DNA from: an uncultured Bacteroidales bacterium
GTDB taxonomy: Bacteria > Bacteroidota > Bacteroidia > Bacteroidales > Bacteroidaceae
NCBI GenBank assembly: GCA_902802265.1
Contig: CADCLN010000005.1
Location: 1 to 64,000 of the forward strand
DNA length: 64,000 nt
Direction: 5' to 3'
Below, one piece after another: positions 1 to 64,000 of this stretch. The notes beneath the pieces were generated by a model. The model saw nothing but the letters and a program-made list of their open reading frames with translations. It did not search any database and was not told where the DNA came from. The position numbers were made by a program, and so were the translations under genes. Positions within the stretch are counted from its first letter, which is position 1. Each line of letters begins with the position of its first letter.

Positions 1-79
1 CGTCATCAACTGAAAGAGTCTGAGCGAATGCTGTCATTCCTGCGAACAGGACGAAGAGAGTAGAAAAAATCTTTTTCAT
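1..79 (-). CDS. Secreted protein, N-terminus only (cut by window edge)
   Basis: Reading leftward from an ATG at 79, the first 26 codons give a lysine start (MKK), a hydrophobic stretch and an AFAQ cleavage site: a typical Bacteroidales signal peptide ending near residue 20. The mature start reads TLSVDD. The rest lies outside the window, so no function can be assigned. It is read in the same direction as the large secreted protein upstream of it (stop at 185), with about 105 nt and an inverted repeat in between, so it may be the next gene of the same transcript. Confidence 0.6.
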   Translation of the reverse strand, partial: MKKIFSTLFVLFAGMTAFAQTLSVDD

Positions 80-101
80 AATGTTTTTAATTTGTTTTTG
101 T

Positions 102-136
102 GTTTCCCGCCCGCCTTTTATTGACAGGCGGGAAAC
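102..136. terminator. Inverted repeat between two secreted-protein genes
   Basis: GTTTCCCGCC (102-111) pairs with GGCGGGAAAC (127-136), a 10-bp GC-rich stem with a 15-nt loop. It lies downstream (leftward) of the gene ending at 185. No clear T-run follows on either strand, so it may be a weak terminator or an intercistronic mRNA stabiliser. Confidence 0.4.
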
Positions 137-184
137 TTGGGTTAATAATAATTTTGTTTGTTGTTAATTCTGTTTTTGTTTAAA

Positions 185-3100
185 TTATTGCTTCAGATAC
201 TCATCAATGAGGTTAGTGATGTCCTCAATAGTAACACCTGGTTCGTTGTCGAGATATCTGTAAATGAGGTTAGTGATGTCCTCAACGCTGATGTTAGCTG
301 CACCGAAGTACTGGAGACGGAAGTTATCAGTTTTGAACCAAGTCTTACTTGCAACCTTGATTTCGATGCCCATGGGCTCCTTAATCTCGAATGCAACAGT
401 ACCGTCTTGACCCATACCCTTGTCATTAATCATTGAGAAGTCAACGCTGATGTCGTTCACAGAAAGGGTCAGTACACTGTTCTGATCAGCAGCGAGGAGT
501 GCAGTAAGCTCATACTTACCCTTCGGGAGAGTACCCTTGAAGCTCTGGGCTACCCAGAAGCCGTCAGCAGGAGCTGAACCACTCCATGTGTTGAATACAT
601 AGTTTCCGTCAGCATTGTTGACAGTGTAAGTAGCATTGCTGTTATCCTTTGCACCTGTATCGCTTCCCTGATAAGCTGTCCAACCAGTGAGGTCACCAGT
701 TTCGAAGCTTGGGTTCACGATAATCTGTGTGAAGTCAATAGGATTGCTTGCTGAAGCACCTTCATATTCTGGGAGACGGAGGTTTGCAGCTGCAATTTCC
801 ATCTGCTCAGTGTAGCTGTTCAGGTCTTCTGTAGTCAGGTCAGCAGTTTCTTCAGGAAGTTCTTCAATCAGAGCTTCGTATGCAGCCTTAGAAGATTCGC
901 TGGCATTTCCATACAATTCTTCATCTTCTGCAATACTCATGTATGTATCGTATGTTTCGTTAAAGGTTGCCAATGCTGTAACATTTGCTTCTGCATCAGC
1001 GATAGCTTGGTTGATGTTCTCCATATGTACCTTCATTTCATCAGCATCACCTTCATCAAGAGCGCCTTCAGCAGCAGTCTTCACTTCTTCAGCAACAGCT
1101 ACGGCTGCTTCTGTCATGTCGCCAGACTTTTCTTCGAGGAAGTCGTTCAGATCTTCAATCTTCTTCTCAAGCATGATGGAAATAGCATCCTTGCCGAGGT
1201 AAGTAAGCTTGAAGTTAGCCCAGAGTACCCAACCAGCAGTGCCAAGTGATACGCCGTTAGAAGTAAGACCAATCTTCATGGTACCACCTTCTATGAAACC
1301 GTAAGCTTCTTGAGTATAACGACCAGCTTTGAATGCGTAAGATGCACCCTCCATAGAGTTTGGAACGTAGCCCCATTCGCCAAGATAGTCACATGGCCAA
1401 TTTGGAACAACCTGTGGACCATTATTTTCACCTGTAAGCTGACAGTTTTCATGGTCAATAGCCTGATCTTCTGGAAGAGCGTCCTTTACAATGTTCATCA
1501 CCTGAGTTTTATAATCGTTCATGAAGAGATAAACAATTGATTCTTCAGTTCCATCGTATGAACCATTACCGCCTGGGCGTTCAAATGCTTGGCAAGTGAG
1601 AGAGTAAACACCGTCAGGAACATTTGTAATGACTTGGTAAATATCTACAGGCTGTTCGTAAACTTCTACATTGTTTACGCCACCGTTAGTTGATTTGTAA
1701 ACATTGGTATGTTTTGTTGTCCATCCATTGAATCCGTCGGCGAAAGAAGCGTTCACAAGCATATTGGTGCAATCGTCACCAGGTTTCAAGCTCTTGGCAA
1801 TAGCCTCGTGGAAGAAAGCATCAACGGTTTCAATATAAGCATCGATTTCATCAGCTGTGAGACTGCATGCTTCGAGCACTTCTTCTGGTGTCAGTTCTGG
1901 ATAACCCTCAGAAGTACCATTGCTCTGTACGAAGTCACAGTAATTATCCCATTCATCACTTGCTACGTCTGGGTTGTTGTTGATGTTCTCAATCCATTCC
2001 TCAGATTTTGCCAAGAACTTTTCGTAAGCAGTGATAGAAGCCAAAGCAGCTTCTTCCAGTGCAGGAATACCCTTGATGTGAGCCTTGATATCTTCCTTTG
2101 AAATTGCAGCCTTCGTTTCATCGAGGTAATTTTGGAATTCTTGGATAGCTGGCTTGTAGTAGTATTCTACACCATCAAACATGCTTTCGAAGTCCTGAGC
2201 TTCAGCAACGACGGCATCACGCCACATAGCGTAAGCTTCGTCGGAGTTGCCAAAGTACATCAGGGAGAAGTCGTCAACGATAGCCCAGTCTGTGCCGATT
2301 CCTTCTTTTTTGGCGGCACCGACGCGGAGCTGACCATTTTCTACAGGAACATAGACAGAAATTTGCTTGCCAAGACCTGCATCTTTATAATTTACAAAGT
2401 CAACCATTGAATTAGGTACATGTAATCCATCACCGGTAGCAACGCCGTCTGTTCTTGTATCTGTTGCCCATGACGAGAGTGATGGGAAAGCCACATAAAG
2501 TGAATCTTCGCCCGACTTTGCATAAAGCTTGGCATGACGTACAGACGGATCGTCCTTGGTATCCCAGTCGTTAGTAGTCGAACCATAGCGATAGAAAGCG
2601 TAAACGGAAAGCTTGTAGATACCGTTTGGAATATTATTTCCATGGTTTACATCTTGCCATGTATCAAATGGTGTCACTTCATAACGCTCAGCACAAGTAG
2701 AAGTTGAACCACCGGCACCCCAACTGCTACCATTCCATCCGTGGAAGTCGCCGATAACATCGAATGTTGGATTTTCAATATAGATAGTAACATCCTGTGG
2801 ATCATCAACAGTTGCATGAGAACCCTTCCAGTTACCAACAACTTCTTCAGCATAGCTGTAAGATGTTTCCAGTTCTTCAAGTGTAGAATTGGTGTTGTTA
2901 TAAACATTGTGACATGCAGTAAGGTCAATGCCTGGACATTCTTCTTCAGCCTGATTCACATAAGCAATCAGCTTCTCTGCTGCGTCATAACGAGCTATTT
3001 CTGTTTCCCAAGCTGCGTATGCTTCAGCAGAAACGAAAGCCCAAGTAGTGCAAGCTTTTTCTGAATCAAACAGAGGAATTTCTTCATCGTTTTGCAATGA

Positions 3101-3631
3101 GTAGTCAAGCATCCAGCAACGGTTGTTGTTAGCATCGCCAACGTATGGTGACCAACCGAAGAGGAAGTAATCACTATCACCCATTACGTTTTCGTTGGTA
3201 ATCTGGTATTTGTTATTACCAAGGGCTGTAATTTTCCACATACCTGCACCGCCACGGCCATCACCGTCGCACCAGATGTTGTCATACCCCTGACAGTCGT
3301 ATTCACTCCACTTTCCAGCTTTGTTGCCAGTTTCGCAAGAGTCCAAAAAAGAATAGCCTGTAAATGACTCTTCAACAGGGATTTCATCCTCGTACTCAGA
3401 GTAGTTCTTCTTGAACTTCATTTTCAGGCCGTGAGACTTAGAAAGGGAAGCACGTGTGTTCCAGTCGTTAGCTCCTAAAAGGAAGCCTTCGTACTCCACG
3501 TTGTAGAGGTACTGGATGGTTTCGCCATCGTCCGCCAATGCTGAAAATTCAGGCACTGGCTTCACCCATTGTGCGAAAGCAGTCGCTGTACTCATCACAA
3601 CCGAAGCAATTAAAAGTAATGATTTCTTCAT
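185..3631 (-). CDS. Large secreted multi-module protein with carbohydrate-binding-like domains and a dockerin-like tail
   Basis: A protein of 1148 residues with a signal peptide (MKKSLLLIAS...AFAQ, about residues 1-20). An N-terminal region (about 21-205) opens with a YLYN..Y.GFLLGAN motif. Three jelly-roll-like modules follow at about 283-465, 620-815 and 965-1113. Each starts with an N.(S/T)F...GW motif and ends with a (D/A)(D/N)F.L.Y(F/L)G strand, as in CBM4/9-like binding modules. Between them are helical spacers rich in Ala/Glu, one resembling a FIVAR repeat (about 915-955). The last 35 residues hold two degenerate dockerin-like half repeats (VEDITNLIYRYL and IEDITNLIDEYL). No catalytic domain is recognisable, so a cell-surface glycan-binding or adhesin-like role is inference. 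The gene is more AT-rich than most of its neighbours. Confidence 0.8.
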   Translation of the reverse strand: MKKSLLLIASVVMSTATAFAQWVKPVPEFSALADDGETIQYLYNVEYEGFLLGANDWNTRASLSKSHGLKMKFKKNYSEYEDEIPVEESFTGYSFLDSCETGNKAGKWSEYDCQGYDNIWCDGDGRGGAGMWKITALGNNKYQITNENVMGDSDYFLFGWSPYVGDANNNRCWMLDYSLQNDEEIPLFDSEKACTTWAFVSAEAYAAWETEIARYDAAEKLIAYVNQAEEECPGIDLTACHNVYNNTNSTLEELETSYSYAEEVVGNWKGSHATVDDPQDVTIYIENPTFDVIGDFHGWNGSSWGAGGSTSTCAERYEVTPFDTWQDVNHGNNIPNGIYKLSVYAFYRYGSTTNDWDTKDDPSVRHAKLYAKSGEDSLYVAFPSLSSWATDTRTDGVATGDGLHVPNSMVDFVNYKDAGLGKQISVYVPVENGQLRVGAAKKEGIGTDWAIVDDFSLMYFGNSDEAYAMWRDAVVAEAQDFESMFDGVEYYYKPAIQEFQNYLDETKAAISKEDIKAHIKGIPALEEAALASITAYEKFLAKSEEWIENINNNPDVASDEWDNYCDFVQSNGTSEGYPELTPEEVLEACSLTADEIDAYIETVDAFFHEAIAKSLKPGDDCTNMLVNASFADGFNGWTTKHTNVYKSTNGGVNNVEVYEQPVDIYQVITNVPDGVYSLTCQAFERPGGNGSYDGTEESIVYLFMNDYKTQVMNIVKDALPEDQAIDHENCQLTGENNGPQVVPNWPCDYLGEWGYVPNSMEGASYAFKAGRYTQEAYGFIEGGTMKIGLTSNGVSLGTAGWVLWANFKLTYLGKDAISIMLEKKIEDLNDFLEEKSGDMTEAAVAVAEEVKTAAEGALDEGDADEMKVHMENINQAIADAEANVTALATFNETYDTYMSIAEDEELYGNASESSKAAYEALIEELPEETADLTTEDLNSYTEQMEIAAANLRLPEYEGASASNPIDFTQIIVNPSFETGDLTGWTAYQGSDTGAKDNSNATYTVNNADGNYVFNTWSGSAPADGFWVAQSFKGTLPKGKYELTALLAADQNSVLTLSVNDISVDFSMINDKGMGQDGTVAFEIKEPMGIEIKVASKTWFKTDNFRLQYFGAANISVEDITNLIYRYLDNEPGVTIEDITNLIDEYLKQ

Positions 3632-3729
3632 AACTTTGTGATTGAATTAAAGATTAGTTAAACAATAAATAATAATAAGGTTTATAATGAAATTTGTTTT
3701 TACACAATGCCACTAAGGTATAGTTGCGG

Positions 3730-3737
3730 CAAAGTAA
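3730..3737 (-). promoter_or_regulatory. Candidate promoter of the large secreted protein
   Basis: On the minus strand the sequence reads GTTACTTTGCC, close to the Bacteroidetes -7 element TAnnTTTG but with one spacer base too few. The start codon is about 100 nt downstream. This is weaker than the other promoters in the window. Confidence 0.35.
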
Positions 3738-3861
3738 CACAAAAAAAATGATATGACAAATATTTTTCCCTTATTTTTTCAAAAATTTTTTGTGTTGTTA
3801 CAAAAAAACAATCTTTTTGCTTATTTTTTGATAATTCTTTCTTCCATTTGTGAGAAAGAGA

Positions 3862-3900
3862 GAATAAAAAAGAGACCATTCAGCTTTTTTTGAATGGCCT
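3862..3900 (-). terminator. Rho-independent terminator of recA
   Basis: TGAATGG (3891-3897) pairs with CCATTCA (3876-3882). On the minus strand the stem is followed by TCTCTTTTTTATT, a terminator-like T tract, about 65 nt after the recA stop. Confidence 0.75.
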
Positions 3901-3964
3901 CCTTTTTGTGTTCAATTTATCAATACGAGGAATGATGTATCTTGCGGAGGAATAATTGAAATTA

Positions 3965-4996
3965 TTATTTTTCTGTTTCTTCTTTGGATTCGATCATGTC
4001 AAGTTCTTTTCCCGTCAGTTTTGCCATGATTTGTGCCTCAATTTCTTCGGAGAGTTCAGGATTGTCTTCCATGAGCTTTTTAGTGGCATCGCGTCCTTGT
4101 GCCAGTTTGCTGTCTTGGTAGCTGAACCAAGAACCGGACTTCTTGATGATGCCTGTTGCGACACCGAGGTCCACGATTTCACCGCTCTTGGAGATGCCTT
4201 CACCAAACATGATGTCAAATTCTGCTTTGCGGAAAGGTGGAGCCACTTTGTTTTTCACGACCTTCACCTTGACTTGGTTACCCATGATTTCATCGCCATT
4301 TTTGATGGAGGCTGCCTTGCGAATGTCAAGACGGACAGAGGCGTAGAATTTCAGGGCATTTCCACCTGTTGTAGTTTCTGGATTGCCAAACATCACACCA
4401 ATCTTTTCGCGCAACTGGTTGATAAAGATACAGGTTGTATTGGTTTTTGCAATGGTGGAAGTGAGTTTGCGGAGTGCCTGACTCATCAGTCGAGCCTGCA
4501 GGCCAACCTTGTTGTCGCCCATGTCACCTTCGATTTCTGCTTTAGGGGTTAGGGCAGCAACAGAGTCAATGACAATGATATCTACTGCTGAAGAACGGAT
4601 CAGCTGGTCTGCAATTTCCAGGGCCTGTTCTCCGTTGTCGGGTTGTGAAATCCAGAGGTTCTGGACGTCAACGCCCAGTTTTTCAGCGTAGAAGCGGTCG
4701 AAGGCATGTTCTGCATCGATGAAGGCAGCAATACCTCCTTGCTTCTGACATTCTGCAATGGCGTGGATGGCAAGTGTTGTTTTACCCGAAGATTCTGGTC
4801 CATAAATTTCGATGATTCTGCCTTTGGGATAACCGCCTACACCGAGTGCAGCGTTCAGTCCGATGGAGCCTGTTGGAATGACATCGATTTGTTCTATGTT
4901 TTCGTCGCCCAGTTTCATGATGGAACCTCGACCGAAATTCTTTTCAATCTTGTCCATCGCGGCTTGTAATGCTTTGAGTTTCTCTGCGTCAGCCAT
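3965..4996 (-). CDS. recA: RecA recombinase
   Basis: DNA strand-exchange ATPase for homologous recombination and SOS co-protease activity. The 343 residues match the usual family length. Walker A is GPESSGKT at residues 66-73, Walker B is the [10 protein letters not shown] segment, and the [14 protein letters not shown] loop and the [16 protein letters not shown] motif are intact. The C-terminus is acidic, as usual. It lies 52 nt downstream of the saccharopine-dehydrogenase-family gene on the same strand, with no clear promoter between, so it is probably co-transcribed with metY and that gene. No SOS-box-like operator was recognised. Confidence 0.98.
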
Positions 4997-5048
4997 AATT
5001 TTAATAGGAATTTAATAGGAAATTATAGAATAAAATAGGATTTTGTTT

Positions 5049-6290
5049 TTAGAGTTCAAGGTCACCGTCGTGTATTTCGTGCCAAGGCAGTCCTTGTGTG
5101 TTAAGTTGTTCCATAAAGGGGTCTGGGTCAAATTCTTCCACATTCCATACGCCAGGTTTGTTCCAAAGGCCTTTGAGGAACATCATGGCGCCAATCATAG
5201 CTGGTACGCCTGTGGTGTAGCTGACACCTTGCATCCCTGTTTCTTCGTAGGCTGCTTGATGGCTACAGTTATTGTATATATAATATGTGTGTTCCTTGCC
5301 GTCCTTCAGTCCACGGATGCGACAACCGATGCTGGTCTGTCCTTCGTAGTTTTCACCAAGTTCCTGTGGGTTGGGGAGCACGGCTTTCAAGAATTGCAAG
5401 GGCACAATCTTTACTTTCACTGGACCACTTCCGTCTGCAGCCTGTGCTTCGTATTCTATTTCGTCAATGCGTGACATGCCAATGTTCTGAATCACTTCAA
5501 GGTGGGTCAGATATTGCTGGCCGAAAGTCATCCAGAATCGTGCACGCTTGATGGTAGGATAATTCTTTACAAGCGATTCAATTTCCTCATGATGGAGCAG
5601 ATAGCTTTCCTTGGGACCAATTTCGGGGTAGGTGAGTGGTTTGTGGATTTCCAGCGGAGCAGTTTCTACCCACTTGCCATCTTGCCAATACAGTCCTTTC
5701 TGGGTAATCTCGCGAATGTTGATCTCCGGATTGAAATTGGTAGCGAAAGCCTTGTGGTGATCACCGGCATTGCAATCTACAATGTCCAGATACTGTATTT
5801 CATCGAAATGATGTTTGGCTGCGTAAGCTGTATAAATGCTGGTCACACCTGGGTCAAAGCCACAGCCAAGAATGGCACATAGTCCAGCCTGTTCGAATCG
5901 TTCTTTGTAAGCCCATTGCCATGAATATTCGAAGTGAGCTTCGTCCTTCGGTTCGTAGTTGGCAGTATCTAAGTAATTTACGCCAGCCTGAAGGCAAGCC
6001 TCCATGATGGTGAGGTCTTGATAGGGCAATGCCAGGTTCATGCAGATGTCTGGCTTGAAGGCATTGAAAAGCGTTACCAATTCGGGCACATTGTCTGCAT
6101 CCACTCGGGCTGTCTTGATGCTGCCTTTGGGTACCAGGCCTTTCGCTTCGATGGCATCTGCCAATTTGCGACATTTTGACTCTGTGCGCGAGGCAATCAT
6201 AATCTCTGTGAACACGTCACTGTTTTGTGCTACCTTGTGAGCCGCAACCGAGGCGACGCCACCAGCACCAATAATCAAAACTTTTCCCAT
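5049..6290 (-). CDS. Saccharopine dehydrogenase family protein, probably carboxynorspermidine dehydrogenase
   Basis: A cytosolic NAD(P)-dependent reductase of 413 residues. The N-terminal Rossmann nucleotide-binding motif is GAGGVAS (residues 8-14). The sequence continues through a saccharopine-dehydrogenase catalytic fold with GCGFDPGVTSIYTAYAA and DCNAGDHH motifs. In gut Bacteroidetes this length and these motifs belong to carboxynorspermidine synthase/dehydrogenase, which condenses aspartate semialdehyde with a diamine on the way to (nor)spermidine; that exact assignment is from family knowledge. It sits 32 nt downstream of metY and 52 nt upstream of recA. A lysine-pathway saccharopine reductase is the alternative. 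Confidence 0.85.
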   Translation of the reverse strand: MGKVLIIGAGGVASVAAHKVAQNSDVFTEIMIASRTESKCRKLADAIEAKGLVPKGSIKTARVDADNVPELVTLFNAFKPDICMNLALPYQDLTIMEACLQAGVNYLDTANYEPKDEAHFEYSWQWAYKERFEQAGLCAILGCGFDPGVTSIYTAYAAKHHFDEIQYLDIVDCNAGDHHKAFATNFNPEINIREITQKGLYWQDGKWVETAPLEIHKPLTYPEIGPKESYLLHHEEIESLVKNYPTIKRARFWMTFGQQYLTHLEVIQNIGMSRIDEIEYEAQAADGSGPVKVKIVPLQFLKAVLPNPQELGENYEGQTSIGCRIRGLKDGKEHTYYIYNNCSHQAAYEETGMQGVSYTTGVPAMIGAMMFLKGLWNKPGVWNVEEFDPDPFMEQLNTQGLPWHEIHDGDLEL

Positions 6291-6322
6291 GATATTCTTG
6301 TTTATAGATGGTTTTACGATTT

Positions 6323-7600
6323 TTACATTTTATCCATAGCCTGCTGAAGGTCGGCAATGATGTCTTCTGCATTCTCAATGCCCACCGAAAGACGGACGAG
6401 GTCGGGTGCAACACCTGCTTCGCGCAGTTGTTCATCAGAAAGCTGGCGGTGGGTGTGGCTGGCTGGGTGTAGCACACAGGTGCGGGCATCAGCCACATGG
6501 GTCACGATGGAGATGAATTCCAAGTTATCCATGAATTTAATGGCTTCTTCGCGGCTACCCTTCAGTCCGAAAGCAATGACACCACACGAACCATTGGGCA
6601 TATACTTCTGTCCCAAAGCATAGTATTTGTTAGAAGGCAGTCCGCAGTAGTTTATCCATCCCACTTTCGGGTTCTTCTCCAACCATTCTGCTACTTTCTG
6701 TGCATTTGCACAATGTTGACGCATACGCAGATGCAAGGTTTCCAAGCCCAGATTCAGCAAGAAAGAGTTCTGTGGAGCAGGAATAGACCCCAAATCGCGC
6801 ATCAGCTGGCTAACCAGTTTCGTGCAATAAGCCATTTTTCCAAAAGTCTTGGTATAAGTCAGTCCGTGGTAAGAATCGTCGGGCATTGTCAGTCCGTGGA
6901 ATTTTTCTCCGTAAGCATCCCAGTCGAAATTGCCGCTGTCCACAACACAGCCGCCTACCTGTGTGGCATGACCATCCATGTATTTTGTGGTGGAATGTGT
7001 CACGATGTCGCAGCCCCATTCAAATGGGCGGCAGTTGATAGGTGTGGCAAACGTGTTATCTACAATCAGCGGGACACCATGACGGTGTGCCATTTTGGCA
7101 AAACGTTCTATATCGAAAACATTGCCGCCAGGATTGCTGATGGTTTCGCCGAAAAAGCACTTTGTGTTGGGACGAAACTCCTTTTCAATGCGTTCATCAT
7201 CCCAATCAGGGTCAATGAATGTACATTCAATACCCAGTTTCTTCATGGTGACGCCAAAGAGGTTGAAAGTACCGCCATAAATTGTGTTTGAAGTGATGAA
7301 ATGGTCGCCAGCCTCACAGATATTGAAGATGGCATAGAAATTGGCAGCCTGTCCGCTGCTGGTAAGCACAGCGCCCACACCACCTTCCAGTGCAGCAATC
7401 TTCTTTGCTACCGCATCGTTGGTGGGATTTGCCAAACGGGTATAGAAATAGCCTTCATCTTTCAAGTCGAACAGCCTTGCCATCTGTTCGCTGGTATCAT
7501 ATTTGAAGGTTGTACTTTGATAGATAGGTAACTGCTGAGGTTCACCTTTTGTGGGTTTCCATCCGCCGTGGATGCAGATTGTTTCGAGATTTCGTTTCAT
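6323..7600 (-). CDS. metY: O-acetylhomoserine sulfhydrylase (aminocarboxypropyltransferase)
   Basis: A PLP-dependent enzyme of the Cys/Met metabolism family, 425 residues, which makes homocysteine from O-acetylhomoserine and sulfide in methionine synthesis. The N-terminus (ETICIHGGW) and the STTKYMDGHA motif with the PLP-binding lysine (about residue 206) are characteristic, as are TSSGQAANFY (phosphate-binding loop region) and the SVGIENAEDI end. It is the first gene of a leftward run with the saccharopine-type dehydrogenase and recA. A TAACTTTG promoter lies about 45 nt upstream. Cystathionine gamma-synthase is less likely given the length and the long insertion typical of MetY. Confidence 0.93.
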   Translation of the reverse strand: MKRNLETICIHGGWKPTKGEPQQLPIYQSTTFKYDTSEQMARLFDLKDEGYFYTRLANPTNDAVAKKIAALEGGVGAVLTSSGQAANFYAIFNICEAGDHFITSNTIYGGTFNLFGVTMKKLGIECTFIDPDWDDERIEKEFRPNTKCFFGETISNPGGNVFDIERFAKMAHRHGVPLIVDNTFATPINCRPFEWGCDIVTHSTTKYMDGHATQVGGCVVDSGNFDWDAYGEKFHGLTMPDDSYHGLTYTKTFGKMAYCTKLVSQLMRDLGSIPAPQNSFLLNLGLETLHLRMRQHCANAQKVAEWLEKNPKVGWINYCGLPSNKYYALGQKYMPNGSCGVIAFGLKGSREEAIKFMDNLEFISIVTHVADARTCVLHPASHTHRQLSDEQLREAGVAPDLVRLSVGIENAEDIIADLQQAMDKM

Positions 7601-7642
7601 TTGTTTAATGCTTCTAAATAGGATTGATTTTTAAAATTTGCG

Positions 7643-7650
7643 CAAAGTTA
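7643..7650 (-). promoter_or_regulatory. Promoter of metY
   Basis: TAACTTTG on the minus strand matches the Bacteroidetes -7 consensus TAnnTTTG, with a TTG about 25 nt upstream. The metY ATG is at 7600. Confidence 0.6.
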
Positions 7651-7715
7651 CGAATTTTAATGAACAATGAACCACTTTTTCTTGAAAAAAGTTTGGTAGT
7701 CTCGTTTGAAGTCCC

Positions 7716-7723
7716 TACCTTTG
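7716..7723 (+). promoter_or_regulatory. Promoter of tRNA-Asn
   Basis: TACCTTTG matches the -7 consensus, and TTTGG at 7692-7696 is a good -33 element at the usual spacing. The tRNA begins 26 nt further on. Confidence 0.7.
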
Positions 7724-7749
7724 CACCGCTTTTGAAAAGCAAATACACT

Positions 7750-7823
7750 GCTTCAGTAGCTCAGTTGGTTAGAGCACATGACTGTTAATCATGGGGTCGT
7801 TGGTTCAAGCCCATCCTGAAGCG
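7750..7823 (+). tRNA. tRNA-Asn (anticodon GTT)
   Basis: The cloverleaf is visible. Acceptor GCTTCAG (7750-7756) pairs perfectly with CTGAAGC (7816-7822). The anticodon stem is CATGA/TCATG with loop CTGTTAA and anticodon GTT at 7784-7786. The T arm is 7799-7815 with the loop TTCAAGC. The T stem has one U-U mismatch (7800 with 7814). The discriminator base is G, and CCA is not encoded (CA follows). Confidence 0.93.
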
Positions 7824-7824
7824 C

Positions 7825-7861
7825 AAAAGAAAGGTGCCAGTCTGACTGGCACCTTTCTTTT
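7825..7861. terminator. Bidirectional terminator between tRNA-Asn and the GH98 gene
   Basis: A perfect 17-bp stem (7825-7841 with 7845-7861) with a 3-nt loop. The A-rich 5' side and T-rich 3' side make it work in both directions. It starts right after the tRNA and ends 18 nt short of the converging GH98 stop codon, so it can end both transcripts. Confidence 0.88.
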
Positions 7862-7878
7862 GTTTATTATTTTTCGTT

Positions 7879-10800
7879 TTAATAGTCGTTACCCAGATAA
7901 ATATCAATCAACTGAGTGATGTCGTCGATGGTGATTTTGCCATCTTCGTCTATGTCTTCAGGACGGATTTCGGGTTGTGGTTGAGGCTCTTCCTTTTCTA
8001 CAGGGTTAACCTTACATGTCAGCAAGAGGAATTCATCGAAACCATTGCCTGCATTGACAAAGCGAATGATGTAGTTGCCTGCTTCTGCTACAGAGAATGC
8101 AAATTCGTGCAATTCTGAGCCACCGAGGTTTGCTGAGTAGTCACCACCAGCGTTGGGTTGTGCAGTAAATACTTCCGATTCTGCAATCACGTTCTTGTTG
8201 CTGTCAAGAATTTGTACTTTGTATGAAGGTGTTGCCTTCCAGCCAGCTGTGGCAAATGTCAGTTTGTAGTCACCTGCCTCCAGTGTCAGTGGATATTTAG
8301 ACTGGCTGCCGTACTCAGCATATTTCTCACGCCAATAGAGAGCCTTGCCTTGATATCCCATGAAACCAACGAAGGTACGTGCTCCGGCAGTGTAGCTGTT
8401 GGGATATTGGTGTGTTTCGTTATTGCCCTGTACAGCTACCCAACCTTCTGGCATTGTGCCGCTAAGCACATTGGTGAAGTCCAGAATGTAGAGAGCTGTG
8501 CTGTCTTGGAAGACGGGTGTCAGTATCACGTTGTCTTCAGGCATGACGAAGGAGTTGTTTTCGTCAATGGTGATTTTGCCGCGAACAATGTTCCAGCCAG
8601 TCAACACGTAGCCTTTATCAGGTGTAACAGTCAGCGTAATAGTTTCTCCCTGGGCTGCAGAGTCTGCCGAAGCAACGACGGTTCCGCCTTCTGTTTCACG
8701 GATGTTGACAGCAAATTGTTCTGCTGGTACATCTGCAGGTCTGTACGACACATTATCTATATATAAAGGATCGACACCGCTGGAGTTTGTGATGGTAATC
8801 GTGTTGTTACCTTGTTTCAAGTTTGCTGTCACGCTAGCTTTGCACCATTCATTGTTTTCCGTTTTGGTGTATTTGATAATCTTACGTGAACCGTTAATCG
8901 TCGTGATGAGGTTTCCATTTCTGCTGGGTGAAGTGTAGCGCACGGTGATGACATGGCTGCCAGCCTCCTTGATGTTGATGGTGTGGCGAAGTGCGCCAGC
9001 TGAGTTTGTACCCATGTTTATGAAACCGTTACCAGCATGACCTCTCACATTGGGATACCAGTTGTAGGGGTCTGTCACACAGTCTTTGATGTTCTTGTAG
9101 TCCATGTCTTCTGCCTCAATAGTGATTTCACCATGATATTCCTCTGGCTGCTTAGGCAAATCCTCCGACAGCGCCGTGTTGCTCAGCACGTCTGTATTGC
9201 GTTCTGTAGCCTCTCCTGCACAGTTGATGGTGATGTCAAGAGGTCCCATGTGGTTAACGTTCAGCGTATAAGACCCCGTTTCAGCATCCCATTCAGCGGT
9301 CACATTAGCTCCAGCATCCACACGTTTTGTCAGTGTGTAAGTAGGCTCCACCTTTGCTCCCTTGACCACAATCTTGTCCAGTACAAAGTTCGTCGTGTCA
9401 GTACGATAGTTATTCAGGTAGAAATCAATGTGGTCAGCATATTCACGAACAATGCCGCTGCTGAGCATTCCGTAAGTGAGTTCCAGCGATTCGCAGGTGT
9501 TATACTGCAACGGAATGGTTCCTTTAGCCGTCCTGTTGCCATTGAGGTAAGAATATGGCGTATAAGTAACCAACTGATTTCTGTAGCGGTTGACGTACAG
9601 GTCGCCCGTGCTTACTTCAGGATACTGCCTGTTGAAGTCCATAGTCTTTCTTGTATGCGATGTTGTTGACCAACGAGCCGTGTAAGAAGACTTTTTGATT
9701 TTTAAAGGAATGGCATTTGCCAACGAGTCGTAAAGTTCGATGGCTACAGGGATGGCACCATAGCGGCCCGTTTTCTTGAAATAGCAGAAGTTATCCATAA
9801 ACTGTCCATTGCCTCGGTTGAAGGGGTCTGTCTGCTTATAGACGCCATCATACAAGTCTCCCCAGGCAGCATACTTCTGTTCGTCGTTGCCCGAATTGAC
9901 ATCATTGATGACAACAATCTTGGTTTTCTTCACCACTTCTTCGCGTGAAGGAATGTACATGGTTCCGTCAATAATCTTGCGGAACATGTCAATCCAGGCA
10001 TTTCTAAACCCAGGGAATGTGCGCCAGTTGCGTTTTGTGTAGCCGTTGTCCGTTGTTTTTCCGATTTCTTCAAAATCTTCTGTCCAAATAAGCTCAGGAC
10101 CATCCCACACGGCACCTCCGTTCACACAAGTCTGCTCCATCACTGTGCCAATACCGGCGGCAATGGGGTACTTCTTACCATGTTTTTCACCCAGCAATGC
10201 ATCCAATGCGCCGTTCCAACCGCAGTTGTCGTAGCGCACGCCGTAGTTCTTTGCCAATCCCGAAATGAATGGCGAGAATGTCACGCTCTCGTTGTTGTAG
10301 AAGCAAGACGAAGTGGTGTATTTGTACAGCCACAGGATAGCTTCAGGATATTGCCGACAAGCTTCCAGCAAATCCTTGTTGCGCTTCATCATGCCCACGG
10401 GGTTAAGCAGATGCGACCAGATGTTTCCACAGAAGCTGATGGTGAGGAAGCCACCATACTTGTGAGCCATAGGCACAAGCTTGGCAAACAGAGCAATGCG
10501 CGATGTCTGCGAACTTGAACTCTTGTCGTTTGGTTCGTCGAAACCCCAAAATTGTTCGGCATAGTTCCAACCCAAGAAGTTCGGGAAACGCTTGTAGAAA
10601 TACTCAAAGGTTTCCAAGTCATCATCCTGAATGTGGGTGTGGCCACCACTGGCAGGCTGACAAGTGAACCACAAGCCATTTGCCTGACACACCGAGCCCC
10701 ATGACTTGTAAGTAGGTACAGCGTTTTGTGGCATCTTATAGACATTCTTTTCTGTGTCATACTGGCACGAAAGCGACAGATTCATGCAGACATAGGGCTT

Positions 10801-10965
10801 GATGTCATCAGGAATCAAATCAATAATTTTCTGTGGATCTGCCTTGTTCCACACATCTACGTGGATGAGCCACAAAGGATGTTTCGAGTCAATCGGACGA
10901 CGTTCTTGTGCATTTCCTGTCAGCAAAACCATTGCTAACAGCAAGAGGGAGAATAATTTTTTCAT
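7879..10965 (-). CDS. Secreted GH98 endo-glycosidase with CBM, Ig-like and dockerin-like modules
   Basis: A 1028-residue protein with a signal peptide (1-19, NAQ site). The catalytic GH98 domain (about 24-330) has the motifs DPQKIIDLIP, QPASGGHTH, NYAEQFWGFD and VRYDNCGW. Likely active-site acids by family comparison are Glu137, Asp246 and Glu291. A GH98 C-terminal beta domain follows to about 600. Then come a CBM6/35-like module (about 610-742, starting ITIEAEDMD and ending LYIDNVSY), a bacterial Ig-like repeat (about 750-818), another beta module (about 828-988) and a terminal dockerin-like half repeat (DIDEDGKITIDDITQLIDIYL). Known GH98 enzymes cleave blood-group A/B glycans or complex xylan. 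The GH127 neighbour fits an arabinose-containing plant glycan, but the substrate is not decided by sequence. Confidence 0.9.
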   Translation of the reverse strand: MKKLFSLLLLAMVLLTGNAQERRPIDSKHPLWLIHVDVWNKADPQKIIDLIPDDIKPYVCMNLSLSCQYDTEKNVYKMPQNAVPTYKSWGSVCQANGLWFTCQPASGGHTHIQDDDLETFEYFYKRFPNFLGWNYAEQFWGFDEPNDKSSSSQTSRIALFAKLVPMAHKYGGFLTISFCGNIWSHLLNPVGMMKRNKDLLEACRQYPEAILWLYKYTTSSCFYNNESVTFSPFISGLAKNYGVRYDNCGWNGALDALLGEKHGKKYPIAAGIGTVMEQTCVNGGAVWDGPELIWTEDFEEIGKTTDNGYTKRNWRTFPGFRNAWIDMFRKIIDGTMYIPSREEVVKKTKIVVINDVNSGNDEQKYAAWGDLYDGVYKQTDPFNRGNGQFMDNFCYFKKTGRYGAIPVAIELYDSLANAIPLKIKKSSYTARWSTTSHTRKTMDFNRQYPEVSTGDLYVNRYRNQLVTYTPYSYLNGNRTAKGTIPLQYNTCESLELTYGMLSSGIVREYADHIDFYLNNYRTDTTNFVLDKIVVKGAKVEPTYTLTKRVDAGANVTAEWDAETGSYTLNVNHMGPLDITINCAGEATERNTDVLSNTALSEDLPKQPEEYHGEITIEAEDMDYKNIKDCVTDPYNWYPNVRGHAGNGFINMGTNSAGALRHTINIKEAGSHVITVRYTSPSRNGNLITTINGSRKIIKYTKTENNEWCKASVTANLKQGNNTITITNSSGVDPLYIDNVSYRPADVPAEQFAVNIRETEGGTVVASADSAAQGETITLTVTPDKGYVLTGWNIVRGKITIDENNSFVMPEDNVILTPVFQDSTALYILDFTNVLSGTMPEGWVAVQGNNETHQYPNSYTAGARTFVGFMGYQGKALYWREKYAEYGSQSKYPLTLEAGDYKLTFATAGWKATPSYKVQILDSNKNVIAESEVFTAQPNAGGDYSANLGGSELHEFAFSVAEAGNYIIRFVNAGNGFDEFLLLTCKVNPVEKEEPQPQPEIRPEDIDEDGKITIDDITQLIDIYLGNDY

Positions 10966-11017
10966 AAGTTTTTGAGTTCTTACGTTTTTAATAGTTAAAG
11001 AAATTATATTTGTGCTG

Positions 11018-11025
11018 CAAAATTA
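11018..11025 (-). promoter_or_regulatory. Promoter of the GH98 gene
   Basis: TAATTTTG on the minus strand (TAATTTTGCAGC) is an exact -7 match, 53 nt upstream of the ATG at 10965. Confidence 0.65.
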
Positions 11026-11153
11026 CTCACTTTTTTTAATAAAAATCCTTTGTAACGTTTCTTTTGTTTAGATTTGTGTAACAAAAAGGCGTGTTTTTAA
11101 CGTTTTTCATCGCTTTCTTTCCCAAATATTTCTTGTATTTCAGAAAAATCACG

Positions 11154-11161
11154 TAATTTTG
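11154..11161 (+). promoter_or_regulatory. Promoter of the GH127 operon
   Basis: TAATTTTG followed by C matches the -7 element, with a TTG near 11132 as -33. The transcript would carry a leader of about 165 nt containing two repeat families. Confidence 0.65.
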
Positions 11162-11218
11162 CAAACAAAACCATCATCATAAAATGTTACCATATACCAG
11201 TTAGCATTTAAAATGGCA

Positions 11219-11250
11219 GACCCCCTCTAACTCCCCCTCTAGGGGGAGGA
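11219..11250. repeat. CCCCCTCTAACTCC-type repeat with internal palindrome
   Basis: The stretch contains ACCCCCTCTAACTCCCC followed by CCTCTAGGGGGAGG. The second part forms a short CCCCCT/AGGGGG hairpin. The same element, allowing a few changes, recurs at 40714-40746, 48806-48836 and 61685-61712. Confidence 0.75.
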
Positions 11251-11265
11251 CTTGGAGGATGAGAG

Positions 11266-11326
11266 GGTAAATGGTAAATGGTAAATAGTAAATAATAGTA
11301 AATGGTAAATAGTAAATAGTAAATTA
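11266..11326 (+). repeat. Heptamer array (GGTAAAT / AGTAAAT)
   Basis: Seven-base units GGTAAAT and AGTAAAT are repeated about eight times, with one shift, immediately before the GH127 start codon at 11336. It belongs to the same family as the arrays at 23980, 24165, 38982, 57824 and 61720. Confidence 0.85.
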
Positions 11327-11335
11327 AATAAACCT

Positions 11336-13828
11336 ATGAAGAAACTATTTGTACTCTCCGTAGCCACACTTCTCAGCATTTCCGATGCAGTGGCACAAGA
11401 CAAGAACGGCGGTTACCCCATCACACAAGTGCCGTTCACCAGTGTTAAAGTTACTCAGGGCACCTTTTGGGGCCAGCGCCTCGAAGCCAGCCGTGATGTC
11501 ACCATCCCTCTTGCGTTCAGCAAATGTGAGGAAACCCATCGTTATCAGAACTTCTCGCGTGCCGCCGAACACATCAAAGACCCCAGCAAAGTGTTCCCCA
11601 TCGACCAGAATGCCTACTCCTTCGACGACACCGACCCCTACAAGACCCTCGAAGGAGCCAGCTACTTGATGCAGACCTTCCCCAAGGCAACGTTCAAAGG
11701 CAAGAGCATGGATAAATACTGCGACTCCGTCATTGCCGTCATTGCCAGTGGTCAGGAACCCGATGGCTACATTAACACCTTCCGCACCATGAATCCCGAT
11801 CAGCCCCACAAATGGGAAGGACCCAAACGCTGGAGCCGTGTGGAAGACCTTAGTCACGAATTCTACAACCTCGGTCACCTCTGCGAAGCCGCTGTCGCAC
11901 ACTATCGTGCCACGGGCAAAAAGAGCCTTCTGAATATCGCCACGAAATATGCCGACTGCGTGGTTCGTGAAATCGGCAAAAACCCTGGGCAAGCCTGTGT
12001 TGTGCCAGGACACCAGATAGCTGAGATGGGTTTGGCAAAACTCTACATCGCCACAGGCAAGAAACAGTACCTTGACCAGGCAAAATTCTTCCTTGACCAG
12101 CGCGGTGTCCGCAATCCCGAATGGGAACAGCGTCGTGGAGGTCTTTACGACAAGGATGGCTACTTCCACAGCCTGAGCGAATATTCACAGAGCCATAAGC
12201 CCGTGCTTGAACAAGATGAAGCCGTCGGTCATGCTGTCCGTGCAGGCTATATGTATGCAGGCATGGCAGATGTGGCAGCCCTCACAGGCGACAAAGGCTA
12301 CATCGACGCCATCGACCGCATCTGGGAAAACATTGTTGGCAAGAAATTCTACATCACAGGCGGTGTCGGAGCCACAGCCAGCGGCGAAGCCTTTGGCAAA
12401 AACTACGAACTGCCCAATATGTCTGCTTACTGCGAAACCTGTGCAGCCATCGCACAAGTCTATCTCAATTACCGCCTCTTCCTTTTGCACGGCGATTCCA
12501 AATACTACGATGCCCTGGAGCGTTCCCTCTACAACGGTGTCATCAGCGGTATCTCTATCGATGGCGGTCGTTTCTTCTATCCCAACCCGTTGCAGTCCAT
12601 GGGTCAGCACCAGCGTCAAGCGTGGTTTGGCTGTGCCTGCTGCCCCAGCAACGCAGCCCGCTTCATTCCTTCTCTGCCTCAGTACATCTATGCTGTGAAG
12701 GATAATGCGCTCTATGTAAACCTTTTCAATGGAAACACTGTCACCACAAAAGTAGGTGGAAAGGCTGTCACATTGGAACAGCAGACCAACTATCCATGGG
12801 ACGGCGACGTGACGATTAATATGAAAAAGGTTAGCGGCAAGTTCACCCTGAACATCCGCATACCAGGCTGGGTGAAGGGAGAAGTTGTGCCCAGCGACCT
12901 CTATACATACGCCGACGGTAAAAACCTTGGCTACAGCGTGAAGGTGAACGGCCAGCCCGTGGAGAGCGAGCTTCAGCAGGGCTACTTTGCCATTGACCGT
13001 GTCTGGAAGCAAGGTGACAAAGTGGAGGTACACTTCGACATGGAACCACGCATCGTGAAGGCAAACGGCAAGGTGACACAGGACAAAGGTCGTGTGAGCA
13101 TCGAAAAAGGCCCCATCGTTTATTGTGCCGAATACCCCGACAACACTTGCGACGTGCTCTCTGTGCTCATCAATCAGGACCCCAAGTTCCAGACAGGTAG
13201 TGTCAGCATAGCCAACACCACGATGCCTACACTCATTACTGATGCGCAGACCCTCAACTTCGACAAGTCTGGTCGCTTACAGACCAAAGACGAGAGACTC
13301 ACCCTCATTCCTTACTATGCATGGAACCACCGTGGCCCTGGCAAGATGACCGTTTGGATTCCTGTCGACCTCAGCGCCACCACACCTGCTCAGCCCGCCA
13401 GCATTGCCAGCGAAAGCAAGGTGACAGGTTCTAAGCGCAACCTGCCAGCCCTCTCTGCCGTAAACGACAGACTTATGCCTGCCGATGGCGACGACCGTTC
13501 TGTGCCTTATACACACTGGTGGCCTACCAAGAACACTACAGAATGGTTGCAGTACGACTTCAAAGAGGCCGCTACCGTTAGCACCAGTACCGTCTTTTGG
13601 TTCGACGACGGTCCGTGGGGAGGTTGCCGAGTGCCCAAGAGTTGGAAACTCTACTACAAAGATGCCGCTGGTCAGTGGGCTGAAGTGCAGAACCCCTCCA
13701 AGTATGGCATCTTGAAGGGTGCGCCCAACATTGTGAACTTCACGCCCGTCAAGACCACAGCCATGAAACTGGAGATTGTACAGCCCGAAGACTTCAGCTG
13801 TGGCGTGTTTGAATGGAGCTTGAAGTAA
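11336..13828 (+). CDS. Secreted GH127 beta-L-arabinofuranosidase
   Basis: An 830-residue exported enzyme (signal peptide to about residue 20, DAVAQ) of the former DUF1680 family, which releases beta-linked L-arabinofuranose. The zinc-cysteine active site is present: the YCETC motif gives Glu367 and Cys369, and ACCPSN gives Cys435 (nucleophile by analogy with HypBA1) and Cys436 (zinc ligand). The alpha/alpha barrel spans about 40-480, followed by beta domains. A C-terminal discoidin-like or CBM32-like module is at about 690-830 (WLQYDF...VPKSWKLYY). The next gene starts 31 nt after its stop, so they form an operon, divergent from GH98. Together the pair suggests attack on an arabinose-decorated glycan. 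Confidence 0.92.
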   Translation: MKKLFVLSVATLLSISDAVAQDKNGGYPITQVPFTSVKVTQGTFWGQRLEASRDVTIPLAFSKCEETHRYQNFSRAAEHIKDPSKVFPIDQNAYSFDDTDPYKTLEGASYLMQTFPKATFKGKSMDKYCDSVIAVIASGQEPDGYINTFRTMNPDQPHKWEGPKRWSRVEDLSHEFYNLGHLCEAAVAHYRATGKKSLLNIATKYADCVVREIGKNPGQACVVPGHQIAEMGLAKLYIATGKKQYLDQAKFFLDQRGVRNPEWEQRRGGLYDKDGYFHSLSEYSQSHKPVLEQDEAVGHAVRAGYMYAGMADVAALTGDKGYIDAIDRIWENIVGKKFYITGGVGATASGEAFGKNYELPNMSAYCETCAAIAQVYLNYRLFLLHGDSKYYDALERSLYNGVISGISIDGGRFFYPNPLQSMGQHQRQAWFGCACCPSNAARFIPSLPQYIYAVKDNALYVNLFNGNTVTTKVGGKAVTLEQQTNYPWDGDVTINMKKVSGKFTLNIRIPGWVKGEVVPSDLYTYADGKNLGYSVKVNGQPVESELQQGYFAIDRVWKQGDKVEVHFDMEPRIVKANGKVTQDKGRVSIEKGPIVYCAEYPDNTCDVLSVLINQDPKFQTGSVSIANTTMPTLITDAQTLNFDKSGRLQTKDERLTLIPYYAWNHRGPGKMTVWIPVDLSATTPAQPASIASESKVTGSKRNLPALSAVNDRLMPADGDDRSVPYTHWWPTKNTTEWLQYDFKEAATVSTSTVFWFDDGPWGGCRVPKSWKLYYKDAAGQWAEVQNPSKYGILKGAPNIVNFTPVKTTAMKLEIVQPEDFSCGVFEWSLK

Positions 13829-13859
13829 TGATAATGAACCTCTAAAACGACAAAGAATC

Positions 13860-16169
13860 ATGAAAAAGTTAAGCCTCTTTCTGTTGTCCGTTCTGACAGC
13901 ATTGAGCATGGATGCCCAGATGATAAGTGGTGACTTGAACCACAACGGTGAACTGGATGTGGACGACATCACCTTGCTTATTGGCGGCTATCTGACGGGT
14001 GAAAAAGAAATGATAAACACCCATAACATCATTTACGGTCGTGAATTTGTTGACCTCGGTCTCTCTGTGAATTGGGCAACCACGAATATTGGTGCAAGCC
14101 TCCCCGAAGCGTATGGCAAATACTTTGCTTGGGGTGAAATCAAACCCAAAGACACCTACAGCTGGGCAACATATAAATGGAGCAACGACGCAGGAGATAA
14201 ATTCACCAAGTACAATGCTGCCTACCCCGATTTCGGCGAGGTTGATGGCCATACGGTTCTTGAATCTAAGGATGATGCCGCTCAAATCTTTTGGGGCAAA
14301 CCATGGCGTATGCCTACAGCCAGCGAACTGACCGAACTGAAAGAAAAATGCACCTGGATGTGGGAGGGCCTGAATGGTGTGAACGGCTACCGTGTGACAG
14401 GTCCGAATGGCCATTCCATCTTCTTGCCCGCTGCTGGGTATATAGAGGACAATTCGCTCAAGGCTGAGGGTAGGGAAGGTTGGTATTGGTCGAGTTCGCT
14501 CTGTGATGGCGTTCCTGTCCATGGTAAGTGCATGGGTTTCGATTCGGGCAGTTTCTGGGGTGTCAGTTTCCGTCGTCTCGGACATTGTGTCCGTGCCGTC
14601 TGCCCTCCTGTCCAGATAGAGATTACGCTTTCTGAGACTTCACTTAAAATGTGGGCAGGGAATGCCTCTCAGCTGACAGCCATCGTAGTGCCATACGAAG
14701 GCAGCAGCACCTTGACATGGACATCGAGCGATGAAAACGTAGCCACCGTAGCAGATGGCGTTGTTACTGCCATAGCTCCAGGCTCCGCCGTCATTACAGC
14801 AGAAGTGGCTGGATCAAAAGCCACTTGCGGAGTGACGGTAAAAAGATCAACGGGTACCGACAACGGACATGCTTGGGTTGACCTCGGTCTCTCTGTCAAA
14901 TGGGCAACCATGAATATCGGAACCAGTTGGCCCGAAGGCTACGGCAGCCACTTTGCATGGGGCGAAACATGGGGAAAGGACGACTTCAGCTGGAAAACAT
15001 ACTATCATTGCAACGGATCTTACAACACCCTGACAAAATACAACTGGGATCAAGATTATGGCGGCGGCAAATATGGTTATCGCGATGACAAGTCCACGCT
15101 CGAACTTGCAGACGATGCAGCCCAAAAAACCTGGGGCGGCACATGGCGCATTCCCACCCCCGAAGAATTAGACGAACTAATCACAAAGTGCACGTGGACT
15201 TGGGAAACCCTGAACGAAGTGAACGGCTATCGAGTAGTAGGTCCCAGTGGCCGCTCCATCTTCCTGCCCGCCGCTGGGAGTGGCGTTGACTTAAACATCA
15301 ATGGCGTGGGCAGCATCGGTTGCTATTGGTCCAATCAGCTCTGTTGGGCTGTTCCGACGGATGCAGAGAGCCTGACATTCAAATCCAACAAAGTTTGGAT
15401 AAGCGAGGGTGACTCCCGTGACGTCGGACATAGTGTCCGCGCCGTCTGCTCTCCAACCTCAACAAATCCAGACGTCACCGCCTACACCGTCAATGACGTT
15501 TCGTTCAATATGATCTCTGTAAAGGGTGGCAGATTCGTAATGGGCAGCTCAAATGGCGATGCCGACGAAGCACCCCCTCACTATGTCACAGTGAGCGACT
15601 TCAGCATGGGCGAGACCGAGGTGACGCAAGCCCTCTGGACAGCCGTGATGGGCAACAATCCCTCTCGTTATCAAGGCAACAATCTGCCCGTAAATATGGT
15701 CAATTGGGACGACTGCCAGGAATTTATCACCAAGCTGAACCAACTGACGGGCAAAACCTTCCGTCTGCCGACCGAAGCCGAATGGGAATTTGCAGCACGT
15801 GGTGGCACAAAGAGCCTCAGCAACACCTATTCGGGCAGCAACGTCATTGACGACGTGGCATGGTACGAAACCAACGGGGGCCAAAAACCGCATCTGGTAG
15901 CCACCAAGCAGCCCAATGAAATCGGTCTCTACGACATGAGCGGAAATGTTTTGGAATGGTGTCGAGACAAATATGGCAATTATTCATACACAGAACAAAC
16001 CAATCCCATCGGTTCTACAGAAAGCTCCAGCCTTTACTTCGTGCTACGTGGCGGCAGCTATTTCACCCCTGCTTCCTATTGTCGTGTAGCCTGTCGCTAC
16101 GCCTATGTGCCGAACCACCGTTCTGCGGACATAGGCCTGCGCCTTGTCCTTGTTTCTCCAACAAGATAA
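13860..16169 (+). CDS. Secreted FISUMP-repeat protein with Ig-like and FGE/sulfatase-modifying-like domains
   Basis: 769 residues. After a signal peptide (to about 19) comes a dockerin-like half repeat (GDLNHNGELDVDDITLLIGGYL, residues 24-45), unusually at the N-terminus. Two copies of a Fibrobacter-type paralogous domain follow (about 62-250 and 335-530). Both have VDLGLSV.WAT, YG..FAWGE, WR(M/I)PT and GHSVRAVC-type motifs. A Big_2 Ig-like domain (about 252-328) separates them. The C-terminus (about 548-766) is a formylglycine-generating-enzyme-like fold (MGSS...ETEVTQALW, LPTEAEWEFAARGG, LRGGSY). Two cysteines, Cys741 and Cys745, sit where true FGEs carry their active-site pair, but with a shorter spacing, so enzymatic activity is doubtful. 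Surface adhesion or glycan binding is inferred. Confidence 0.85.
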   Translation: MKKLSLFLLSVLTALSMDAQMISGDLNHNGELDVDDITLLIGGYLTGEKEMINTHNIIYGREFVDLGLSVNWATTNIGASLPEAYGKYFAWGEIKPKDTYSWATYKWSNDAGDKFTKYNAAYPDFGEVDGHTVLESKDDAAQIFWGKPWRMPTASELTELKEKCTWMWEGLNGVNGYRVTGPNGHSIFLPAAGYIEDNSLKAEGREGWYWSSSLCDGVPVHGKCMGFDSGSFWGVSFRRLGHCVRAVCPPVQIEITLSETSLKMWAGNASQLTAIVVPYEGSSTLTWTSSDENVATVADGVVTAIAPGSAVITAEVAGSKATCGVTVKRSTGTDNGHAWVDLGLSVKWATMNIGTSWPEGYGSHFAWGETWGKDDFSWKTYYHCNGSYNTLTKYNWDQDYGGGKYGYRDDKSTLELADDAAQKTWGGTWRIPTPEELDELITKCTWTWETLNEVNGYRVVGPSGRSIFLPAAGSGVDLNINGVGSIGCYWSNQLCWAVPTDAESLTFKSNKVWISEGDSRDVGHSVRAVCSPTSTNPDVTAYTVNDVSFNMISVKGGRFVMGSSNGDADEAPPHYVTVSDFSMGETEVTQALWTAVMGNNPSRYQGNNLPVNMVNWDDCQEFITKLNQLTGKTFRLPTEAEWEFAARGGTKSLSNTYSGSNVIDDVAWYETNGGQKPHLVATKQPNEIGLYDMSGNVLEWCRDKYGNYSYTEQTNPIGSTESSSLYFVLRGGSYFTPASYCRVACRYAYVPNHRSADIGLRLVLVSPTR

Positions 16170-16210
16170 GGCAGACGGAAGGAAAGTGGGCTGGTATAGT
16201 TTTACCGCTT

Positions 16211-16320
16211 GATTACCACTTCTTTGGTAAGGTTTTACCATCGAAGTGGTAATCTTTTACCATATAGCTGGTAAAGTTTTACCATACGTGTGGTAAAGTT
16301 TTACCAAAAAAGTGGTAATC
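16211..16320. repeat. Five tandem 22-nt dyad units (TTTTACCA-N6-TGGTAAAG)
   Basis: Units at 16211-16232, 16233-16254, 16255-16276, 16277-16298 and 16299-16320 are exactly 22 nt each. Every unit has an ACCA...TGGT dyad with arms (T)TTTACCA and TGGTAA(A/T)(G/C). The six central bases differ: cttctt, tcgaag, tatagc, tacgtg and aaaaag. Half units flank the array (ttttacc near 16199, and ggtggtaaaa at 16322). Confidence 0.92.
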
Positions 16321-16470
16321 GGGTGGTAAAATTGTTGTAACCTGATTTTGCTATGGTCGGAGTGGGTATTTGTGCTTTATATCAACGGATTGTGCTTATC
16401 AATTGAGGTAATCAACCGTTGTTTTCGCTAAAAAATCCATTCTCTTACTGCTCTTCTCGTAATTTTTCCG

Positions 16471-16478
16471 TATCTTTG
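16471..16478 (+). promoter_or_regulatory. Promoter of purL
   Basis: TATCTTTG followed by CA fits the -7 consensus, 37 nt before the ATG at 16515. No clear -33 TTG is seen. Confidence 0.6.
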
Positions 16479-16514
16479 CAGCAAATTTACACATTATTTA
16501 TTTAATACACCGTT

Positions 16515-19500
16515 ATGATTTATTTTTTTCAGACACCTGCGAAGAGTATTGTGGCTACCAGTGTGGACCACGAGCTGAGCGCAGATGAAGTGACGCGGCT
16601 GTGCTGGCTCTATGGTGAGGCTACGCTGCTGAGCGACCAGACGCTTACGGGTTTCTTTGTGGGACCTCGTCGTGAAATGATTACCCCCTGGAGTACGAAT
16701 GCTGTGGAGATTACTCAGAATATGGCCATCGGGGGTGTGCAGCGCATTGAGGAGTATTTCCCCGTAGATAGTGCGGAGGCTGACCACGACCCCATGTTGC
16801 AGCGTATGTACAAGGGACTGGATCAGGATATCTTCACTGTGAACATCAAGCCTGCGCCGATTCTTTCCATCGAGAACCTGGAAGCGTATAACGAACAGGA
16901 GGGTCTGGCGCTGTCGCCCGAAGAGATTGAGTACCTGCACAAGGTGGAGGGACAGTTGGGCAGAAAGCTGACCGACTCGGAGGTGTTTGGTTTTGCACAA
17001 ATCAATTCGGAGCATTGCCGCCACAAGATTTTTGGTGGCACGTTCATCATCGACGGTGTAGAGCGCGAGAGTTCGCTCTTCCAGATGATTAAGCGGACTA
17101 CACAGGAACATCCGAACAAGATTCTTTCTGCCTACAAGGACAATGTGGCTTTCAGTCAAGGCCCCGTTGTAGAGCAGTTTGCACCGAAAGACCATGCCAC
17201 CAGCGATTACTTTGTGGTGAAGAACATTGAGTCGGTGATTTCGCTGAAAGCAGAAACCCATAACTTCCCCACGACGGTGGAGCCCTTCAACGGTGCTGCC
17301 ACAGGTACGGGCGGCGAAATTCGCGACCGTATGGGTGGTGGTGTAGGTTCGTGGCCCATTGCCGGTACGGCGGTGTATATGACAAGCTACCCCAGCAGTC
17401 AGCGTCCGTGGCTGTATCAGTCGCCCGAACAGATTCTGATCAAGGCATCGAATGGTGCCAGCGATTTTGGCAACAAGTTCGGACAGCCGCTGATTTGCGG
17501 TTCGGTGCTGACGTTTGAGCATCAGGAGGAACAGGATGCCACGCAGTATGGCTACGACAAAGTCATCATGCTGGCTGGCGGTGTGGGCTACGCCGCGAAG
17601 CGTGACTGCCTGAAGGGTACGCCGCAGAAGGGCAACAAGATTGTCGTGGTGGGTGGTGACAACTACCGCATTGGTCTGGGCGGCGGATCGGTCAGTTCGG
17701 TCGATACGGGTCGTTACAGCAGCGGCATCGAATTGAACGCCGTGCAGCGTGCCAACCCCGAGATGCAGAAGCGTGCCAACAACCTGGTGCGTGCGCTGTG
17801 TGAGGAAGACGTGAACCCCGTGGTGAGCATCCACGACCACGGCAGCGCAGGCCATGTGAACTGTCTGTCGGAGTTGGTAGAGGATTGCGGCGGTCTGATT
17901 GACATGACGAAACTGCCCATCGGCGACAAGACACTCAGTTCGAAAGAGATTATCGCCAACGAAAGTCAGGAACGTATGGGTTTGCTCATCGACGAGAAGC
18001 ACATCGAACATGTGCGGCAGATTGCTGAACGTGAACGTGCTCCGCTGTATGTCGTCGGCGAAACCACAGGGGATGCCCACTTTGCCTTCGTGCAGGGCGA
18101 CGGTGTGCGTCCGTTTGACCTGGATGTGGCTCAGATGTTTGGTCATTCGCCTAAGACCGTGATGCGCGACGAGACCGTTGTGCGGACCTATGAAGGCGTG
18201 ACTTATTCGTATAAAGAAATCGCTCAGTACCTGGAAGGTGTGCTCAGACTGGAGGCTGTGGCTTGCAAAGACTGGCTGACCAACAAGGTGGACCGCAGCG
18301 TAACGGGCAAAGTGGCTCGTCAGCAATGTCAGGGCGAAATCCAGTTGCCGTTGAGCGACTGTGGCGTAGTGGCTTTAGACTATCGCGGCAAGGCAGGCAT
18401 TGCCACTGCCATTGGTCATGCGCCTGGGGCTGGACTGGCAGACCCTGCCGCTGGCAGCGTGCTGAGTGTGGCTGAGTCGTTGACCAATCTGGTCTGGGCA
18501 CCGATGGCCGACGGACTGGAGAGCGTGAGTCTTTCTGCCAACTGGATGTGGCCCTGCCGCAGTCAGCAGGGAGAAGATGCCCGTCTGTATCAGGCTGTGC
18601 AGGCACTGTCCGACTTTTGCATCGAACTGGGTGTGAACGTGCCGACGGGCAAGGATTCGCTGTCGATGACACAGCAATACCCTGACGGTTCGAAGGTGAT
18701 TAGCCCAGGCACCGTCATTGTCAGTTCGGGCGGCGAAGTGAGCGACATCAGAAAAGTGGTTTCGCCTGTGTTGGTGAACGACACCGAGACAACACTCTTG
18801 CACATAGACTTCAGTTTCGACACCCTGAAACTGGGTGGCAGCGCCTTTGCCCAGAGCTTAGGCAAGGTGGGCAGCGATGTGCCGACGGTGAAGAATGCGG
18901 AGTATTTCCGTGATGCCTTCCTCGCCGTGAACCAATTGGTGGCAGAAGAGAAACTGCTGGCTGGACACGACATTTCTGCGGGTGGTTTGATTACTTGTCT
19001 GCTGGAAATGACCTTTGCCAACAAGGAGGGTGGTATAGACGCCAACCTGAAGGACATTGCCGAGAAAGACCCCGTGAAAGTGCTGTTCGCCGAAAACCCA
19101 GGTGTGGTGGTTCAGGTGAAGAATGCCGACCTGAAGGATGTGGAGCAGCAGCTCGACCATGCCGGTGTGGGCTATGTGGAAATAGGTCACCCCATCGCCG
19201 AGCGTGTAGTGAAGGTAAAGAAGGACGGTCGTACCCGCGTGTTTGACATCGACCATCTGCGCGACGTTTGGTATGAAACCTCTTACCGCCTTGACACGAA
19301 GCAGAGTTCGGGCGGCATGGCAAAGGAGCGTTTCCAGAATTACAAGCAGCAGCCCATTGAGCATCAATTCCGTCCCGACTTCACGGGTAAGTTGGCGCAG
19401 TATGGCCTTGAGTGTCTCAACACCCCACACGCCAACCGCCCCAAAGCAGCCATCATCCGCGAAAAGGGTACGAATGGTGAGCGCGAAATGGCTTACTCGC

Positions 19501-20234
19501 TCTATTTGGCAGGCTTCGACGTGAAAGACGTGATGATGACCGACCTGGTTTCTGGACGCGAAACGCTGGCAGATATCCGCATGATTGTGTTCTGTGGAGG
19601 TTTCTCCAATTCCGATGTGCTGGGCAGTGCAAAGGGCTGGGCTGGAGCTTTCCTGTTCAATCCGAAAGCCAAGGCAGCGCTGGATGCGTTCTATGCTCGT
19701 GAAGACACGCTGTCGCTGGGCATCTGCAATGGTTGTCAGCTGATGGTGGAACTGGGACTTGTCAACCAGGCTGCGGTGGCAACAGGCAAGCTGCTGGATG
19801 CAGACCGGCTGGTGGACTACAAACACCACTATGCCGAGATGCGCCACAATGTGAGCCACAAATTCGAGAGTGCGTTTGTCACCCTTCAGATTCCTGAGAA
19901 CCGCAGCGTGATGTTTGGTTCGCTCAGTGGCAACAAACTGGGCATTTGGGTGGCTCACGGTGAAGGCAACTTCCATTTGCCACAGGCCGAAAGCGAATAC
20001 AACATCGTGGCAAAATACCGCTACTCAGGCTATCCTGCCAATCCGAATGGTTCTACCTACGACGTGGCAGGCATCTGTTCTGCCGACGGTCGTCATTTAG
20101 CCATGATGCCCCACTTGGAGCGTGCCATCTTCCCGTGGCAACAGGCTCATTACCCTGCTGACCGCAGAAAGGATGAAGTGACCCCGTGGATAGAAGCCTT
20201 TGTCAATGCACGTAAATGGATAGAAAAGCGTTAA
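16515..20234 (+). CDS. purL: Phosphoribosylformylglycinamidine synthase (single-chain PurL)
   Basis: The ATP-dependent enzyme that turns FGAR into FGAM with glutamine nitrogen, the fourth step of purine synthesis. The 1239 residues are the large single-chain form, fusing the synthetase and glutaminase. Visible motifs are NSEHCRHKIF (about 158-167), KAETHNFPT with GAATGTGGEIRD (near 250-275), and a class I glutaminase domain in the last quarter, with GICNGCQLM holding the nucleophile near Cys1071. Codons are G-ending rather than C-ending. It has its own promoter. A small membrane protein follows 28 nt later. No purine riboswitch was seen. Confidence 0.97.
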   Translation: MIYFFQTPAKSIVATSVDHELSADEVTRLCWLYGEATLLSDQTLTGFFVGPRREMITPWSTNAVEITQNMAIGGVQRIEEYFPVDSAEADHDPMLQRMYKGLDQDIFTVNIKPAPILSIENLEAYNEQEGLALSPEEIEYLHKVEGQLGRKLTDSEVFGFAQINSEHCRHKIFGGTFIIDGVERESSLFQMIKRTTQEHPNKILSAYKDNVAFSQGPVVEQFAPKDHATSDYFVVKNIESVISLKAETHNFPTTVEPFNGAATGTGGEIRDRMGGGVGSWPIAGTAVYMTSYPSSQRPWLYQSPEQILIKASNGASDFGNKFGQPLICGSVLTFEHQEEQDATQYGYDKVIMLAGGVGYAAKRDCLKGTPQKGNKIVVVGGDNYRIGLGGGSVSSVDTGRYSSGIELNAVQRANPEMQKRANNLVRALCEEDVNPVVSIHDHGSAGHVNCLSELVEDCGGLIDMTKLPIGDKTLSSKEIIANESQERMGLLIDEKHIEHVRQIAERERAPLYVVGETTGDAHFAFVQGDGVRPFDLDVAQMFGHSPKTVMRDETVVRTYEGVTYSYKEIAQYLEGVLRLEAVACKDWLTNKVDRSVTGKVARQQCQGEIQLPLSDCGVVALDYRGKAGIATAIGHAPGAGLADPAAGSVLSVAESLTNLVWAPMADGLESVSLSANWMWPCRSQQGEDARLYQAVQALSDFCIELGVNVPTGKDSLSMTQQYPDGSKVISPGTVIVSSGGEVSDIRKVVSPVLVNDTETTLLHIDFSFDTLKLGGSAFAQSLGKVGSDVPTVKNAEYFRDAFLAVNQLVAEEKLLAGHDISAGGLITCLLEMTFANKEGGIDANLKDIAEKDPVKVLFAENPGVVVQVKNADLKDVEQQLDHAGVGYVEIGHPIAERVVKVKKDGRTRVFDIDHLRDVWYETSYRLDTKQSSGGMAKERFQNYKQQPIEHQFRPDFTGKLAQYGLECLNTPHANRPKAAIIREKGTNGEREMAYSLYLAGFDVKDVMMTDLVSGRETLADIRMIVFCGGFSNSDVLGSAKGWAGAFLFNPKAKAALDAFYAREDTLSLGICNGCQLMVELGLVNQAAVATGKLLDADRLVDYKHHYAEMRHNVSHKFESAFVTLQIPENRSVMFGSLSGNKLGIWVAHGEGNFHLPQAESEYNIVAKYRYSGYPANPNGSTYDVAGICSADGRHLAMMPHLERAIFPWQQAHYPADRRKDEVTPWIEAFVNARKWIEKR

Positions 20235-20262
20235 AAGGAAATCATGACAGGCACTTCGCGGT

Positions 20263-20460
20263 ATGGCATCTAATGTAATATTTATCCTGCTTGGTTTTTT
20301 CGTGATGAGGGTTCTGCCCGACTGGATACCCGAACAGATGGGATTCCTGAAATCCATTCTGCGCTGGGTGTGCTACTTGGTGGGGTTGGCCGTCATCATC
20401 TATTTCGTTTGCTCTATGCTTTACAATATTCCACATTCTTGGTACAATTTGTTATACTAA
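20263..20460 (+). CDS. Small membrane protein of unknown function
   Basis: 65 residues, mostly two hydrophobic helices (about 5-17 and 33-53) joined by a short loop with WIPEQMG. The ATG at 20263 has no strong ribosome binding site. It starts 28 nt after purL on the same strand and may be its passenger. No family is recognised. The hydrophobic pattern and the good fit between genes favour a real gene over a chance frame, but the evidence is thin. Confidence 0.5.
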   Translation: MASNVIFILLGFFVMRVLPDWIPEQMGFLKSILRWVCYLVGLAVIIYFVCSMLYNIPHSWYNLLY

Positions 20461-20574
20461 TTCACAATTGTTAGTTATGAATTGAAAAATACCCCTCAAA
20501 CGTTCTTTTTTTGAAGAAATTCAGTAAAAAACGAAAAAAAGTTCGCTTTTTTTTGCAGGGTTAATCAATATTAA

Positions 20575-20583
20575 CTAATTTTG
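20575..20583 (+). promoter_or_regulatory. Candidate promoter of the OmpA-family gene
   Basis: TAATTTTTG resembles the -7 element with one extra spacer base. TTTGC at 20552-20555 lies about 20 nt upstream as a -33 element. The ATG is at 20624. Confidence 0.5.
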
Positions 20584-20623
20584 ACCCCAAAATACTATTT
20601 AAAACAAATAAAAGAGTCAAATT

Positions 20624-21733
20624 ATGCGTATTTTTAAAACCATCTTTGCTTCTGCGGTAATGGCAACATGCGGTCTGACAGCATTTGCACAGAACCCCGT
20701 TGCCGATGAAGAAGCACAGTCGCTGGGCTACAAACCACAGCCATACGGCTTTGTACAGGTACAAGGCGGTGTTAATAAAGTGTTCTCTCCAGGCAGTAAG
20801 TTCAATCCTACATTCAGTGTGGGTGTCGGCGGCATGTTCACCCCCATTGTGGGTGCCCGTCTGCATGTCAACGGACTTGAAACGAAAAATGGATTCGGCT
20901 CCATCGACAACACCTACAAGTTCAAGTACATCACTTCTGACCTTGACTTGATGCTCAACATTGTGAACATCTTCAGCAAGAAAAACCTGCACCCCGTTGA
21001 TGTCTATCTCATCGGTGGTATTGGTCTGAACTATGCATGGAACAACAAGCAATTCTGCGAACTCTCTGGCATGGCAGAGGACATTTCAAACGCATGGGGT
21101 CCAGACAAGACACCACGCGGAAGCCTCTTGAACCACAATCTGCGTGTCGGTGTCTTGGCAGACGTGAACGTAGCGAAGCACTGGAGTGTCGGCTTGGAAG
21201 TAGATCTCAACTCGCTCGACGACCGTTTCAATTCAAAGTACAAGAACAGCGATGACTGGATGCTCACGGCACAGCTCTCTGTTACCTACAAATTCGGTTT
21301 CAAGAAGCCTAACAAGCCAGCACCGGCACCAGTAGTGGCCACTCCAGCCCCCGTTGTTCCTGTGAAGGATGTAGAGAAGGATGTGGCTAAGCCCGCGCTT
21401 GTCATTACTGAAGAACCCATCAACGAAACCATCTTCTTCCAGATTCGCGAAACAGACAACGCTGCCAACAAGGCTGCCGTTATCAACAAGGTGGCAGAGT
21501 GGTGCAAGAAGTATCCTAACAAGACTGTCAGCATTGACGGTTATGCCGACAAGGGTACAGGTAATCCAAAGATTAATCAGGGTTACGCACAGAAACGTGC
21601 TGAGAGTGTAGCCAAGGCACTGCAAGAAAAGGGCGTTCCTGCCAAGCAGATTAAGGTTTCCTCTCATGGTGACGAAATCCAGCCATTTGCTGACAACGAC
21701 AAGAACCGCTGCGTCATCATCGTAGGTAAGTAA
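20624..21733 (+). CDS. OmpA-family outer membrane beta-barrel protein
   Basis: 369 residues with a signal peptide (to about 22, AFAQ). The N-terminal region (about 25-225) looks like an eight-strand barrel with alternating aromatic strands (PYGFVQVQGG, HWSVGLEVDLNSL, LTAQLSVTYKFGF). A proline/alanine/valine linker (about 226-250) leads to a C-terminal OmpA peptidoglycan-binding domain (about 265-369) with GYADKGTGNPKINQGYAQKR. It probably links the outer membrane to the cell wall. Such porin-like proteins are abundant in Prevotella and Bacteroides. A strong terminator follows. Confidence 0.9.
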   Translation: MRIFKTIFASAVMATCGLTAFAQNPVADEEAQSLGYKPQPYGFVQVQGGVNKVFSPGSKFNPTFSVGVGGMFTPIVGARLHVNGLETKNGFGSIDNTYKFKYITSDLDLMLNIVNIFSKKNLHPVDVYLIGGIGLNYAWNNKQFCELSGMAEDISNAWGPDKTPRGSLLNHNLRVGVLADVNVAKHWSVGLEVDLNSLDDRFNSKYKNSDDWMLTAQLSVTYKFGFKKPNKPAPAPVVATPAPVVPVKDVEKDVAKPALVITEEPINETIFFQIRETDNAANKAAVINKVAEWCKKYPNKTVSIDGYADKGTGNPKINQGYAQKRAESVAKALQEKGVPAKQIKVSSHGDEIQPFADNDKNRCVIIVGK

Positions 21734-21734
21734 C

Positions 21735-21786
21735 CACAGATTACACAGATTCTTCAGATTACACAGATTCTTCAGATTACACAGAG
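21735..21786 (+). repeat. ACAGATTAC-type tandem repeat
   Basis: CACAGATTACACAGATTCTT and CAGATTACACAGATTCTTCA-type units (18-nt period made of two 9-mers) follow the OmpA stop directly. The same word family is found at 24061-24090, 40685-40710, 48769-48790 and, reversed, 50970-51002. Confidence 0.8.
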
Positions 21787-21790
21787 CAAA

Positions 21791-21825
21791 AGAGAGCACA
21801 GAGTGAAAAAATCTCTGTGCTCTCT
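21791..21825. terminator. Bidirectional terminator between ompA-like gene and metG
   Basis: AGAGAGCACAGAG (21791-21803) pairs with CTCTGTGCTCTCT (21813-21825), a perfect 13-bp stem with the loop TGAAAAAAT. TTATAT follows on the plus strand. It lies between two converging genes. Confidence 0.8.
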
Positions 21826-21870
21826 TTATATATAAATAATGTGTAAAATGCTGTGCCCTCTGTGTTATTC

Positions 21871-23937
21871 CTAACAAACCTGGCTACCACCTTTCACAGG
21901 GCTTTCCACCGTTGTTACGCTGATGCTGCCGTCCCAATTCTCGGCAGAGAGTATCATGCCTTCGCTCACCAGTCCGTTCTTAAACTCACGGGGAGCCAAG
22001 TTTGCAATGAAGAGTACCTGCTTGCCAATAAGCTTTTCGGGTTCATACCACTGAGCAATGCCGCTGACGATGGTGCGTCCCTTCGGTGTTCCGTCGTCCA
22101 GCTTGAACTTCAGCAGCTTCTTCATTTTCGGCACACGTTCACATTCCAATACCGTAGCTACACGGATGTCCAACTTCTGGAAATCGTCAAACGCAACCGT
22201 TTCCTTCACAGGCGCAGCTTCCACATTGGCCTCTGCATTTGCTTTCACCGTGGCTTCAAGTTTCTCCACCTGGAACTGGATGACATCGTCCTCAATCTTC
22301 GAGAACAGCAATTCTGGCTTGCCCAACTGTTTGCCAGCAGGCAGAATGTCTGTCCTTCCCAGTTCTTCCCAGTTCACGGCTGGCATCTGAATCATTTGGC
22401 GCAGTCTTGCACTGCTGAACGGCAGGAATGGCTCGAATGCTATGGCCAGGTTCGCTGTCAGTTGCAGGGAAATGTAGATAATCGTCTTCACACGTTCTGG
22501 GTCGGTCTTGATGACTTTCCACGGCTCTTCGTCAGCAATATATTTGTTGCCGATGCGAGCCAGGTTCATCGCCTCCTTCTGTGCTTCGCGGAACTTGAAG
22601 GCTTCCAGCAGGCTCTCCACACGTTCCTTCACGCTGACAAACTCTGCCAACGTAGCCTTGTCTGTCTCTGTCAGTTCGCCACAGGCTGGTACCACACCGT
22701 CGTAATACTTCTGCGTCAGCTGCAAGGCACGGTTCACAAAGTTTCCGTAGATAGCCACCAGTTCGTTGTTGCAATGTGCCTGGAAGTCAGCCCACGTGAA
22801 GTCGTTGTCCTTCGTTTCAGGTGCATTGGCAGTCAATACGTAGCGCAACTCATCCTGACGGTTGGGCAATTCCTCCAAATACTCATTCAGCCAGACGGCA
22901 TAATTCTTGGATGTGGAAATCTTGTTTCCTTCCAAATTCAGAAACTCATTGGAAGGCACGTTGTCGGGCAAAATGTAGTCGCCATGTGCTTTCAACATCG
23001 ACGGGAACACGATGCAGTGGAACACTATGTTGTCTTTACCGATGAAGTGCACCAGTCGGGTTTCTTCGTCTTGCCACCACTTCTGCCATGTGCCCCACTT
23101 CTCAGGCTCCTTTTCGCAAAGCTCCTTCGTGTTGCTGATGTAACCGATGGGCGCATCAAACCACACATACAGCACCTTGCCCTCTGCACCCTCAACAGGT
23201 ACAGGAATGCCCCAATCCAGGTCACGGGTTACGGCACGTGGTTTCAGGCCACTGTCCAGCCAACTCTTGCATTGGCCATACACATTGCTGCGCCACTCTG
23301 TGTGCTCCTTCAGAATCCACTGCTCCAACCACGGCTGATACTGGTCGAGTGGCAGATACCAGTGTTTGGTTGTTTTCTTTACCAACGGATTGCCGTTGAT
23401 GGCATTCACAGGATTAATCAGTTCATCGGGCGACAGCGTAGCACCACACTTCTCGCACTGGTCGCCGTAAGCACCTTCGCTGTGACAGCGTGGACACTCA
23501 CCTTTGATGTTGCGGTCGGTGAGGAACTGCTGAGTCTCTTCGTCGTAGAACTGTTCTGAAATCTGTTCCACAAACTTCCCTTCGTCATATAGTTTGCGGA
23601 AAAAGTCAGCTGCAAACTGGTGGTGAATCTTGCTGGTCGTGCGAGAATAGACATCAAACGAAATGCCAAAATCCTCGAAAGACTTCTTGATGATGCCGTG
23701 GTAGCGGTCCACCACATCTTGCACCGTGCAACCTTCCTTTTTAGCACGAATGGTGACAGGCACACCGTGTTCGTCCGAACCGCCAATGAAAACAACCTCG
23801 CGTCCCTTCAACCGGAGGTAGCGCACATAAATATCAGCAGGCACATACACACCAGCCAAATGTCCGATATGCACCGGTCCGTTGGCATACGGCAAAGCAG
23901 CTGTTACGGTCGTTCTTTTAAAATTCTTCTGTTCCAT
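21871..23937 (-). CDS. metG: Methionyl-tRNA synthetase
   Basis: Charges initiator and elongator tRNA-Met. With the start at 23937 it has 688 residues. The class I HIGH motif is HIGH at 23-26, the zinc knuckle reads CPRCHS...CEKC, and the KMSKS-loop equivalent is KISTSK. A C-terminal EMAP-II/Trbp111-like tRNA-binding domain occupies the last 110 residues ([11 protein letters not shown]...). The frame stays open 17 codons further upstream (to 23988), but that stretch contains the promoter and heptamer repeats. The ATG at 23937, giving [15 protein letters not shown], lies about 25 nt past the expected transcription start and is the better choice. It is divergent from the glycosyltransferase gene. 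Confidence 0.96.
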
Positions 23938-23965
23938 TTTTATTTCATTTAAGTATATTTCGGTG

Positions 23966-23973
23966 CAAAGGTA
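23966..23973 (-). promoter_or_regulatory. Promoter of metG
   Basis: TACCTTTG on the minus strand is an exact -7 match inside the repeated 20-nt block. Heptamer repeats occupy the -33 position, and no TTG is visible there. Confidence 0.75.
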
Positions 23974-24196
23974 AGAATTATTTACCATTTACCATTTACC
24001 ATTTACTATTTACCATTTACCATTTACCATTTTTTTGCAAAAACATCCCGCATTCTTCGCCACAGATTACACAGATTTTTCAGATTACACAAATGATTCT
24101 TCATTTTTCATTTTTTATTATTCTTTATTCTTCATTTTTCACTACCTTTGTTAGGAAAAAATAGTAAATGGTAAATGGTAAATGGTAAATAATTCT

Positions 24197-24204
24197 TACC
24201 TTTG
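24197..24204 (+). promoter_or_regulatory. Promoter of the GT9 glycosyltransferase gene
   Basis: TACCTTTG is an exact -7 match, 24 nt before the ATG at 24229, at the end of a heptamer array. Confidence 0.75.
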
Positions 24205-24228
24205 CAGATAAAACGTAATAACGTAACA

Positions 24229-25284
24229 ATGGTAAATAAGAAACTCCTTGTCATGCGCTTCTCCGCATTGGGCGATGTGGCCATGACAGTGCCAGTCATC
24301 ACACAGTTGGCACAGCAACATCCCGAACTGCGCATCACCGTGCTGACACGCATCCGTTTTGTTCCGCTTTTCGAGTGGGCACCCTCCAATGTGGAAGTAA
24401 AGGGAATCTCCCTTGACAACTACAAGGGCATCACGGGTTTGACACGCCTCTACACCACCTTGCAGCAAGCAGACTACGATGCTGTACTCGACCTCCACAA
24501 CGTTTTGCGTACCCGCTATCTGCGCACCCTTTTCCGACTCTCAGGTAAACAGGTGGCCGTCATCGACAAGGGACGTCGGCAGAAACATGCCCTTATTGGA
24601 AACGGCGTGACCACACCTCCTCTCCGCTCCATGTTTGAACGCTACGCCGACGTCTTTCGGGAAATAGGCTACGTGGTTGAACTAAACCCCAACCAACCCC
24701 TCTTCCCAACTCTTCCCAGTTATGGAACAGACCTGCCATTCGGGTGGCTGCCTCCCCACAGCGAAAAGAGGCCCATCCTTATCGGCGTAGCCCCCTTTGC
24801 AGCCCACGACATGAAAATCTATCCACTCGACCAGATGCGGTTGGCATGTGATATGTTGCTTGAAAAGGGTTACCAAATCTTTCTCTTTGGAGCAGGCAAG
24901 GAAGAAAGCGAAGAACTCGCCACATGGGAATGTGACAATATGCGATCTGTCTGTGGGCAGCTTGGCGGACTGCACGACGAACTGATACTCATCTCTCAAC
25001 TCGATTTGATGATTAGCATGGACTCAGCTAATATGCACCTTGCAGCCATGCTGGGTACACCCACTCTTAGTCTGTGGGGAGCCACTCATCCCGCAGCCGG
25101 TTTCATGGCATGGGGACAGACTGAAGAGAATGTTCTGCAGATACCCGACCTCCCCTGTCGTCCCTGTTCTATCTACGGCAACAAACCCTGCCATTTGGGT
25201 GACCACCGTTGCTTGACGCAGATTACACCCGAGATGATTGTTGCCCGTACCGTACAGCTATTGTCTGAAAGAACAAGGGATTGA
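24229..25284 (+). CDS. Glycosyltransferase family 9 (heptosyltransferase-like)
   Basis: 351 residues from the ATG at 24229. A TTG in the same frame at 24202 is rejected because it is part of the -7 promoter element. The N-terminus KLLVMRFSALGDVAMT is the classic GT9/heptosyltransferase start, and the C-terminal domain has the nucleotide-sugar-binding features ISMDSANMHLAAMLGTP.LSLWG and CRPCSIYGNKPC. It probably adds a sugar to the lipopolysaccharide core or a surface glycan on the cytoplasmic face of the inner membrane. It stands alone, converging on the CotH-type gene with 52 nt between. Confidence 0.9.
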   Translation: MVNKKLLVMRFSALGDVAMTVPVITQLAQQHPELRITVLTRIRFVPLFEWAPSNVEVKGISLDNYKGITGLTRLYTTLQQADYDAVLDLHNVLRTRYLRTLFRLSGKQVAVIDKGRRQKHALIGNGVTTPPLRSMFERYADVFREIGYVVELNPNQPLFPTLPSYGTDLPFGWLPPHSEKRPILIGVAPFAAHDMKIYPLDQMRLACDMLLEKGYQIFLFGAGKEESEELATWECDNMRSVCGQLGGLHDELILISQLDLMISMDSANMHLAAMLGTPTLSLWGATHPAAGFMAWGQTEENVLQIPDLPCRPCSIYGNKPCHLGDHRCLTQITPEMIVARTVQLLSERTRD

Positions 25285-25336
25285 TTCTTTTCTAACCCGT
25301 TGTTATGTAGTTCTTGTTGCTAATCTTTGTGCCTGT

Positions 25337-27115
25337 TTACTCTTCGTCCAGATAGATTCTGATGAGTGTGGTGATGTCTGCGATGGTGAGGATGCCGTCA
25401 CCGTCGAGGTCGTAGGGGGAGGATGGGGTGTAATTGTATTGTTTGTCAAGATAAGCGATGCGCTCGGTGACCCAGCCCTCCAGACGTTCCAGCGTATCTA
25501 TCTGCGAATTGCGGATGTAGGGGTTTACGCGTGTGACGGTCTGGGTGGCTTGCCACAGTCTGCCCTCCAGTTTGCAGATGTCGCCGACGTGGTAGGTGGC
25601 TGCCTTGTTGTAGGCGGGTGCGGTGTCGTAGTATTCCCAGTGGGGATATACTTCCCAACCTTCGTTGCAGATGGGGTCGCCGTAGCAGGGGCTGTCGGGC
25701 CACAGTTGTCTTTCCTGGCTGTAGCGGGTTTCGCCTACGCGGCTGACCCAGTCGAGGATGATGGGCAGGATGGTTTCTGCCGTCAGTGTTCCGTTTTGGC
25801 GCAGCTGTATGTATCGCTGGCGCAGCTGGCGCTGGTAGTATTTGTCTATCCAGTAGAAGGGGCCTTCGGTCAGGGGTGCGTGGCGATGGGCGGCGGGACG
25901 TACTACGCCGTAGAGGTTGATGCCGAAGGTCTGGTCGAGGTCGTAGGGGGTGACCATCCACCGCTGTCCGTCGTAGGTGAACCACTGCCAGTTTTTCAGG
26001 GATCCGTCGCCGTTGCAGATGAAGTCGTGGAAGACGTTGTAGTCGATCAGGCTTTCGATGTCGAAGTATTGTTCGAAGGCAGTTTTCAGGGTGGCTGTGT
26101 CGGCTCCTTGATAGACGAGTGCGGAGAGCTGGGAATGGATGTTGCTGAGCCGGAGGACGGATGCCTTGACGTGGGCGGAGCGCTGCATGGCGGATGCCTG
26201 GGCGGGGTCGGCGGAGTAGTATGTGGAGGAGGTGTCGATGAGTTCTTGCGGGTTGTTGCCGTCGTAGTCTTTGCCCTGCATGGTGTAGAGCTGTTTGGGG
26301 TTGCGCACTTCGAAGAGTGTCCACCTGACTTTTCCGCGAAATAGGTTGGCATCGTTCAGGTTGCCGTCGAGGTGGATGTGGTTCTCGTCGGTTTTCTCCA
26401 TGTTCATGTTCTTGCGGTGCTTCTTCAGTTGCCAGGCGTAGATGCCGTATAGTTGTCCGCTGAGATAGACGGCACAAGGGAATGCGTCGGGGTAGCAGCG
26501 TGCGCGTTTGGAGGACTGGTAGTAGCCGCCGCGAATCCAGTAGGGGGCGCGGTCGCTGACGATGTGGTCAAAGAGTTTGTAGGCTATCTCACCAATGCCT
26601 CGGCTGAAGTCAGTGTAGAAGGCTTTGAAGTGGAAGGCATCTTGCTTGACCCACCGTCCGATGCGTATGTCGGGGGTGGTGTCTTCGCTCCAGTCTGCTT
26701 CGCAAAATTGGCAGGCAAAGTTGCGTTTGGGGTATTTCAGGGAGTAGCCGCCTTGTCCCTTGATGATGGCGCGTTTCTTGAAGTAATTTCCCGCTCCGTC
26801 GTGGACTTCTACCCACACTTGTTGCTGGGTGGACTTGTTGAGCGGCAGGCGGGTGATGCCGAGGATGTTGACGTAGGCAAAGCGGGGTTCGTCCAGTTCG
26901 AATGCTGACGCGTCGCTGTAGTCTGTCTGGATGGGGAGGTGGGCGGTAGCTTCGGAGAAGGTGGGGTAGTATGCGGCCTGCTTCCGCCGTGGCGACTGGT
27001 ACCACTCCACGTGCATGGTGTCAACGGTGAGTGTGTCAGCTTCCTGCTCAGCGTGTAGGGAGAGAGGAAGGCAAAGGAAAACCACGCACAGTATGGATGA
27101 TAGGTGGGGTTTCAT
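25337..27115 (-). CDS. Secreted CotH-kinase-family protein with dockerin-like tail
   Basis: 592 residues with a signal peptide (to about 22, LHAEQ). The CotH fold runs from about 75 to 470: LPLNKSTQQQVWVEV, IIKGQGGYSLKYPKRNFAC, the central DAFHFKAFYTDFSRG and the conserved WMVTPYDLDQTFGINL, which aligns with the metal-binding DLD/DxD region of CotH kinases. The C-terminus ends in a dockerin-like half repeat (DLDGDGILTIADITTLIRIYL). CotH with dockerin is a combination known from clostridial cellulosomal proteins; here no scaffoldin is in view. Its ATG overlaps the stop of the S41 protease gene by 4 nt, so translation is coupled. Codons are strongly C-ending. Confidence 0.88.
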   Translation of the reverse strand: MKPHLSSILCVVFLCLPLSLHAEQEADTLTVDTMHVEWYQSPRRKQAAYYPTFSEATAHLPIQTDYSDASAFELDEPRFAYVNILGITRLPLNKSTQQQVWVEVHDGAGNYFKKRAIIKGQGGYSLKYPKRNFACQFCEADWSEDTTPDIRIGRWVKQDAFHFKAFYTDFSRGIGEIAYKLFDHIVSDRAPYWIRGGYYQSSKRARCYPDAFPCAVYLSGQLYGIYAWQLKKHRKNMNMEKTDENHIHLDGNLNDANLFRGKVRWTLFEVRNPKQLYTMQGKDYDGNNPQELIDTSSTYYSADPAQASAMQRSAHVKASVLRLSNIHSQLSALVYQGADTATLKTAFEQYFDIESLIDYNVFHDFICNGDGSLKNWQWFTYDGQRWMVTPYDLDQTFGINLYGVVRPAAHRHAPLTEGPFYWIDKYYQRQLRQRYIQLRQNGTLTAETILPIILDWVSRVGETRYSQERQLWPDSPCYGDPICNEGWEVYPHWEYYDTAPAYNKAATYHVGDICKLEGRLWQATQTVTRVNPYIRNSQIDTLERLEGWVTERIAYLDKQYNYTPSSPYDLDGDGILTIADITTLIRIYLDEE

Positions 27116-28749
27116 TGGGTGGGTTGGTTTTCGGATGGTTTGCTTAGCACTTCTACGGCTTTTTGGATATCTTCATCGTCTTTGAGCGATTCCTCCACGC
27201 TGCCTGCCTGGAAGGCAAAGCGTTTGACAACTTCTTGTGCCATGATTTTGCGTATGTCGCGCTGATGGATGGTGAAATCGCGGTCGAGGTTGTGTTCCAG
27301 CTTTTTTTCCAAGGCATCAAATTCGGGCTTGGCGTCGTCGTAGTAACCCTCGAATTTTGCCATCCGCTTCAGGTCTTCCAGTCGCTTTTCGCTTAGACGG
27401 TCGTACTTGAATCCAGCTTCTTTTGCCATCTGACGCAGTTCGTCGAAGTCGGCATCGGTGATTTGGAAGTCTTTGACGGCGGGCAGCGGGGTGTGGGTCT
27501 GCATGTAGTGTGTGCCCCAGTCCACCAGTACGTCGTCGTTGCTCAGGTAGTAGAGCATATTTGCCAACGTGTCGTGTTTCATCACGATATCGGGCAGGAT
27601 GCCACCCAGTGAGTCGCGGGCTGCCAGCTGGTCGGTTTTAGCTTCGCGTCGTTGCTTGTAGTCAATGGCCTGGATGCAGCGTCCGCTGGGCAGGTAATAC
27701 TTGGCAGTGGTGAGTTTCAGTCCGCCGTTGTAGGGCAGTTGTCGGGTGCTTTGGACGAGTCCCTTTCCGTAGGTGCGTGTGCCGATGATGGTGGCGCGGT
27801 GGAGGTCTTGCAGGGCACCTGAGACGATTTCAGAGGCGGAAGCGGAACTGCCGTTGACGAGGATGACCAGCGGAATGTGGGTGTCGAGGGGGTCGTGGCG
27901 TGTGGTGTAGGTGGCATTGGCTGTGACGATTTTCCCTTTTGTTTCCACAATTTTGGTGTCTTTCTTCACAAAGAGGTTGACGATGTTCACTGCCTCGGAA
28001 ATGAGTCCGCCGCCATTGCCGCGCAGGTCGAGGATGAGCGAGGTGGATCCCTGTTCCTTCAATGCGGTGATGGCTGCCGCCAGTTCCTGTGAACAGCCTT
28101 CGGTGAACTGGGTGAGGCTGATGTAGCCTGGGGTTGAGGTTGCGGACGGGATCAGTCCGTAATAGGGGATGGCGGGCACCTTGATGTTGCGGCGTGTCAG
28201 CCGGAATTGGCGTGTCTGCGATTCGCCAGGACGTTGTACGGTAAGGGTGAAGGTGGTGCCTGGTTCGCCGCGCAGCAGTTCACTGACTTCGCTGGTGACT
28301 TTCCCCTTGAGGTTGATGGTGTCAATCTGCAGCAGGATGTCGCCCACCTGCAGTCCTGCTTCGGCGGCTGGCATATTGGCGTAGGGTTCTCCGATGATGA
28401 CGGTGCTGTCCTTCTTCATGCGGATGATGGAACCGATGCCACCATATTTTCCTGTGGTCATCATCTTCAGGTCGCCCATGTCTTCTTCGGAATAGTATTC
28501 CGTATAGGGGTCGAGGTCTTCGAGCATGGCGTCGATGCCGATGAGGATGCTGCGGTGCACATCGATGGAATCGACATAGAAGAGGTCGAGTTCACGATAC
28601 AGGGCATTGAACACGTCGAGGTGTTTGGCTACCTCGAAGGCATGATCCTGTGCGTGAAGATGGAAGACGGGAAGGGTGAATAGGAGGAGAAGCCCCACCA
28701 AAATCCTCCTGGTGAGGGTGGAAAATCTGTAGTCGCTTGTTTTTTTCAT
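27112..28749 (-). CDS. S41-family carboxy-terminal processing protease
   Basis: 545 residues with an N-terminal signal anchor (about 14-34, LLLLFTLPVFHLHAQ). A PDZ domain (about 95-180; GGIGSIIRM, AGLQVGDILLQID) leads to the S41 catalytic domain. The serine lies in VNGSSASASEIVSGAL (near residue 304) and the lysine in TRTYGKGLVQ. It is a Ser/Lys protease of the periplasm that typically trims C-termini of exported proteins. It is third of four overlapping genes (4-nt overlaps on both sides). A paralogue is encoded at 51441-53096. Confidence 0.93.
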   Translation of the reverse strand: MKKTSDYRFSTLTRRILVGLLLLFTLPVFHLHAQDHAFEVAKHLDVFNALYRELDLFYVDSIDVHRSILIGIDAMLEDLDPYTEYYSEEDMGDLKMMTTGKYGGIGSIIRMKKDSTVIIGEPYANMPAAEAGLQVGDILLQIDTINLKGKVTSEVSELLRGEPGTTFTLTVQRPGESQTRQFRLTRRNIKVPAIPYYGLIPSATSTPGYISLTQFTEGCSQELAAAITALKEQGSTSLILDLRGNGGGLISEAVNIVNLFVKKDTKIVETKGKIVTANATYTTRHDPLDTHIPLVILVNGSSASASEIVSGALQDLHRATIIGTRTYGKGLVQSTRQLPYNGGLKLTTAKYYLPSGRCIQAIDYKQRREAKTDQLAARDSLGGILPDIVMKHDTLANMLYYLSNDDVLVDWGTHYMQTHTPLPAVKDFQITDADFDELRQMAKEAGFKYDRLSEKRLEDLKRMAKFEGYYDDAKPEFDALEKKLEHNLDRDFTIHQRDIRKIMAQEVVKRFAFQAGSVEESLKDDEDIQKAVEVLSKPSENQPTQ

Positions 28750-30848
28750 TTTTTCTTTTTTCTTTGTGCTCGCTCAGCCAGTTTTTCGGCATTGCGCTTT
28801 TGTATTTCTTTTTGTTTGTCGGCTTTCTGCTTGGTAATCTTTTCGGGCTTCTGCTTCCATAGGGGTTTTGCCTTGGGGTTCCATGTCTGAGTGATTTCCC
28901 ACTGTGCCTTCAGCTGTAGTTCCTGTGGATAGTAATAGACAGGTTCGGGTTGCCGTCGCTGGTCGTATTCGCCAGTGTCCCAAATGCCGTTGCCGTTGTA
29001 GTCGTAGAAAAGTCGCAAGTAGTAGGTTTGCGGAGTGAGGAAGTAGAAGTCTGCCCTGCCACCCACGGCTCGGGCTGATTTTACGACTTTGTCTTGACTG
29101 TTGAGCAGCTCCACAACGGCACAGGTGTCGGCATTTTGCAGCGTGACAAACAGGGTGCTGAAGGTGTCGAGCCCCTTCACCTTGATGGTGCGTTTCGATG
29201 CTTCGAGGGCTTTGCCGTAGATGCTGACAAAGGTTGCGGAGTCGAGGTCGAACTGATAAGTGGAGTCGGGTTCCCATTCAGCATATAGGCGGTAGTGACC
29301 GATGGTGCCTTCTACAGGAACCAGCATGTAGGGGGCTGGAAGGGAAAGGCTGTCGATTTTCTGGCTAAAGTGTACCTTTGTGGTGTCGAACACGGCAATG
29401 GGTTCTTCAAAGATGATATCTACATTCTGGTCGGGAGAGAGACCGGAGGCATTGACCATCTTCACCTCTAATGGCGGAAGGGGCATGGGCGGTATGACGA
29501 GTTCTTCCTCGTCTTCCTCAGACTTTTTCTTCTTTTCCTTTTTCTTTTTCTCATACTTTCTTCCCTCTGCTTCAGCCAGTTTGCGTGCTTCTTCTTCGGC
29601 TGCTTCTTCTTCGGCTTCCAGCTTGGCCAACTTCGCTTTGCGTTGCTCCTTGGCCTTCTTTTTGTACTCCTTTTCCCATTCTTCCTGCGCTTGCGCCTGT
29701 TGCTTCGCCATCTTCTCTTTCGTCAGTTTTGAGAACAGGTAGAGTGTGTCCACCTTGATGGAGAGTTGTCCCAACGTGTCTGTGGCGTAGTAGTCAATCT
29801 GAAACTCCAACGTGTCAATGTTGTAAATGAGTGAATCTGAAATCCAGTAAGTGAGGGTGTCTTTCTTTTCTGTTGCCTCCACGATATATGCCGAATCGGG
29901 CCAGGAGAAATTCAGCGGAGTGAGCAGCGGCAAGGTGTCGCTGGGAGCCGTGAAGTAGAGTGAAAACTTGTGCAGCACAGGACGTTCACTCTTCAGCAGG
30001 TAGCGGTCTTGCCCTGCACTGGTGAAGGCTGTGAGCACAATGTCGTCGGGGTAGAAATGGGTATAAGTTACGGGCACGATGGAGTCGTAGTGGATGCTGT
30101 CGTGCCACACGGTGTCCATTCGTGTTTCAGTCTTGGCGTATGGTGTGATGATTCGGTCGGTGAAAGCTAATTTTTCGCTGCGCTGCGAATAGGTGTAAGT
30201 CTGGTCCTGGTCGGTCAGTGCAAATACACGGTAATTGCCTGAAGCCACTCCCTTCACAATGAAATGTCCGCTGCCATCTGTCCGTCCGATGCGCTCTAAG
30301 GGAATGGTTTGGAAGGTGGTGTCGGCAATATGTCCAAGACTGTCCACCCTGTATAGCCCTACCAAGATGCCCTTGATGGGTTCAAGGTTTTCCGCTTCCA
30401 GCACATAGCCCGACACTTGCAGGGTGTCGATGTGTTCGCCGGTGGAGAACGAGAAGGCATACTCCCCCATGGGGTTCCCCTCGTTGTTGTCCACGATGCT
30501 GCTGCCAAAGTCAATGGTGTAGGTATAGTCTGGTTTCAGCGAATCAAGCAGCGTGATGGTCACCTTCTTGCCATTCGACTCAATCTCTGGCATCTCAAAC
30601 TGTGGCGGCGAAACGATCACCTTTTCCGCAGCATTCTCCAGCTTGATATTCTCGTCAAACTCCAGGGTAATTTTCTTCGGGCTTGCCTTTGTCTCTCCGA
30701 AAGTAGGTGTGGTACGCACAATCTTGGGCGGCGTTTCGTCGTAAAGTCCTCCGTCGGGAGTTCCAATGTTGGCACACGACACCACCAGCTGGGTAAGCGC
30801 TACCAGACAGAAACAAAGGATGAATATGTATTTAGCTTTGCACAGCAT
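28746..30848 (-). CDS. Ig-like (Big_5/SbsA-type) domain lipoprotein
   Basis: 700 residues. The N-terminus has a hydrophobic segment followed by VVSC (Cys25), a lipobox. An SbsA-type Ig domain follows (about 38-135: PPKIVRTTPTFGETKASPKK...YTIDFGSSIVDNNEGNP), then a carboxypeptidase-regulatory-like beta module (about 142-220; LQVSGYVLEAENLEPIKGILVGLYR). A highly charged Lys/Glu/Ala coiled-coil stretch (about 385-450) and further beta domains come next, with a basic C-terminus rich in Lys. The family is common in Bacteroidetes surface lipoproteins; its function is unknown. Its start overlaps the GH3-type gene by 17 nt. Confidence 0.85.
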   Translation of the reverse strand: MLCKAKYIFILCFCLVALTQLVVSCANIGTPDGGLYDETPPKIVRTTPTFGETKASPKKITLEFDENIKLENAAEKVIVSPPQFEMPEIESNGKKVTITLLDSLKPDYTYTIDFGSSIVDNNEGNPMGEYAFSFSTGEHIDTLQVSGYVLEAENLEPIKGILVGLYRVDSLGHIADTTFQTIPLERIGRTDGSGHFIVKGVASGNYRVFALTDQDQTYTYSQRSEKLAFTDRIITPYAKTETRMDTVWHDSIHYDSIVPVTYTHFYPDDIVLTAFTSAGQDRYLLKSERPVLHKFSLYFTAPSDTLPLLTPLNFSWPDSAYIVEATEKKDTLTYWISDSLIYNIDTLEFQIDYYATDTLGQLSIKVDTLYLFSKLTKEKMAKQQAQAQEEWEKEYKKKAKEQRKAKLAKLEAEEEAAEEEARKLAEAEGRKYEKKKKEKKKKSEEDEEELVIPPMPLPPLEVKMVNASGLSPDQNVDIIFEEPIAVFDTTKVHFSQKIDSLSLPAPYMLVPVEGTIGHYRLYAEWEPDSTYQFDLDSATFVSIYGKALEASKRTIKVKGLDTFSTLFVTLQNADTCAVVELLNSQDKVVKSARAVGGRADFYFLTPQTYYLRLFYDYNGNGIWDTGEYDQRRQPEPVYYYPQELQLKAQWEITQTWNPKAKPLWKQKPEKITKQKADKQKEIQKRNAEKLAERAQRKKKK

Positions 30849-32370
30849 GATTCATTTCAATCAACTCATCAATATACTGGCGACCATTGCACAGGCGAGG
30901 TATCTTGTGCTGTCCGCCAAGTTTGCCCTTCGACCGCAGCCAGTCGTCGAACAGTCCCTCGCGAGCCGTAATGATTTCCAGTGGCTGCAGGGTGATATTC
31001 TTGTATCGCTTGGCTTCGTAGTCGGAATTGATGGCTTGCAATGAACGGTCCAGAATCAAGGCAAACTCCTCCACGTTTCCTGGCATCTTTGCAAACTCCA
31101 CCACCCACTGGTGCCGACACTTAGCATTCTTGTCCATGAAGATGGGGGCAGCTGTGTATTCCTTCACCTGTGCACCTGTGGCAATACAAGCCTGCAACAT
31201 TCCCTTTTCGGCATTATCAACAATCAGTTCTTCGCCGAAAGCGTTGATGAAATGCTTTGTGCGTCCTGTGATGACAAACTTGTACGGATTTTTTTGCGTA
31301 AATTTGATGGTGTCGCCAATGAGATACCGCCACAAACCACACGATGTGCTGATAATCATTGCATAATTCTTTCCCACTTCTGCTTCCCACAGCGGCACGA
31401 TGTGTGCATCAGACTTCGGATATCCGTTGTCGTCCAAATCTTCCATCGGACAGAACTCGTAGAATACATGATAGTCAATCATCAGCAGCATGGCAGGGTC
31501 GTTCAGGTCGTTTTGTATGCCAAAGAAGCCCTCACTTGCATTGTACGTCTCCATATAATGCATATTGGGCAGATGGATAATGTCTCGGTACTGCTCTCTG
31601 TATGGCGAAAAAGCCACGCCGCCATGGAAAAAGATTTCCAGGTTTGGCCACACCTTGTCAATGCAATCAACACCCTTGATTTCCAACACCCTGTGCAATA
31701 CACTCAACATCCACGAAGGCACACCGCTGATGTTCGTGATATTCTTCTGCATCGCTGTACGTGCAATCAGGTCGCGCTTCTTTTCAAAATCGCTCAGCAG
31801 GGCAATCTCCTTCTTCGGCACACGTGTCAAGTTGACAGCCTTTGGCACGTTCTCAATCAGGATGGCACTCAAGTCACCCACCAACGACTTCGGTGTGTTC
31901 AGGTTCGGCGTGTGACTGCCACCCAGGATGAGGCTCTTTCCCCTCAAGATGTTGCTCTTCGGATTGATAGCCAGATAGCAGCTCACGCAATCACGTCCAC
32001 CGAGGTAGTGAATCTTCTTCAGTCCGTCCAGGCTAACGGGGATAAACTTCGACTTGTCGTTTGTTGTGCCTGAAGACTTTGCATACCAACGCACCTGTCC
32101 AGGCCACAGCACGTCGCGTTCTCCTTCACGCATCCGCTGGATATAGCCTTTCAGTTCCTCGTAGGTATTCACAGGCACCAGCCTTACAAACTGCTCATAC
32201 GAGTCAACTGATCCGTACTGATGTTCCACACCCCACTGCGTTCCGCTGGCCTTTTGCACCAGTTTTCGTAGCACCAGCCGTTGTATGCGTTCAGCATGAT
32301 TGGCATAGCGGGCTATCGCTTTCTGTCTTTTTTTGAAGTATAATTTGTTAATGATTTGTGTCGTATTCAT
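30832..32370 (-). CDS. GH3 auxin-responsive-promoter-family (acyl-adenylating) protein
   Basis: 512 residues, full length for the bacterial branch of the GH3 family. These are ANL-type enzymes that adenylate carboxylic acids and join them to amines. The ATP-binding motif YAKSSGTTNDKSKFIPVS (about 97-114) is clear, as are GVPSWML, the MHYMETYNASEGFFGIQ motif and the C-terminal TGRTKHFINAFGEEL hinge. The natural substrate in Bacteroidetes is not known. It is first in a four-gene overlapping leftward operon with a lipoprotein, an S41 protease and a CotH protein, which points to a cell-envelope modification role (inference). Confidence 0.9.
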   Translation of the reverse strand: MNTTQIINKLYFKKRQKAIARYANHAERIQRLVLRKLVQKASGTQWGVEHQYGSVDSYEQFVRLVPVNTYEELKGYIQRMREGERDVLWPGQVRWYAKSSGTTNDKSKFIPVSLDGLKKIHYLGGRDCVSCYLAINPKSNILRGKSLILGGSHTPNLNTPKSLVGDLSAILIENVPKAVNLTRVPKKEIALLSDFEKKRDLIARTAMQKNITNISGVPSWMLSVLHRVLEIKGVDCIDKVWPNLEIFFHGGVAFSPYREQYRDIIHLPNMHYMETYNASEGFFGIQNDLNDPAMLLMIDYHVFYEFCPMEDLDDNGYPKSDAHIVPLWEAEVGKNYAMIISTSCGLWRYLIGDTIKFTQKNPYKFVITGRTKHFINAFGEELIVDNAEKGMLQACIATGAQVKEYTAAPIFMDKNAKCRHQWVVEFAKMPGNVEEFALILDRSLQAINSDYEAKRYKNITLQPLEIITAREGLFDDWLRSKGKLGGQHKIPRLCNGRQYIDELIEMNHAVQS

Positions 32371-32393
32371 TTCAAATGATGAGCATTTGGGCG

Positions 32394-32401
32394 CAAAGGT
32401 A
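32394..32401 (-). promoter_or_regulatory. Promoter of the GH3-lipoprotein-S41-CotH operon
   Basis: GTTGTACCTTTGCG on the minus strand contains an exact TACCTTTG -7 element, 24 nt before the ATG at 32370. The -33 region falls inside the large hairpin just upstream. Confidence 0.7.
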
Positions 32402-32405
32402 CAAC

Positions 32406-32470
32406 TTTTCGGGCGTAAATCAGCGGAAACAATGCTTTTTTTTGCGTTTCCGCCGATTTACGCCCGAAAA
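32406..32470 (-). terminator. 25-bp hairpin between the rnc fusion gene and the next operon
   Basis: Arms 32406-32430 and 32446-32470 pair over 25 bp with a single mismatch; the loop is 15 nt with a long T/A run. It is placed to end the acpP-fabF-rnc transcript. It abuts the next promoter with no space, so the same bases would be the upstream promoter region of the GH3 operon. Confidence 0.7.
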
Positions 32471-32492
32471 ACATCTCTTCGTTGGCTGTTAT

Positions 32493-34061
32493 TTATTCGG
32501 TTCTGTTCAAATTTATTATGAGAACCTTCAGGATATCTGTGGGGGTTTCGGCGAAGATCTTTGCACCGTGCTGCAAAAGGAAGGGTTTGTCGCGGAAGCC
32601 CCAAAGGACGGAGATGCAGGGCAGACCTGCATTCTCGGCGGTTTTCAGGTCGGTGTCGGAATCACCGATGTAGATGGCATCGGATTTTTCGGAATGTAAT
32701 TGGCTGAGTGCTTTCTCTACCATGTCGGGTGCAGGCTTGCGTTGCACGTCGGGGGCTTCGCCGATGGCGACAGAGATGGTGTCGCGAAATTGGGCTTCGT
32801 AGAGTTCTGTGACACCAGCCTGAAGTTTGTTGGAGACGATAGCCATTTGGTAGCCGCGTTCCTTCAGGGTTGTGAGCAGTTCGCTGATGCCTGGGTAGAG
32901 GGTGGTATTGTCTTGACAATGCTGGACGTAGTGCTGACGGAAAGTGTCGAAGCATTGCTGGAAAGCTTCGTCGTCGGTGCCCTGGAAGGACCCGTCGGGC
33001 ATGGCACGCTCGATGAGTTTGCGCACGCCGTTGCCTACGAACATCCGCACTTCTTCAAGTTTGCGCTCGGGGTAGCCATGTGTGCGCAGGGCATAGTTTG
33101 TGCTGAGGTAGAGGTCTTGCAGAGTGTTCATCAGGGTGCCGTCAAGGTCGAAGATGAGGGTTTTCCTGCCTTTGAGCTGACAGAGAGCCTTGTCTTGTTC
33201 TGACTGGATGCGTGCCTGCTCTTTCCGTTCTTCCACCATGTTCTGTATTTTCTTCTTCAGGGAAGGTTCGCGCTTGATGCGTCGCAGGGCTTTTTGGGCA
33301 GCTTCCTGGTCGCTTTCTTTCTTGGAGTAGCCTTCACCCGCTCCGCAGGTAATGCCTTCGATGCGTACTTCGCTGTGGAATTTAGGGATTTTCCCTTCCC
33401 GCATTTCGCGGTTGAAGAATTTGAATTTGAATTGGTATTTTTGGCACCATTCGATGAGGCTACTTTTGTAGTTGACTTCTTCCTGGGACCGCTCGTCGAT
33501 GTCGATGTATTTGTTGAAGACGATTTTCTTCATGAATTTGTAGCAGTAACGGTAGCCTCGGTCGAGGTAGATGGCACCGAAGAAGGCTTCGAAGGCGTTT
33601 CCGGTCATGTAGCTGTTGTGGGCTGTGGTGATGCTGCCGGAGTAGAGGATGAGTTTGTCGAGTCCGAGTTCCACGGCGAGCTGGTTGAGTGAGCTACGGC
33701 AGACGATTTTGCTGCGTAAGCTGGTGAGGAATCCTTCCTGCTTGCCAGCGTAATGGTGGTAGAGAATGTCAGCAACGACAGCACCAAGGATAGCGTCGCC
33801 AAGGAATTCAAGCCGCTCGTTGTTGAGGTCTTGGAACTTGCGGTTTTTTGTTTTTGCGGTTTTACGGTTTTGCAGTTTTGCGATTTGTGTCCCAGTGTTT
33901 TTGAAGGATTCCCGTTCAGCATAGGTAATGCTTTTGTGCTTTAGGGCCAGCCTGTAGAGTTTGATGTTGTGGGGGTAGAAGCCGAGGATGCTTCTTAATT
34001 TCAAAAAAGGCTTCTTGTCCTTGCGGAAAAGAAGCCTGATCATATCAAGAATTTCCATCAT
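32493..34061 (-). CDS. rnc: RNase III fused to a HAD-family phosphatase
   Basis: 522 residues in one open frame. Residues about 20-190 are the RNase III catalytic domain: the signature NNERLEFLGDAIL is at 80-92, with Glu85 and Asp89 among the metal ligands, and the second acidic site is in GNAFEAFFGAIYLD (154-167). Residues about 195-262 are a double-stranded-RNA-binding domain. A charged helix (263-298) then leads to a HAD hydrolase of the phosphoglycolate-phosphatase type: DLDGT with Asp305 and Asp307, and the late motif GDSDTDLKTA. The usual RNase III here is about 240-300 residues, so this is a fusion. A basic low-complexity insert (about 55-76) precedes the catalytic signature. It follows acpP and fabF, the usual Bacteroidetes order. 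Confidence 0.92.
   Translation of the reverse strand: MMEILDMIRLLFRKDKKPFLKLRSILGFYPHNIKLYRLALKHKSITYAERESFKNTGTQIAKLQNRKTAKTKNRKFQDLNNERLEFLGDAILGAVVADILYHHYAGKQEGFLTSLRSKIVCRSSLNQLAVELGLDKLILYSGSITTAHNSYMTGNAFEAFFGAIYLDRGYRYCYKFMKKIVFNKYIDIDERSQEEVNYKSSLIEWCQKYQFKFKFFNREMREGKIPKFHSEVRIEGITCGAGEGYSKKESDQEAAQKALRRIKREPSLKKKIQNMVEERKEQARIQSEQDKALCQLKGRKTLIFDLDGTLMNTLQDLYLSTNYALRTHGYPERKLEEVRMFVGNGVRKLIERAMPDGSFQGTDDEAFQQCFDTFRQHYVQHCQDNTTLYPGISELLTTLKERGYQMAIVSNKLQAGVTELYEAQFRDTISVAIGEAPDVQRKPAPDMVEKALSQLHSEKSDAIYIGDSDTDLKTAENAGLPCISVLWGFRDKPFLLQHGAKIFAETPTDILKVLIINLNRTE
33841..33887. repeat. Low-complexity repeat inside the RNase III coding sequence
   Basis: The coding strand carries repeats of GCAAAACCGTAAAACCGC type, translated as the basic stretch around TQIAKLQNRKTAKTKNRK. 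It keeps the reading frame. Confidence 0.75.
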
Positions 34062-34066
34062 GAAAT

Positions 34067-35329
34067 TTACTTGTATTTCTTAAAGATTGCACAAGCATTG
34101 TGACCTCCGAATCCAAAGGTGTTGCTGAGGGCAGCGCGAACTTCGCGTTTCTGGGCCACGTTGAATGTAAAGTTGAGGTTGTAGTCGATTTCGGGGTCTT
34201 GGTCTTCAGGTTCGTGGTTGATGGTTGGCGGCACGATGTCGTCGTGTACAGCGAGGATGCTGAACATGGCTTCGACTGCACCTGCGGCTCCGAGCAAATG
34301 TCCTGTCATGGACTTGGTGGAGCTGATGTTGAGTTTCAGTGCTGCATCGCCGAAAACTTCTTTGATGGCTTTCACTTCTGAAATATCGCCTACGTGGGTA
34401 GATGTGCCGTGGACGTTAATATAGTCAATGTCGTCGGGGGTCATGCCTGCGTCTTTGAGTGCACGTTCCATAACGAGTCTTGCACCGAGTCCTTCTGGAT
34501 GGCTGGCTGTGATGTGGTAGGCGTCGGCCGACATGCCGCAACCTGCCACTTCAGCATAGATTTTTGCTCCGCGTGCTTTTGCGTGTTCCAGTTCTTCGAG
34601 CACGAGCACACAGGCACCTTCGCCCATGACAAATCCGTCGCGGCTTGCGCTGAAGGGGCGGCTTGCCTTTTCTGGCTCGTCGTTGCGTGTGGAGAGTGCT
34701 TTCATAGCGTTGAATCCACCTACACCTGCTGGCCAGATAGCTGCCTCGGAGCCGCCAGTGATAATGGCATTGGCTTTGCCTAAGCGGATGAGATTGAAGG
34801 CATCAGCAAGGGCGTTGGTTGAGGAAGCACATGCAGAGGTTGTCGTGTAGTTAGGTCCATGGAATCCGTTTTCGATGGAGATGAATCCGGCAGCGATGTC
34901 AGCAATCATCTTAGGAATAAAGAAGGGATTGTATTTGGGACCGAGCTGCGGACCGTTGATGGCATAGTTGCCTGCTTCTTCCTCGAAGGTATGGATACCG
35001 CCGATGCCAACACCGAGCACAACGCCCACCTCGTTCTTGTCAACATTTTCGCCAGCAATGCCAGAGTCTGTAATGGCTTGCTTAGCTGCTGCAAGTGCGT
35101 ACTGGGTGTAGATATCCATTTTTCGGCTTTCCTTTCGGTCGATGTATTCTGCCGAGTCGAATCCCTTCACCTCGCATGCAAACTGAGTCTTAAATTGTGA
35201 GGCATCGAAATGAGTAATAGGAGCAGCGCCACTTTTGCCTGCCTTGATGTTCTTCCACGTCTCTTCGACGGTAAGTCCCAACGGGGTGATAGCACCAATA
35301 CCTGTTACAACAACTCTTTTTAATTCCAT
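34067..35329 (-). CDS. fabF: 3-oxoacyl-ACP synthase II
   Basis: The condensing enzyme of fatty-acid elongation in the cytosol, 420 residues. The catalytic triad is Cys167 in TTSACASSTNA, His307 in NVHGTSTHVGD and His344 in MTGHLLGAAGA. It lies between acpP (97 nt upstream, with a large AT-only hairpin between) and the RNase III fusion gene, whose start is 5 nt after its stop. Confidence 0.98.
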   Translation of the reverse strand: MELKRVVVTGIGAITPLGLTVEETWKNIKAGKSGAAPITHFDASQFKTQFACEVKGFDSAEYIDRKESRKMDIYTQYALAAAKQAITDSGIAGENVDKNEVGVVLGVGIGGIHTFEEEAGNYAINGPQLGPKYNPFFIPKMIADIAAGFISIENGFHGPNYTTTSACASSTNALADAFNLIRLGKANAIITGGSEAAIWPAGVGGFNAMKALSTRNDEPEKASRPFSASRDGFVMGEGACVLVLEELEHAKARGAKIYAEVAGCGMSADAYHITASHPEGLGARLVMERALKDAGMTPDDIDYINVHGTSTHVGDISEVKAIKEVFGDAALKLNISSTKSMTGHLLGAAGAVEAMFSILAVHDDIVPPTINHEPEDQDPEIDYNLNFTFNVAQKREVRAALSNTFGFGGHNACAIFKKYK

Positions 35330-35348
35330 AGTCAGTAAAATTAAAAAC

Positions 35349-35413
35349 TAAAAATTAAAAATTAAAAATTAAAAGCAGGGGCCCTACTTTTAATTTTTAA
35401 TTTTTAATTTTTA
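35349..35413. repeat. 26-bp AT-only inverted repeat between acpP and fabF
   Basis: Arms 35349-35374 and 35388-35413 are perfect complements built from repeated TTAAAAA/TTTTTAA heptamers. The loop is GC-rich (GCAGGGGCCCTAC). In the acpP-fabF mRNA it forms a long A-U hairpin. Confidence 0.9.
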
Positions 35414-35426
35414 ATTTGTCCGTTTC

Positions 35427-35663
35427 TTATTTTGCATTAGTTTCGATGTAAGCGATAGCATCTCCTACTGTGCTGATCTTCTCTGCCTGGTCGTCGGGAA
35501 TGTTGATGCCGAAAGCTTTTTCAAATTCCATAATCAGTTCTACTGTGTCCAGAGAATCTGCACCGAGGTCGTTAGTGAAAGATGCTTCTGGCTTAACATC
35601 AGCCTCATCTACGTTAAGTTTATCAACGATGATAGATTTTACTCTTGATTCAATTTCAGACAT
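35427..35663 (-). CDS. acpP: Acyl carrier protein
   Basis: 78 residues, acidic, with the phosphopantetheine attachment motif [10 protein letters not shown] (Ser37). It carries growing acyl chains for FabF and the other Fab enzymes. First gene of the leftward acpP-fabF-rnc operon, with a TAACTTTG promoter about 145 nt upstream of the start. Confidence 0.98.
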
Positions 35664-35808
35664 AATCTTTAGTTTTTAAATTGTTAATGAATGATTTTCT
35701 ATCTCTTTTACTATACATGAAAAGACTGGAGGAATGTTCCCTATATATAATAATGTGTACAAGCTGCAATAATGGCGGCTGTGTGGGCACACTTTGTCTT
35801 TTCGGCGG

Positions 35809-35816
35809 CAAAGTTA
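35809..35816 (-). promoter_or_regulatory. Promoter of acpP-fabF-rnc
   Basis: TAACTTTG followed by CC on the minus strand is an exact -7 match. A TTTG lies about 20 nt upstream as -33. Confidence 0.7.
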
Positions 35817-35976
35817 CTAATTTATCCCCAAATAAAGCAAGAATATTTTCAAAAAATGCGTTAAAGGTGCACAAAGGAATGTGAAAGTGTGCAGTTTCTT
35901 CTGTTTTCTCTTCGTTTTTTAATGCTGAGTGAGCAAAAAAATGAAAAATGAAGTGTGAAGAATGAAGAATTATCCT

Positions 35977-35984
35977 TACCTTTG
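35977..35984 (+). promoter_or_regulatory. Promoter of rpsO
   Basis: TACCTTTG followed by CA. GAAGAAT-type repeats sit directly upstream at the -33 position. The ATG is at 36082. Confidence 0.7.
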
Positions 35985-36081
35985 CAGCCGATTTACGAGC
36001 GAATAGCAAATCTGAGCTGAAAGGATTGAAGATTCGGCGTAAACATTTTCATTTTTTAATCATTTAAAATTTTACAAAATT

Positions 36082-36351
36082 ATGTATCTTGATTCAGCCA
36101 AAAAAGCAGAAATCTTCGAAAAATTTGCAGGTTCTGCCAAGAACACAGGTTCAACCGAAGGACAGGTAGCTTTGCTTACCTATCGCATTCAGCATCTCAC
36201 TGAGCACATGAAGGCTAACCACAAGGATTACGCCACAAACCGTGCATTGGTGATGCTTGTTGGTCAGCGTCGTTCACTTCTTTCTTACCTGAAGCGTAAG
36301 GACATTGAGCGTTACCGTGCCATCATCAAGGAACTCGGTCTGCGTAAGTAA
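36082..36351 (+). CDS. rpsO: Ribosomal protein S15
   Basis: 89 residues, full length. It binds 16S rRNA helices in the small-subunit central domain. The conserved NTGSTEGQVALLTYRI and LVGQRRSLLSYLKRKD motifs are present. Its stop overlaps the next start (TAATG), so the methyltransferase gene is translationally coupled. Confidence 0.98.
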   Translation: MYLDSAKKAEIFEKFAGSAKNTGSTEGQVALLTYRIQHLTEHMKANHKDYATNRALVMLVGQRRSLLSYLKRKDIERYRAIIKELGLRK

Positions 36352-37547
36352 TGCCTGTTTATTCCAAAGATTTTAAGGAATTCCTTCGTGCACATCGTAC
36401 TGTCGATGTGCACGAATTGTTATTGGCTCAAAGTCGTTATCCCGAGATTGACATGGCAGCGGCTGCACAGCAAATCAGCGGTTGGCAGATGGCTCGGCAA
36501 AAATTGCCGCTTTGGGCCGAGACGGAGGGCATCTTGTTTCCGCCCCATTTGAACATGGAGCAGTGTTCCAGTCAGTTGGCAGCCATGTACAAAGGTCAGA
36601 TTGTGGCAGGGGGAAAATCAATGACAGACCTCACAGCTGGTTTTGGTGTGGATGCCACCATGTTGGCGCAGAAATATCAGCACCTCAACTATGTGGAACG
36701 GGATGCTGTGTTGTGCGACATTGCACAGAACAATCTGTCGCTGTTGGGAGTGACGGATTTCAGCCTCTATCCAGAAGAAGCTGCCGAAGTGCTTCGTCGT
36801 TTGCCGCATCAAGACCTTATTTATATAGACCCAGCCCGCCGAGGTCGGCATGGGCAGCGGGTTTATGCGTTGACTGACTGTACGCCAGACGTCACGGAAA
36901 TGCAGGATGTGTTGTTAGAGAAAGCCGACACCGTGTTGCTCAAACTGTCTCCGATGCTTGATGTTCAGGTGGTCATGCGTAGTTTGAAGCATATCACGGA
37001 GGTACACATTGTCAGTGTCAATGGAGAATGTAAGGAATTGTTGGTAAAACAAAATGTTTCAAATATCCCTACGCAGTTTTTCTGTGTGAATATAAAGAAA
37101 GAAGGCAGAACCGATGTTTTTCAGTTTACCTCTGAATCTGAGCAAACCGCTGTCTGTCATTATGCCGATGCTGTGGACAAATATCTCTATGAGCCCAATG
37201 CCAGTCTGATGAAGGCTGCCCCCTTTAAGCGTCTTGCCGAGAAATATGGTCTTTTGAAAATCAGTCCAATCAGTCATCTTTATACCAGTAATCAGTTGGT
37301 GGAAGATTTCCCTGGACGCATTTTTCAAGTCGAAAACACACTTACGTTGAACAAACGTGATGTAAAGGAAAAACTGGCAGGACTGCAACAGGCCAATATC
37401 ACAGTGCGCAATTTCCCATTGACTGTGGCACAGTTGCGGGAGAAGTTGAAACTGAAAGAAGGAGGCAAGGACTATCTTTTTGCCACGACGTTGAAGGATG
37501 GCAAACACATCCTGATTCACTCAACGATGTACTGCAAGACGACGTAG
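36351..37547 (+). CDS. SAM-dependent methyltransferase with THUMP-like domain (PG_1098 type)
   Basis: 398 residues. A class I methyltransferase core occupies about 70-240: DLTAGFGVDATMLA is the SAM-binding glycine-rich loop and DLIYIDPARRG the DPAR-type catalytic motif. The C-terminal part (about 250-398) matches the THUMP-like/ferredoxin-like domains of PG_1098-type proteins, which suggests an RNA substrate. Its ATG shares one base with the rpsO stop. Its 3' end overlaps the converging transglutaminase gene by 31 nt. Confidence 0.88.
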   Translation: MPVYSKDFKEFLRAHRTVDVHELLLAQSRYPEIDMAAAAQQISGWQMARQKLPLWAETEGILFPPHLNMEQCSSQLAAMYKGQIVAGGKSMTDLTAGFGVDATMLAQKYQHLNYVERDAVLCDIAQNNLSLLGVTDFSLYPEEAAEVLRRLPHQDLIYIDPARRGRHGQRVYALTDCTPDVTEMQDVLLEKADTVLLKLSPMLDVQVVMRSLKHITEVHIVSVNGECKELLVKQNVSNIPTQFFCVNIKKEGRTDVFQFTSESEQTAVCHYADAVDKYLYEPNASLMKAAPFKRLAEKYGLLKISPISHLYTSNQLVEDFPGRIFQVENTLTLNKRDVKEKLAGLQQANITVRNFPLTVAQLREKLKLKEGGKDYLFATTLKDGKHILIHSTMYCKTT

Positions 37548-38929
37548 AAACCAGTGCCGGCACTGCTGTGTTCCACTAACAGATTCAGCGTTCCGCGTTC
37601 CTGCGGTGTGACCATCATACGCTGCGAACCGTCGTCAAGTGTTTCCCAGGCATTTTGCCAATGGCTGCCGTTCTGGATAGCCCATCGAGCTTCTGCAGAA
37701 ACAGGAGTGATGTTGAAGAAATAAGGCGTTCCTGCTTTCAGCCTTTCTGTCAGCGGCATTTCGTGCAGCACAAAACTCTGGTTTTCAGACGCAGGATAAA
37801 ATACGGGCACAGATGTCAGTCTGCCTGCTTTGGCTTCGCGTACAACCCATGCCGCATCCAGTCCAGGAATACGTGTGAAAAACTCCTTCTTCATATTCTT
37901 GACAGCTGCCACTTCGGGCACATTCCAGGGACACTCTTTCTCTATTCTTGCTTGCCCTTCAGCGTCGGGTGCTATGACATCATATTGCACCATGCCATGA
38001 TATTTTCCATCTGTGCCCATTGTCCACAGGGTAAGGATGCCCTCCTTGAAGGGGATGTAGTTTGTTGTCATGCTGCCATCGCTGTTCATCTGCCAGTTTT
38101 TTTCTTCCACCCAATCACCTTCATGCGAAAGGCATACCTCCATGTCGGTTAGTTTCTTAAGCGAAAAAGTGTAGGGTTGACCAGCTTTTAGCGTTGCCGT
38201 GGTAGGCCAGTTTTTCAGCTGAACCACCCCGCGTCCAGCATTCATGAAGGTGGGCAGAGAAGACACCTTTCCGCTGACCATGTCCCTCAGCGACTCCCCT
38301 CCGTCCAGTCCGAAATCGCCCAGCGGTTCGCAGCAGGGCAGTCTGTCGAACACCTTGCGGCTGATGGCAGGATTCAGCATCTGCATCTCTGCCTTGTCGG
38401 GAAAATGTCTGAAAATCATCCATTCCGGACTGACATTAAACCAGACGTCATAGTCTTTGTTGCGGACAAACTGTCCGTTATCCACAGAACCCGAACCCCA
38501 GGTGGGGTCCATCAAAATCCAGTCCGTGTCCCCCTTTACGCAGACCCATCCATGCGCTTCGCAGACACCGTCCCTCACCTTGGCTACTCCCGAAACGATG
38601 TGGCACTCCAACCCCACCGCCTTGGCCAGACAATAGTACAGTTCGCAATACCCCTGGCAAACGCCACGCTTCCTTTCCCAACACTCATCAACGTGAAGCA
38701 GTTTGCCCTCTACATCGTAAGACAACTGCTGGCAAACAAACCGATACAGAGCCAACGCCTGTTCCGTCTTCGACGTCACCCCCTCCGTCACCTCCTTGCC
38801 GATGCCCTTCCAGTCATATTGCGTCTTGACATTTTCTTCAAAGATGAACTTGCTTTTGTCGATTCTCTGAGCCACAGCAGGCGAGCAGAAAAGGAAAAGA
38901 GAAAAGAAAAATGGCAGAAAAAAACTCAT
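37517..38929 (-). CDS. Secreted transglutaminase-like protein
   Basis: 470 residues from the ATG at 38929, with a signal peptide (to about 20, AVAQ). The upstream continuation of the frame to 39031 runs through promoter and heptamer sequence, so it is rejected. A transglutaminase-like papain-fold domain lies at about 45-190 with the triad Cys in RGVCQGYCELYY, His in EAHGWVCV and Asp in LMDPTWGSG. The rest (about 230-470) is beta-rich with repeated W.....DGS.(T/R) motifs. Family members act as peptidases or cross-linkers; the substrate is unknown. It converges on the methyltransferase gene with 31 nt of coding overlap. Confidence 0.88.
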   Translation of the reverse strand: MSFFLPFFFSLFLFCSPAVAQRIDKSKFIFEENVKTQYDWKGIGKEVTEGVTSKTEQALALYRFVCQQLSYDVEGKLLHVDECWERKRGVCQGYCELYYCLAKAVGLECHIVSGVAKVRDGVCEAHGWVCVKGDTDWILMDPTWGSGSVDNGQFVRNKDYDVWFNVSPEWMIFRHFPDKAEMQMLNPAISRKVFDRLPCCEPLGDFGLDGGESLRDMVSGKVSSLPTFMNAGRGVVQLKNWPTTATLKAGQPYTFSLKKLTDMEVCLSHEGDWVEEKNWQMNSDGSMTTNYIPFKEGILTLWTMGTDGKYHGMVQYDVIAPDAEGQARIEKECPWNVPEVAAVKNMKKEFFTRIPGLDAAWVVREAKAGRLTSVPVFYPASENQSFVLHEMPLTERLKAGTPYFFNITPVSAEARWAIQNGSHWQNAWETLDDGSQRMMVTPQERGTLNLLVEHSSAGTGFYVVLQYIVE

Positions 38930-38958
38930 CCGTTTTGTGTTTTTAGTGATTTTGTGCG

Positions 38959-38966
38959 CAAAGTTA
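38959..38966 (-). promoter_or_regulatory. Promoter of the transglutaminase-like gene
   Basis: TAACTTTG followed by CG on the minus strand, 30 nt before the ATG at 38929. This supports the choice of that start. Confidence 0.7.
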
Positions 38967-38980
38967 GGAAAAAATAGTGG

Positions 38981-39018
38981 ATGGTAAATGGTAAATGGTA
39001 AATAATTCTTACCTTTGC
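38981..39018 (+). repeat. Heptamer array joined to the 20-nt promoter block
   Basis: ATGGTAA units (about three) run into TAAATAATTCTTACCTTTGC at 38999-39018, identical to the blocks at 23965-23984, 24186-24205 and 48712-48731. Confidence 0.9.
39010..39017 (+). promoter_or_regulatory. Promoter of the CHASE2-CHAT operon
   Basis: TACCTTTG, an exact -7 match, 24 nt before the ATG at 39041. Confidence 0.75.
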
Positions 39019-39040
39019 GCCCAAAAAGCACTACGAAGCC

Positions 39041-40183
39041 ATGAAAAGTGTACTCTGGTTAAAAGACCACATAGGTGTAACGCTGCTGGCCATGCTCATT
39101 CTGTGGATTTGTTCCATGGCAGCGATGAACCTGTCATTCTTCAACCCCGTGCAGCGAGCCATTAAGAACTTCTCGCTTTCCGACGTCTATTACCAAATGA
39201 TGCAGCAATCAGGGCAGGCAGAGACAAGCGGACTCATCACAATTATAGACGCAACCTCCTATTACGACCGCGGCAAAATCGGCGAAATGATGCAGCAGAT
39301 CAGTCAGTGCAACCCAGCTGTGGTGGGTGTGGACTGCATCTATGAAGGTTTCCGTGGCGACACCCTGGGCAGCAACCTTCTTGCCGAAGGCATTTTCACC
39401 CTGCCCAACCCCATTTTTGCTTTCAAACTGAACAACTACGACGAGGAAAAAGGTGAATTTACCAGTACACGCCATTCCTTCTTCACCTTTGTGGGCGATT
39501 TGACAGAAGGCTTTTCCAACATCAGTTACGACAGCAACGGCATCACGGTGCGCAATCTGGTCACTCAGAAAATAGTGAATGGCGACACGCTTTGTTCTCT
39601 GCCTTACCAGATGGCACGGGCCTTTACCTCCGATGTGGAACAATTTGCTTCCACCGAAGAACGCATCATTGACTACACGCCCACAGTGTTCCCTGTCGTT
39701 CCCTGCGACTCCATCCTGCAAAACGCCGCCTTGTTGAAAGACCGCATTGTCTTCATCGGAGCCACCCACGACGATGCAGATATGCACTTCTCCCCCTTCG
39801 GACGCATTCCTGGCACAGTGATTCAGGCATACATCCTGCAAACCCTGCTCGAACACCACAAGACCCATGAAGTCAACTTCTGGTTGATGCTGCTGATTTC
39901 CTTTGCCGTCATACTCTTGACAGACGTGATGCAGACCAAACTCCGCCGTTGGGGGCAAGGGCTGAAAAACCCCTGGCTACGCCTGGTCTTCAGTTCAGCA
40001 TTGACACGCAATCTCATCAACTTCATCTGGATAGGATTCCTTCTCTACATCAACTTCCTCCTTTTCAGCCTCTACGACATCTACTTCAATCCCACCTTCA
40101 TGCTTGTCAGCATTGCCCTCCTCGTAGAAGCACGACTCTTCTACGAAGCAGGAAAAGAAGCCTATAAAATACATACATCATAA
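39041..40183 (+). CDS. CHASE2-domain membrane sensor protein
   Basis: 380 residues. One N-terminal membrane helix (about 12-32) leads to a periplasmic CHASE2 domain (about 40-270: LITIIDATSYYDRGKI, PAVVGVDCIYEGFRGD, LKDRIVFIGATHDDADMHFSPFG, PGTVIQAYILQTLL). Three C-terminal helices follow (about 280-298, 328-348 and 350-370). There is no kinase, cyclase or other cytoplasmic output domain, which is unusual for CHASE2 proteins. The two genes behind it (18 and 15 nt gaps) encode secreted proteins, so signalling may be within the periplasm. First gene of a three-gene operon under its own promoter. Confidence 0.88.
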   Translation: MKSVLWLKDHIGVTLLAMLILWICSMAAMNLSFFNPVQRAIKNFSLSDVYYQMMQQSGQAETSGLITIIDATSYYDRGKIGEMMQQISQCNPAVVGVDCIYEGFRGDTLGSNLLAEGIFTLPNPIFAFKLNNYDEEKGEFTSTRHSFFTFVGDLTEGFSNISYDSNGITVRNLVTQKIVNGDTLCSLPYQMARAFTSDVEQFASTEERIIDYTPTVFPVVPCDSILQNAALLKDRIVFIGATHDDADMHFSPFGRIPGTVIQAYILQTLLEHHKTHEVNFWLMLLISFAVILLTDVMQTKLRRWGQGLKNPWLRLVFSSALTRNLINFIWIGFLLYINFLLFSLYDIYFNPTFMLVSIALLVEARLFYEAGKEAYKIHTS

Positions 40184-40201
40184 ACCCAAAACACCAGCCC
40201 C

Positions 40202-40654
40202 ATGAAACGAAACATCTTTATTCTCCTTATGCTCCTGCTTGGCACAACCTGCCGAGCACAAGACCTCTACGTCTATTCCATCATCGGAACAGTCAAAGAA
40301 GTGAAAGGCAAGATTTCCTCCGAAATCACGGTCCGTCAAGTGCTTACACCTCAGTCAGTCGTAAACTTCGCCAATGGCTCCAAACTCGTATTGGTTGACC
40401 CCCAGAACAGCAAGCAATACACACTTACAGCTTCTGGAACCTACACCGTCGAGAAACTCATTGCCAAGTTGAAAAACTCCACGAAAAACCTGACAAAGAT
40501 GTACCTCACCTATCTGATGAAACAAATCTCAGGAAAAGGTGTGCTCACCTCGCAGAAAGCCGTTGACGGAGGCTACGCTTCCATTGAACGAGAAACCGAC
40601 GACTCACTCTTCATCAACATGGAAATACCCGACTCCGTGAAAGCAGAAGAGTAA
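40202..40654 (+). CDS. Small secreted protein of the CHASE2-CHAT operon (possibly FecR-like)
   Basis: 150 residues with a signal peptide (to about 20, CRAQ). The mature part has short beta strands: VYSIIGTVKEVKG, NGSKLVLVDPQNSKQYTL and SGTYTVEKLI. The spacing is reminiscent of FecR-type sensor folds, but the match is only suggestive. A Lys/Asn-rich helix (about 92-110) follows. It lies between the CHASE2 gene and the TPR-CHAT gene with very short gaps and is probably a partner of both. No confident family. Confidence 0.75.
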   Translation: MKRNIFILLMLLLGTTCRAQDLYVYSIIGTVKEVKGKISSEITVRQVLTPQSVVNFANGSKLVLVDPQNSKQYTLTASGTYTVEKLIAKLKNSTKNLTKMYLTYLMKQISGKGVLTSQKAVDGGYASIERETDDSLFINMEIPDSVKAEE

Positions 40655-40669
40655 CCCCCACACAGCCCC

Positions 40670-43600
40670 ATGAAACTCAAAATTCTTCACCACAGATTAC
40701 TCAGATTCTTTATCCTCCCCCTAAAGGGGGAGCTTGAGGGGGTCTTCTTCATTCTTCATTCTTTATTCTTCATTCTTCATTTTTTCCTCCTCCCAGCATC
40801 CTCCCTCCACGCCCAAACCGATGCCGAAAAAGAACAAAACAAAAGGCAAGAACAAAAGATTGAACAACTGGCAGCGCAGTCCATGCAAGCCCGTGAAAGC
40901 GGAAACATCGCAGAAGCCATCCGCCTTTGTGATGAAGAAATCGCCTTGCGCCACAAGCAGAGACACCCCTACAACCTCATTGCCAACGCCATACACAACC
41001 AAGCCATCAACTACTCCCTGCAACTCAACTACGACAAAGCCATCCACACAGAACAGGAAGCCATCACCCTTTACCAAAAAATGGCATCCGCCGATGAACA
41101 AAACATCGCCGTCAGCCTCTTCAACCTCTCCACCTACTACTACAGCCGTGGACACGTTGGAGACCTCGACCAAGCCATACACTACGCAGAACAGGCACTG
41201 CAGACGGGCGACAAGAAAATCGCCGTCTGGGCAACCAACCAACTCATTGCCTACTACACACAGGCAGGACAAAACGACCGTGCCGCCGACCTCAGCAAGA
41301 ACATCCTGAAGATGGGGAAGAAGGCATTTGGAGAAAAAAGCACCGAATACGCCGACATCCTCTCTACACAGGCAAAACACCTCGCCAAGACAGGACACCT
41401 CCAGCAAGCCATTCAGAACGCCACCCAGAGCATCGTCATCAGCGAAACCCTCGGCGACACACTCAGCCTCCCCTTTGCCCAGCACCTCATGACAGCAGCC
41501 TCGCTCTACGTGGCTCGGGAAAACTATCGCCAGAGCCTCCAGCTCTACCAGCGAGCCCAATCCCTGCTGCTCCAGCTGGAAGGAACCCACGGCATCAACT
41601 ACACCCACTGCACCGGCGACCTCTCCTTCGTCTATGCCAAGCTGGGCGACCTCGAAAAATCCAACGACCTCGCCATCGGCATCACCCGTTCAAAAAACGA
41701 TGTCACCCTGCAGAACGCCGCCTCCCTTACCAAGCAGGCACAAATCCATGCCACCAACGGCGACTACACCCACGCCATCCCCATCCAGCAGCAAGCCATC
41801 GACATCTACGCCATGAACCAAGACTCCGTCGGCATGGCAAACGCCTACATCGAACTGTCACGCTACTACAACCGCAACCGTCAGACCGACCAAGCCATCA
41901 CCACCTGCCAGCAAGCCATCGACTACCTGCTATCCCGCAGCGACCAGGCCGAAATGCTGGCTCGGGCCTACAACAACATGGCCATCTTCAGTCGCGCACA
42001 GGGCGACACACAGTCCGTACAGGACTTCTCCGAAAAAGCCGTACAATACTACGAAGCCGCAGCCGACACACTCAACACACCCTACGCCACCATCCTCGGT
42101 AACCTCTCCACCTTCTGCTTCGACCAGGGACACACCGCCGATGCCATCCGCTACAGCCTCCGCTCCCTCGGCATCCTCCGCAGGCTGCTGGGCGAAGACC
42201 ACCCCGACAACGTCCTCCCCCTCCTCAACCTCGCCAACTTCTACTATCAGCAAGGCGACCTGCCGCACTGCTACCACTACTACCACCAGGCACTCCACCT
42301 GCAGACCCGCATCGTGCAAGCCAACTTCACACACATGACCACCAACGGGCGCGAAGCCTACTGGAACACCAAGAAACCACTCTACGCACAGGCACCCATC
42401 TTCTCCTACCATGCACAGCCTACAGACTCCCCCATCCTCACCGACACCTACAACGCCCAGCTCTTCACCAAGGGCATCCTGCTCAACTCCGAGATAGACT
42501 TCAAAACCCTGCTGCAGCGCAGCGGCAACCTGCAAATGCTCGACCAGTACAACCGACTGGCCAGCCTGAACGACACCATCGAACTCCTCTACAATGCCGC
42601 TACCCCCGCCGCTGCAGCCAGGGCCGACAGCCTGCGGGGGCAAGCCATCATCCTTGAACGCAAACTCATGCAGGGCAGTAAGGAATACGGCGACTACACT
42701 GAGAGCATGCACATTACAGCAGCCACCGTCGCCCAGCACCTTCGCGAAGAAGATGTGGCGGTCGAACTCTTCGAAGTCCCCACAGCCGACGGAGGCACCA
42801 CCTACTTTGCCATGTACCTGCGCAAAGACTGGCACATCCCACGCCTCGTGCCCCTCTTCGGCACAGCCCAACTCCAAGCCTTCCAGCAAGACGGAAAAGA
42901 TTTCTTCCAACTCATTCAGCAAAAAGCTGGCATCAACTACATCTTCAACAACACACAGCTGGGCAACCTCGTCTGGCACCCCCTCCGGCGGGCATGGGAG
43001 AGCGACACCCTTCTGCCGCCCGTCCGCAACATCTACTTCTCCCCCACAGGCATCTTCTACAAATGGGGCATAGAATACCTGCAGATCGACGATACCCACC
43101 GCATCGGCGACCTCTACGACCTCTACCGCCTCTCCTCCACCAAGCAATTGGTACACCGCACCGAATCGCGCCCCATCCGCCACGCCACCATCTTCGGCGG
43201 CATCAACTACGACCTGACTATTGCCGAAATGCGCGAACTCCACCAGACGGGCACGACCCGCTACAAAGCCACCTACATGACCTACGACGTAGATATGGAC
43301 CGCAATGCCGACAAAGAAATAAGCGACACCCGTTCACTGATCGACTTTGAAGAATTCGACGAAACAGGCGGCACACGCGCAGGAGTGGCATACCTGCAAG
43401 GCACCTACGACGAAGCCCAACTCATCGGCGAACAACTCATGCAGCACGACATCCCCACCAACATGGTGCTTCAGCACGAAGCCACCGAGGAAAACTTCAA
43501 AGCCCTCAGCGGCAGCCGTCAGTCGCTCGTCCACATCGCCACCCACGGCTTCAGCTTCCCCCCTGGCTCCAAATCCCGTCGTGCCCTGGCATACCTCCTT

Positions 43601-44053
43601 GGAAAGACACCTGGCACACCCGCCTCGGGCAACAGCATGCACTACTCCGGACTGCTCCTTGCTGGGGCTGCCAACCTCTTCAACCACCACCAGCGCATCC
43701 CCGCCGACATAGAAGACGGAGTGCTCACCGCAGCCGAAATCTCAGCCCTCGACCTGCGCGACCTCGACCTCGTCGTGCTTTCAGCCTGCCAGACCGGACT
43801 GGGCGACGTGCAGGACGATGGAGTCTTCGGACTGCAACGCGGATTCAAGAAAGCAGGAGCCCACACCCTGCTGATGAGCCTCTGGAGCGTCAACGACCAG
43901 ACCACCCAGCGGCTCATGACCACCTTCTACACCGCCCTGGTCCAGGGCGACAGCCGTCACGAAGCCTTCCGCAAAGCCCAGCAAGCCGTCCAATCCTCCG
44001 AACACAACGACCCCTACTACTGGGCTTCATTCATTATGCTCGACGACATTTAG
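40670..44053 (+). CDS. Secreted TPR-CHAT (caspase-like) protein
   Basis: 1127 residues. The N-terminus is an unusually long signal peptide (cleavage near Ala48 in SSLHA) encoded largely by intergenic-type repeats. Tetratricopeptide repeats fill about 55-560 (for example NAIHNQAINYSLQLNYDKAI and ARAYNNMAIFSRAQGDTQSV). A linker with NGREAYWNTKK and a helical region precede the C-terminal CHAT domain (about 820-1127). The caspase-type dyad is intact: His959 in VHIATHGF and Cys1040 in LSACQTGLGD. The family includes separase-like proteases and the TPR-CHAT protease of Craspase, but an exported one coupled to CHASE2 points to a periplasmic role. Codons are extremely C-ending. Confidence 0.93.
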   Translation: MKLKILHHRLLRFFILPLKGELEGVFFILHSLFFILHFFLLPASSLHAQTDAEKEQNKRQEQKIEQLAAQSMQARESGNIAEAIRLCDEEIALRHKQRHPYNLIANAIHNQAINYSLQLNYDKAIHTEQEAITLYQKMASADEQNIAVSLFNLSTYYYSRGHVGDLDQAIHYAEQALQTGDKKIAVWATNQLIAYYTQAGQNDRAADLSKNILKMGKKAFGEKSTEYADILSTQAKHLAKTGHLQQAIQNATQSIVISETLGDTLSLPFAQHLMTAASLYVARENYRQSLQLYQRAQSLLLQLEGTHGINYTHCTGDLSFVYAKLGDLEKSNDLAIGITRSKNDVTLQNAASLTKQAQIHATNGDYTHAIPIQQQAIDIYAMNQDSVGMANAYIELSRYYNRNRQTDQAITTCQQAIDYLLSRSDQAEMLARAYNNMAIFSRAQGDTQSVQDFSEKAVQYYEAAADTLNTPYATILGNLSTFCFDQGHTADAIRYSLRSLGILRRLLGEDHPDNVLPLLNLANFYYQQGDLPHCYHYYHQALHLQTRIVQANFTHMTTNGREAYWNTKKPLYAQAPIFSYHAQPTDSPILTDTYNAQLFTKGILLNSEIDFKTLLQRSGNLQMLDQYNRLASLNDTIELLYNAATPAAAARADSLRGQAIILERKLMQGSKEYGDYTESMHITAATVAQHLREEDVAVELFEVPTADGGTTYFAMYLRKDWHIPRLVPLFGTAQLQAFQQDGKDFFQLIQQKAGINYIFNNTQLGNLVWHPLRRAWESDTLLPPVRNIYFSPTGIFYKWGIEYLQIDDTHRIGDLYDLYRLSSTKQLVHRTESRPIRHATIFGGINYDLTIAEMRELHQTGTTRYKATYMTYDVDMDRNADKEISDTRSLIDFEEFDETGGTRAGVAYLQGTYDEAQLIGEQLMQHDIPTNMVLQHEATEENFKALSGSRQSLVHIATHGFSFPPGSKSRRALAYLLGKTPGTPASGNSMHYSGLLLAGAANLFNHHQRIPADIEDGVLTAAEISALDLRDLDLVVLSACQTGLGDVQDDGVFGLQRGFKKAGAHTLLMSLWSVNDQTTQRLMTTFYTALVQGDSRHEAFRKAQQAVQSSEHNDPYYWASFIMLDDI
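40685..40790 (+). repeat. Intergenic-type repeats within the CHAT start region
   Basis: In order: a CACCACAGATTAC-type unit, the CCTCCCCCTAAAGGGGGAG palindrome element (40714-40746) and TTCTTCATTCTTCATTC-type heptamers (40746-40785). All three families are intergenic elsewhere in the window, but here they are in frame and translated. Confidence 0.85.
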
Positions 44054-44471
44054 GAAAATTCCTTATTAGTGGAAATTCAATTTCAGAAAAGCATACCCCC
44101 CCTTTCCCCTTTTCTTCACCGCATATTTTGTAAAATAGGTTCCCAGAGTTAAAACAACGCCATCGTTTCTATAAACAACGGCGTTGTTTTTAAAAACATC
44201 GACGCTGTTTCTACAAACATCGCCGATGTTTTAACTTTTGAGCCGTGTTTCAGTGAAAATGGTGCATAGTTCTGTTTATTTTCATGCTCAAAGCAATTGG
44301 ATTTCTATTGTAGTTTACCGAAAGATTTTCTTGGTGGTATATTCCAGCGGATAATCATATCATAAGAAATAAATTCTCAGACAAAGAGATAAGCAAAGTA
44401 CATGTCTATGAAACGAGTACGTGCCTGAATGACAATCGCAGAAGTCAAACCGGCACGGAATTTAAACTCGT
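44054..44471. other. Convergent intergenic region CHAT / MFS transporter
   Basis: This 418-nt region carries the 21-nt dyad array (44152-44235) about 100 nt after the CHAT stop. The remainder is AT-rich with no recognised gene, and no simple terminator was recognised. Confidence 0.65.
44148..44235. repeat. Four tandem 21-nt dyad units (AAACAWCG-N-CGWTGTTT)
   Basis: Units start at 44152, 44173, 44194 and 44215, exactly 21 nt apart. The second (AAACAACGGCGTTGTTT) and fourth (AAACATCGCCGATGTTT) are perfect 17-nt palindromes; the first and third are near-perfect. The whole array is bounded by GTTAAAAC (44148-44155) and its complement GTTTTAAC (44228-44235). Confidence 0.92.
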
Positions 44472-46103
44472 TTAAACATTCTTATGCTTCCTCGCCAGAT
44501 ATTCTATTGCCAATACAGGCCATAGAGGCACTTTGCGGATGTTTGTTCTTACAGCAGGAATATCACACAACAGGAAGATGGATGCCAGGAACAGTGAGAA
44601 CCAGATGACGTAACCGTAAACTTGCTTGATGGCCACAAGCATCATGGAGTGCAGATAACTGCCACCCATGAATTCTCCGAAGTTGAAATGGGAGAGGTCG
44701 AGGTTTGTGGGTGTCAGCTGGCGGCCGTAGTTCATCATGTCCTCATTAAGGAAATGCGAGAAGATGGTGGTATAGAAACCATAGCCCATAGCACCACCCA
44801 GATACATGTGGAGGATGTTGAATATGAACAGCCCCATGAAAAACATCTCAAGACTTGGTACTGATTCGTCCAAAGCCCACATCAGGGTTGGTGCAAGAAT
44901 GCCATAACCAAAGCCGCGGAGCATGATTGCCAGCCGGTATTGCTCAATGTTCACCGACATGCTTACCGTGATGTACATGAGCATGGCGTATGTGCTGATG
45001 GACAGAAAACTAATGCCTATCAGTTTCCATACCTTCCACCTCTGAACCTTAAGCCAGTAGAGGTCAAGCCCTATACCAAGAAACATGCCTGGCAATGCCC
45101 ACATGTATTGACTCTCCTTGGTCAGTTCTTCAAGTCGGATAATCTCTGTGTAAAGTATCTCTTCAAGTGTATGTTCGGCACCGAAAGCCAGTTCTGCCAA
45201 TATAGTTACGATGAGAATGGGTACGACATTGCGGCTTTTCAACAGACGAAGCTCGACGTATGGATAGCGATGGTGAATCAGTCGGTAAAGGGTGAATCCT
45301 GCAAAGATGAGTGTAAAGGCTCCCGCCATTTTTATAGAAGGCCCAGCGAACCACCTGTAGTAATCGCCATAGACAAAAATGTACGAGAACAGAAGCATCG
45401 TCACACAGATGAGTAGTGCTCCCTGCCAGTCTGTACCTTTCAGCGAGAACCTGTTAGGCATGGGACAGAACGAACGACACAGGACAATCTGTGTCAGCAG
45501 TACGAATGACATGGTGCCTACGGTAAAAGCGTGCATCATTTGCCATGTGAAATGGTGTCCTATCCAGGCAGCAAACCATCCACCGCCCTCGATGGCTGTG
45601 AGAAGTATGATGTGGAGCACAGGGAAAAACACTGCGAAGTCGCGCTTTGGCGTAATCCACAACTGGATGTTGCTCATACACTCGAATGTTCCTTGAATCT
45701 TGGCAATTCCAGCAATGAAACATGCCACGACGAGTATCGGCATCGACTGGCTATGCATGGTGATTACGTTGCAGATGCCCATGACGATGGCAGATGTGCA
45801 AAGCAACTGCTGATTGGTGAAGCGGAACTTCATCCTGAACAGCATAGGAAACCACATGGCCATGCCTGCAAGCGTGGCATAGAGCAGAAACATCACATCC
45901 TCTATCATGAAGTTAGTGGTGCCACAAATTTCGTCGAGAGCACCCAGATAAATGCCTCCCGAGAACTGGAAGCACAGGGCCGTCAAGACGTAAATCCAGG
46001 GCTGCAACCTGCGAGGCACCCACCCCTTCATCATCGGCATACAGAAAGGCATGCCAGCTGGTGGCGGTGGTGCCTTCATCAGAAATTCAGTCAGTTTCCC
46101 CAT
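44472..46103 (-). CDS. MFS multidrug transporter (DHA2/EmrB-like)
   Basis: 543 residues with about 14 hydrophobic segments, the DHA2 layout. It would export drugs or other toxic compounds across the inner membrane by proton antiport, passing them to the neighbouring membrane-fusion and TolC-type proteins. Several segments resemble Bacteroides EmrB-like sequences (GALDEICGTTNFMIEDVMFLLY, RGFGYGILAPTLMWALDESVP). Its ATG overlaps the stop of the HlyD-type gene by one base. Last gene of a three-gene leftward efflux operon; no regulator is in view. Confidence 0.9.
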   Translation of the reverse strand: MGKLTEFLMKAPPPPAGMPFCMPMMKGWVPRRLQPWIYVLTALCFQFSGGIYLGALDEICGTTNFMIEDVMFLLYATLAGMAMWFPMLFRMKFRFTNQQLLCTSAIVMGICNVITMHSQSMPILVVACFIAGIAKIQGTFECMSNIQLWITPKRDFAVFFPVLHIILLTAIEGGGWFAAWIGHHFTWQMMHAFTVGTMSFVLLTQIVLCRSFCPMPNRFSLKGTDWQGALLICVTMLLFSYIFVYGDYYRWFAGPSIKMAGAFTLIFAGFTLYRLIHHRYPYVELRLLKSRNVVPILIVTILAELAFGAEHTLEEILYTEIIRLEELTKESQYMWALPGMFLGIGLDLYWLKVQRWKVWKLIGISFLSISTYAMLMYITVSMSVNIEQYRLAIMLRGFGYGILAPTLMWALDESVPSLEMFFMGLFIFNILHMYLGGAMGYGFYTTIFSHFLNEDMMNYGRQLTPTNLDLSHFNFGEFMGGSYLHSMMLVAIKQVYGYVIWFSLFLASIFLLCDIPAVRTNIRKVPLWPVLAIEYLARKHKNV

Positions 46104-47131
46104 TACTCTTCAACTTTACAAACCACATTATAACCACCATGCAACTTCTTTACCTCATCGCATTCGTCAATCCGAACACGTACCGTCACGCGTTGCTCTA
46201 CCTTAACGAAATTGCCTGTGGCATTGTCGATAGGAATCAACGAGAACGCGCTGCCTGTGGCATCGCTGATACGCTCTACCACACCTGTATATTCTACATC
46301 GGGAACGGCATCGGCTGTAAAACGGACTTTATTGCCAACTTTGATATTCGGTATCTGCGACTCCTGATAGTTGGCCTCCACCCATTTCTCATGCTTATCG
46401 ACGATGCTGACCAGGGTCTGACCAGGGTTAACCAACTGCCCCACATGAATATCTTTGCTGCCCACCACACCATCGCAAGTGGCAATGATGTAGCAATACG
46501 AGAGGTTCAGTCGGGCCATCTCCACCTGTGCACGTGCCAGTTCGATGGCTGCTTCTGATGCTGAGAGATGATGCCCTTGCTCTGCCACAACAGCCGTCTG
46601 CGTGCCAAGGGAACGAAGGGCCTGTTCATATCCAGCCTTGGCACTCAGATAACCCGTGTGGACATGGTCATACTGCTGCTGCGTAACGGCATCCTGCTGG
46701 AGCAGTTTCTGAAAACGGGCATCCTCCTTCTTGGCATTCTCCATCTGCACACGAGCGGCTTCAATGCCTGCTTCGGTCACGCCGATACGGGTCTTGGTGG
46801 TATGGATACTGCTTGCTGTACCCTGCGACCCCTGCTCGGCACGGGTAAGGTCTGCTTCTGCCTGAGCCAGACGCAGCCGAAACTCGGCATCTTCAATGAC
46901 AACAAGTGTATCGCCCTTCTTCACCTCCTGAAATTCACTGAAGTGCACCTCGCGTATAAAACCCTTCACTCGACAGTTCTGTGGCACTATATTCTGGCAT
47001 ACACGGGCATTATCCGTGACTTCGCCACCACCGAAATACATAAACTGACTGGCGGCATAAACAACTCCGCATGCTATGCATAGTATTACAATCGCATTAT
47101 AAATGTAGGTTGAAATCTGTTTCTTTTCCAT
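46103..47131 (-). CDS. Membrane fusion protein (HlyD/EmrA family)
   Basis: 342 residues. One N-terminal membrane helix (about 9-27) anchors it in the inner membrane. A biotinyl-lipoyl-like half motif (VKGFIREVHFSEFQEVKKGDTLVVIED) and a long coiled-coil hairpin (about 85-205) follow, then the second lipoyl half (ATCDGVVGSKDIHVGQLVNPGQ) and a beta barrel. It bridges the MFS pump and the outer-membrane channel encoded just before it (5-nt gap). Confidence 0.92.
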   Translation of the reverse strand: MEKKQISTYIYNAIVILCIACGVVYAASQFMYFGGGEVTDNARVCQNIVPQNCRVKGFIREVHFSEFQEVKKGDTLVVIEDAEFRLRLAQAEADLTRAEQGSQGTASSIHTTKTRIGVTEAGIEAARVQMENAKKEDARFQKLLQQDAVTQQQYDHVHTGYLSAKAGYEQALRSLGTQTAVVAEQGHHLSASEAAIELARAQVEMARLNLSYCYIIATCDGVVGSKDIHVGQLVNPGQTLVSIVDKHEKWVEANYQESQIPNIKVGNKVRFTADAVPDVEYTGVVERISDATGSAFSLIPIDNATGNFVKVEQRVTVRVRIDECDEVKKLHGGYNVVCKVEE

Positions 47132-47136
47132 CTTTA

Positions 47137-48519
47137 TTAAAGGGTATTGGTGATGTACTTAAGTTTGAAATAGTTGTAAAGCATATTGATGCGTGCATTT
47201 ACCAAAGCCATATCGGCAGAGAGTTTCAGGTTTGAGGCATCAAGCATATCGGTCAGCAGAGCCAGGTCGTTGTCGTAACGGTTCTTCACCACCATGTAGT
47301 TCTGGTCGGCAAGTTCCACCTGTTTCTCCTGTGTGCGAACCTCTACCGAGCTGGTCAGCAGATTGGTGTAGTTTGCCTGTACACCATTCTCTATGCCTTC
47401 GCGCACCAGTTGCACACGCTCGCGTGCCTGAGAGTTTTCATGTCTTGCCTTGCGGATGTCATGCTTGTTCTTCCAGAGGCTCGACAGATTGTATTTCACG
47501 CCAATTCCTACAAACCACACGTTGACGTTGGCATTCTTGGGAATCAGGTCGGAGGTGTAAGGACCATACAGGTTGTTTTCGGCGACTACTGCCACCGATG
47601 GTCGCAATGCCGCACGCGTGTTCCTGACCTTCTGTTCCGACACTTCTGTGGCAAGTGAAGCCTGACGAATGTCTATGCTGTTTTCAGCTGCTGTCTGTTG
47701 CCACAACGCTTCTGAGGTGAGTGCCTTGAGCGCTACGCCTTCCTCTTCGAGCGACTGCACATCCACATCAAAATCCTCACCCTCAGGCAGGTGGATGGTT
47801 GTGCTGATTTGATGACGGACAATCTTCTGTGCACCATCAATTTGTGTCTTTGTAAGCAGCAGACTTTGCAGCTGCAACTCGTATCGCGTGATGTCGTTCT
47901 TCAACACCGTTCCCTGCTCTCTGCGCGCTTTCATCTGTTCAATCACCTTCTCCGTCAGTTCCATGTTTTTCTCTATTACCTGCAGCTGGTTTCGCAGTTT
48001 GCAGAGGTCAAGGTAAAAACCAGTCAGCAAGAAACGCACCTCCTGACGATTCTTCTCCACATCAAGTTCTGCCAACCGCCGACCCAGCCTTGCCATTTCA
48101 ATGCCTGAACGGATGGCACCACCTGCATAGATTACCTGACTCGCCCGAGCAGTGAAACTGTTGCCCCAATGGGGTGTGGGCTGTTTGCCATTCTGCACCT
48201 GCTGAGGTCCCAATCCAGGGACAATATACTCCGTAGTGCCACTGGTAGAAAAGCCTCGCGACATTAAGAATGCATTGCCCGTATAAGAGCCTTGTAAGCT
48301 GAATTCAACACTTGGTAGCATGGCTGATTTTGCCGATGCCACCCCTTCTTCTGCAGCCTTCAAGGTCGCCTCGCTGACCTTGATGCGCTGATTCTGTTGG
48401 TCAGCTAGGTCAAAAAGCGACTGAAGACTCATCCTGTGCTGTGCATACGTAGGTACACAGCAACTTGCTCCGACCATCATCGAGACAGTCAGCGCACAAA
48501 AACACTTGTGACTATTCAT
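47137..48519 (-). CDS. TolC-family outer membrane efflux protein
   Basis: 460 residues from the ATG at 48519, which gives a good signal peptide ending in TYAQ (about residue 27). An ATG at 48549 is an alternative; the frame further up to 48630 is unlikely to be translated. Two TolC repeats with long helices are visible (LFDLADQQNQRIKVSEATLKAAEEGV... and the second half after about 270), and WFVGIGVKYNLSSLWKNK is a typical barrel strand region. First gene of the efflux operon, transcribed from a promoter at 48713-48720 with a leader of about 190 nt. Confidence 0.92.
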   Translation of the reverse strand: MNSHKCFCALTVSMMVGASCCVPTYAQHRMSLQSLFDLADQQNQRIKVSEATLKAAEEGVASAKSAMLPSVEFSLQGSYTGNAFLMSRGFSTSGTTEYIVPGLGPQQVQNGKQPTPHWGNSFTARASQVIYAGGAIRSGIEMARLGRRLAELDVEKNRQEVRFLLTGFYLDLCKLRNQLQVIEKNMELTEKVIEQMKARREQGTVLKNDITRYELQLQSLLLTKTQIDGAQKIVRHQISTTIHLPEGEDFDVDVQSLEEEGVALKALTSEALWQQTAAENSIDIRQASLATEVSEQKVRNTRAALRPSVAVVAENNLYGPYTSDLIPKNANVNVWFVGIGVKYNLSSLWKNKHDIRKARHENSQARERVQLVREGIENGVQANYTNLLTSSVEVRTQEKQVELADQNYMVVKNRYDNDLALLTDMLDASNLKLSADMALVNARINMLYNYFKLKYITNTL

Positions 48520-48712
48520 TAAAACATGAAATGTATTCTTATCATTCATTATTCGTACTAAAACACTCCTTCCCTCGGAAATACGAATAATGAACCTGCG
48601 TGGTTCGGATAAACCTCCCGTTTGCCACAATGCGCTACAAACCTCTCAGATGAGGGAAAGAATCCAGAGAAGAATTTCGAGCACTATTGATTGCGAAATC
48701 CAAAATCGGGTG

Positions 48713-48720
48713 CAAAGGTA
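48713..48720 (-). promoter_or_regulatory. Promoter of the efflux operon
   Basis: TACCTTTG on the minus strand within the 20-nt block shared with metG, GT9 and CHASE2 (48712-48731). Confidence 0.7.
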
Positions 48721-48949
48721 AGAATTATTTACAATTTCCAAATTACCATTTACCATTTTTTATCACAGATTACACAGATTTTGCAGATTTACCATTTTCT
48801 TTCTCCTATAGAGGTAGAGGGGGAGTTAGAGGGGGGTCTGGAGTTAGAGGGTGTTTGGCGAACCCTCAAGAGGGGTTCACCTCCCCATGCAGATGATGGA
48901 ATTTGTAATTTTTCTTCATCCGTTTGCACTCTATTTGAAAAAAAACGTG

Positions 48950-48957
48950 TATATTTG
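48950..48957 (+). promoter_or_regulatory. Promoter of parE
   Basis: TATATTTG followed by CA as -7. TTTGCA at 48923-48928 is a good -33 at the normal spacing. The ATG at 48986 is 28 nt downstream, which decides the start of parE. Confidence 0.75.
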
Positions 48958-48985
48958 CAACTGTTTTCCAAATCAGAAGGTTTTT

Positions 48986-50953
48986 ATGGACGATTTTTTG
49001 AAGGATGCAGCCGAGCAGTCGCCTCGGTATGGTGACGAGAATATCGTCACGCTGACGGGCGTGGAGCATATCCGGCTGCGACCAGGTATGTATATCGGCC
49101 GCCTGGGCGACGGCAGCCATGCCGAGGATGGCATCTATGTGTTGCTGAAGGAGGTGATGGATAATTCGATTGACGAGTTTAAGATGCAGGCAGGCAGGCG
49201 CATCGAGGTGGACATCGACGACGGACTGGTGTGCTCGGTGCGCGACTACGGGCGGGGCATTCCGCAGGGGAAGCTGATTGAGGCGGTGAGCGTCCTGAAC
49301 ACGGGCGGCAAGTATGACTCGAAGGCGTTCCAAAAGTCTATCGGACTGAACGGCGTGGGCACGAAGGCGGTGAATGCGCTGAGCAGGGTGTTCGAGGTGC
49401 ACTCCTTCCGCGAGGGAAGGGTGCGCATGGCTCGGTTTGAAAGGGGCAGGCTGGTGGACGACCAGACGAGGGACTCGGGCGAGGAAACGGGCACGTTTGT
49501 GCGGTTTGAGCCTGACAGCACGTTGTTCCAGAATTACAGGTTCCAGCCGGAGTTTGTGGAGAATATGCTCCGCAACTATACGTATCTGAACACGGGGCTG
49601 GAGATTTTCTATAACGGACGGCGCATCGTGAGCCGAAACGGATTGAAGGATTTGCTGGTCGATACGATGGACACGACGCCCATCTACGACATTGTGCACC
49701 TGAAGGGCGACGACATTGAAATAGCCTTCACCCACACGAATCAGCAGTATGGCGAGGAGTACCATTCGTTTGTGAACGGGCAGCACACCATTCAGGGCGG
49801 TACGCACCAGAGTGCGTTCAAGGAGCATATTGCAAGAACCATCAAGGAGTTTTTCGGCAAGAATTATGAGTATGGCGACATTCGGTCGGGCATTGTGGCC
49901 GCGATTGCCATCAATGTGCAGGAACCGCAGTTTGAGAGTCAGACGAAGATTAAGTTGGGTTCGCTGACGATGGAGCCGGGTGGCGGCGTGAGTGTGAATA
50001 AGTTTGTGGGCGACTTCGTGAAGCTGGAGGTGGACAATTATCTGCACAAGCACCCCGATGTGGCTGAGGCGATTCAGCAGAAGATTCAGGATAATGAGCG
50101 TGACAGGAAGGCGATAGCGGGTGTGACGAAGTTGGCTCGTGAACGGGCGAAGAAGGCGAATCTGCATAACAAGAAGTTGCGCGACTGCCGCATCCACCTG
50201 AACGATGCAAGGGGCGAGCAGAAGGAGGATTCGTGCATCTTCATCACGGAGGGTGACTCGGCCAGCGGAAGCATCACGAAGAGCCGCGACGTGAATACGC
50301 AGGCTGTGTTTTCGCTGAAGGGCAAGCCGCTCAATTCGTATGGACTGACGAAGAAGGTGGTGTATGAGAATGAGGAGTTCAACCTGCTGCAGGCTGCCCT
50401 GAACATTGAGGACGGCATTGAGGGGTTGCGCTATAACAGGGTGATTGTGGCAACGGATGCGGATGTGGACGGTATGCACATACGGCTGCTGATGATTACG
50501 TTCTTCCTGCAGTTTTTCCCCGAACTGATTAGGGGCGGGCATGTGCACATCCTGCAGACGCCGCTGTTTCGGGTGCGTCAGCGAAAGAAGCGTATCAGGA
50601 AGGAAGCCCAGGCTGTGTTGACAGAGAAGTACCCGGGGCAGATGGGGGGCAAGGGCGACTTTGTGACGCTGTATTGCTATACGGAGGAGGAGCGGCGGGA
50701 GGCGACCAGCCTGTTGCAGCCCGAACCGGAGATTACGCGATTCAAGGGTTTGGGTGAGATTTCGCCCGACGAGTTCAAGAATTTCATTGGCGAGGATATG
50801 CGCCTGGAGCAGGTGAGCATCAAGAAGACGGACAAGGTGAAGGAGTTGCTGGAGTATTATATGGGCAAGAATACGCTGGACCGCCAGAATTTTATCATCA
50901 ATAATTTGGTGATTGAGGAAGATAGGGCGGAGGAGGAAGAAGACCCCCTCTAA
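48986..50953 (+). CDS. parE: DNA topoisomerase IV subunit B
   Basis: The ATPase subunit that drives chromosome decatenation with ParC. It has 655 residues from the ATG at 48986; the open frame further upstream crosses the promoter and is rejected. GHKL ATPase motifs are [21 protein letters not shown] and [17 protein letters not shown]. The TOPRIM domain has EGDSASG (about residue 425) and [10 protein letters not shown]. The opening [29 protein letters not shown] is of ParE type rather than GyrB in Bacteroidales. Codons are strongly G-ending. coaD and an S41 protease follow. Confidence 0.93.
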
Positions 50954-50999
50954 AATGAAGAATGAAGAATCTGTGTAATCTGAAAAATCTGTGTAATCT
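50943..50999 (+). repeat. Composite repeat between parE and coaD
   Basis: Made of ACCCCCTCTAA (which overlaps the parE stop), two AATGAAG/GAAGAAT heptamers and two CTGTGTAATCTG units. It extends into the coaD start (GTG at 51000). Confidence 0.8.
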
Positions 51000-51428
51000 G
51001 TGGTAAAAATTGCAGTTTTTCCTGGAACCTTTGACCCCTTTACGGTGGGGCATAAGGATATTGTCTGCCGAGCACTGCAGTGTGTGGCGGACGAAGTGAT
51101 TGTGGCTGTGGGTGTGAATGCGGACAAGAAGTGTGGGCAGACGGTGGAGGAACGGATTCGGGCCATCGAGATGTTGTATAAGGATGATCCGCGGGTGAGG
51201 GTGGAGGCATACGAGGGGTTGACGGTGGATTTTGCCCAGCGGGTGAATGCGGCGTTTTTGCTGCGTGGTGTCAGGAGTGTGAAGGATTTTGAGTATGAAC
51301 GAGACATTGCCGAGGTGAACCGCAGGCTGACGGGCATCGAGACGGTGTTGCTTTACTGCGACCCTGCCCTGGCTTGCATCAGTTCGAGCATGGTGCGTGA
51401 GTTGCGGTCGTATGGAAGAGAAATTTAA
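51000..51428 (+). CDS. coaD: Phosphopantetheine adenylyltransferase
   Basis: Fourth step of coenzyme A synthesis: transfers AMP to 4'-phosphopantetheine. 142 residues. The nucleotidyltransferase motif FPGTFDPFTVGH is at 6-17 and the late ISSSMVREL motif is present. No ATG precedes the motif in frame; the likely start is the GTG at 51000, which lies in a CTGTGTAATCTG repeat unit. The protein ends soon after SYGREI, about 10-15 residues short of many family members, so the C-terminus is short but the active site is complete. Confidence 0.93.
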   Translation: MVKIAVFPGTFDPFTVGHKDIVCRALQCVADEVIVAVGVNADKKCGQTVEERIRAIEMLYKDDPRVRVEAYEGLTVDFAQRVNAAFLLRGVRSVKDFEYERDIAEVNRRLTGIETVLLYCDPALACISSSMVRELRSYGREI

Positions 51429-51440
51429 TTATGAATATCA

Positions 51441-53096
51441 ATGAATAGGATTCTTAAGTACATTGGACTTCCGCTGTTTGCAGGAAGTGTTACTTTGTCT
51501 GCTGGGGCTCAGAATCATGGCATCGACGAGATGCAGATTCGTAAGCTTGTCTATACGCAGACTGCCATTATGCAGTTGTATGTCGATACGGTCAATGCTG
51601 CCGCGCTGACGGAGGATGCCATCCGCGGTATGCTGAAGGAGTTGGACCCCCATTCGCAATATACGCCGGCGAAGGATGTGCAGGCACTGAACGAACCTTT
51701 GCAGGGGTCGTTTACGGGTATCGGCGTGTCGTACAACATGAACGAAGACACGCTGGTGGTGATTCAGCCTACCAGTGGCGGACCATCGGAGCGGGTGGGC
51801 ATTGTGGCTGGTGACAAGATTGTCACGGTGAACGACACGTCGATTGCCGGTGTGAAGATGTCGCGTGAGGAAATCATGAAGCGGTTGCGCGGTCCGAAGG
51901 GCACTCAGGTGAATCTGGGTGTGATTCGTCAGGGGGTGAAAGGAGTGCAGTCGTTCACCGTCACTCGCGACAAGATACCTGTCTATACGATTGATGCCTG
52001 GTACATGATTGACCCCACGACGGGTTATATCCGCATCAGTTCGTTTGGACAGACTACCCACGACGAGTTTGTGGCGGCTGCCAAGGAATTGATGCAGCAG
52101 GGCATGAAGAATCTGGTGCTCGATCTTCAGGGCAATGGCGGCGGCTATCTGCAGGCTGCTGTCGAGATGAGCGACGAATTTCTGTCGAATGGCGAAATGA
52201 TTGTCTATACCGAAGGACGCACGACAGGGCGCAAGGAGTATCATGCCCATGCAGGGAAGATGAATATTGACAAGGTGGTCGTTCTGGTCGATGGCTATAC
52301 CGCCAGTGCTGCCGAGATACTTTCGGGGGCTGTGCAGGATAATGACCGCGGCACGATTGTGGGTCGCCGTACATTTGCCAAGGGTTTGGTGCAGCGCCCC
52401 ATCGACTTGCCCGACGGTTCGCTGGTGAGGCTGACGGTGGCACATTATTATTCTCCCGTGGGACGTTGTTTTCAGAAACCATACGTGAAGGGTGACAAGA
52501 AATCGTATGACAACGACATGATGGATCGGCTGAACAGCGGCGAACTGATGTCTGCCGACAGCATCCACTTCCCCGATTCGTTGAAATACACCACGAAGGG
52601 CGGACGCACGGTCTATGGTGGCGGTGGCATCATGCCCGATGTGTATGTGCCGCTCGATACCACCATCTATACCCGCCTTCACCGTGAACTGTCGGCAAAG
52701 AGTTGCATCATTCAGACCACGTTGAAATATTTGGATAAGTATCGCAAATCGCTGACGAAGCAATACGACATCGATGCTTACCGCAAGGCAAAGACCAGAA
52801 AGTCAGAAGGAAAGACGTATGACTCCCAAACCCTTACCGAAGGTTTCCTGCGCTTTAAGCAGGAGTTTGAAGTGCCCGAAGAAATGGTTAGTTTGCTTTT
52901 GGAAAAGGCTAAGGAGGCAAAGGTGGAATACACGGATTCTACTCTGCAAGCCACCTTGCCCATGGTGAAGCTGCAGCTGAAAGCTCTCTTGGCTCGCGAC
53001 CTTTGGGACACCAGCGAATATTGTCAAATCATGAACCCCTCCAACGAAATCTATCTGGCAGGATTGAAGGCGATTGGAGTGGAACTGAAACCGTAA
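51441..53096 (+). CDS. S41-family carboxy-terminal processing protease
   Basis: 551 residues with a signal peptide (to about 23, SAGAQ). A PDZ domain (about 80-165: GSFTGIGVSYNMN, RVGIVAGDKIVTVND) is followed by the S41 core. The serine lies in DGYTASAAEILSGAV (near 288) and the lysine in RRTFAKGLVQ. This is a periplasmic tail-specific protease, a paralogue of the one at 27112-28749 but with different neighbours. It follows coaD by 12 nt, and parE-coaD-S41 is a conserved Bacteroidales order. Confidence 0.93.
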   Translation: MNRILKYIGLPLFAGSVTLSAGAQNHGIDEMQIRKLVYTQTAIMQLYVDTVNAAALTEDAIRGMLKELDPHSQYTPAKDVQALNEPLQGSFTGIGVSYNMNEDTLVVIQPTSGGPSERVGIVAGDKIVTVNDTSIAGVKMSREEIMKRLRGPKGTQVNLGVIRQGVKGVQSFTVTRDKIPVYTIDAWYMIDPTTGYIRISSFGQTTHDEFVAAAKELMQQGMKNLVLDLQGNGGGYLQAAVEMSDEFLSNGEMIVYTEGRTTGRKEYHAHAGKMNIDKVVVLVDGYTASAAEILSGAVQDNDRGTIVGRRTFAKGLVQRPIDLPDGSLVRLTVAHYYSPVGRCFQKPYVKGDKKSYDNDMMDRLNSGELMSADSIHFPDSLKYTTKGGRTVYGGGGIMPDVYVPLDTTIYTRLHRELSAKSCIIQTTLKYLDKYRKSLTKQYDIDAYRKAKTRKSEGKTYDSQTLTEGFLRFKQEFEVPEEMVSLLLEKAKEAKVEYTDSTLQATLPMVKLQLKALLARDLWDTSEYCQIMNPSNEIYLAGLKAIGVELKP

Positions 53097-53118
53097 AACC
53101 CCTCAAAAAAAGTAAGGA

Positions 53119-54348
53119 ATGAAAACCGTTATCTCCCTATTAGCCTGTCTGGTCTGCGCGGTGACCACGACCGCACAGGTGACCATCTCCGTACAGAATG
53201 CGTTGCCTGTTTCCCGCAGTTTTGAAATGGTGCAGGTCGATGCACAGAAGGTGAAAGCCCGACTGGGTGCCGACACCTTCATCGTGACCGATGCCGACGG
53301 TAAGGAAATTCCTTCACAGCTGACGTGGGACGGAAAACTGATTTTCCAGGCCAGTGTCGGGGCGAAGGGGAAATCCACCTACCATGCTGTGGCGGGTACG
53401 CCTCAAACTTACGAAACACGTGCCACGGGCCGACTGTTCACAGAGCGTGGCGACGAATTTGGCTGGGAAAACGACCGTGTGGCTTACCGCATCTATGGCC
53501 ATGGTGCTGCGGTGGGTTACGACCTTTTCAACAAAAGCACATCCAGGCTGATGCTCGACTGGTGGTATGCCTCGGAACAAGACCAGGAAATGCGCTCTGT
53601 CAGCAAAAAACTGCACGACCGTGGCTATCACGACTTGGCCGACCTGGTATATAATGCCTTCTGCTACCACATCGACCATGGACAGGGCATGGACTGCTAC
53701 ACCGTTGGTCCGACATTGGGTGGTGGTGCCAACGCCCTGCTGAATGCCGACGGTTCGCTTTGTATGCCCAAATGCTACAAATCGTATCAGATTCTGGACA
53801 ACGGTCCCCTGCGTTTCACGGTGAAACTGACCTATCCCGAAATGGAGTTTGGCGGCGTGAAACTGACGGAGACACGTCTTATCACCCTCGATGCCGGCAC
53901 ATCCTTCTGCCGAGTCACTGTCAGCTACGACGGACTCGGCAGCACAGCCTCCATCGCCTCTGGCGTGGTGGTTCACAAGCAGAATCCTTCTGCCTATGTC
54001 TTGAACAAGGAGGCTGGCTATCTGGGTTATGAAGACTTGGGCGACGGCAGTCCGTATAACAGCAAGTACCGCGCCGAACTGGAAAAGCAAATGGGCCGCA
54101 TCTATGTCGGCACCGTCTATCCCGACAAACCGACAGCCGTGGAATTCGCCGAGCGGGAAAACGGCATTGCCACAGGTCATGTCCTCGCCATCGGCAGCAT
54201 CAAGCCGTCGGCTACCTATACCTACTACTTCGGCACAGCTTGGAACCACAACGAAGAACTGGGCATCCGTTCCCTCACCGACTGGGAAGCCATGCTCAGC
54301 CGACAAGCCACGCTGGTGAAATCACCGCTGAAAGCAAGTCTGAAATGA
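53119..54348 (+). CDS. Secreted DUF4861-family protein
   Basis: 409 residues with a signal peptide (to about 19, TTAQ). The whole mature sequence is a beta-rich DUF4861 protein with conserved FGWENDRVAYRIYG, DWWY, YHIDHGQGMDCYTVGPTLGGG and TYTYYFGTAWN motifs. Family members are found near polysaccharide lyases and unsaturated-glycuronyl hydrolases, but no activity is established to my knowledge. The stop overlaps the start of the ABC exporter gene by 4 nt. Confidence 0.85.
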   Translation: MKTVISLLACLVCAVTTTAQVTISVQNALPVSRSFEMVQVDAQKVKARLGADTFIVTDADGKEIPSQLTWDGKLIFQASVGAKGKSTYHAVAGTPQTYETRATGRLFTERGDEFGWENDRVAYRIYGHGAAVGYDLFNKSTSRLMLDWWYASEQDQEMRSVSKKLHDRGYHDLADLVYNAFCYHIDHGQGMDCYTVGPTLGGGANALLNADGSLCMPKCYKSYQILDNGPLRFTVKLTYPEMEFGGVKLTETRLITLDAGTSFCRVTVSYDGLGSTASIASGVVVHKQNPSAYVLNKEAGYLGYEDLGDGSPYNSKYRAELEKQMGRIYVGTVYPDKPTAVEFAERENGIATGHVLAIGSIKPSATYTYYFGTAWNHNEELGIRSLTDWEAMLSRQATLVKSPLKASLK

Positions 54349-56156
54349 ACCTTTTCCTTTTGATGCAGAAAATAGCACCCTACGTGCAGCCCTACCGCTG
54401 GTGGGTCGTGGCCACGTTGGTGCTTACGCTGATGGGTTCACTCATCGCGCAGGTCAACGCCGTGGTGCTCGACCGCACGGTGGATGCCATTAACGCCCTG
54501 CTTGTGCCCGAAGGCTTCGATTGGAGCCAGGCAGCCCACATCTTGGTGGTCATCAGCGTGGTTCTGCTCGGAAAAGAAGTGTTGGCGGCACTGATTCGCT
54601 ATGCACAGAACTATTTTGGGGAACGAATGCGCATCATGGTCAGCAAAGACCTCTCGCAGGCTGTGGTTGACCGCATCCTCAGCTACCGCATGGCATTCTT
54701 CCTTCAGTCGGGAAACGAAACCGGACGGTTGCAAGCCCGCATCGACCAGGGTGTGGGCAGCCTTTCCTCCACCGTGCAAAGCGTGTTTATCGACCTGCTC
54801 CCCCTGTTTACTAGCGCCCTGCTCGCCCTGATTCTGATGTTTGCCGCCAACCTCTATGTGGGCTTGACAGCCTTGTTCATTGTCCCCATCTACATAGCGG
54901 TCACCATTGCCCAGGCACGCAGACTGAAAGGTTGGCGAGTCAATATGCGGAAGTTTCGTGAGATGAAAAGCAATGGCCTGGTGAGCATCCTCGAGAGCAT
55001 GAACGTCATCAAGTCGTTCAACCGTGAATCCATCGAGAGTGAAAAGCAGTGGAACATCCAGACACAGTTCACCGACAACCAGATGCTTGTCCGCAAGACA
55101 TCCTTCCGTTTCGACGGACTGAAAACCCTCGTGCAGCAAGTCGGCACGGTGCTCATCATCATCCTCACCGCCTATCTCGTGTTGATAGGCTACCCAGGTA
55201 TGACCATTGGTAAAATCATGTACCACGTCATGCTCTTTGCCAACGTCACGGCACCCATCACCCAGCTGCAGCGCATCTTCGACTCCCTCAACGATGCCCT
55301 GATTTATGCCGAGGGCTTCTTCGACATCCTCGATGCCGAGGGTGAAACCGAACCATCGGGCACCTACCGCCCCACTGAAATCAAGGGCAACATCCAGCTG
55401 CGGGGTGTGGACTTCACATACCCCAACGGTACGAAAGCGCTCCATAATATAAATATGTGTATAGACAGCGGCAAGATTACCGCATTGGTGGGTTTGTCGG
55501 GTGCAGGAAAATCAACCATTGTCAATCTGTTGGATAAATTCTACGAACCAGACTGCGGCAGCATCCTTCTGGACGGCGTGGATTTGCGGGAATACGACAC
55601 CCGCTATCTGCGCGACCACATCGGACTGGTTTTGCAGAAAAACCACATCTTTGAAGGCACCATCGAGGAAAACATCCGTTACGGAAAACCCGATGCCACG
55701 ACGGAGGAAATCATCGACGCAGCCCGCAAGGCATCCATCTACGACCAAGCCCTGCGCCTGCCCAAAGGCTTGCAGAGTCAGGCCACCGCCCTCAGCGGCG
55801 GTCAGCAGCAGCGCATCGCCATTGCTCGTATGTTCCTGAAGAATCCGCCCATCATCTTCCTCGACGAACCCACCGCCAGCCTTGATGCAGTGGCTACCGA
55901 ACAAATCAAGGCCAGCCTCGATGCCATCAAGGCGGGTTGCACCGTCATCATCATCAGCCACAGCATCTCGCAAATCATCGACAGCGACATGATCTACACC
56001 CTGCGGGAAGGCCGTGTGGAGCAGTCCGGCAACCCCGACGAACTCTACCGGCGCGGCGGCGTTTACAAGGAAATCCTCGATGCTTCCGCCCGCAGCCTGA
56101 ACATCGGCAAACTCGCTCAAACCCTGGGGGCGACGTACACCGAAACGCCCCGATAG
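54345..56156 (+). CDS. ABC exporter (fused membrane and ATPase domains)
   Basis: 603 residues from the ATG at 54345, which overlaps the preceding stop (ATGA); the longer open frame to 54240 lies inside the previous gene and is rejected. The first 330 residues are a six-helix type I exporter domain (RMRIMVSKDLSQAVVDRILS and so on). The ATPase domain has Walker A GLSGAGKST, Q-loop VLQKNHIFEGTI, signature LSGGQQQR, Walker B IIFLDEPTASLD and the switch His in ISHSIS. It is a homodimeric or heterodimeric half exporter for lipid, peptide or drug; the substrate is unknown. Confidence 0.93.
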   Translation: MNLFLLMQKIAPYVQPYRWWVVATLVLTLMGSLIAQVNAVVLDRTVDAINALLVPEGFDWSQAAHILVVISVVLLGKEVLAALIRYAQNYFGERMRIMVSKDLSQAVVDRILSYRMAFFLQSGNETGRLQARIDQGVGSLSSTVQSVFIDLLPLFTSALLALILMFAANLYVGLTALFIVPIYIAVTIAQARRLKGWRVNMRKFREMKSNGLVSILESMNVIKSFNRESIESEKQWNIQTQFTDNQMLVRKTSFRFDGLKTLVQQVGTVLIIILTAYLVLIGYPGMTIGKIMYHVMLFANVTAPITQLQRIFDSLNDALIYAEGFFDILDAEGETEPSGTYRPTEIKGNIQLRGVDFTYPNGTKALHNINMCIDSGKITALVGLSGAGKSTIVNLLDKFYEPDCGSILLDGVDLREYDTRYLRDHIGLVLQKNHIFEGTIEENIRYGKPDATTEEIIDAARKASIYDQALRLPKGLQSQATALSGGQQQRIAIARMFLKNPPIIFLDEPTASLDAVATEQIKASLDAIKAGCTVIIISHSISQIIDSDMIYTLREGRVEQSGNPDELYRRGGVYKEILDASARSLNIGKLAQTLGATYTETPR

Positions 56157-56223
56157 AGCGATTACCGAGAGGGGAGCAAAACTTAACACCTGTTAATTGC
56201 ACGCCTGTTTGCCAAAAAAGTTG

Positions 56224-56231
56224 TACCTTTG
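56224..56231 (+). promoter_or_regulatory. Promoter of the thioesterase-dprA pair
   Basis: GTTGTACCTTTGCG contains TACCTTTG as -7, and TTTGCC near 56206 is the -33. The ATG is at 56258. Confidence 0.7.
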
Positions 56232-56257
56232 CGGCGATATTGATACAACAAGCATAA

Positions 56258-56668
56258 ATGATGGTGAAATATATTTTTGAGTACCGCGACAAAGTGCGCG
56301 ATTATGAGTGTGACTTGCAGGGAATCGTGAACAATGCGAACTATCAGCACTATCTGGAACATGCGCGGCATGAATTTTTGGCGGCACATGGAGTGAGTTT
56401 TGCTGATTTGCATCAGCAGGGCACCGACTGCGTGGTGGCCCGTATCTCGATGCAGTTCAAGGTGCCGCTGAGGAGTAGTGATGAGTGGGTGTGCAAGCTG
56501 TGGGTGAAGAAAGAGACGGTGAAGTGGGTGTTTATGCAGGACGTATATCGGCTGGCCGACATGAAGCTTTGTGTCAGAGGTCAAGTAGATACGGTGTGCC
56601 TGGTGAACGGTGTTTTAGGCGATAGCGAAGAGTTGAACGAGAAGTTCCTGCCGCTGATCAATGGCTAA
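56258..56668 (+). CDS. Hotdog-fold acyl-CoA thioesterase
   Basis: 136 residues of the 4-hydroxybenzoyl-CoA thioesterase/YbgC type. The signature V.DYECDLQGIVNNANYQHYLEHARHEFL contains the Asp/Asn region used in catalysis. It probably hydrolyses acyl-CoA or acyl-ACP thioesters in the cytosol. An ATG three bases later (61) is an equally possible start. The dprA gene follows 6 nt after. Confidence 0.88.
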   Translation: MMVKYIFEYRDKVRDYECDLQGIVNNANYQHYLEHARHEFLAAHGVSFADLHQQGTDCVVARISMQFKVPLRSSDEWVCKLWVKKETVKWVFMQDVYRLADMKLCVRGQVDTVCLVNGVLGDSEELNEKFLPLING

Positions 56669-56674
56669 TACGTA

Positions 56675-57802
56675 ATGGATGCAGAGAAAGAGATTTTGTA
56701 CACCATCGCATTGACGCAGGTGAAGGGTGTGGGTGTATACCAGGCTCGACTGTTGTATGAACGAGCCGGAAGTGCCACTACGCTGTTTGAGAATCATCGT
56801 AACTTGCTGGATGTCATTCCAGATGCAAGGCCCGAACTGGTCAACTTGATGAAAGATGTGGATTTGCCGTTGAAGCGAGCTGAACAGGAACTGGAGTTTA
56901 TGGCGGGAAAGGCTGTGCAATGTATCACGTGCAGGGATGCACGTTACCCACAGCGGTTGCAGGAGTGTCAAGATGCGCCGTTAGTGCTTTATTTCTGTGG
57001 TTGTTCAGATTTGAACAAACCTCGCGTAATCAGCATGGTAGGTACACGGCGATGCACCAATTATGGGCGTGATATCTGTAGTGACTTTATGAAACAACTG
57101 AAGGAGGCAGACCCCGACATTCTGGTGGTGAGCGGGTTGGCTTACGGCATTGACATCTGTTCGCATCGGGCAGCATTGGCCAACGGTATGGATACGGTGG
57201 CAGTGATGGCGCATGGATTGGACAGAGTCTATCCATCGCTACATCGCAAAACGGCGGTGGAAATGACACGACAAGGTGGACTGCTGACGGAATATCCGTC
57301 GGGAACTACGCCAGAAAAGGGTAATTTTGTGCAGCGAAACCGCATTGTGGCAGGACTGAGCGATGCAACCATTGTGGTGGAAAGTGCTGAGAAGGGCGGT
57401 TCGCTCATTACGGCTAATTTAGCAAACAGCTATGGCCGCGAAGTGTTTGCCTTTCCTGGAAGGATTTACGATGCGTATAGCATGGGCTGTAACCGCATTA
57501 TTCAGAACGAAATGGCCCGACCAATACGTTCTGCCGCAGATTTGTTTGCCATCATGAACTGGAAACCGAAGGGTGGTGAACCTAAGCCGAAGCAACAAGA
57601 TTTATTCCTTGATTTGACGGACAAGCAACGCAGGGTGGTGGATGTGTTGAAAACGGCAGACGATGTGGCTATCAGCCAAGTTGTGACAGAAACAGGAATG
57701 CCGTTCAGCGAAATCAGTGTGCTGATGTTTGAACTGGAAAACATGGGTATGGTGGATTTTGTGGGGGCTACTCGCTATCGTTTGTTGCGCAGAAATGTAT
57801 AA
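56675..57802 (+). CDS. dprA: DNA processing protein DprA (Smf)
   Basis: 375 residues. DprA loads RecA onto incoming single-stranded DNA during natural transformation. The N-terminal helix-hairpin region (VKGVGVYQARLL) precedes the Rossmann-like core: SMVGTRRCTNYG, SGLAYGIDICSHRAAL, GLLTEYPSGTTPEKGNFVQRNRIVAGLSDATIVVES and SLITANLA. A winged-helix C-terminal domain (about 310-370) is present. It follows the thioesterase gene directly. The protein is complete, so uptake of DNA fragments is plausible. Confidence 0.96.
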   Translation: MDAEKEILYTIALTQVKGVGVYQARLLYERAGSATTLFENHRNLLDVIPDARPELVNLMKDVDLPLKRAEQELEFMAGKAVQCITCRDARYPQRLQECQDAPLVLYFCGCSDLNKPRVISMVGTRRCTNYGRDICSDFMKQLKEADPDILVVSGLAYGIDICSHRAALANGMDTVAVMAHGLDRVYPSLHRKTAVEMTRQGGLLTEYPSGTTPEKGNFVQRNRIVAGLSDATIVVESAEKGGSLITANLANSYGREVFAFPGRIYDAYSMGCNRIIQNEMARPIRSAADLFAIMNWKPKGGEPKPKQQDLFLDLTDKQRRVVDVLKTADDVAISQVVTETGMPFSEISVLMFELENMGMVDFVGATRYRLLRRNV

Positions 57803-57817
57803 AAAATGCAAAATGCA

Positions 57818-57857
57818 ATGCGGTAAATGGTAAATAGTAAATAGTAAATAGTAAATT
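57818..57857 (+). repeat. Heptamer array before the FKBP promoter
   Basis: GGTAAAT/AGTAAAT heptamers, five units, end a few bases before TTGTACCTTTG. The array occupies the region where the -33 element would be. Confidence 0.88.
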
Positions 57858-57862
57858 TGTTG

Positions 57863-57870
57863 TACCTTTG
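57863..57870 (+). promoter_or_regulatory. Promoter of the FKBP gene pair
   Basis: TACCTTTG followed by CA as -7; the ATG is at 57923. Confidence 0.75.
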
Positions 57871-57922
57871 CAGCCGCAAAAACAACCATTTAGTAATTTA
57901 TAACTGATAAATTTAGAAGACA

Positions 57923-58783
57923 ATGAAAAAAATCATGATGATGGCAGCCGTCGCTGTGTCTGCCATGACTTTTACTGCCTGCAACAAGGCTGGTAAAGTG
58001 AGTTTGAAATCGGATGTTGACTCTATCGCCTACCATTTCGGTCTTGCTCAGTCTCAGGGCTTGAAACAGTACATGACGATGCAGCTCGGTGTGGATTCTG
58101 CATACATTGACGAGTTCATCAAGGGTATGAAGGAAGGTGCCGTGAACGAGGCTAACCCCAAGAAGGAGGCTTACATGAAAGGTATGGAAGTGGGCAGGCA
58201 GGTACAGCAGATGGCAAAGGGTCTGAGCGACGAAGTGTTTGCAGGAGACTCAACCCAGAGCATCAGCGTGAACACCGTTTTGGCGGGTCTGGTTGCGGGT
58301 TTGAACGGCACAGACACACTGAGTGCAGAGGCTGCTTACGCCAAGTTCAATGAAAAGCTGGAGCCAGTGCGCACAGCCAACATGGAGAAGCAGTACGGCG
58401 ACAACAAGAAGGCTGGCGAGAAGTATCTGGCTGAAAACAAGAAGAAAGAAGGTGTGAAGGTAACTCCTTCTGGCATTCAGTACAAGGTGCTGGTAGAAGG
58501 CAAGGGTGCCCTCCCCACCGATACATCAACCGTGAAAGTCCACTATGAAGGAAAGCTCATTGACGGTACCAAGTTCGACAGCAGCTACGACCGCAACCAG
58601 CCCTTCGAGGTGAACTTGGCTGCTCCGCGTGTCATTCCTGGATGGGTTGAGGTTTTGAAGCTGATGCCGGCAGGTTCGAAGTGGGAGGTGGTTATTCCGC
58701 AGGATCAGGCTTACGGTGCTCAGAACATGGGTCAGATTAAGCCCTTCTCAACACTTATCTTTACGATTGAAGTAGTAAAATAA
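57923..58783 (+). CDS. FKBP-type peptidyl-prolyl isomerase, lipoprotein
   Basis: 286 residues. The N-terminus ends in FTAC (Cys20), a lipobox, so it is probably an envelope lipoprotein. The Mip/FkpA-like N-terminal dimerisation helices (about 30-175) precede an FKBP domain (about 180-286) with [32 protein letters not shown] and PGWVEVLKLMPAGSKWEVVIP. It catalyses proline isomerisation and acts as a chaperone in the periplasm. The next gene, 12 nt on, is a paralogue. Confidence 0.94.
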   Translation: MKKIMMMAAVAVSAMTFTACNKAGKVSLKSDVDSIAYHFGLAQSQGLKQYMTMQLGVDSAYIDEFIKGMKEGAVNEANPKKEAYMKGMEVGRQVQQMAKGLSDEVFAGDSTQSISVNTVLAGLVAGLNGTDTLSAEAAYAKFNEKLEPVRTANMEKQYGDNKKAGEKYLAENKKKEGVKVTPSGIQYKVLVEGKGALPTDTSTVKVHYEGKLIDGTKFDSSYDRNQPFEVNLAAPRVIPGWVEVLKLMPAGSKWEVVIPQDQAYGAQNMGQIKPFSTLIFTIEVVK

Positions 58784-58795
58784 TCATTATAAGTA

Positions 58796-59920
58796 ATGAA
58801 AAGACTGAATATTCTTATTGCAGCGCTTGCTATGACAGGCGCTGCTTTTGCGCAGACAACCGCAAAGGACAGTATTGCTGCTGCCAAGGCTGCAGCGAAG
58901 GAAAAGATTGCTGCCGAGAAGTTGGCAGCTAAGGAACGTGCTCTCGCCGAAAAGGCGGCTAAAGCCCAGAAGGCTGCTGACCTGAAGGCATTCATAGAGA
59001 AGCAGAAGCAGGATTTGGCTGCTTTCAAGGAGGGGCAGAAGGCTTCGGGTGCAGCTCAGTTTGCCATGCCAGCCCTCCAGCTGACGACCCACGACGACAG
59101 CATTGCCCACATCTTCGGCATTGCTCAGAGCAACGGTCTGAAGCAGTATCTCGTGGCTCAGCTGAATGTTGACACAACCTATATCAACGACTTCTGCCGT
59201 GGTGTCCTTGACCGCACCAGTGTGGACCCCAACAACAAGCAGCTTGCTGCCTACAATGCCGGCGGACAGATTGGCAGTCAGATCATGAGCATGGCTCAGA
59301 ATTTTTCGAAAGACTATTATGAGGCAGACCCCGACAAGTCGGTTGACCCCAAGATTGTGGCTCACGGCATTTTGCAGGGTTTGATGGAACAGGGCGAAAT
59401 GAAGGCTGACAGTGCCGGACGGGTGTTCCAGAAGGCTTTGACAGAACGCCAGGCAGAGAACAAGGAACGTCTCTACGGTGAAAACCGCCGTGCCGGTGAG
59501 AAATTCCTGGAGGAAAACAAGCGGAAGGAAGGTGTCGTCACCCTGCCATCGGGCCTTCAGTATAAAGTCATCACCGAGGGAACGGGCGAAAAGCCAAAGG
59601 CCACTGACAAAGTGAAGGTGAATTACGAAGGAAAGCTCATCGACGGCACCGTGTTCGACAGCAGCATCAAGCGCGGTCAGCCAGCCACGTTCCAGGTGAG
59701 CCAAGTCATCAAGGGATGGACAGAGGCATTGAAGCTGATGCCCGTCGGTTCGAAGTGGGAAATCTACATCCCCTACCAGTTGGCTTACGGCGACCGTGCC
59801 ACGGGGAAGGACATCAAGCCTTACTCCGCCCTGACCTTCTCGGTAGAGTTGCTGGACATCGAAACGCCTGCCAAGAAGAAGGCGGCAGAGCCAGCAGTCG
59901 TGCCAACCCCAAAGAAGTAA
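58796..59920 (+). CDS. FKBP-type peptidyl-prolyl isomerase, secreted, with Ala/Lys/Glu coiled coil
   Basis: 374 residues with a signal peptide (to about 20, AFAQ). Residues about 24-85 are an Ala/Lys/Glu-rich helix ([18 protein letters not shown]) absent from the upstream paralogue. The FkpA-like dimerisation region and an FKBP domain (about 245-350; [40 protein letters not shown]) follow. The C-terminus is a short Lys/Pro tail. It probably works on the same periplasmic clients as the lipoprotein paralogue, the coiled coil perhaps spanning to the cell wall (inference). Confidence 0.93.
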
Positions 59921-59950
59921 GCTGAGCGAACAGAAAAGAACAATTTTTCA

Positions 59951-59958
59951 TACATTTG
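59951..59958 (+). promoter_or_regulatory. First TACATTTG promoter-like site upstream of the Lrp gene
   Basis: TACATTTG followed by CA, an exact -7 match, immediately before a strong hairpin (59963-60009). Confidence 0.5.
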
Positions 59959-59962
59959 CAGC

Positions 59963-60009
59963 AAAAACGCCCCATTTTTATGTTTTTTCTCATAAAAATG
60001 AGGTGTTTT
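59963..60009. terminator. Hairpin between FKBP genes and the Lrp gene
   Basis: AAAACGCCCCATTTTTATG pairs with CATAAAAATGAGGTGTTTT over 19 positions with one mismatch and one G-T pair; the loop is TTTTTTCT and TTTTTG follows the stem. It may end the FKBP transcript, or prematurely end a short RNA from the promoter-like site at 59951. Confidence 0.6.
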
Positions 60010-60023
60010 TGATTTAAAATCCC

Positions 60024-60031
60024 TACATTTG
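60024..60031 (+). promoter_or_regulatory. Promoter of the Lrp-family gene
   Basis: TACATTTG followed by CT as -7. A TTG start codon in frame at 60029 belongs to this element, so the coding start must lie downstream (60047 or 60053). Confidence 0.65.
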
Positions 60032-60052
60032 CTGTTAAATTGTAAAATGACT

Positions 60053-60574
60053 ATGGAAAAAATAGACAAACTTGACAAGCAAATCATGGAGATCATCTCC
60101 AACAACGCACGTATTCCATTCAAAGACGTGGCTGCCGTATGCGGTGTTTCACGGGCTGCCATCCACCAGCGTGTTCAGCGGCTCATCGACATGAACGTCA
60201 TCACGGGTTCGGGCTATCACATCAGTCCCAAGAGTCTGGGTTACAAAACCTGCACCTACGTCGGCATCAAACTCGAAAAGGGGTCCATGTATGCCAGGGT
60301 GGTGGACGAACTGAAACTCATCCCCGAAGTGGTGGAGTGTCATTACACCACGGGTCCCTACACCATGCTGATAAAACTCTATGCCCGCGATAACGAACAG
60401 CTCATGGAGTTGCTCAACCGCAGGATTCAGGGCATTCACGGTGTGGATTCCACCGAAACCCTGATTTCGCTCGACCAGAGCATCAGGAAGCAGGTGCCCA
60501 TCCATGTGGAAGAGGTAGAACCACTGCCCACCAAGGGCGGGAAAGCCAAAATCATATTGGCAGAAGATGAGTGA
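60053..60574 (+). CDS. Lrp/AsnC-family transcription regulator
   Basis: 173 residues from the ATG at 60053 (MEKIDKLD); an ATG at 60047 is also possible. The N-terminal winged helix (about 1-50) carries the helix-turn-helix FKDVAAVCGVSRAAIHQRVQRL. The C-terminal RAM/AsnC ligand-binding domain spans about 65-145 (TCTYVGIKLEKG, VVECHYTTGPYTMLIKLYARDN). It is probably an amino-acid-responsive regulator. The 3' end overlaps the next small gene by 8 nt. Confidence 0.93.
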   Translation: MEKIDKLDKQIMEIISNNARIPFKDVAAVCGVSRAAIHQRVQRLIDMNVITGSGYHISPKSLGYKTCTYVGIKLEKGSMYARVVDELKLIPEVVECHYTTGPYTMLIKLYARDNEQLMELLNRRIQGIHGVDSTETLISLDQSIRKQVPIHVEEVEPLPTKGGKAKIILAEDE

Positions 60575-60761
60575 CGGAAACTTCAACCGCCAGCTGCTTC
60601 CCAAGACGGAACTTGCCTCGGGAATCAGGGCTGGAAAAGCACAGATGAGGCAGAAAGCGGAACAAGCCTTCTGCGCTGTGCTGTCAAAATACTTTTCTTC
60701 AGAATCGCAAAGCCGACAAAACGAAATCAAAGCCTATTTTATGGATATGCTAAGAAATTAA
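60567..60761 (+). CDS. Small conserved-looking protein downstream of Lrp gene
   Basis: 64 residues, soluble, starting MSDGNFNRQLLPKTELASG and continuing with a basic helix. It overlaps the Lrp-type gene by 8 nt, so its translation is coupled. I associate this kind of N-terminus with short Bacteroidetes proteins found beside Lrp genes, but no function is known. Its last codons form the 5' arm of a strong terminator. Confidence 0.7.
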   Translation: MSDGNFNRQLLPKTELASGIRAGKAQMRQKAEQAFCAVLSKYFSSESQSRQNEIKAYFMDMLRN

Positions 60762-60786
60762 ACCCCTTCTTAGCATATTTTTTTGT
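60745..60786 (+). terminator. Rho-independent terminator of the Lrp operon
   Basis: ATATGCTAAGAA (60745-60756) pairs perfectly with TTCTTAGCATAT (60767-60778), followed by TTTTTTTG. The 5' arm overlaps the final codons of the 64-residue gene. Confidence 0.9.
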
Positions 60787-60815
60787 TTTTGCTTGCAAGA
60801 ATGCTCCAAATCAAT

Positions 60816-60823
60816 TATTTTTG
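60816..60823 (+). promoter_or_regulatory. Promoter of the frd operon
   Basis: TATTTTTG followed by CA as -7, with TTGC near 60789-60795 as -33. The leader before the ATG at 60956 is about 125 nt. Confidence 0.6.
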
Positions 60824-60955
60824 CAAATCTTTACACATCTTTTATATATTATAGTCCCTCCGTGGCTGTGTTGGAAAGGGGTGTGTCACAGATTCCCCCA
60901 AAGCGATAAAAACCAATAAACAACTTTATTAATCATTCTTTAAAACAAACATTTT

Positions 60956-61672
60956 ATGTGGTTATGTAACTCTTCAATCGGAAGGAAAGTAGTAATGTCC
61001 GTAACGGGCCTTGCGCTTGTACTCTTCCTCACGTTTCATGCGTGCATGAACGTAGTTGCACTCTTCAGTGCTGAGGCATACAACCAGATTTGTGAATTGC
61101 TCGGTTCAAATTGGTACGCCATTGCCGCCACCAGTGCATTGGCAGCCCTCGTTGCCATTCACATCATCTATGCCTTTATCCTTACCATCCAGAATCGGAA
61201 AGCACGCGGCAACAACAAATACGCCGTGACCGACAAGCCTGGAAAAGTGGAATGGGCCAGCCAGAACATGCTCGTGCTGGGCATCATCATCATTCTGGGT
61301 GTGCTGCTCCACCTCTTCAACTTCTGGTACAACATGATGTTTGCCGAAATCGCAGGCATCGAAAACCTCAAGCATGGGCCCACCGACGGCTTTGCATGGA
61401 TTCAGGAAACCTTCTCCAACCCCCTCTACGTCGTGCTCTACCTCATCTGGATTGTTGCCATCTGGTTCCACCTCACCCACGGCATCTGGTCTGGCGTGCA
61501 GACACTTGGCTGGAGCGGTCACACATGGTTCAACCGCTGGAAATGCATCAGCCAGATATGGGCTACCATCGTCATGGGCCTCTTCGCCCTCGTTGCCCTC
61601 GCCTTTGCCTTCTGCCCCGACTGCCTCGGCGGTTTCGAGGGAAAAGTAGTTCCTTTTGAAATGGCATTTTAA
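60956..61672 (+). CDS. frdC: Fumarate reductase/succinate dehydrogenase cytochrome b subunit
   Basis: 238 residues with five hydrophobic helices, the di-haem cytochrome b type that anchors the enzyme in the inner membrane and exchanges electrons with menaquinone. Histidines suited to haem binding lie in the helices (FHACMN, IHIIY, LHLFNFW, WFHLTHGIWSG). First gene of the frdCAB operon; in these anaerobes the complex reduces fumarate to succinate. Confidence 0.94.
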   Translation: MWLCNSSIGRKVVMSVTGLALVLFLTFHACMNVVALFSAEAYNQICELLGSNWYAIAATSALAALVAIHIIYAFILTIQNRKARGNNKYAVTDKPGKVEWASQNMLVLGIIIILGVLLHLFNFWYNMMFAEIAGIENLKHGPTDGFAWIQETFSNPLYVVLYLIWIVAIWFHLTHGIWSGVQTLGWSGHTWFNRWKCISQIWATIVMGLFALVALAFAFCPDCLGGFEGKVVPFEMAF

Positions 61673-61681
61673 GGAAGATCA

Positions 61682-61760
61682 AAAGACCCCCTCTAACTCC
61701 CCCTCTATGGGGAGAAAGTAAATAGTAAATAGTAAATGGTAAATAGTAAATAGAAAATAA
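61682..61760 (+). repeat. CCCCCTCTAACTCC element plus heptamer array between frdC and frdA
   Basis: GACCCCCTCTAACTCCCCCT with CTATGGGGAG (61685-61712) is followed by AGTAAAT/GGTAAAT heptamers (61717-61757) up to the frdA start at 61765. The order is the same as before the GH127 gene (11219-11326). Confidence 0.88.
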
Positions 61761-61764
61761 AATT

Positions 61765-63747
<1,983 letters not shown>

Positions 63748-63753
63748 CACACC

Positions 63754-64000
63754 ATGGCAGAAAAAATACTGAAACACTTCACAGTAAAATACTGGAAGCA
63801 AAACGGGCCCAAGGACACCGGCCATTTTGAAGAAAAAACAATGAAAGACATCCCAGGCGACACCTCCTTCCTCGAAATGCTCGACATCCTCAACGAGCAA
63901 CTCATCGAAGAAGGCAAAGAGCCCTTCGTGTTTGACCACGACTGCCGCGAAGGCATCTGCGGCATGTGCTCCCTCTACATCAACGGCACACCCCACGGCA
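63754..64000 (+). CDS. frdB: Fumarate reductase/succinate dehydrogenase iron-sulfur subunit, 5' part
   Basis: The first 82 residues are present; the window ends inside the gene. The 2Fe-2S ligand region CREGICGMCS near the end of the visible part is diagnostic. It transfers electrons between the cytochrome b and flavoprotein subunits and completes the frdCAB operon. Confidence 0.95.
   Translation, partial: MAEKILKHFTVKYWKQNGPKDTGHFEEKTMKDIPGDTSFLEMLDILNEQLIEEGKEPFVFDHDCREGICGMCSLYINGTPHG

Follow-up and report, generated by a model that had tools for sequence, protein, structure and literature searches.

What does a row of short, regularly spaced palindromes do in the gap between a gene for a secreted-type protein and purL? 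The question arises from a 64,000-nucleotide stretch of DNA from an uncultured Bacteroidales bacterium, a rumen-type relative of Prevotella, analysed as a whole and called the window below. At 16211–16320, five units of the pattern TTTACCA-N6-TGGTAAA follow each other on the forward strand at exact 22-nt steps. Their central hexamers are CTTCTT (unit 1, 16211–16232), TCGAAG (unit 2, 16233–16254), TATAGC (unit 3, 16255–16276), TACGTG (unit 4, 16277–16298) and AAAAAG (unit 5, 16299–16320), no two alike. The initial annotation of this DNA had reported five exact units; the 22-nt spacing and the differing hexamers stand, but the arms match at all 14 bases in only two of the five (units 3 and 4), while units 1, 2 and 5 have 2, 1 and 1 arm mismatches, respectively. 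Allowing up to two mismatches, the window holds seven matches to the pattern, five of them within the array, against 0.20 expected, and the maximum in any of 100 shuffled windows was one. The window array is confirmed as real and not a chance occurrence. Its operator-like helical phasing, also proposed in that annotation, holds down to 11 bp: a 137-bp ladder (16192–16328) carries 13 half-sites in an unbroken 11-bp register, each TACCA or TGGTA except for one TACCG, as read from the sequence, and this register recurs over the 32 array ends of the host genome. The three half-sites outside the five units, all given on the forward strand, are TGGTA at 16192–16196, read from the sequence 22 bp ahead of the first half-site of unit 1; TACCG at 16203–16207, 11 bp ahead of that half-site and in the same direction, where the column at −11 is conserved over array ends; and TGGTA at 16324–16328, 11 bp past the last half-site of unit 5, read from the sequence and from the array-end columns.

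The placement of the array was borne out by Pfam matches and sequence. The upstream gene (13860–16169, forward strand) encodes a protein of secreted type that contains Big_2, Lcl_C and FGE-sulfatase domains, and its stop lies 22 nt ahead of the ladder; the start codon of purL (16515–20234, forward strand, FGAR-AT domains) lies 187 nt past it, and the promoter-like TATCTTTG box of purL begins at 16471, about 140 nt downstream of the ladder end, as annotated. A sigma-70 scan gave no match, and a terminator scan of 16100–16600 returned a single site, which falls inside the upstream gene, where chance alone would give 0.8. The best Rfam matches were eukaryotic microRNA precursors, all below gathering scores, which are taken as hairpin artefacts. 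Gene neighbours were called by a simple longest-ORF script; the identities of purL, recX, sigma, AraC, GerE, SDF and Y1 genes rest on Pfam, and the genes named cysK, glyA and metY are what we take them to be by recognition.

A search of the host genome (G000, 2.88 Mb, 85.65% complete) for the same dyad at 22-nt spacing, as the initial annotation had advised, was productive. It yielded 90 dyads (≤2 mismatches) versus 9 for the reversed pattern, 59 tandem dyad pairs versus 0 for the control, and at least 16 dispersed arrays, the window array and 15 other loci, with 4–6 units each and 78 units in total. These 16 are the arrays with at least one exact unit as an anchor, and there may be further ones. 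Spacing was 22 nt in all of them. A period scan over 237 kb, comprising the window, the 15 array loci, the host cysK locus and seven loci of a congener (G063) and thus mostly picked for arrays, assigned 23 stretches to period 22, and no other period between 15 and 30 had more than two. All 16 arrays lie between ORFs, bar three, which run into ORFs of 205, 89 and 70 aa, the longest of these being touched right at its beginning; we take these for wrong ORF or start calls. By the crude ORF call (n = 16), 2 arrays are flanked by convergent, 8 by codirectional and 6 by divergent genes. Ten neighbours were typed by Pfam: besides purL, these are recX, one gene of the DAHP-synthase family, one for an ECF sigma factor, one for an AraC regulator, and glycosidase, peptidase and secreted genes. 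They share no obvious regulon or pathway. A second type of 22-nt array, TGGCAAAGTTCTCCC plus a variable part with inverted copies alongside, was seen in the same genome near cysK (L078, 1231–1330) and near a Y1 transposase gene (L149, about 2310–2465).

Conservation within the units is sharply partitioned. Across the 78 units, the TTACCA columns are conserved in 74–78 and the TGGTAA columns in 70–77, whereas the highest hexamer column reaches 43 of 78. As units were chosen at ≤2 mismatches in ten core bases, only the outer T (78/78) and outer A (73/78) columns, which lie outside the search core, are free of selection bias. At the six inner arm pairs, no unit of the 78 deviates on both sides of one pair; arm changes are thus never compensated. 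Among 77 tested units, 52 different hexamers occur, and neighbouring hexamers are identical in 8 of 61 pairs, with 0.9 expected and none of 5000 shuffles as high, although units of one array are related through duplication and the shuffle results are hence not exact probabilities. Identical neighbours, varied hexamers and conserved arms together indicate tandem duplication, hexamer drift and retention of the half-sites. The suggestion of selection on the dyad is supported in the sense that selection on the half-sites, and not slippage alone, accounts for the uncompensated half-site conservation, but tandem duplication is also at work. At the 32 array ends of the host genome only the 11-bp half-site register continues outward, gone by about 22 nt, and the half-sites there hold this register even when arranged as direct repeats; end hexamers of CTTCTT/AAGAAG type recur. 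Self-complementarity of the host hexamers was below column shuffles (69 vs 82.6 of 234, lower tail 0.022; in a stricter unit set 66 vs 75.7, lower tail 0.071), unlike that of the hexamers of G063 and of genus g27, which was not.

The TACCA word itself is narrowly distributed. Tandem pairs occur in 2 of 45 genomes of the genus, the host (54) and G063 (15), a roe-deer abomasum MAG that is the only match among the 44 other congener genomes. A scan for 2.5 dyads in one genome per species (84,980 species), which may miss records very near the host genome, returned 9 stretches: seven in RGIG3754, a roe-deer abomasum MAG taken as G063; one in RUG733, an uncultured Prevotellaceae, with another word (arms GTACCA/TGGTAC); and one in Halobacteriovorax that looks like chance. 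At places where an ORF was found, the genes flanking the G063 and RUG733 arrays matched those of the host arrays only as secreted-gene paralogues near the window array (40–60%, in pieces), apart from one weak RUG733 pair (28%). Because the word of G063 sits at places with non-matching flanks, the secreted paralogues aside, conservation follows the word and not the locus. Absence of the array from all close relatives, together with lack of protein binding and of a transcript, had been named as pointing to chance expansion; among relatives the outcome is mixed, as G063 has no array upstream of its purL but carries the array family elsewhere. In a viral collection, no contig matched the two-dyad TACCA pattern and two matched a TGGCA pattern; a viral origin was set aside for want of a contig with the TACCA pattern.

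We tentatively read the ladder as a DNA target that offers multiple sites to a dimeric protein recognising a specific sequence, a reading to which we give a probability of roughly 45% on the sequence data, and the arrays of the host and its relatives suggest an undescribed DNA-reading protein or element. Like an operator, the ladder combines palindromic half-sites with helical register, and across the host arrays the half-sites are conserved above the spacer; the use of one word at 16 host loci and in a second species, without compensatory arm change, also favours a protein target. The sequences themselves show the period and register, the dispersal, the conserved half-sites, the drift of the hexamers, the duplication and the lineage-specific words; a protein reader, its dimeric state and any effect on neighbouring genes are inferred. 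Half-sites of about six bases (TTACCA/TGGTAA), one per helical turn of 11 bp and mostly on alternating strands, would allow dimers to bind next to one another along a single face of the helix, giving a nucleoprotein tract some 140 bp long. Local tandem duplication would multiply the units and the hexamers would then drift, while a trans-acting reader would preserve the half-sites. Since each lineage has its own word, reader and arrays would change together between lineages, and since the typed neighbours form no obvious regulon, the arrays would more likely have a structural function or insulate transcription units from one another than control specific genes.

A lead to the reader comes from cysK in the congeners. 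The pattern TACCA-N6-TGGTA-N6-TACCA-N6-TGG (≤3 mismatches) lies upstream of cysK at 14 of 30 congener loci but is absent from all 120 control windows, and all 14 loci fall in one paralogue class of 18 (L058–L075); the host cysK that was examined belongs to the other paralogue class and lacks it, which weighs against the protein-target reading. A further copy at L021 adjoins a GerE-domain gene, ahead of a gene without a Pfam match, and at L018 a copy lies ahead of a gene similar to that of L021, followed by an SDF symporter. A GerE/LuxR-type regulator is, by this gene's domain, the only named candidate reader. A literature search found no description of a cysK-type operator. It shares with the arrays the TACCA half-sites, alternating strands, 11-bp register and 22-bp repeat, but has two dyads only, lies 65–145 nt before the start codon and belongs to one kind of gene. 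The common half-site and register, the L021 (GerE) and L018 (SDF) copies included, would also suit a classic regulon, in which the arrays are operators of a sulfur/cysteine regulator that activates or represses adjacent genes. This we hold to be very improbable, as the typed array neighbours of the host have no common pathway and the window ladder stops about 140 nt short of the purL promoter-like box.

Alternatively, the arrays might be REP/BIME-like hairpins of RNA or DNA at gene ends, where an array, once transcribed, would form a long stem able to terminate, insulate or shield the transcripts of neighbouring genes. For the host we consider this unlikely, though the evidence divides by lineage. 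On both strands, all 14 arrays that were folded (7 of the 16 host arrays, 6 from g27 and one congener purL array) gave z-scores of −3.6 to −13.3, but any tandem dyad folds well and the scores are weak evidence. The window ladder begins 22 nt past a stop codon, and the sole terminator-scan site lies in the upstream gene. A string of RNA hairpins, the alternative given in the initial annotation, may still form: the window array is predicted to fold (−74.7 kcal/mol, z −13.3), but mirrored spacers of the host arrays are at, near or below the shuffle mean on four measures (0.538/0.635, 0.737/0.768, 0.448/0.494, 0.647/0.640) and thus no more complementary than shuffles. In the host, moreover, the outer pairs of the stem show less complementarity than shuffled ones, changes in one arm find no matching change in the other (0 doubles at six inner pairs in 78 units) and only 2 of 16 arrays lie between convergent genes; pairing would suffice for a hairpin, and one word at 16 loci in two species is not required by it. 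In G063, a hexamers-only mirror test gave 0.653 versus 0.55 (P 0.027, 6 arrays), with the other mirror tests near null and outer stem pairs rarer than in shuffles. In g27 the hairpin is supported. Arrays lie between convergent genes at 10 of 20 loci (19 from g27, one from g39) versus 6 of 61 other gaps at the same loci. A separate neighbour count, made on a mixed set whose genomes overlap with these and omitting L120, L138, L139 and L140, placed 10 of 19 loci between convergent genes. In 25 g27 arrays, pairing of the mirrored spacers exceeded that in every one of 1000 shuffles; the test used TGGCA-word loci and left out L124, L126, L133, L136, L163, L166 and L167, which have other words. Such convergent siting and complementary mirrored spacers fit hairpins better than operators. 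Hence the g27 arrays may serve as gene-end hairpins, whereas a protein target is favoured for the host.

In the available text of two papers, REP/BIME elements are short extragenic palindromes of species-specific sequence, sometimes grouped (PMC3733652, PMC6006769), and in this the arrays resemble them; in the arrays, by comparison with that text, no GTAG/CGTC tag was seen, the phasing is strictly 22 bp and the host Y1 transposase is not attached. The excerpted text of PMC6006769 also describes a Y1 superfamily subclass 2.6, mostly from Bacteroidetes, which has atypical secondary structures at its flanks, further copies of these being present at other places in the genome. A PF01797 search of 30 genomes gave matches in 8, namely in 6 of 17 array-bearing genomes (G000, G086, G350, G145, G411, G176) and in 2 of 13 others (G067, G003). 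A RAYT-like Y1 transposase gene of the host (L149, 1360–2060) is bracketed by its own long palindromes of the GCCAGCCAT... type; these flanks were read by eye for this one gene, and a second, weaker host match exists. Ownership of the arrays by a RAYT was rejected on these unrelated palindromes, and because of them an identity as REP with RAYT fails.

A dispersed repeat without host function, MITE- or minisatellite-like, could also have been spread and trimmed by recombination, its arms kept through youth or by a mobilising enzyme. The restriction to the host and G063 among 45 congener genomes, the two Prevotella-type MAGs (one with another word) given by the genome scan, the tandem duplication and the recurring CTTCTT/AAGAAG-type end hexamers all speak for such a repeat. 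We nevertheless find it doubtful: neutral arms should decay as fast as the hexamers and do not, there is no long terminal inverted repeat, as conservation dies out within some 22 nt of the array ends, the Y1/RAYT gene of the host has other palindromes at its flanks, and the two-dyad pattern is absent from the contigs of the viral collection. Porphyromonas gingivalis belongs to the same order as the host. It carries a similar element, termed a MITE in the portion of PMC4596501 available, which is called BrickBuilt (Klein et al. 2015, PMC4596501) and is described there as forming 19 intergenic sets built from 23-nt units; the majority of the sets have a leader or tail and IS5-like ends. On that description the likeness is close, both elements being intergenic and dispersed, of near-identical unit length, with conserved and variable positions and no spacers between units. 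The host arrays differ in the 22-nt unit (23 nt in BrickBuilt), in the 4–6 units per array (1 to 22.8 per set) and in their ends, none of the 32 host ends having a leader or tail with IS5-type inverted repeats; a dyad or an 11-bp half-site register is not reported in the BrickBuilt text compared, which did not extend to the logo figure. Thus, the host arrays are intergenic and dispersed, but lack the 23-nt unit and the terminal inverted repeats, and because unit length and ends fail they are not BrickBuilt, which, as far as its partial text goes, is the nearest described element. CRISPR repeats, in the part of PMC3733652 available, are 24–48 bp long with regularly sized non-repetitive spacers; with a 16-nt repeat core and a 6-nt variable part, the host arrays were rejected as CRISPR arrays. 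A literature search, with subscription journals mostly outside its coverage, found among the papers listed no 22-nt dyad arrays described in Bacteroides or Prevotella, and the available portions of PMC2267715, PMC5771137 and PMC10969869 contain no report of them.

The geometry reaches well beyond the TACCA word. Three CCA-N6-TGG dyads at period 22 (1 mismatch) were found in 56 of 399 sampled genomes of the family, in 12 of 30 genera, versus 4 of 399 for a period-23 control; a reversed-pattern control matched 13 genomes but may catch inverse-word arrays, and the period-23 control is the cleaner one. Sequences were read for 23 loci of the 56 genomes, the others being seen as match rows or counts; the 56 include a near-perfect simple 22-nt repeat (G193) and a locus that is not centred (G305). 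Words differ by lineage, with TGGCA-N6-TGCCA in many g27 genomes, TGGGG in G170, TGGAG in G350, TGGTC in G411 and TGGCG in G176. In a phylum sample, 6 of 395 genomes matched the same period-22 pattern: the host, one genome of another family of the same order with TGGCA arrays (G837), three genomes from one family of another order, whose matches are similar to each other, and one genome with a simple repeat. On this sample, which includes only six genomes of the order, the 22-bp architecture looks confined to Bacteroidales. The initial annotation appears mostly right in its operator-like reading, but the window array is one copy of a dispersed family and of a family-wide architecture. Several period-23 matches in G092 and G117 (genus g49) read as 23-nt dyad arrays, the BrickBuilt length.

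Fixed geometry with lineage-specific words in 56 of 399 genomes of a major gut family is unexplained by any described element that we found. Should the arrays have a protein reader, a new chromosome-organising or regulatory layer would be added to Bacteroides- and Prevotella-like bacteria; as gene-end hairpins, the arrays would instead be the REP elements' counterpart in Bacteroidales; and in either case BrickBuilt would no longer be an oddity of one species. More speculatively, and in our view rather improbably, Bacteroidales may harbour a fast-evolving pair of an unrecognised DNA-binding protein and genome-wide phased half-site arrays, the word rewritten by lineage and the 22-bp architecture kept, comparable to eukaryotic satellite repeats and their binding proteins.

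Array places may be partly shared between relatives while the word is not. Among 87 congener loci (purL, cysK and glyA; 324 kb), repeats numbered 12 at period 23, 6 at period 24 and 1 at period 22, and no other period between 12 and 40 had more than two; one AT-rich stretch and the orthologous pairs L181/L184, L101/L102 and L110/L113 are among those counted. Of 29 relatives, 9 carry a 22–24-nt repeat (score ≥0.72) in the 450 nt ahead of purL, six of them with a shared GTSTGASTCASAC-type core. Around glyA, where the host has a TACCA array, repeats of this type occur at 5 of 29 relatives (L180, L181, L184, L192, L200), and around cysK at 2 of 29 (L085, L087); purL and glyA were chosen because the host has arrays there. 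In G063, the glyA locus (L180) has a 22-nt array with a different word between the same two genes as in the host; none of the other relatives, out of 29 read, had a recognisable left-hand gene, so that glyA offered no empty site. An empty-site comparison at a G339 locus gave matches in only 2 other genomes of 70. Congeners carry other words near purL and glyA and the host has a second array type; a single word per genome is therefore not universal, which tells against the protein-target reading. The GTSTGASTCASAC-core dyad arrays upstream of purL (L100, L101, L102, L104, L110, L113) are placed similarly to the window array, and their outer arm bases are swapped on both sides between species (CGGT..ACCG vs GGGT..ACCC).

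The window also contains (AAATGGT)n heptamer arrays, among them those at 11266–11318, 23980–24032, 24159–24210 and 38981–39010. Arrays of at least three TTTACCA heptamers number five in the window, one in 120 kb of other host loci, and none in 324 kb of congener loci or 57 kb of G063. Three of the five in the window run straight into promoter-like TTACCTTTG / TTACCTTTGC boxes; for this reason the heptamer arrays look like a separate thing, in which a change in copy number could alter promoter spacing. A congener locus (L091) has a degenerate heptamer array in the same setting, in a genome without 22-mers. The idea that one protein reads both repeats has the shared word TTTACCA in its favour, but G063 has 22-mers and no heptamer array in the 57 kb examined, and the L091 genome shows the reverse, with its degenerate array. 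Finally, a different dyad array is present in the window at 44147–44233, with four units of AAACAACG-N-CGTTGTTT type at period 21; one of these, AAACATCG..CGATGTTT, shows a matched change on both arms.
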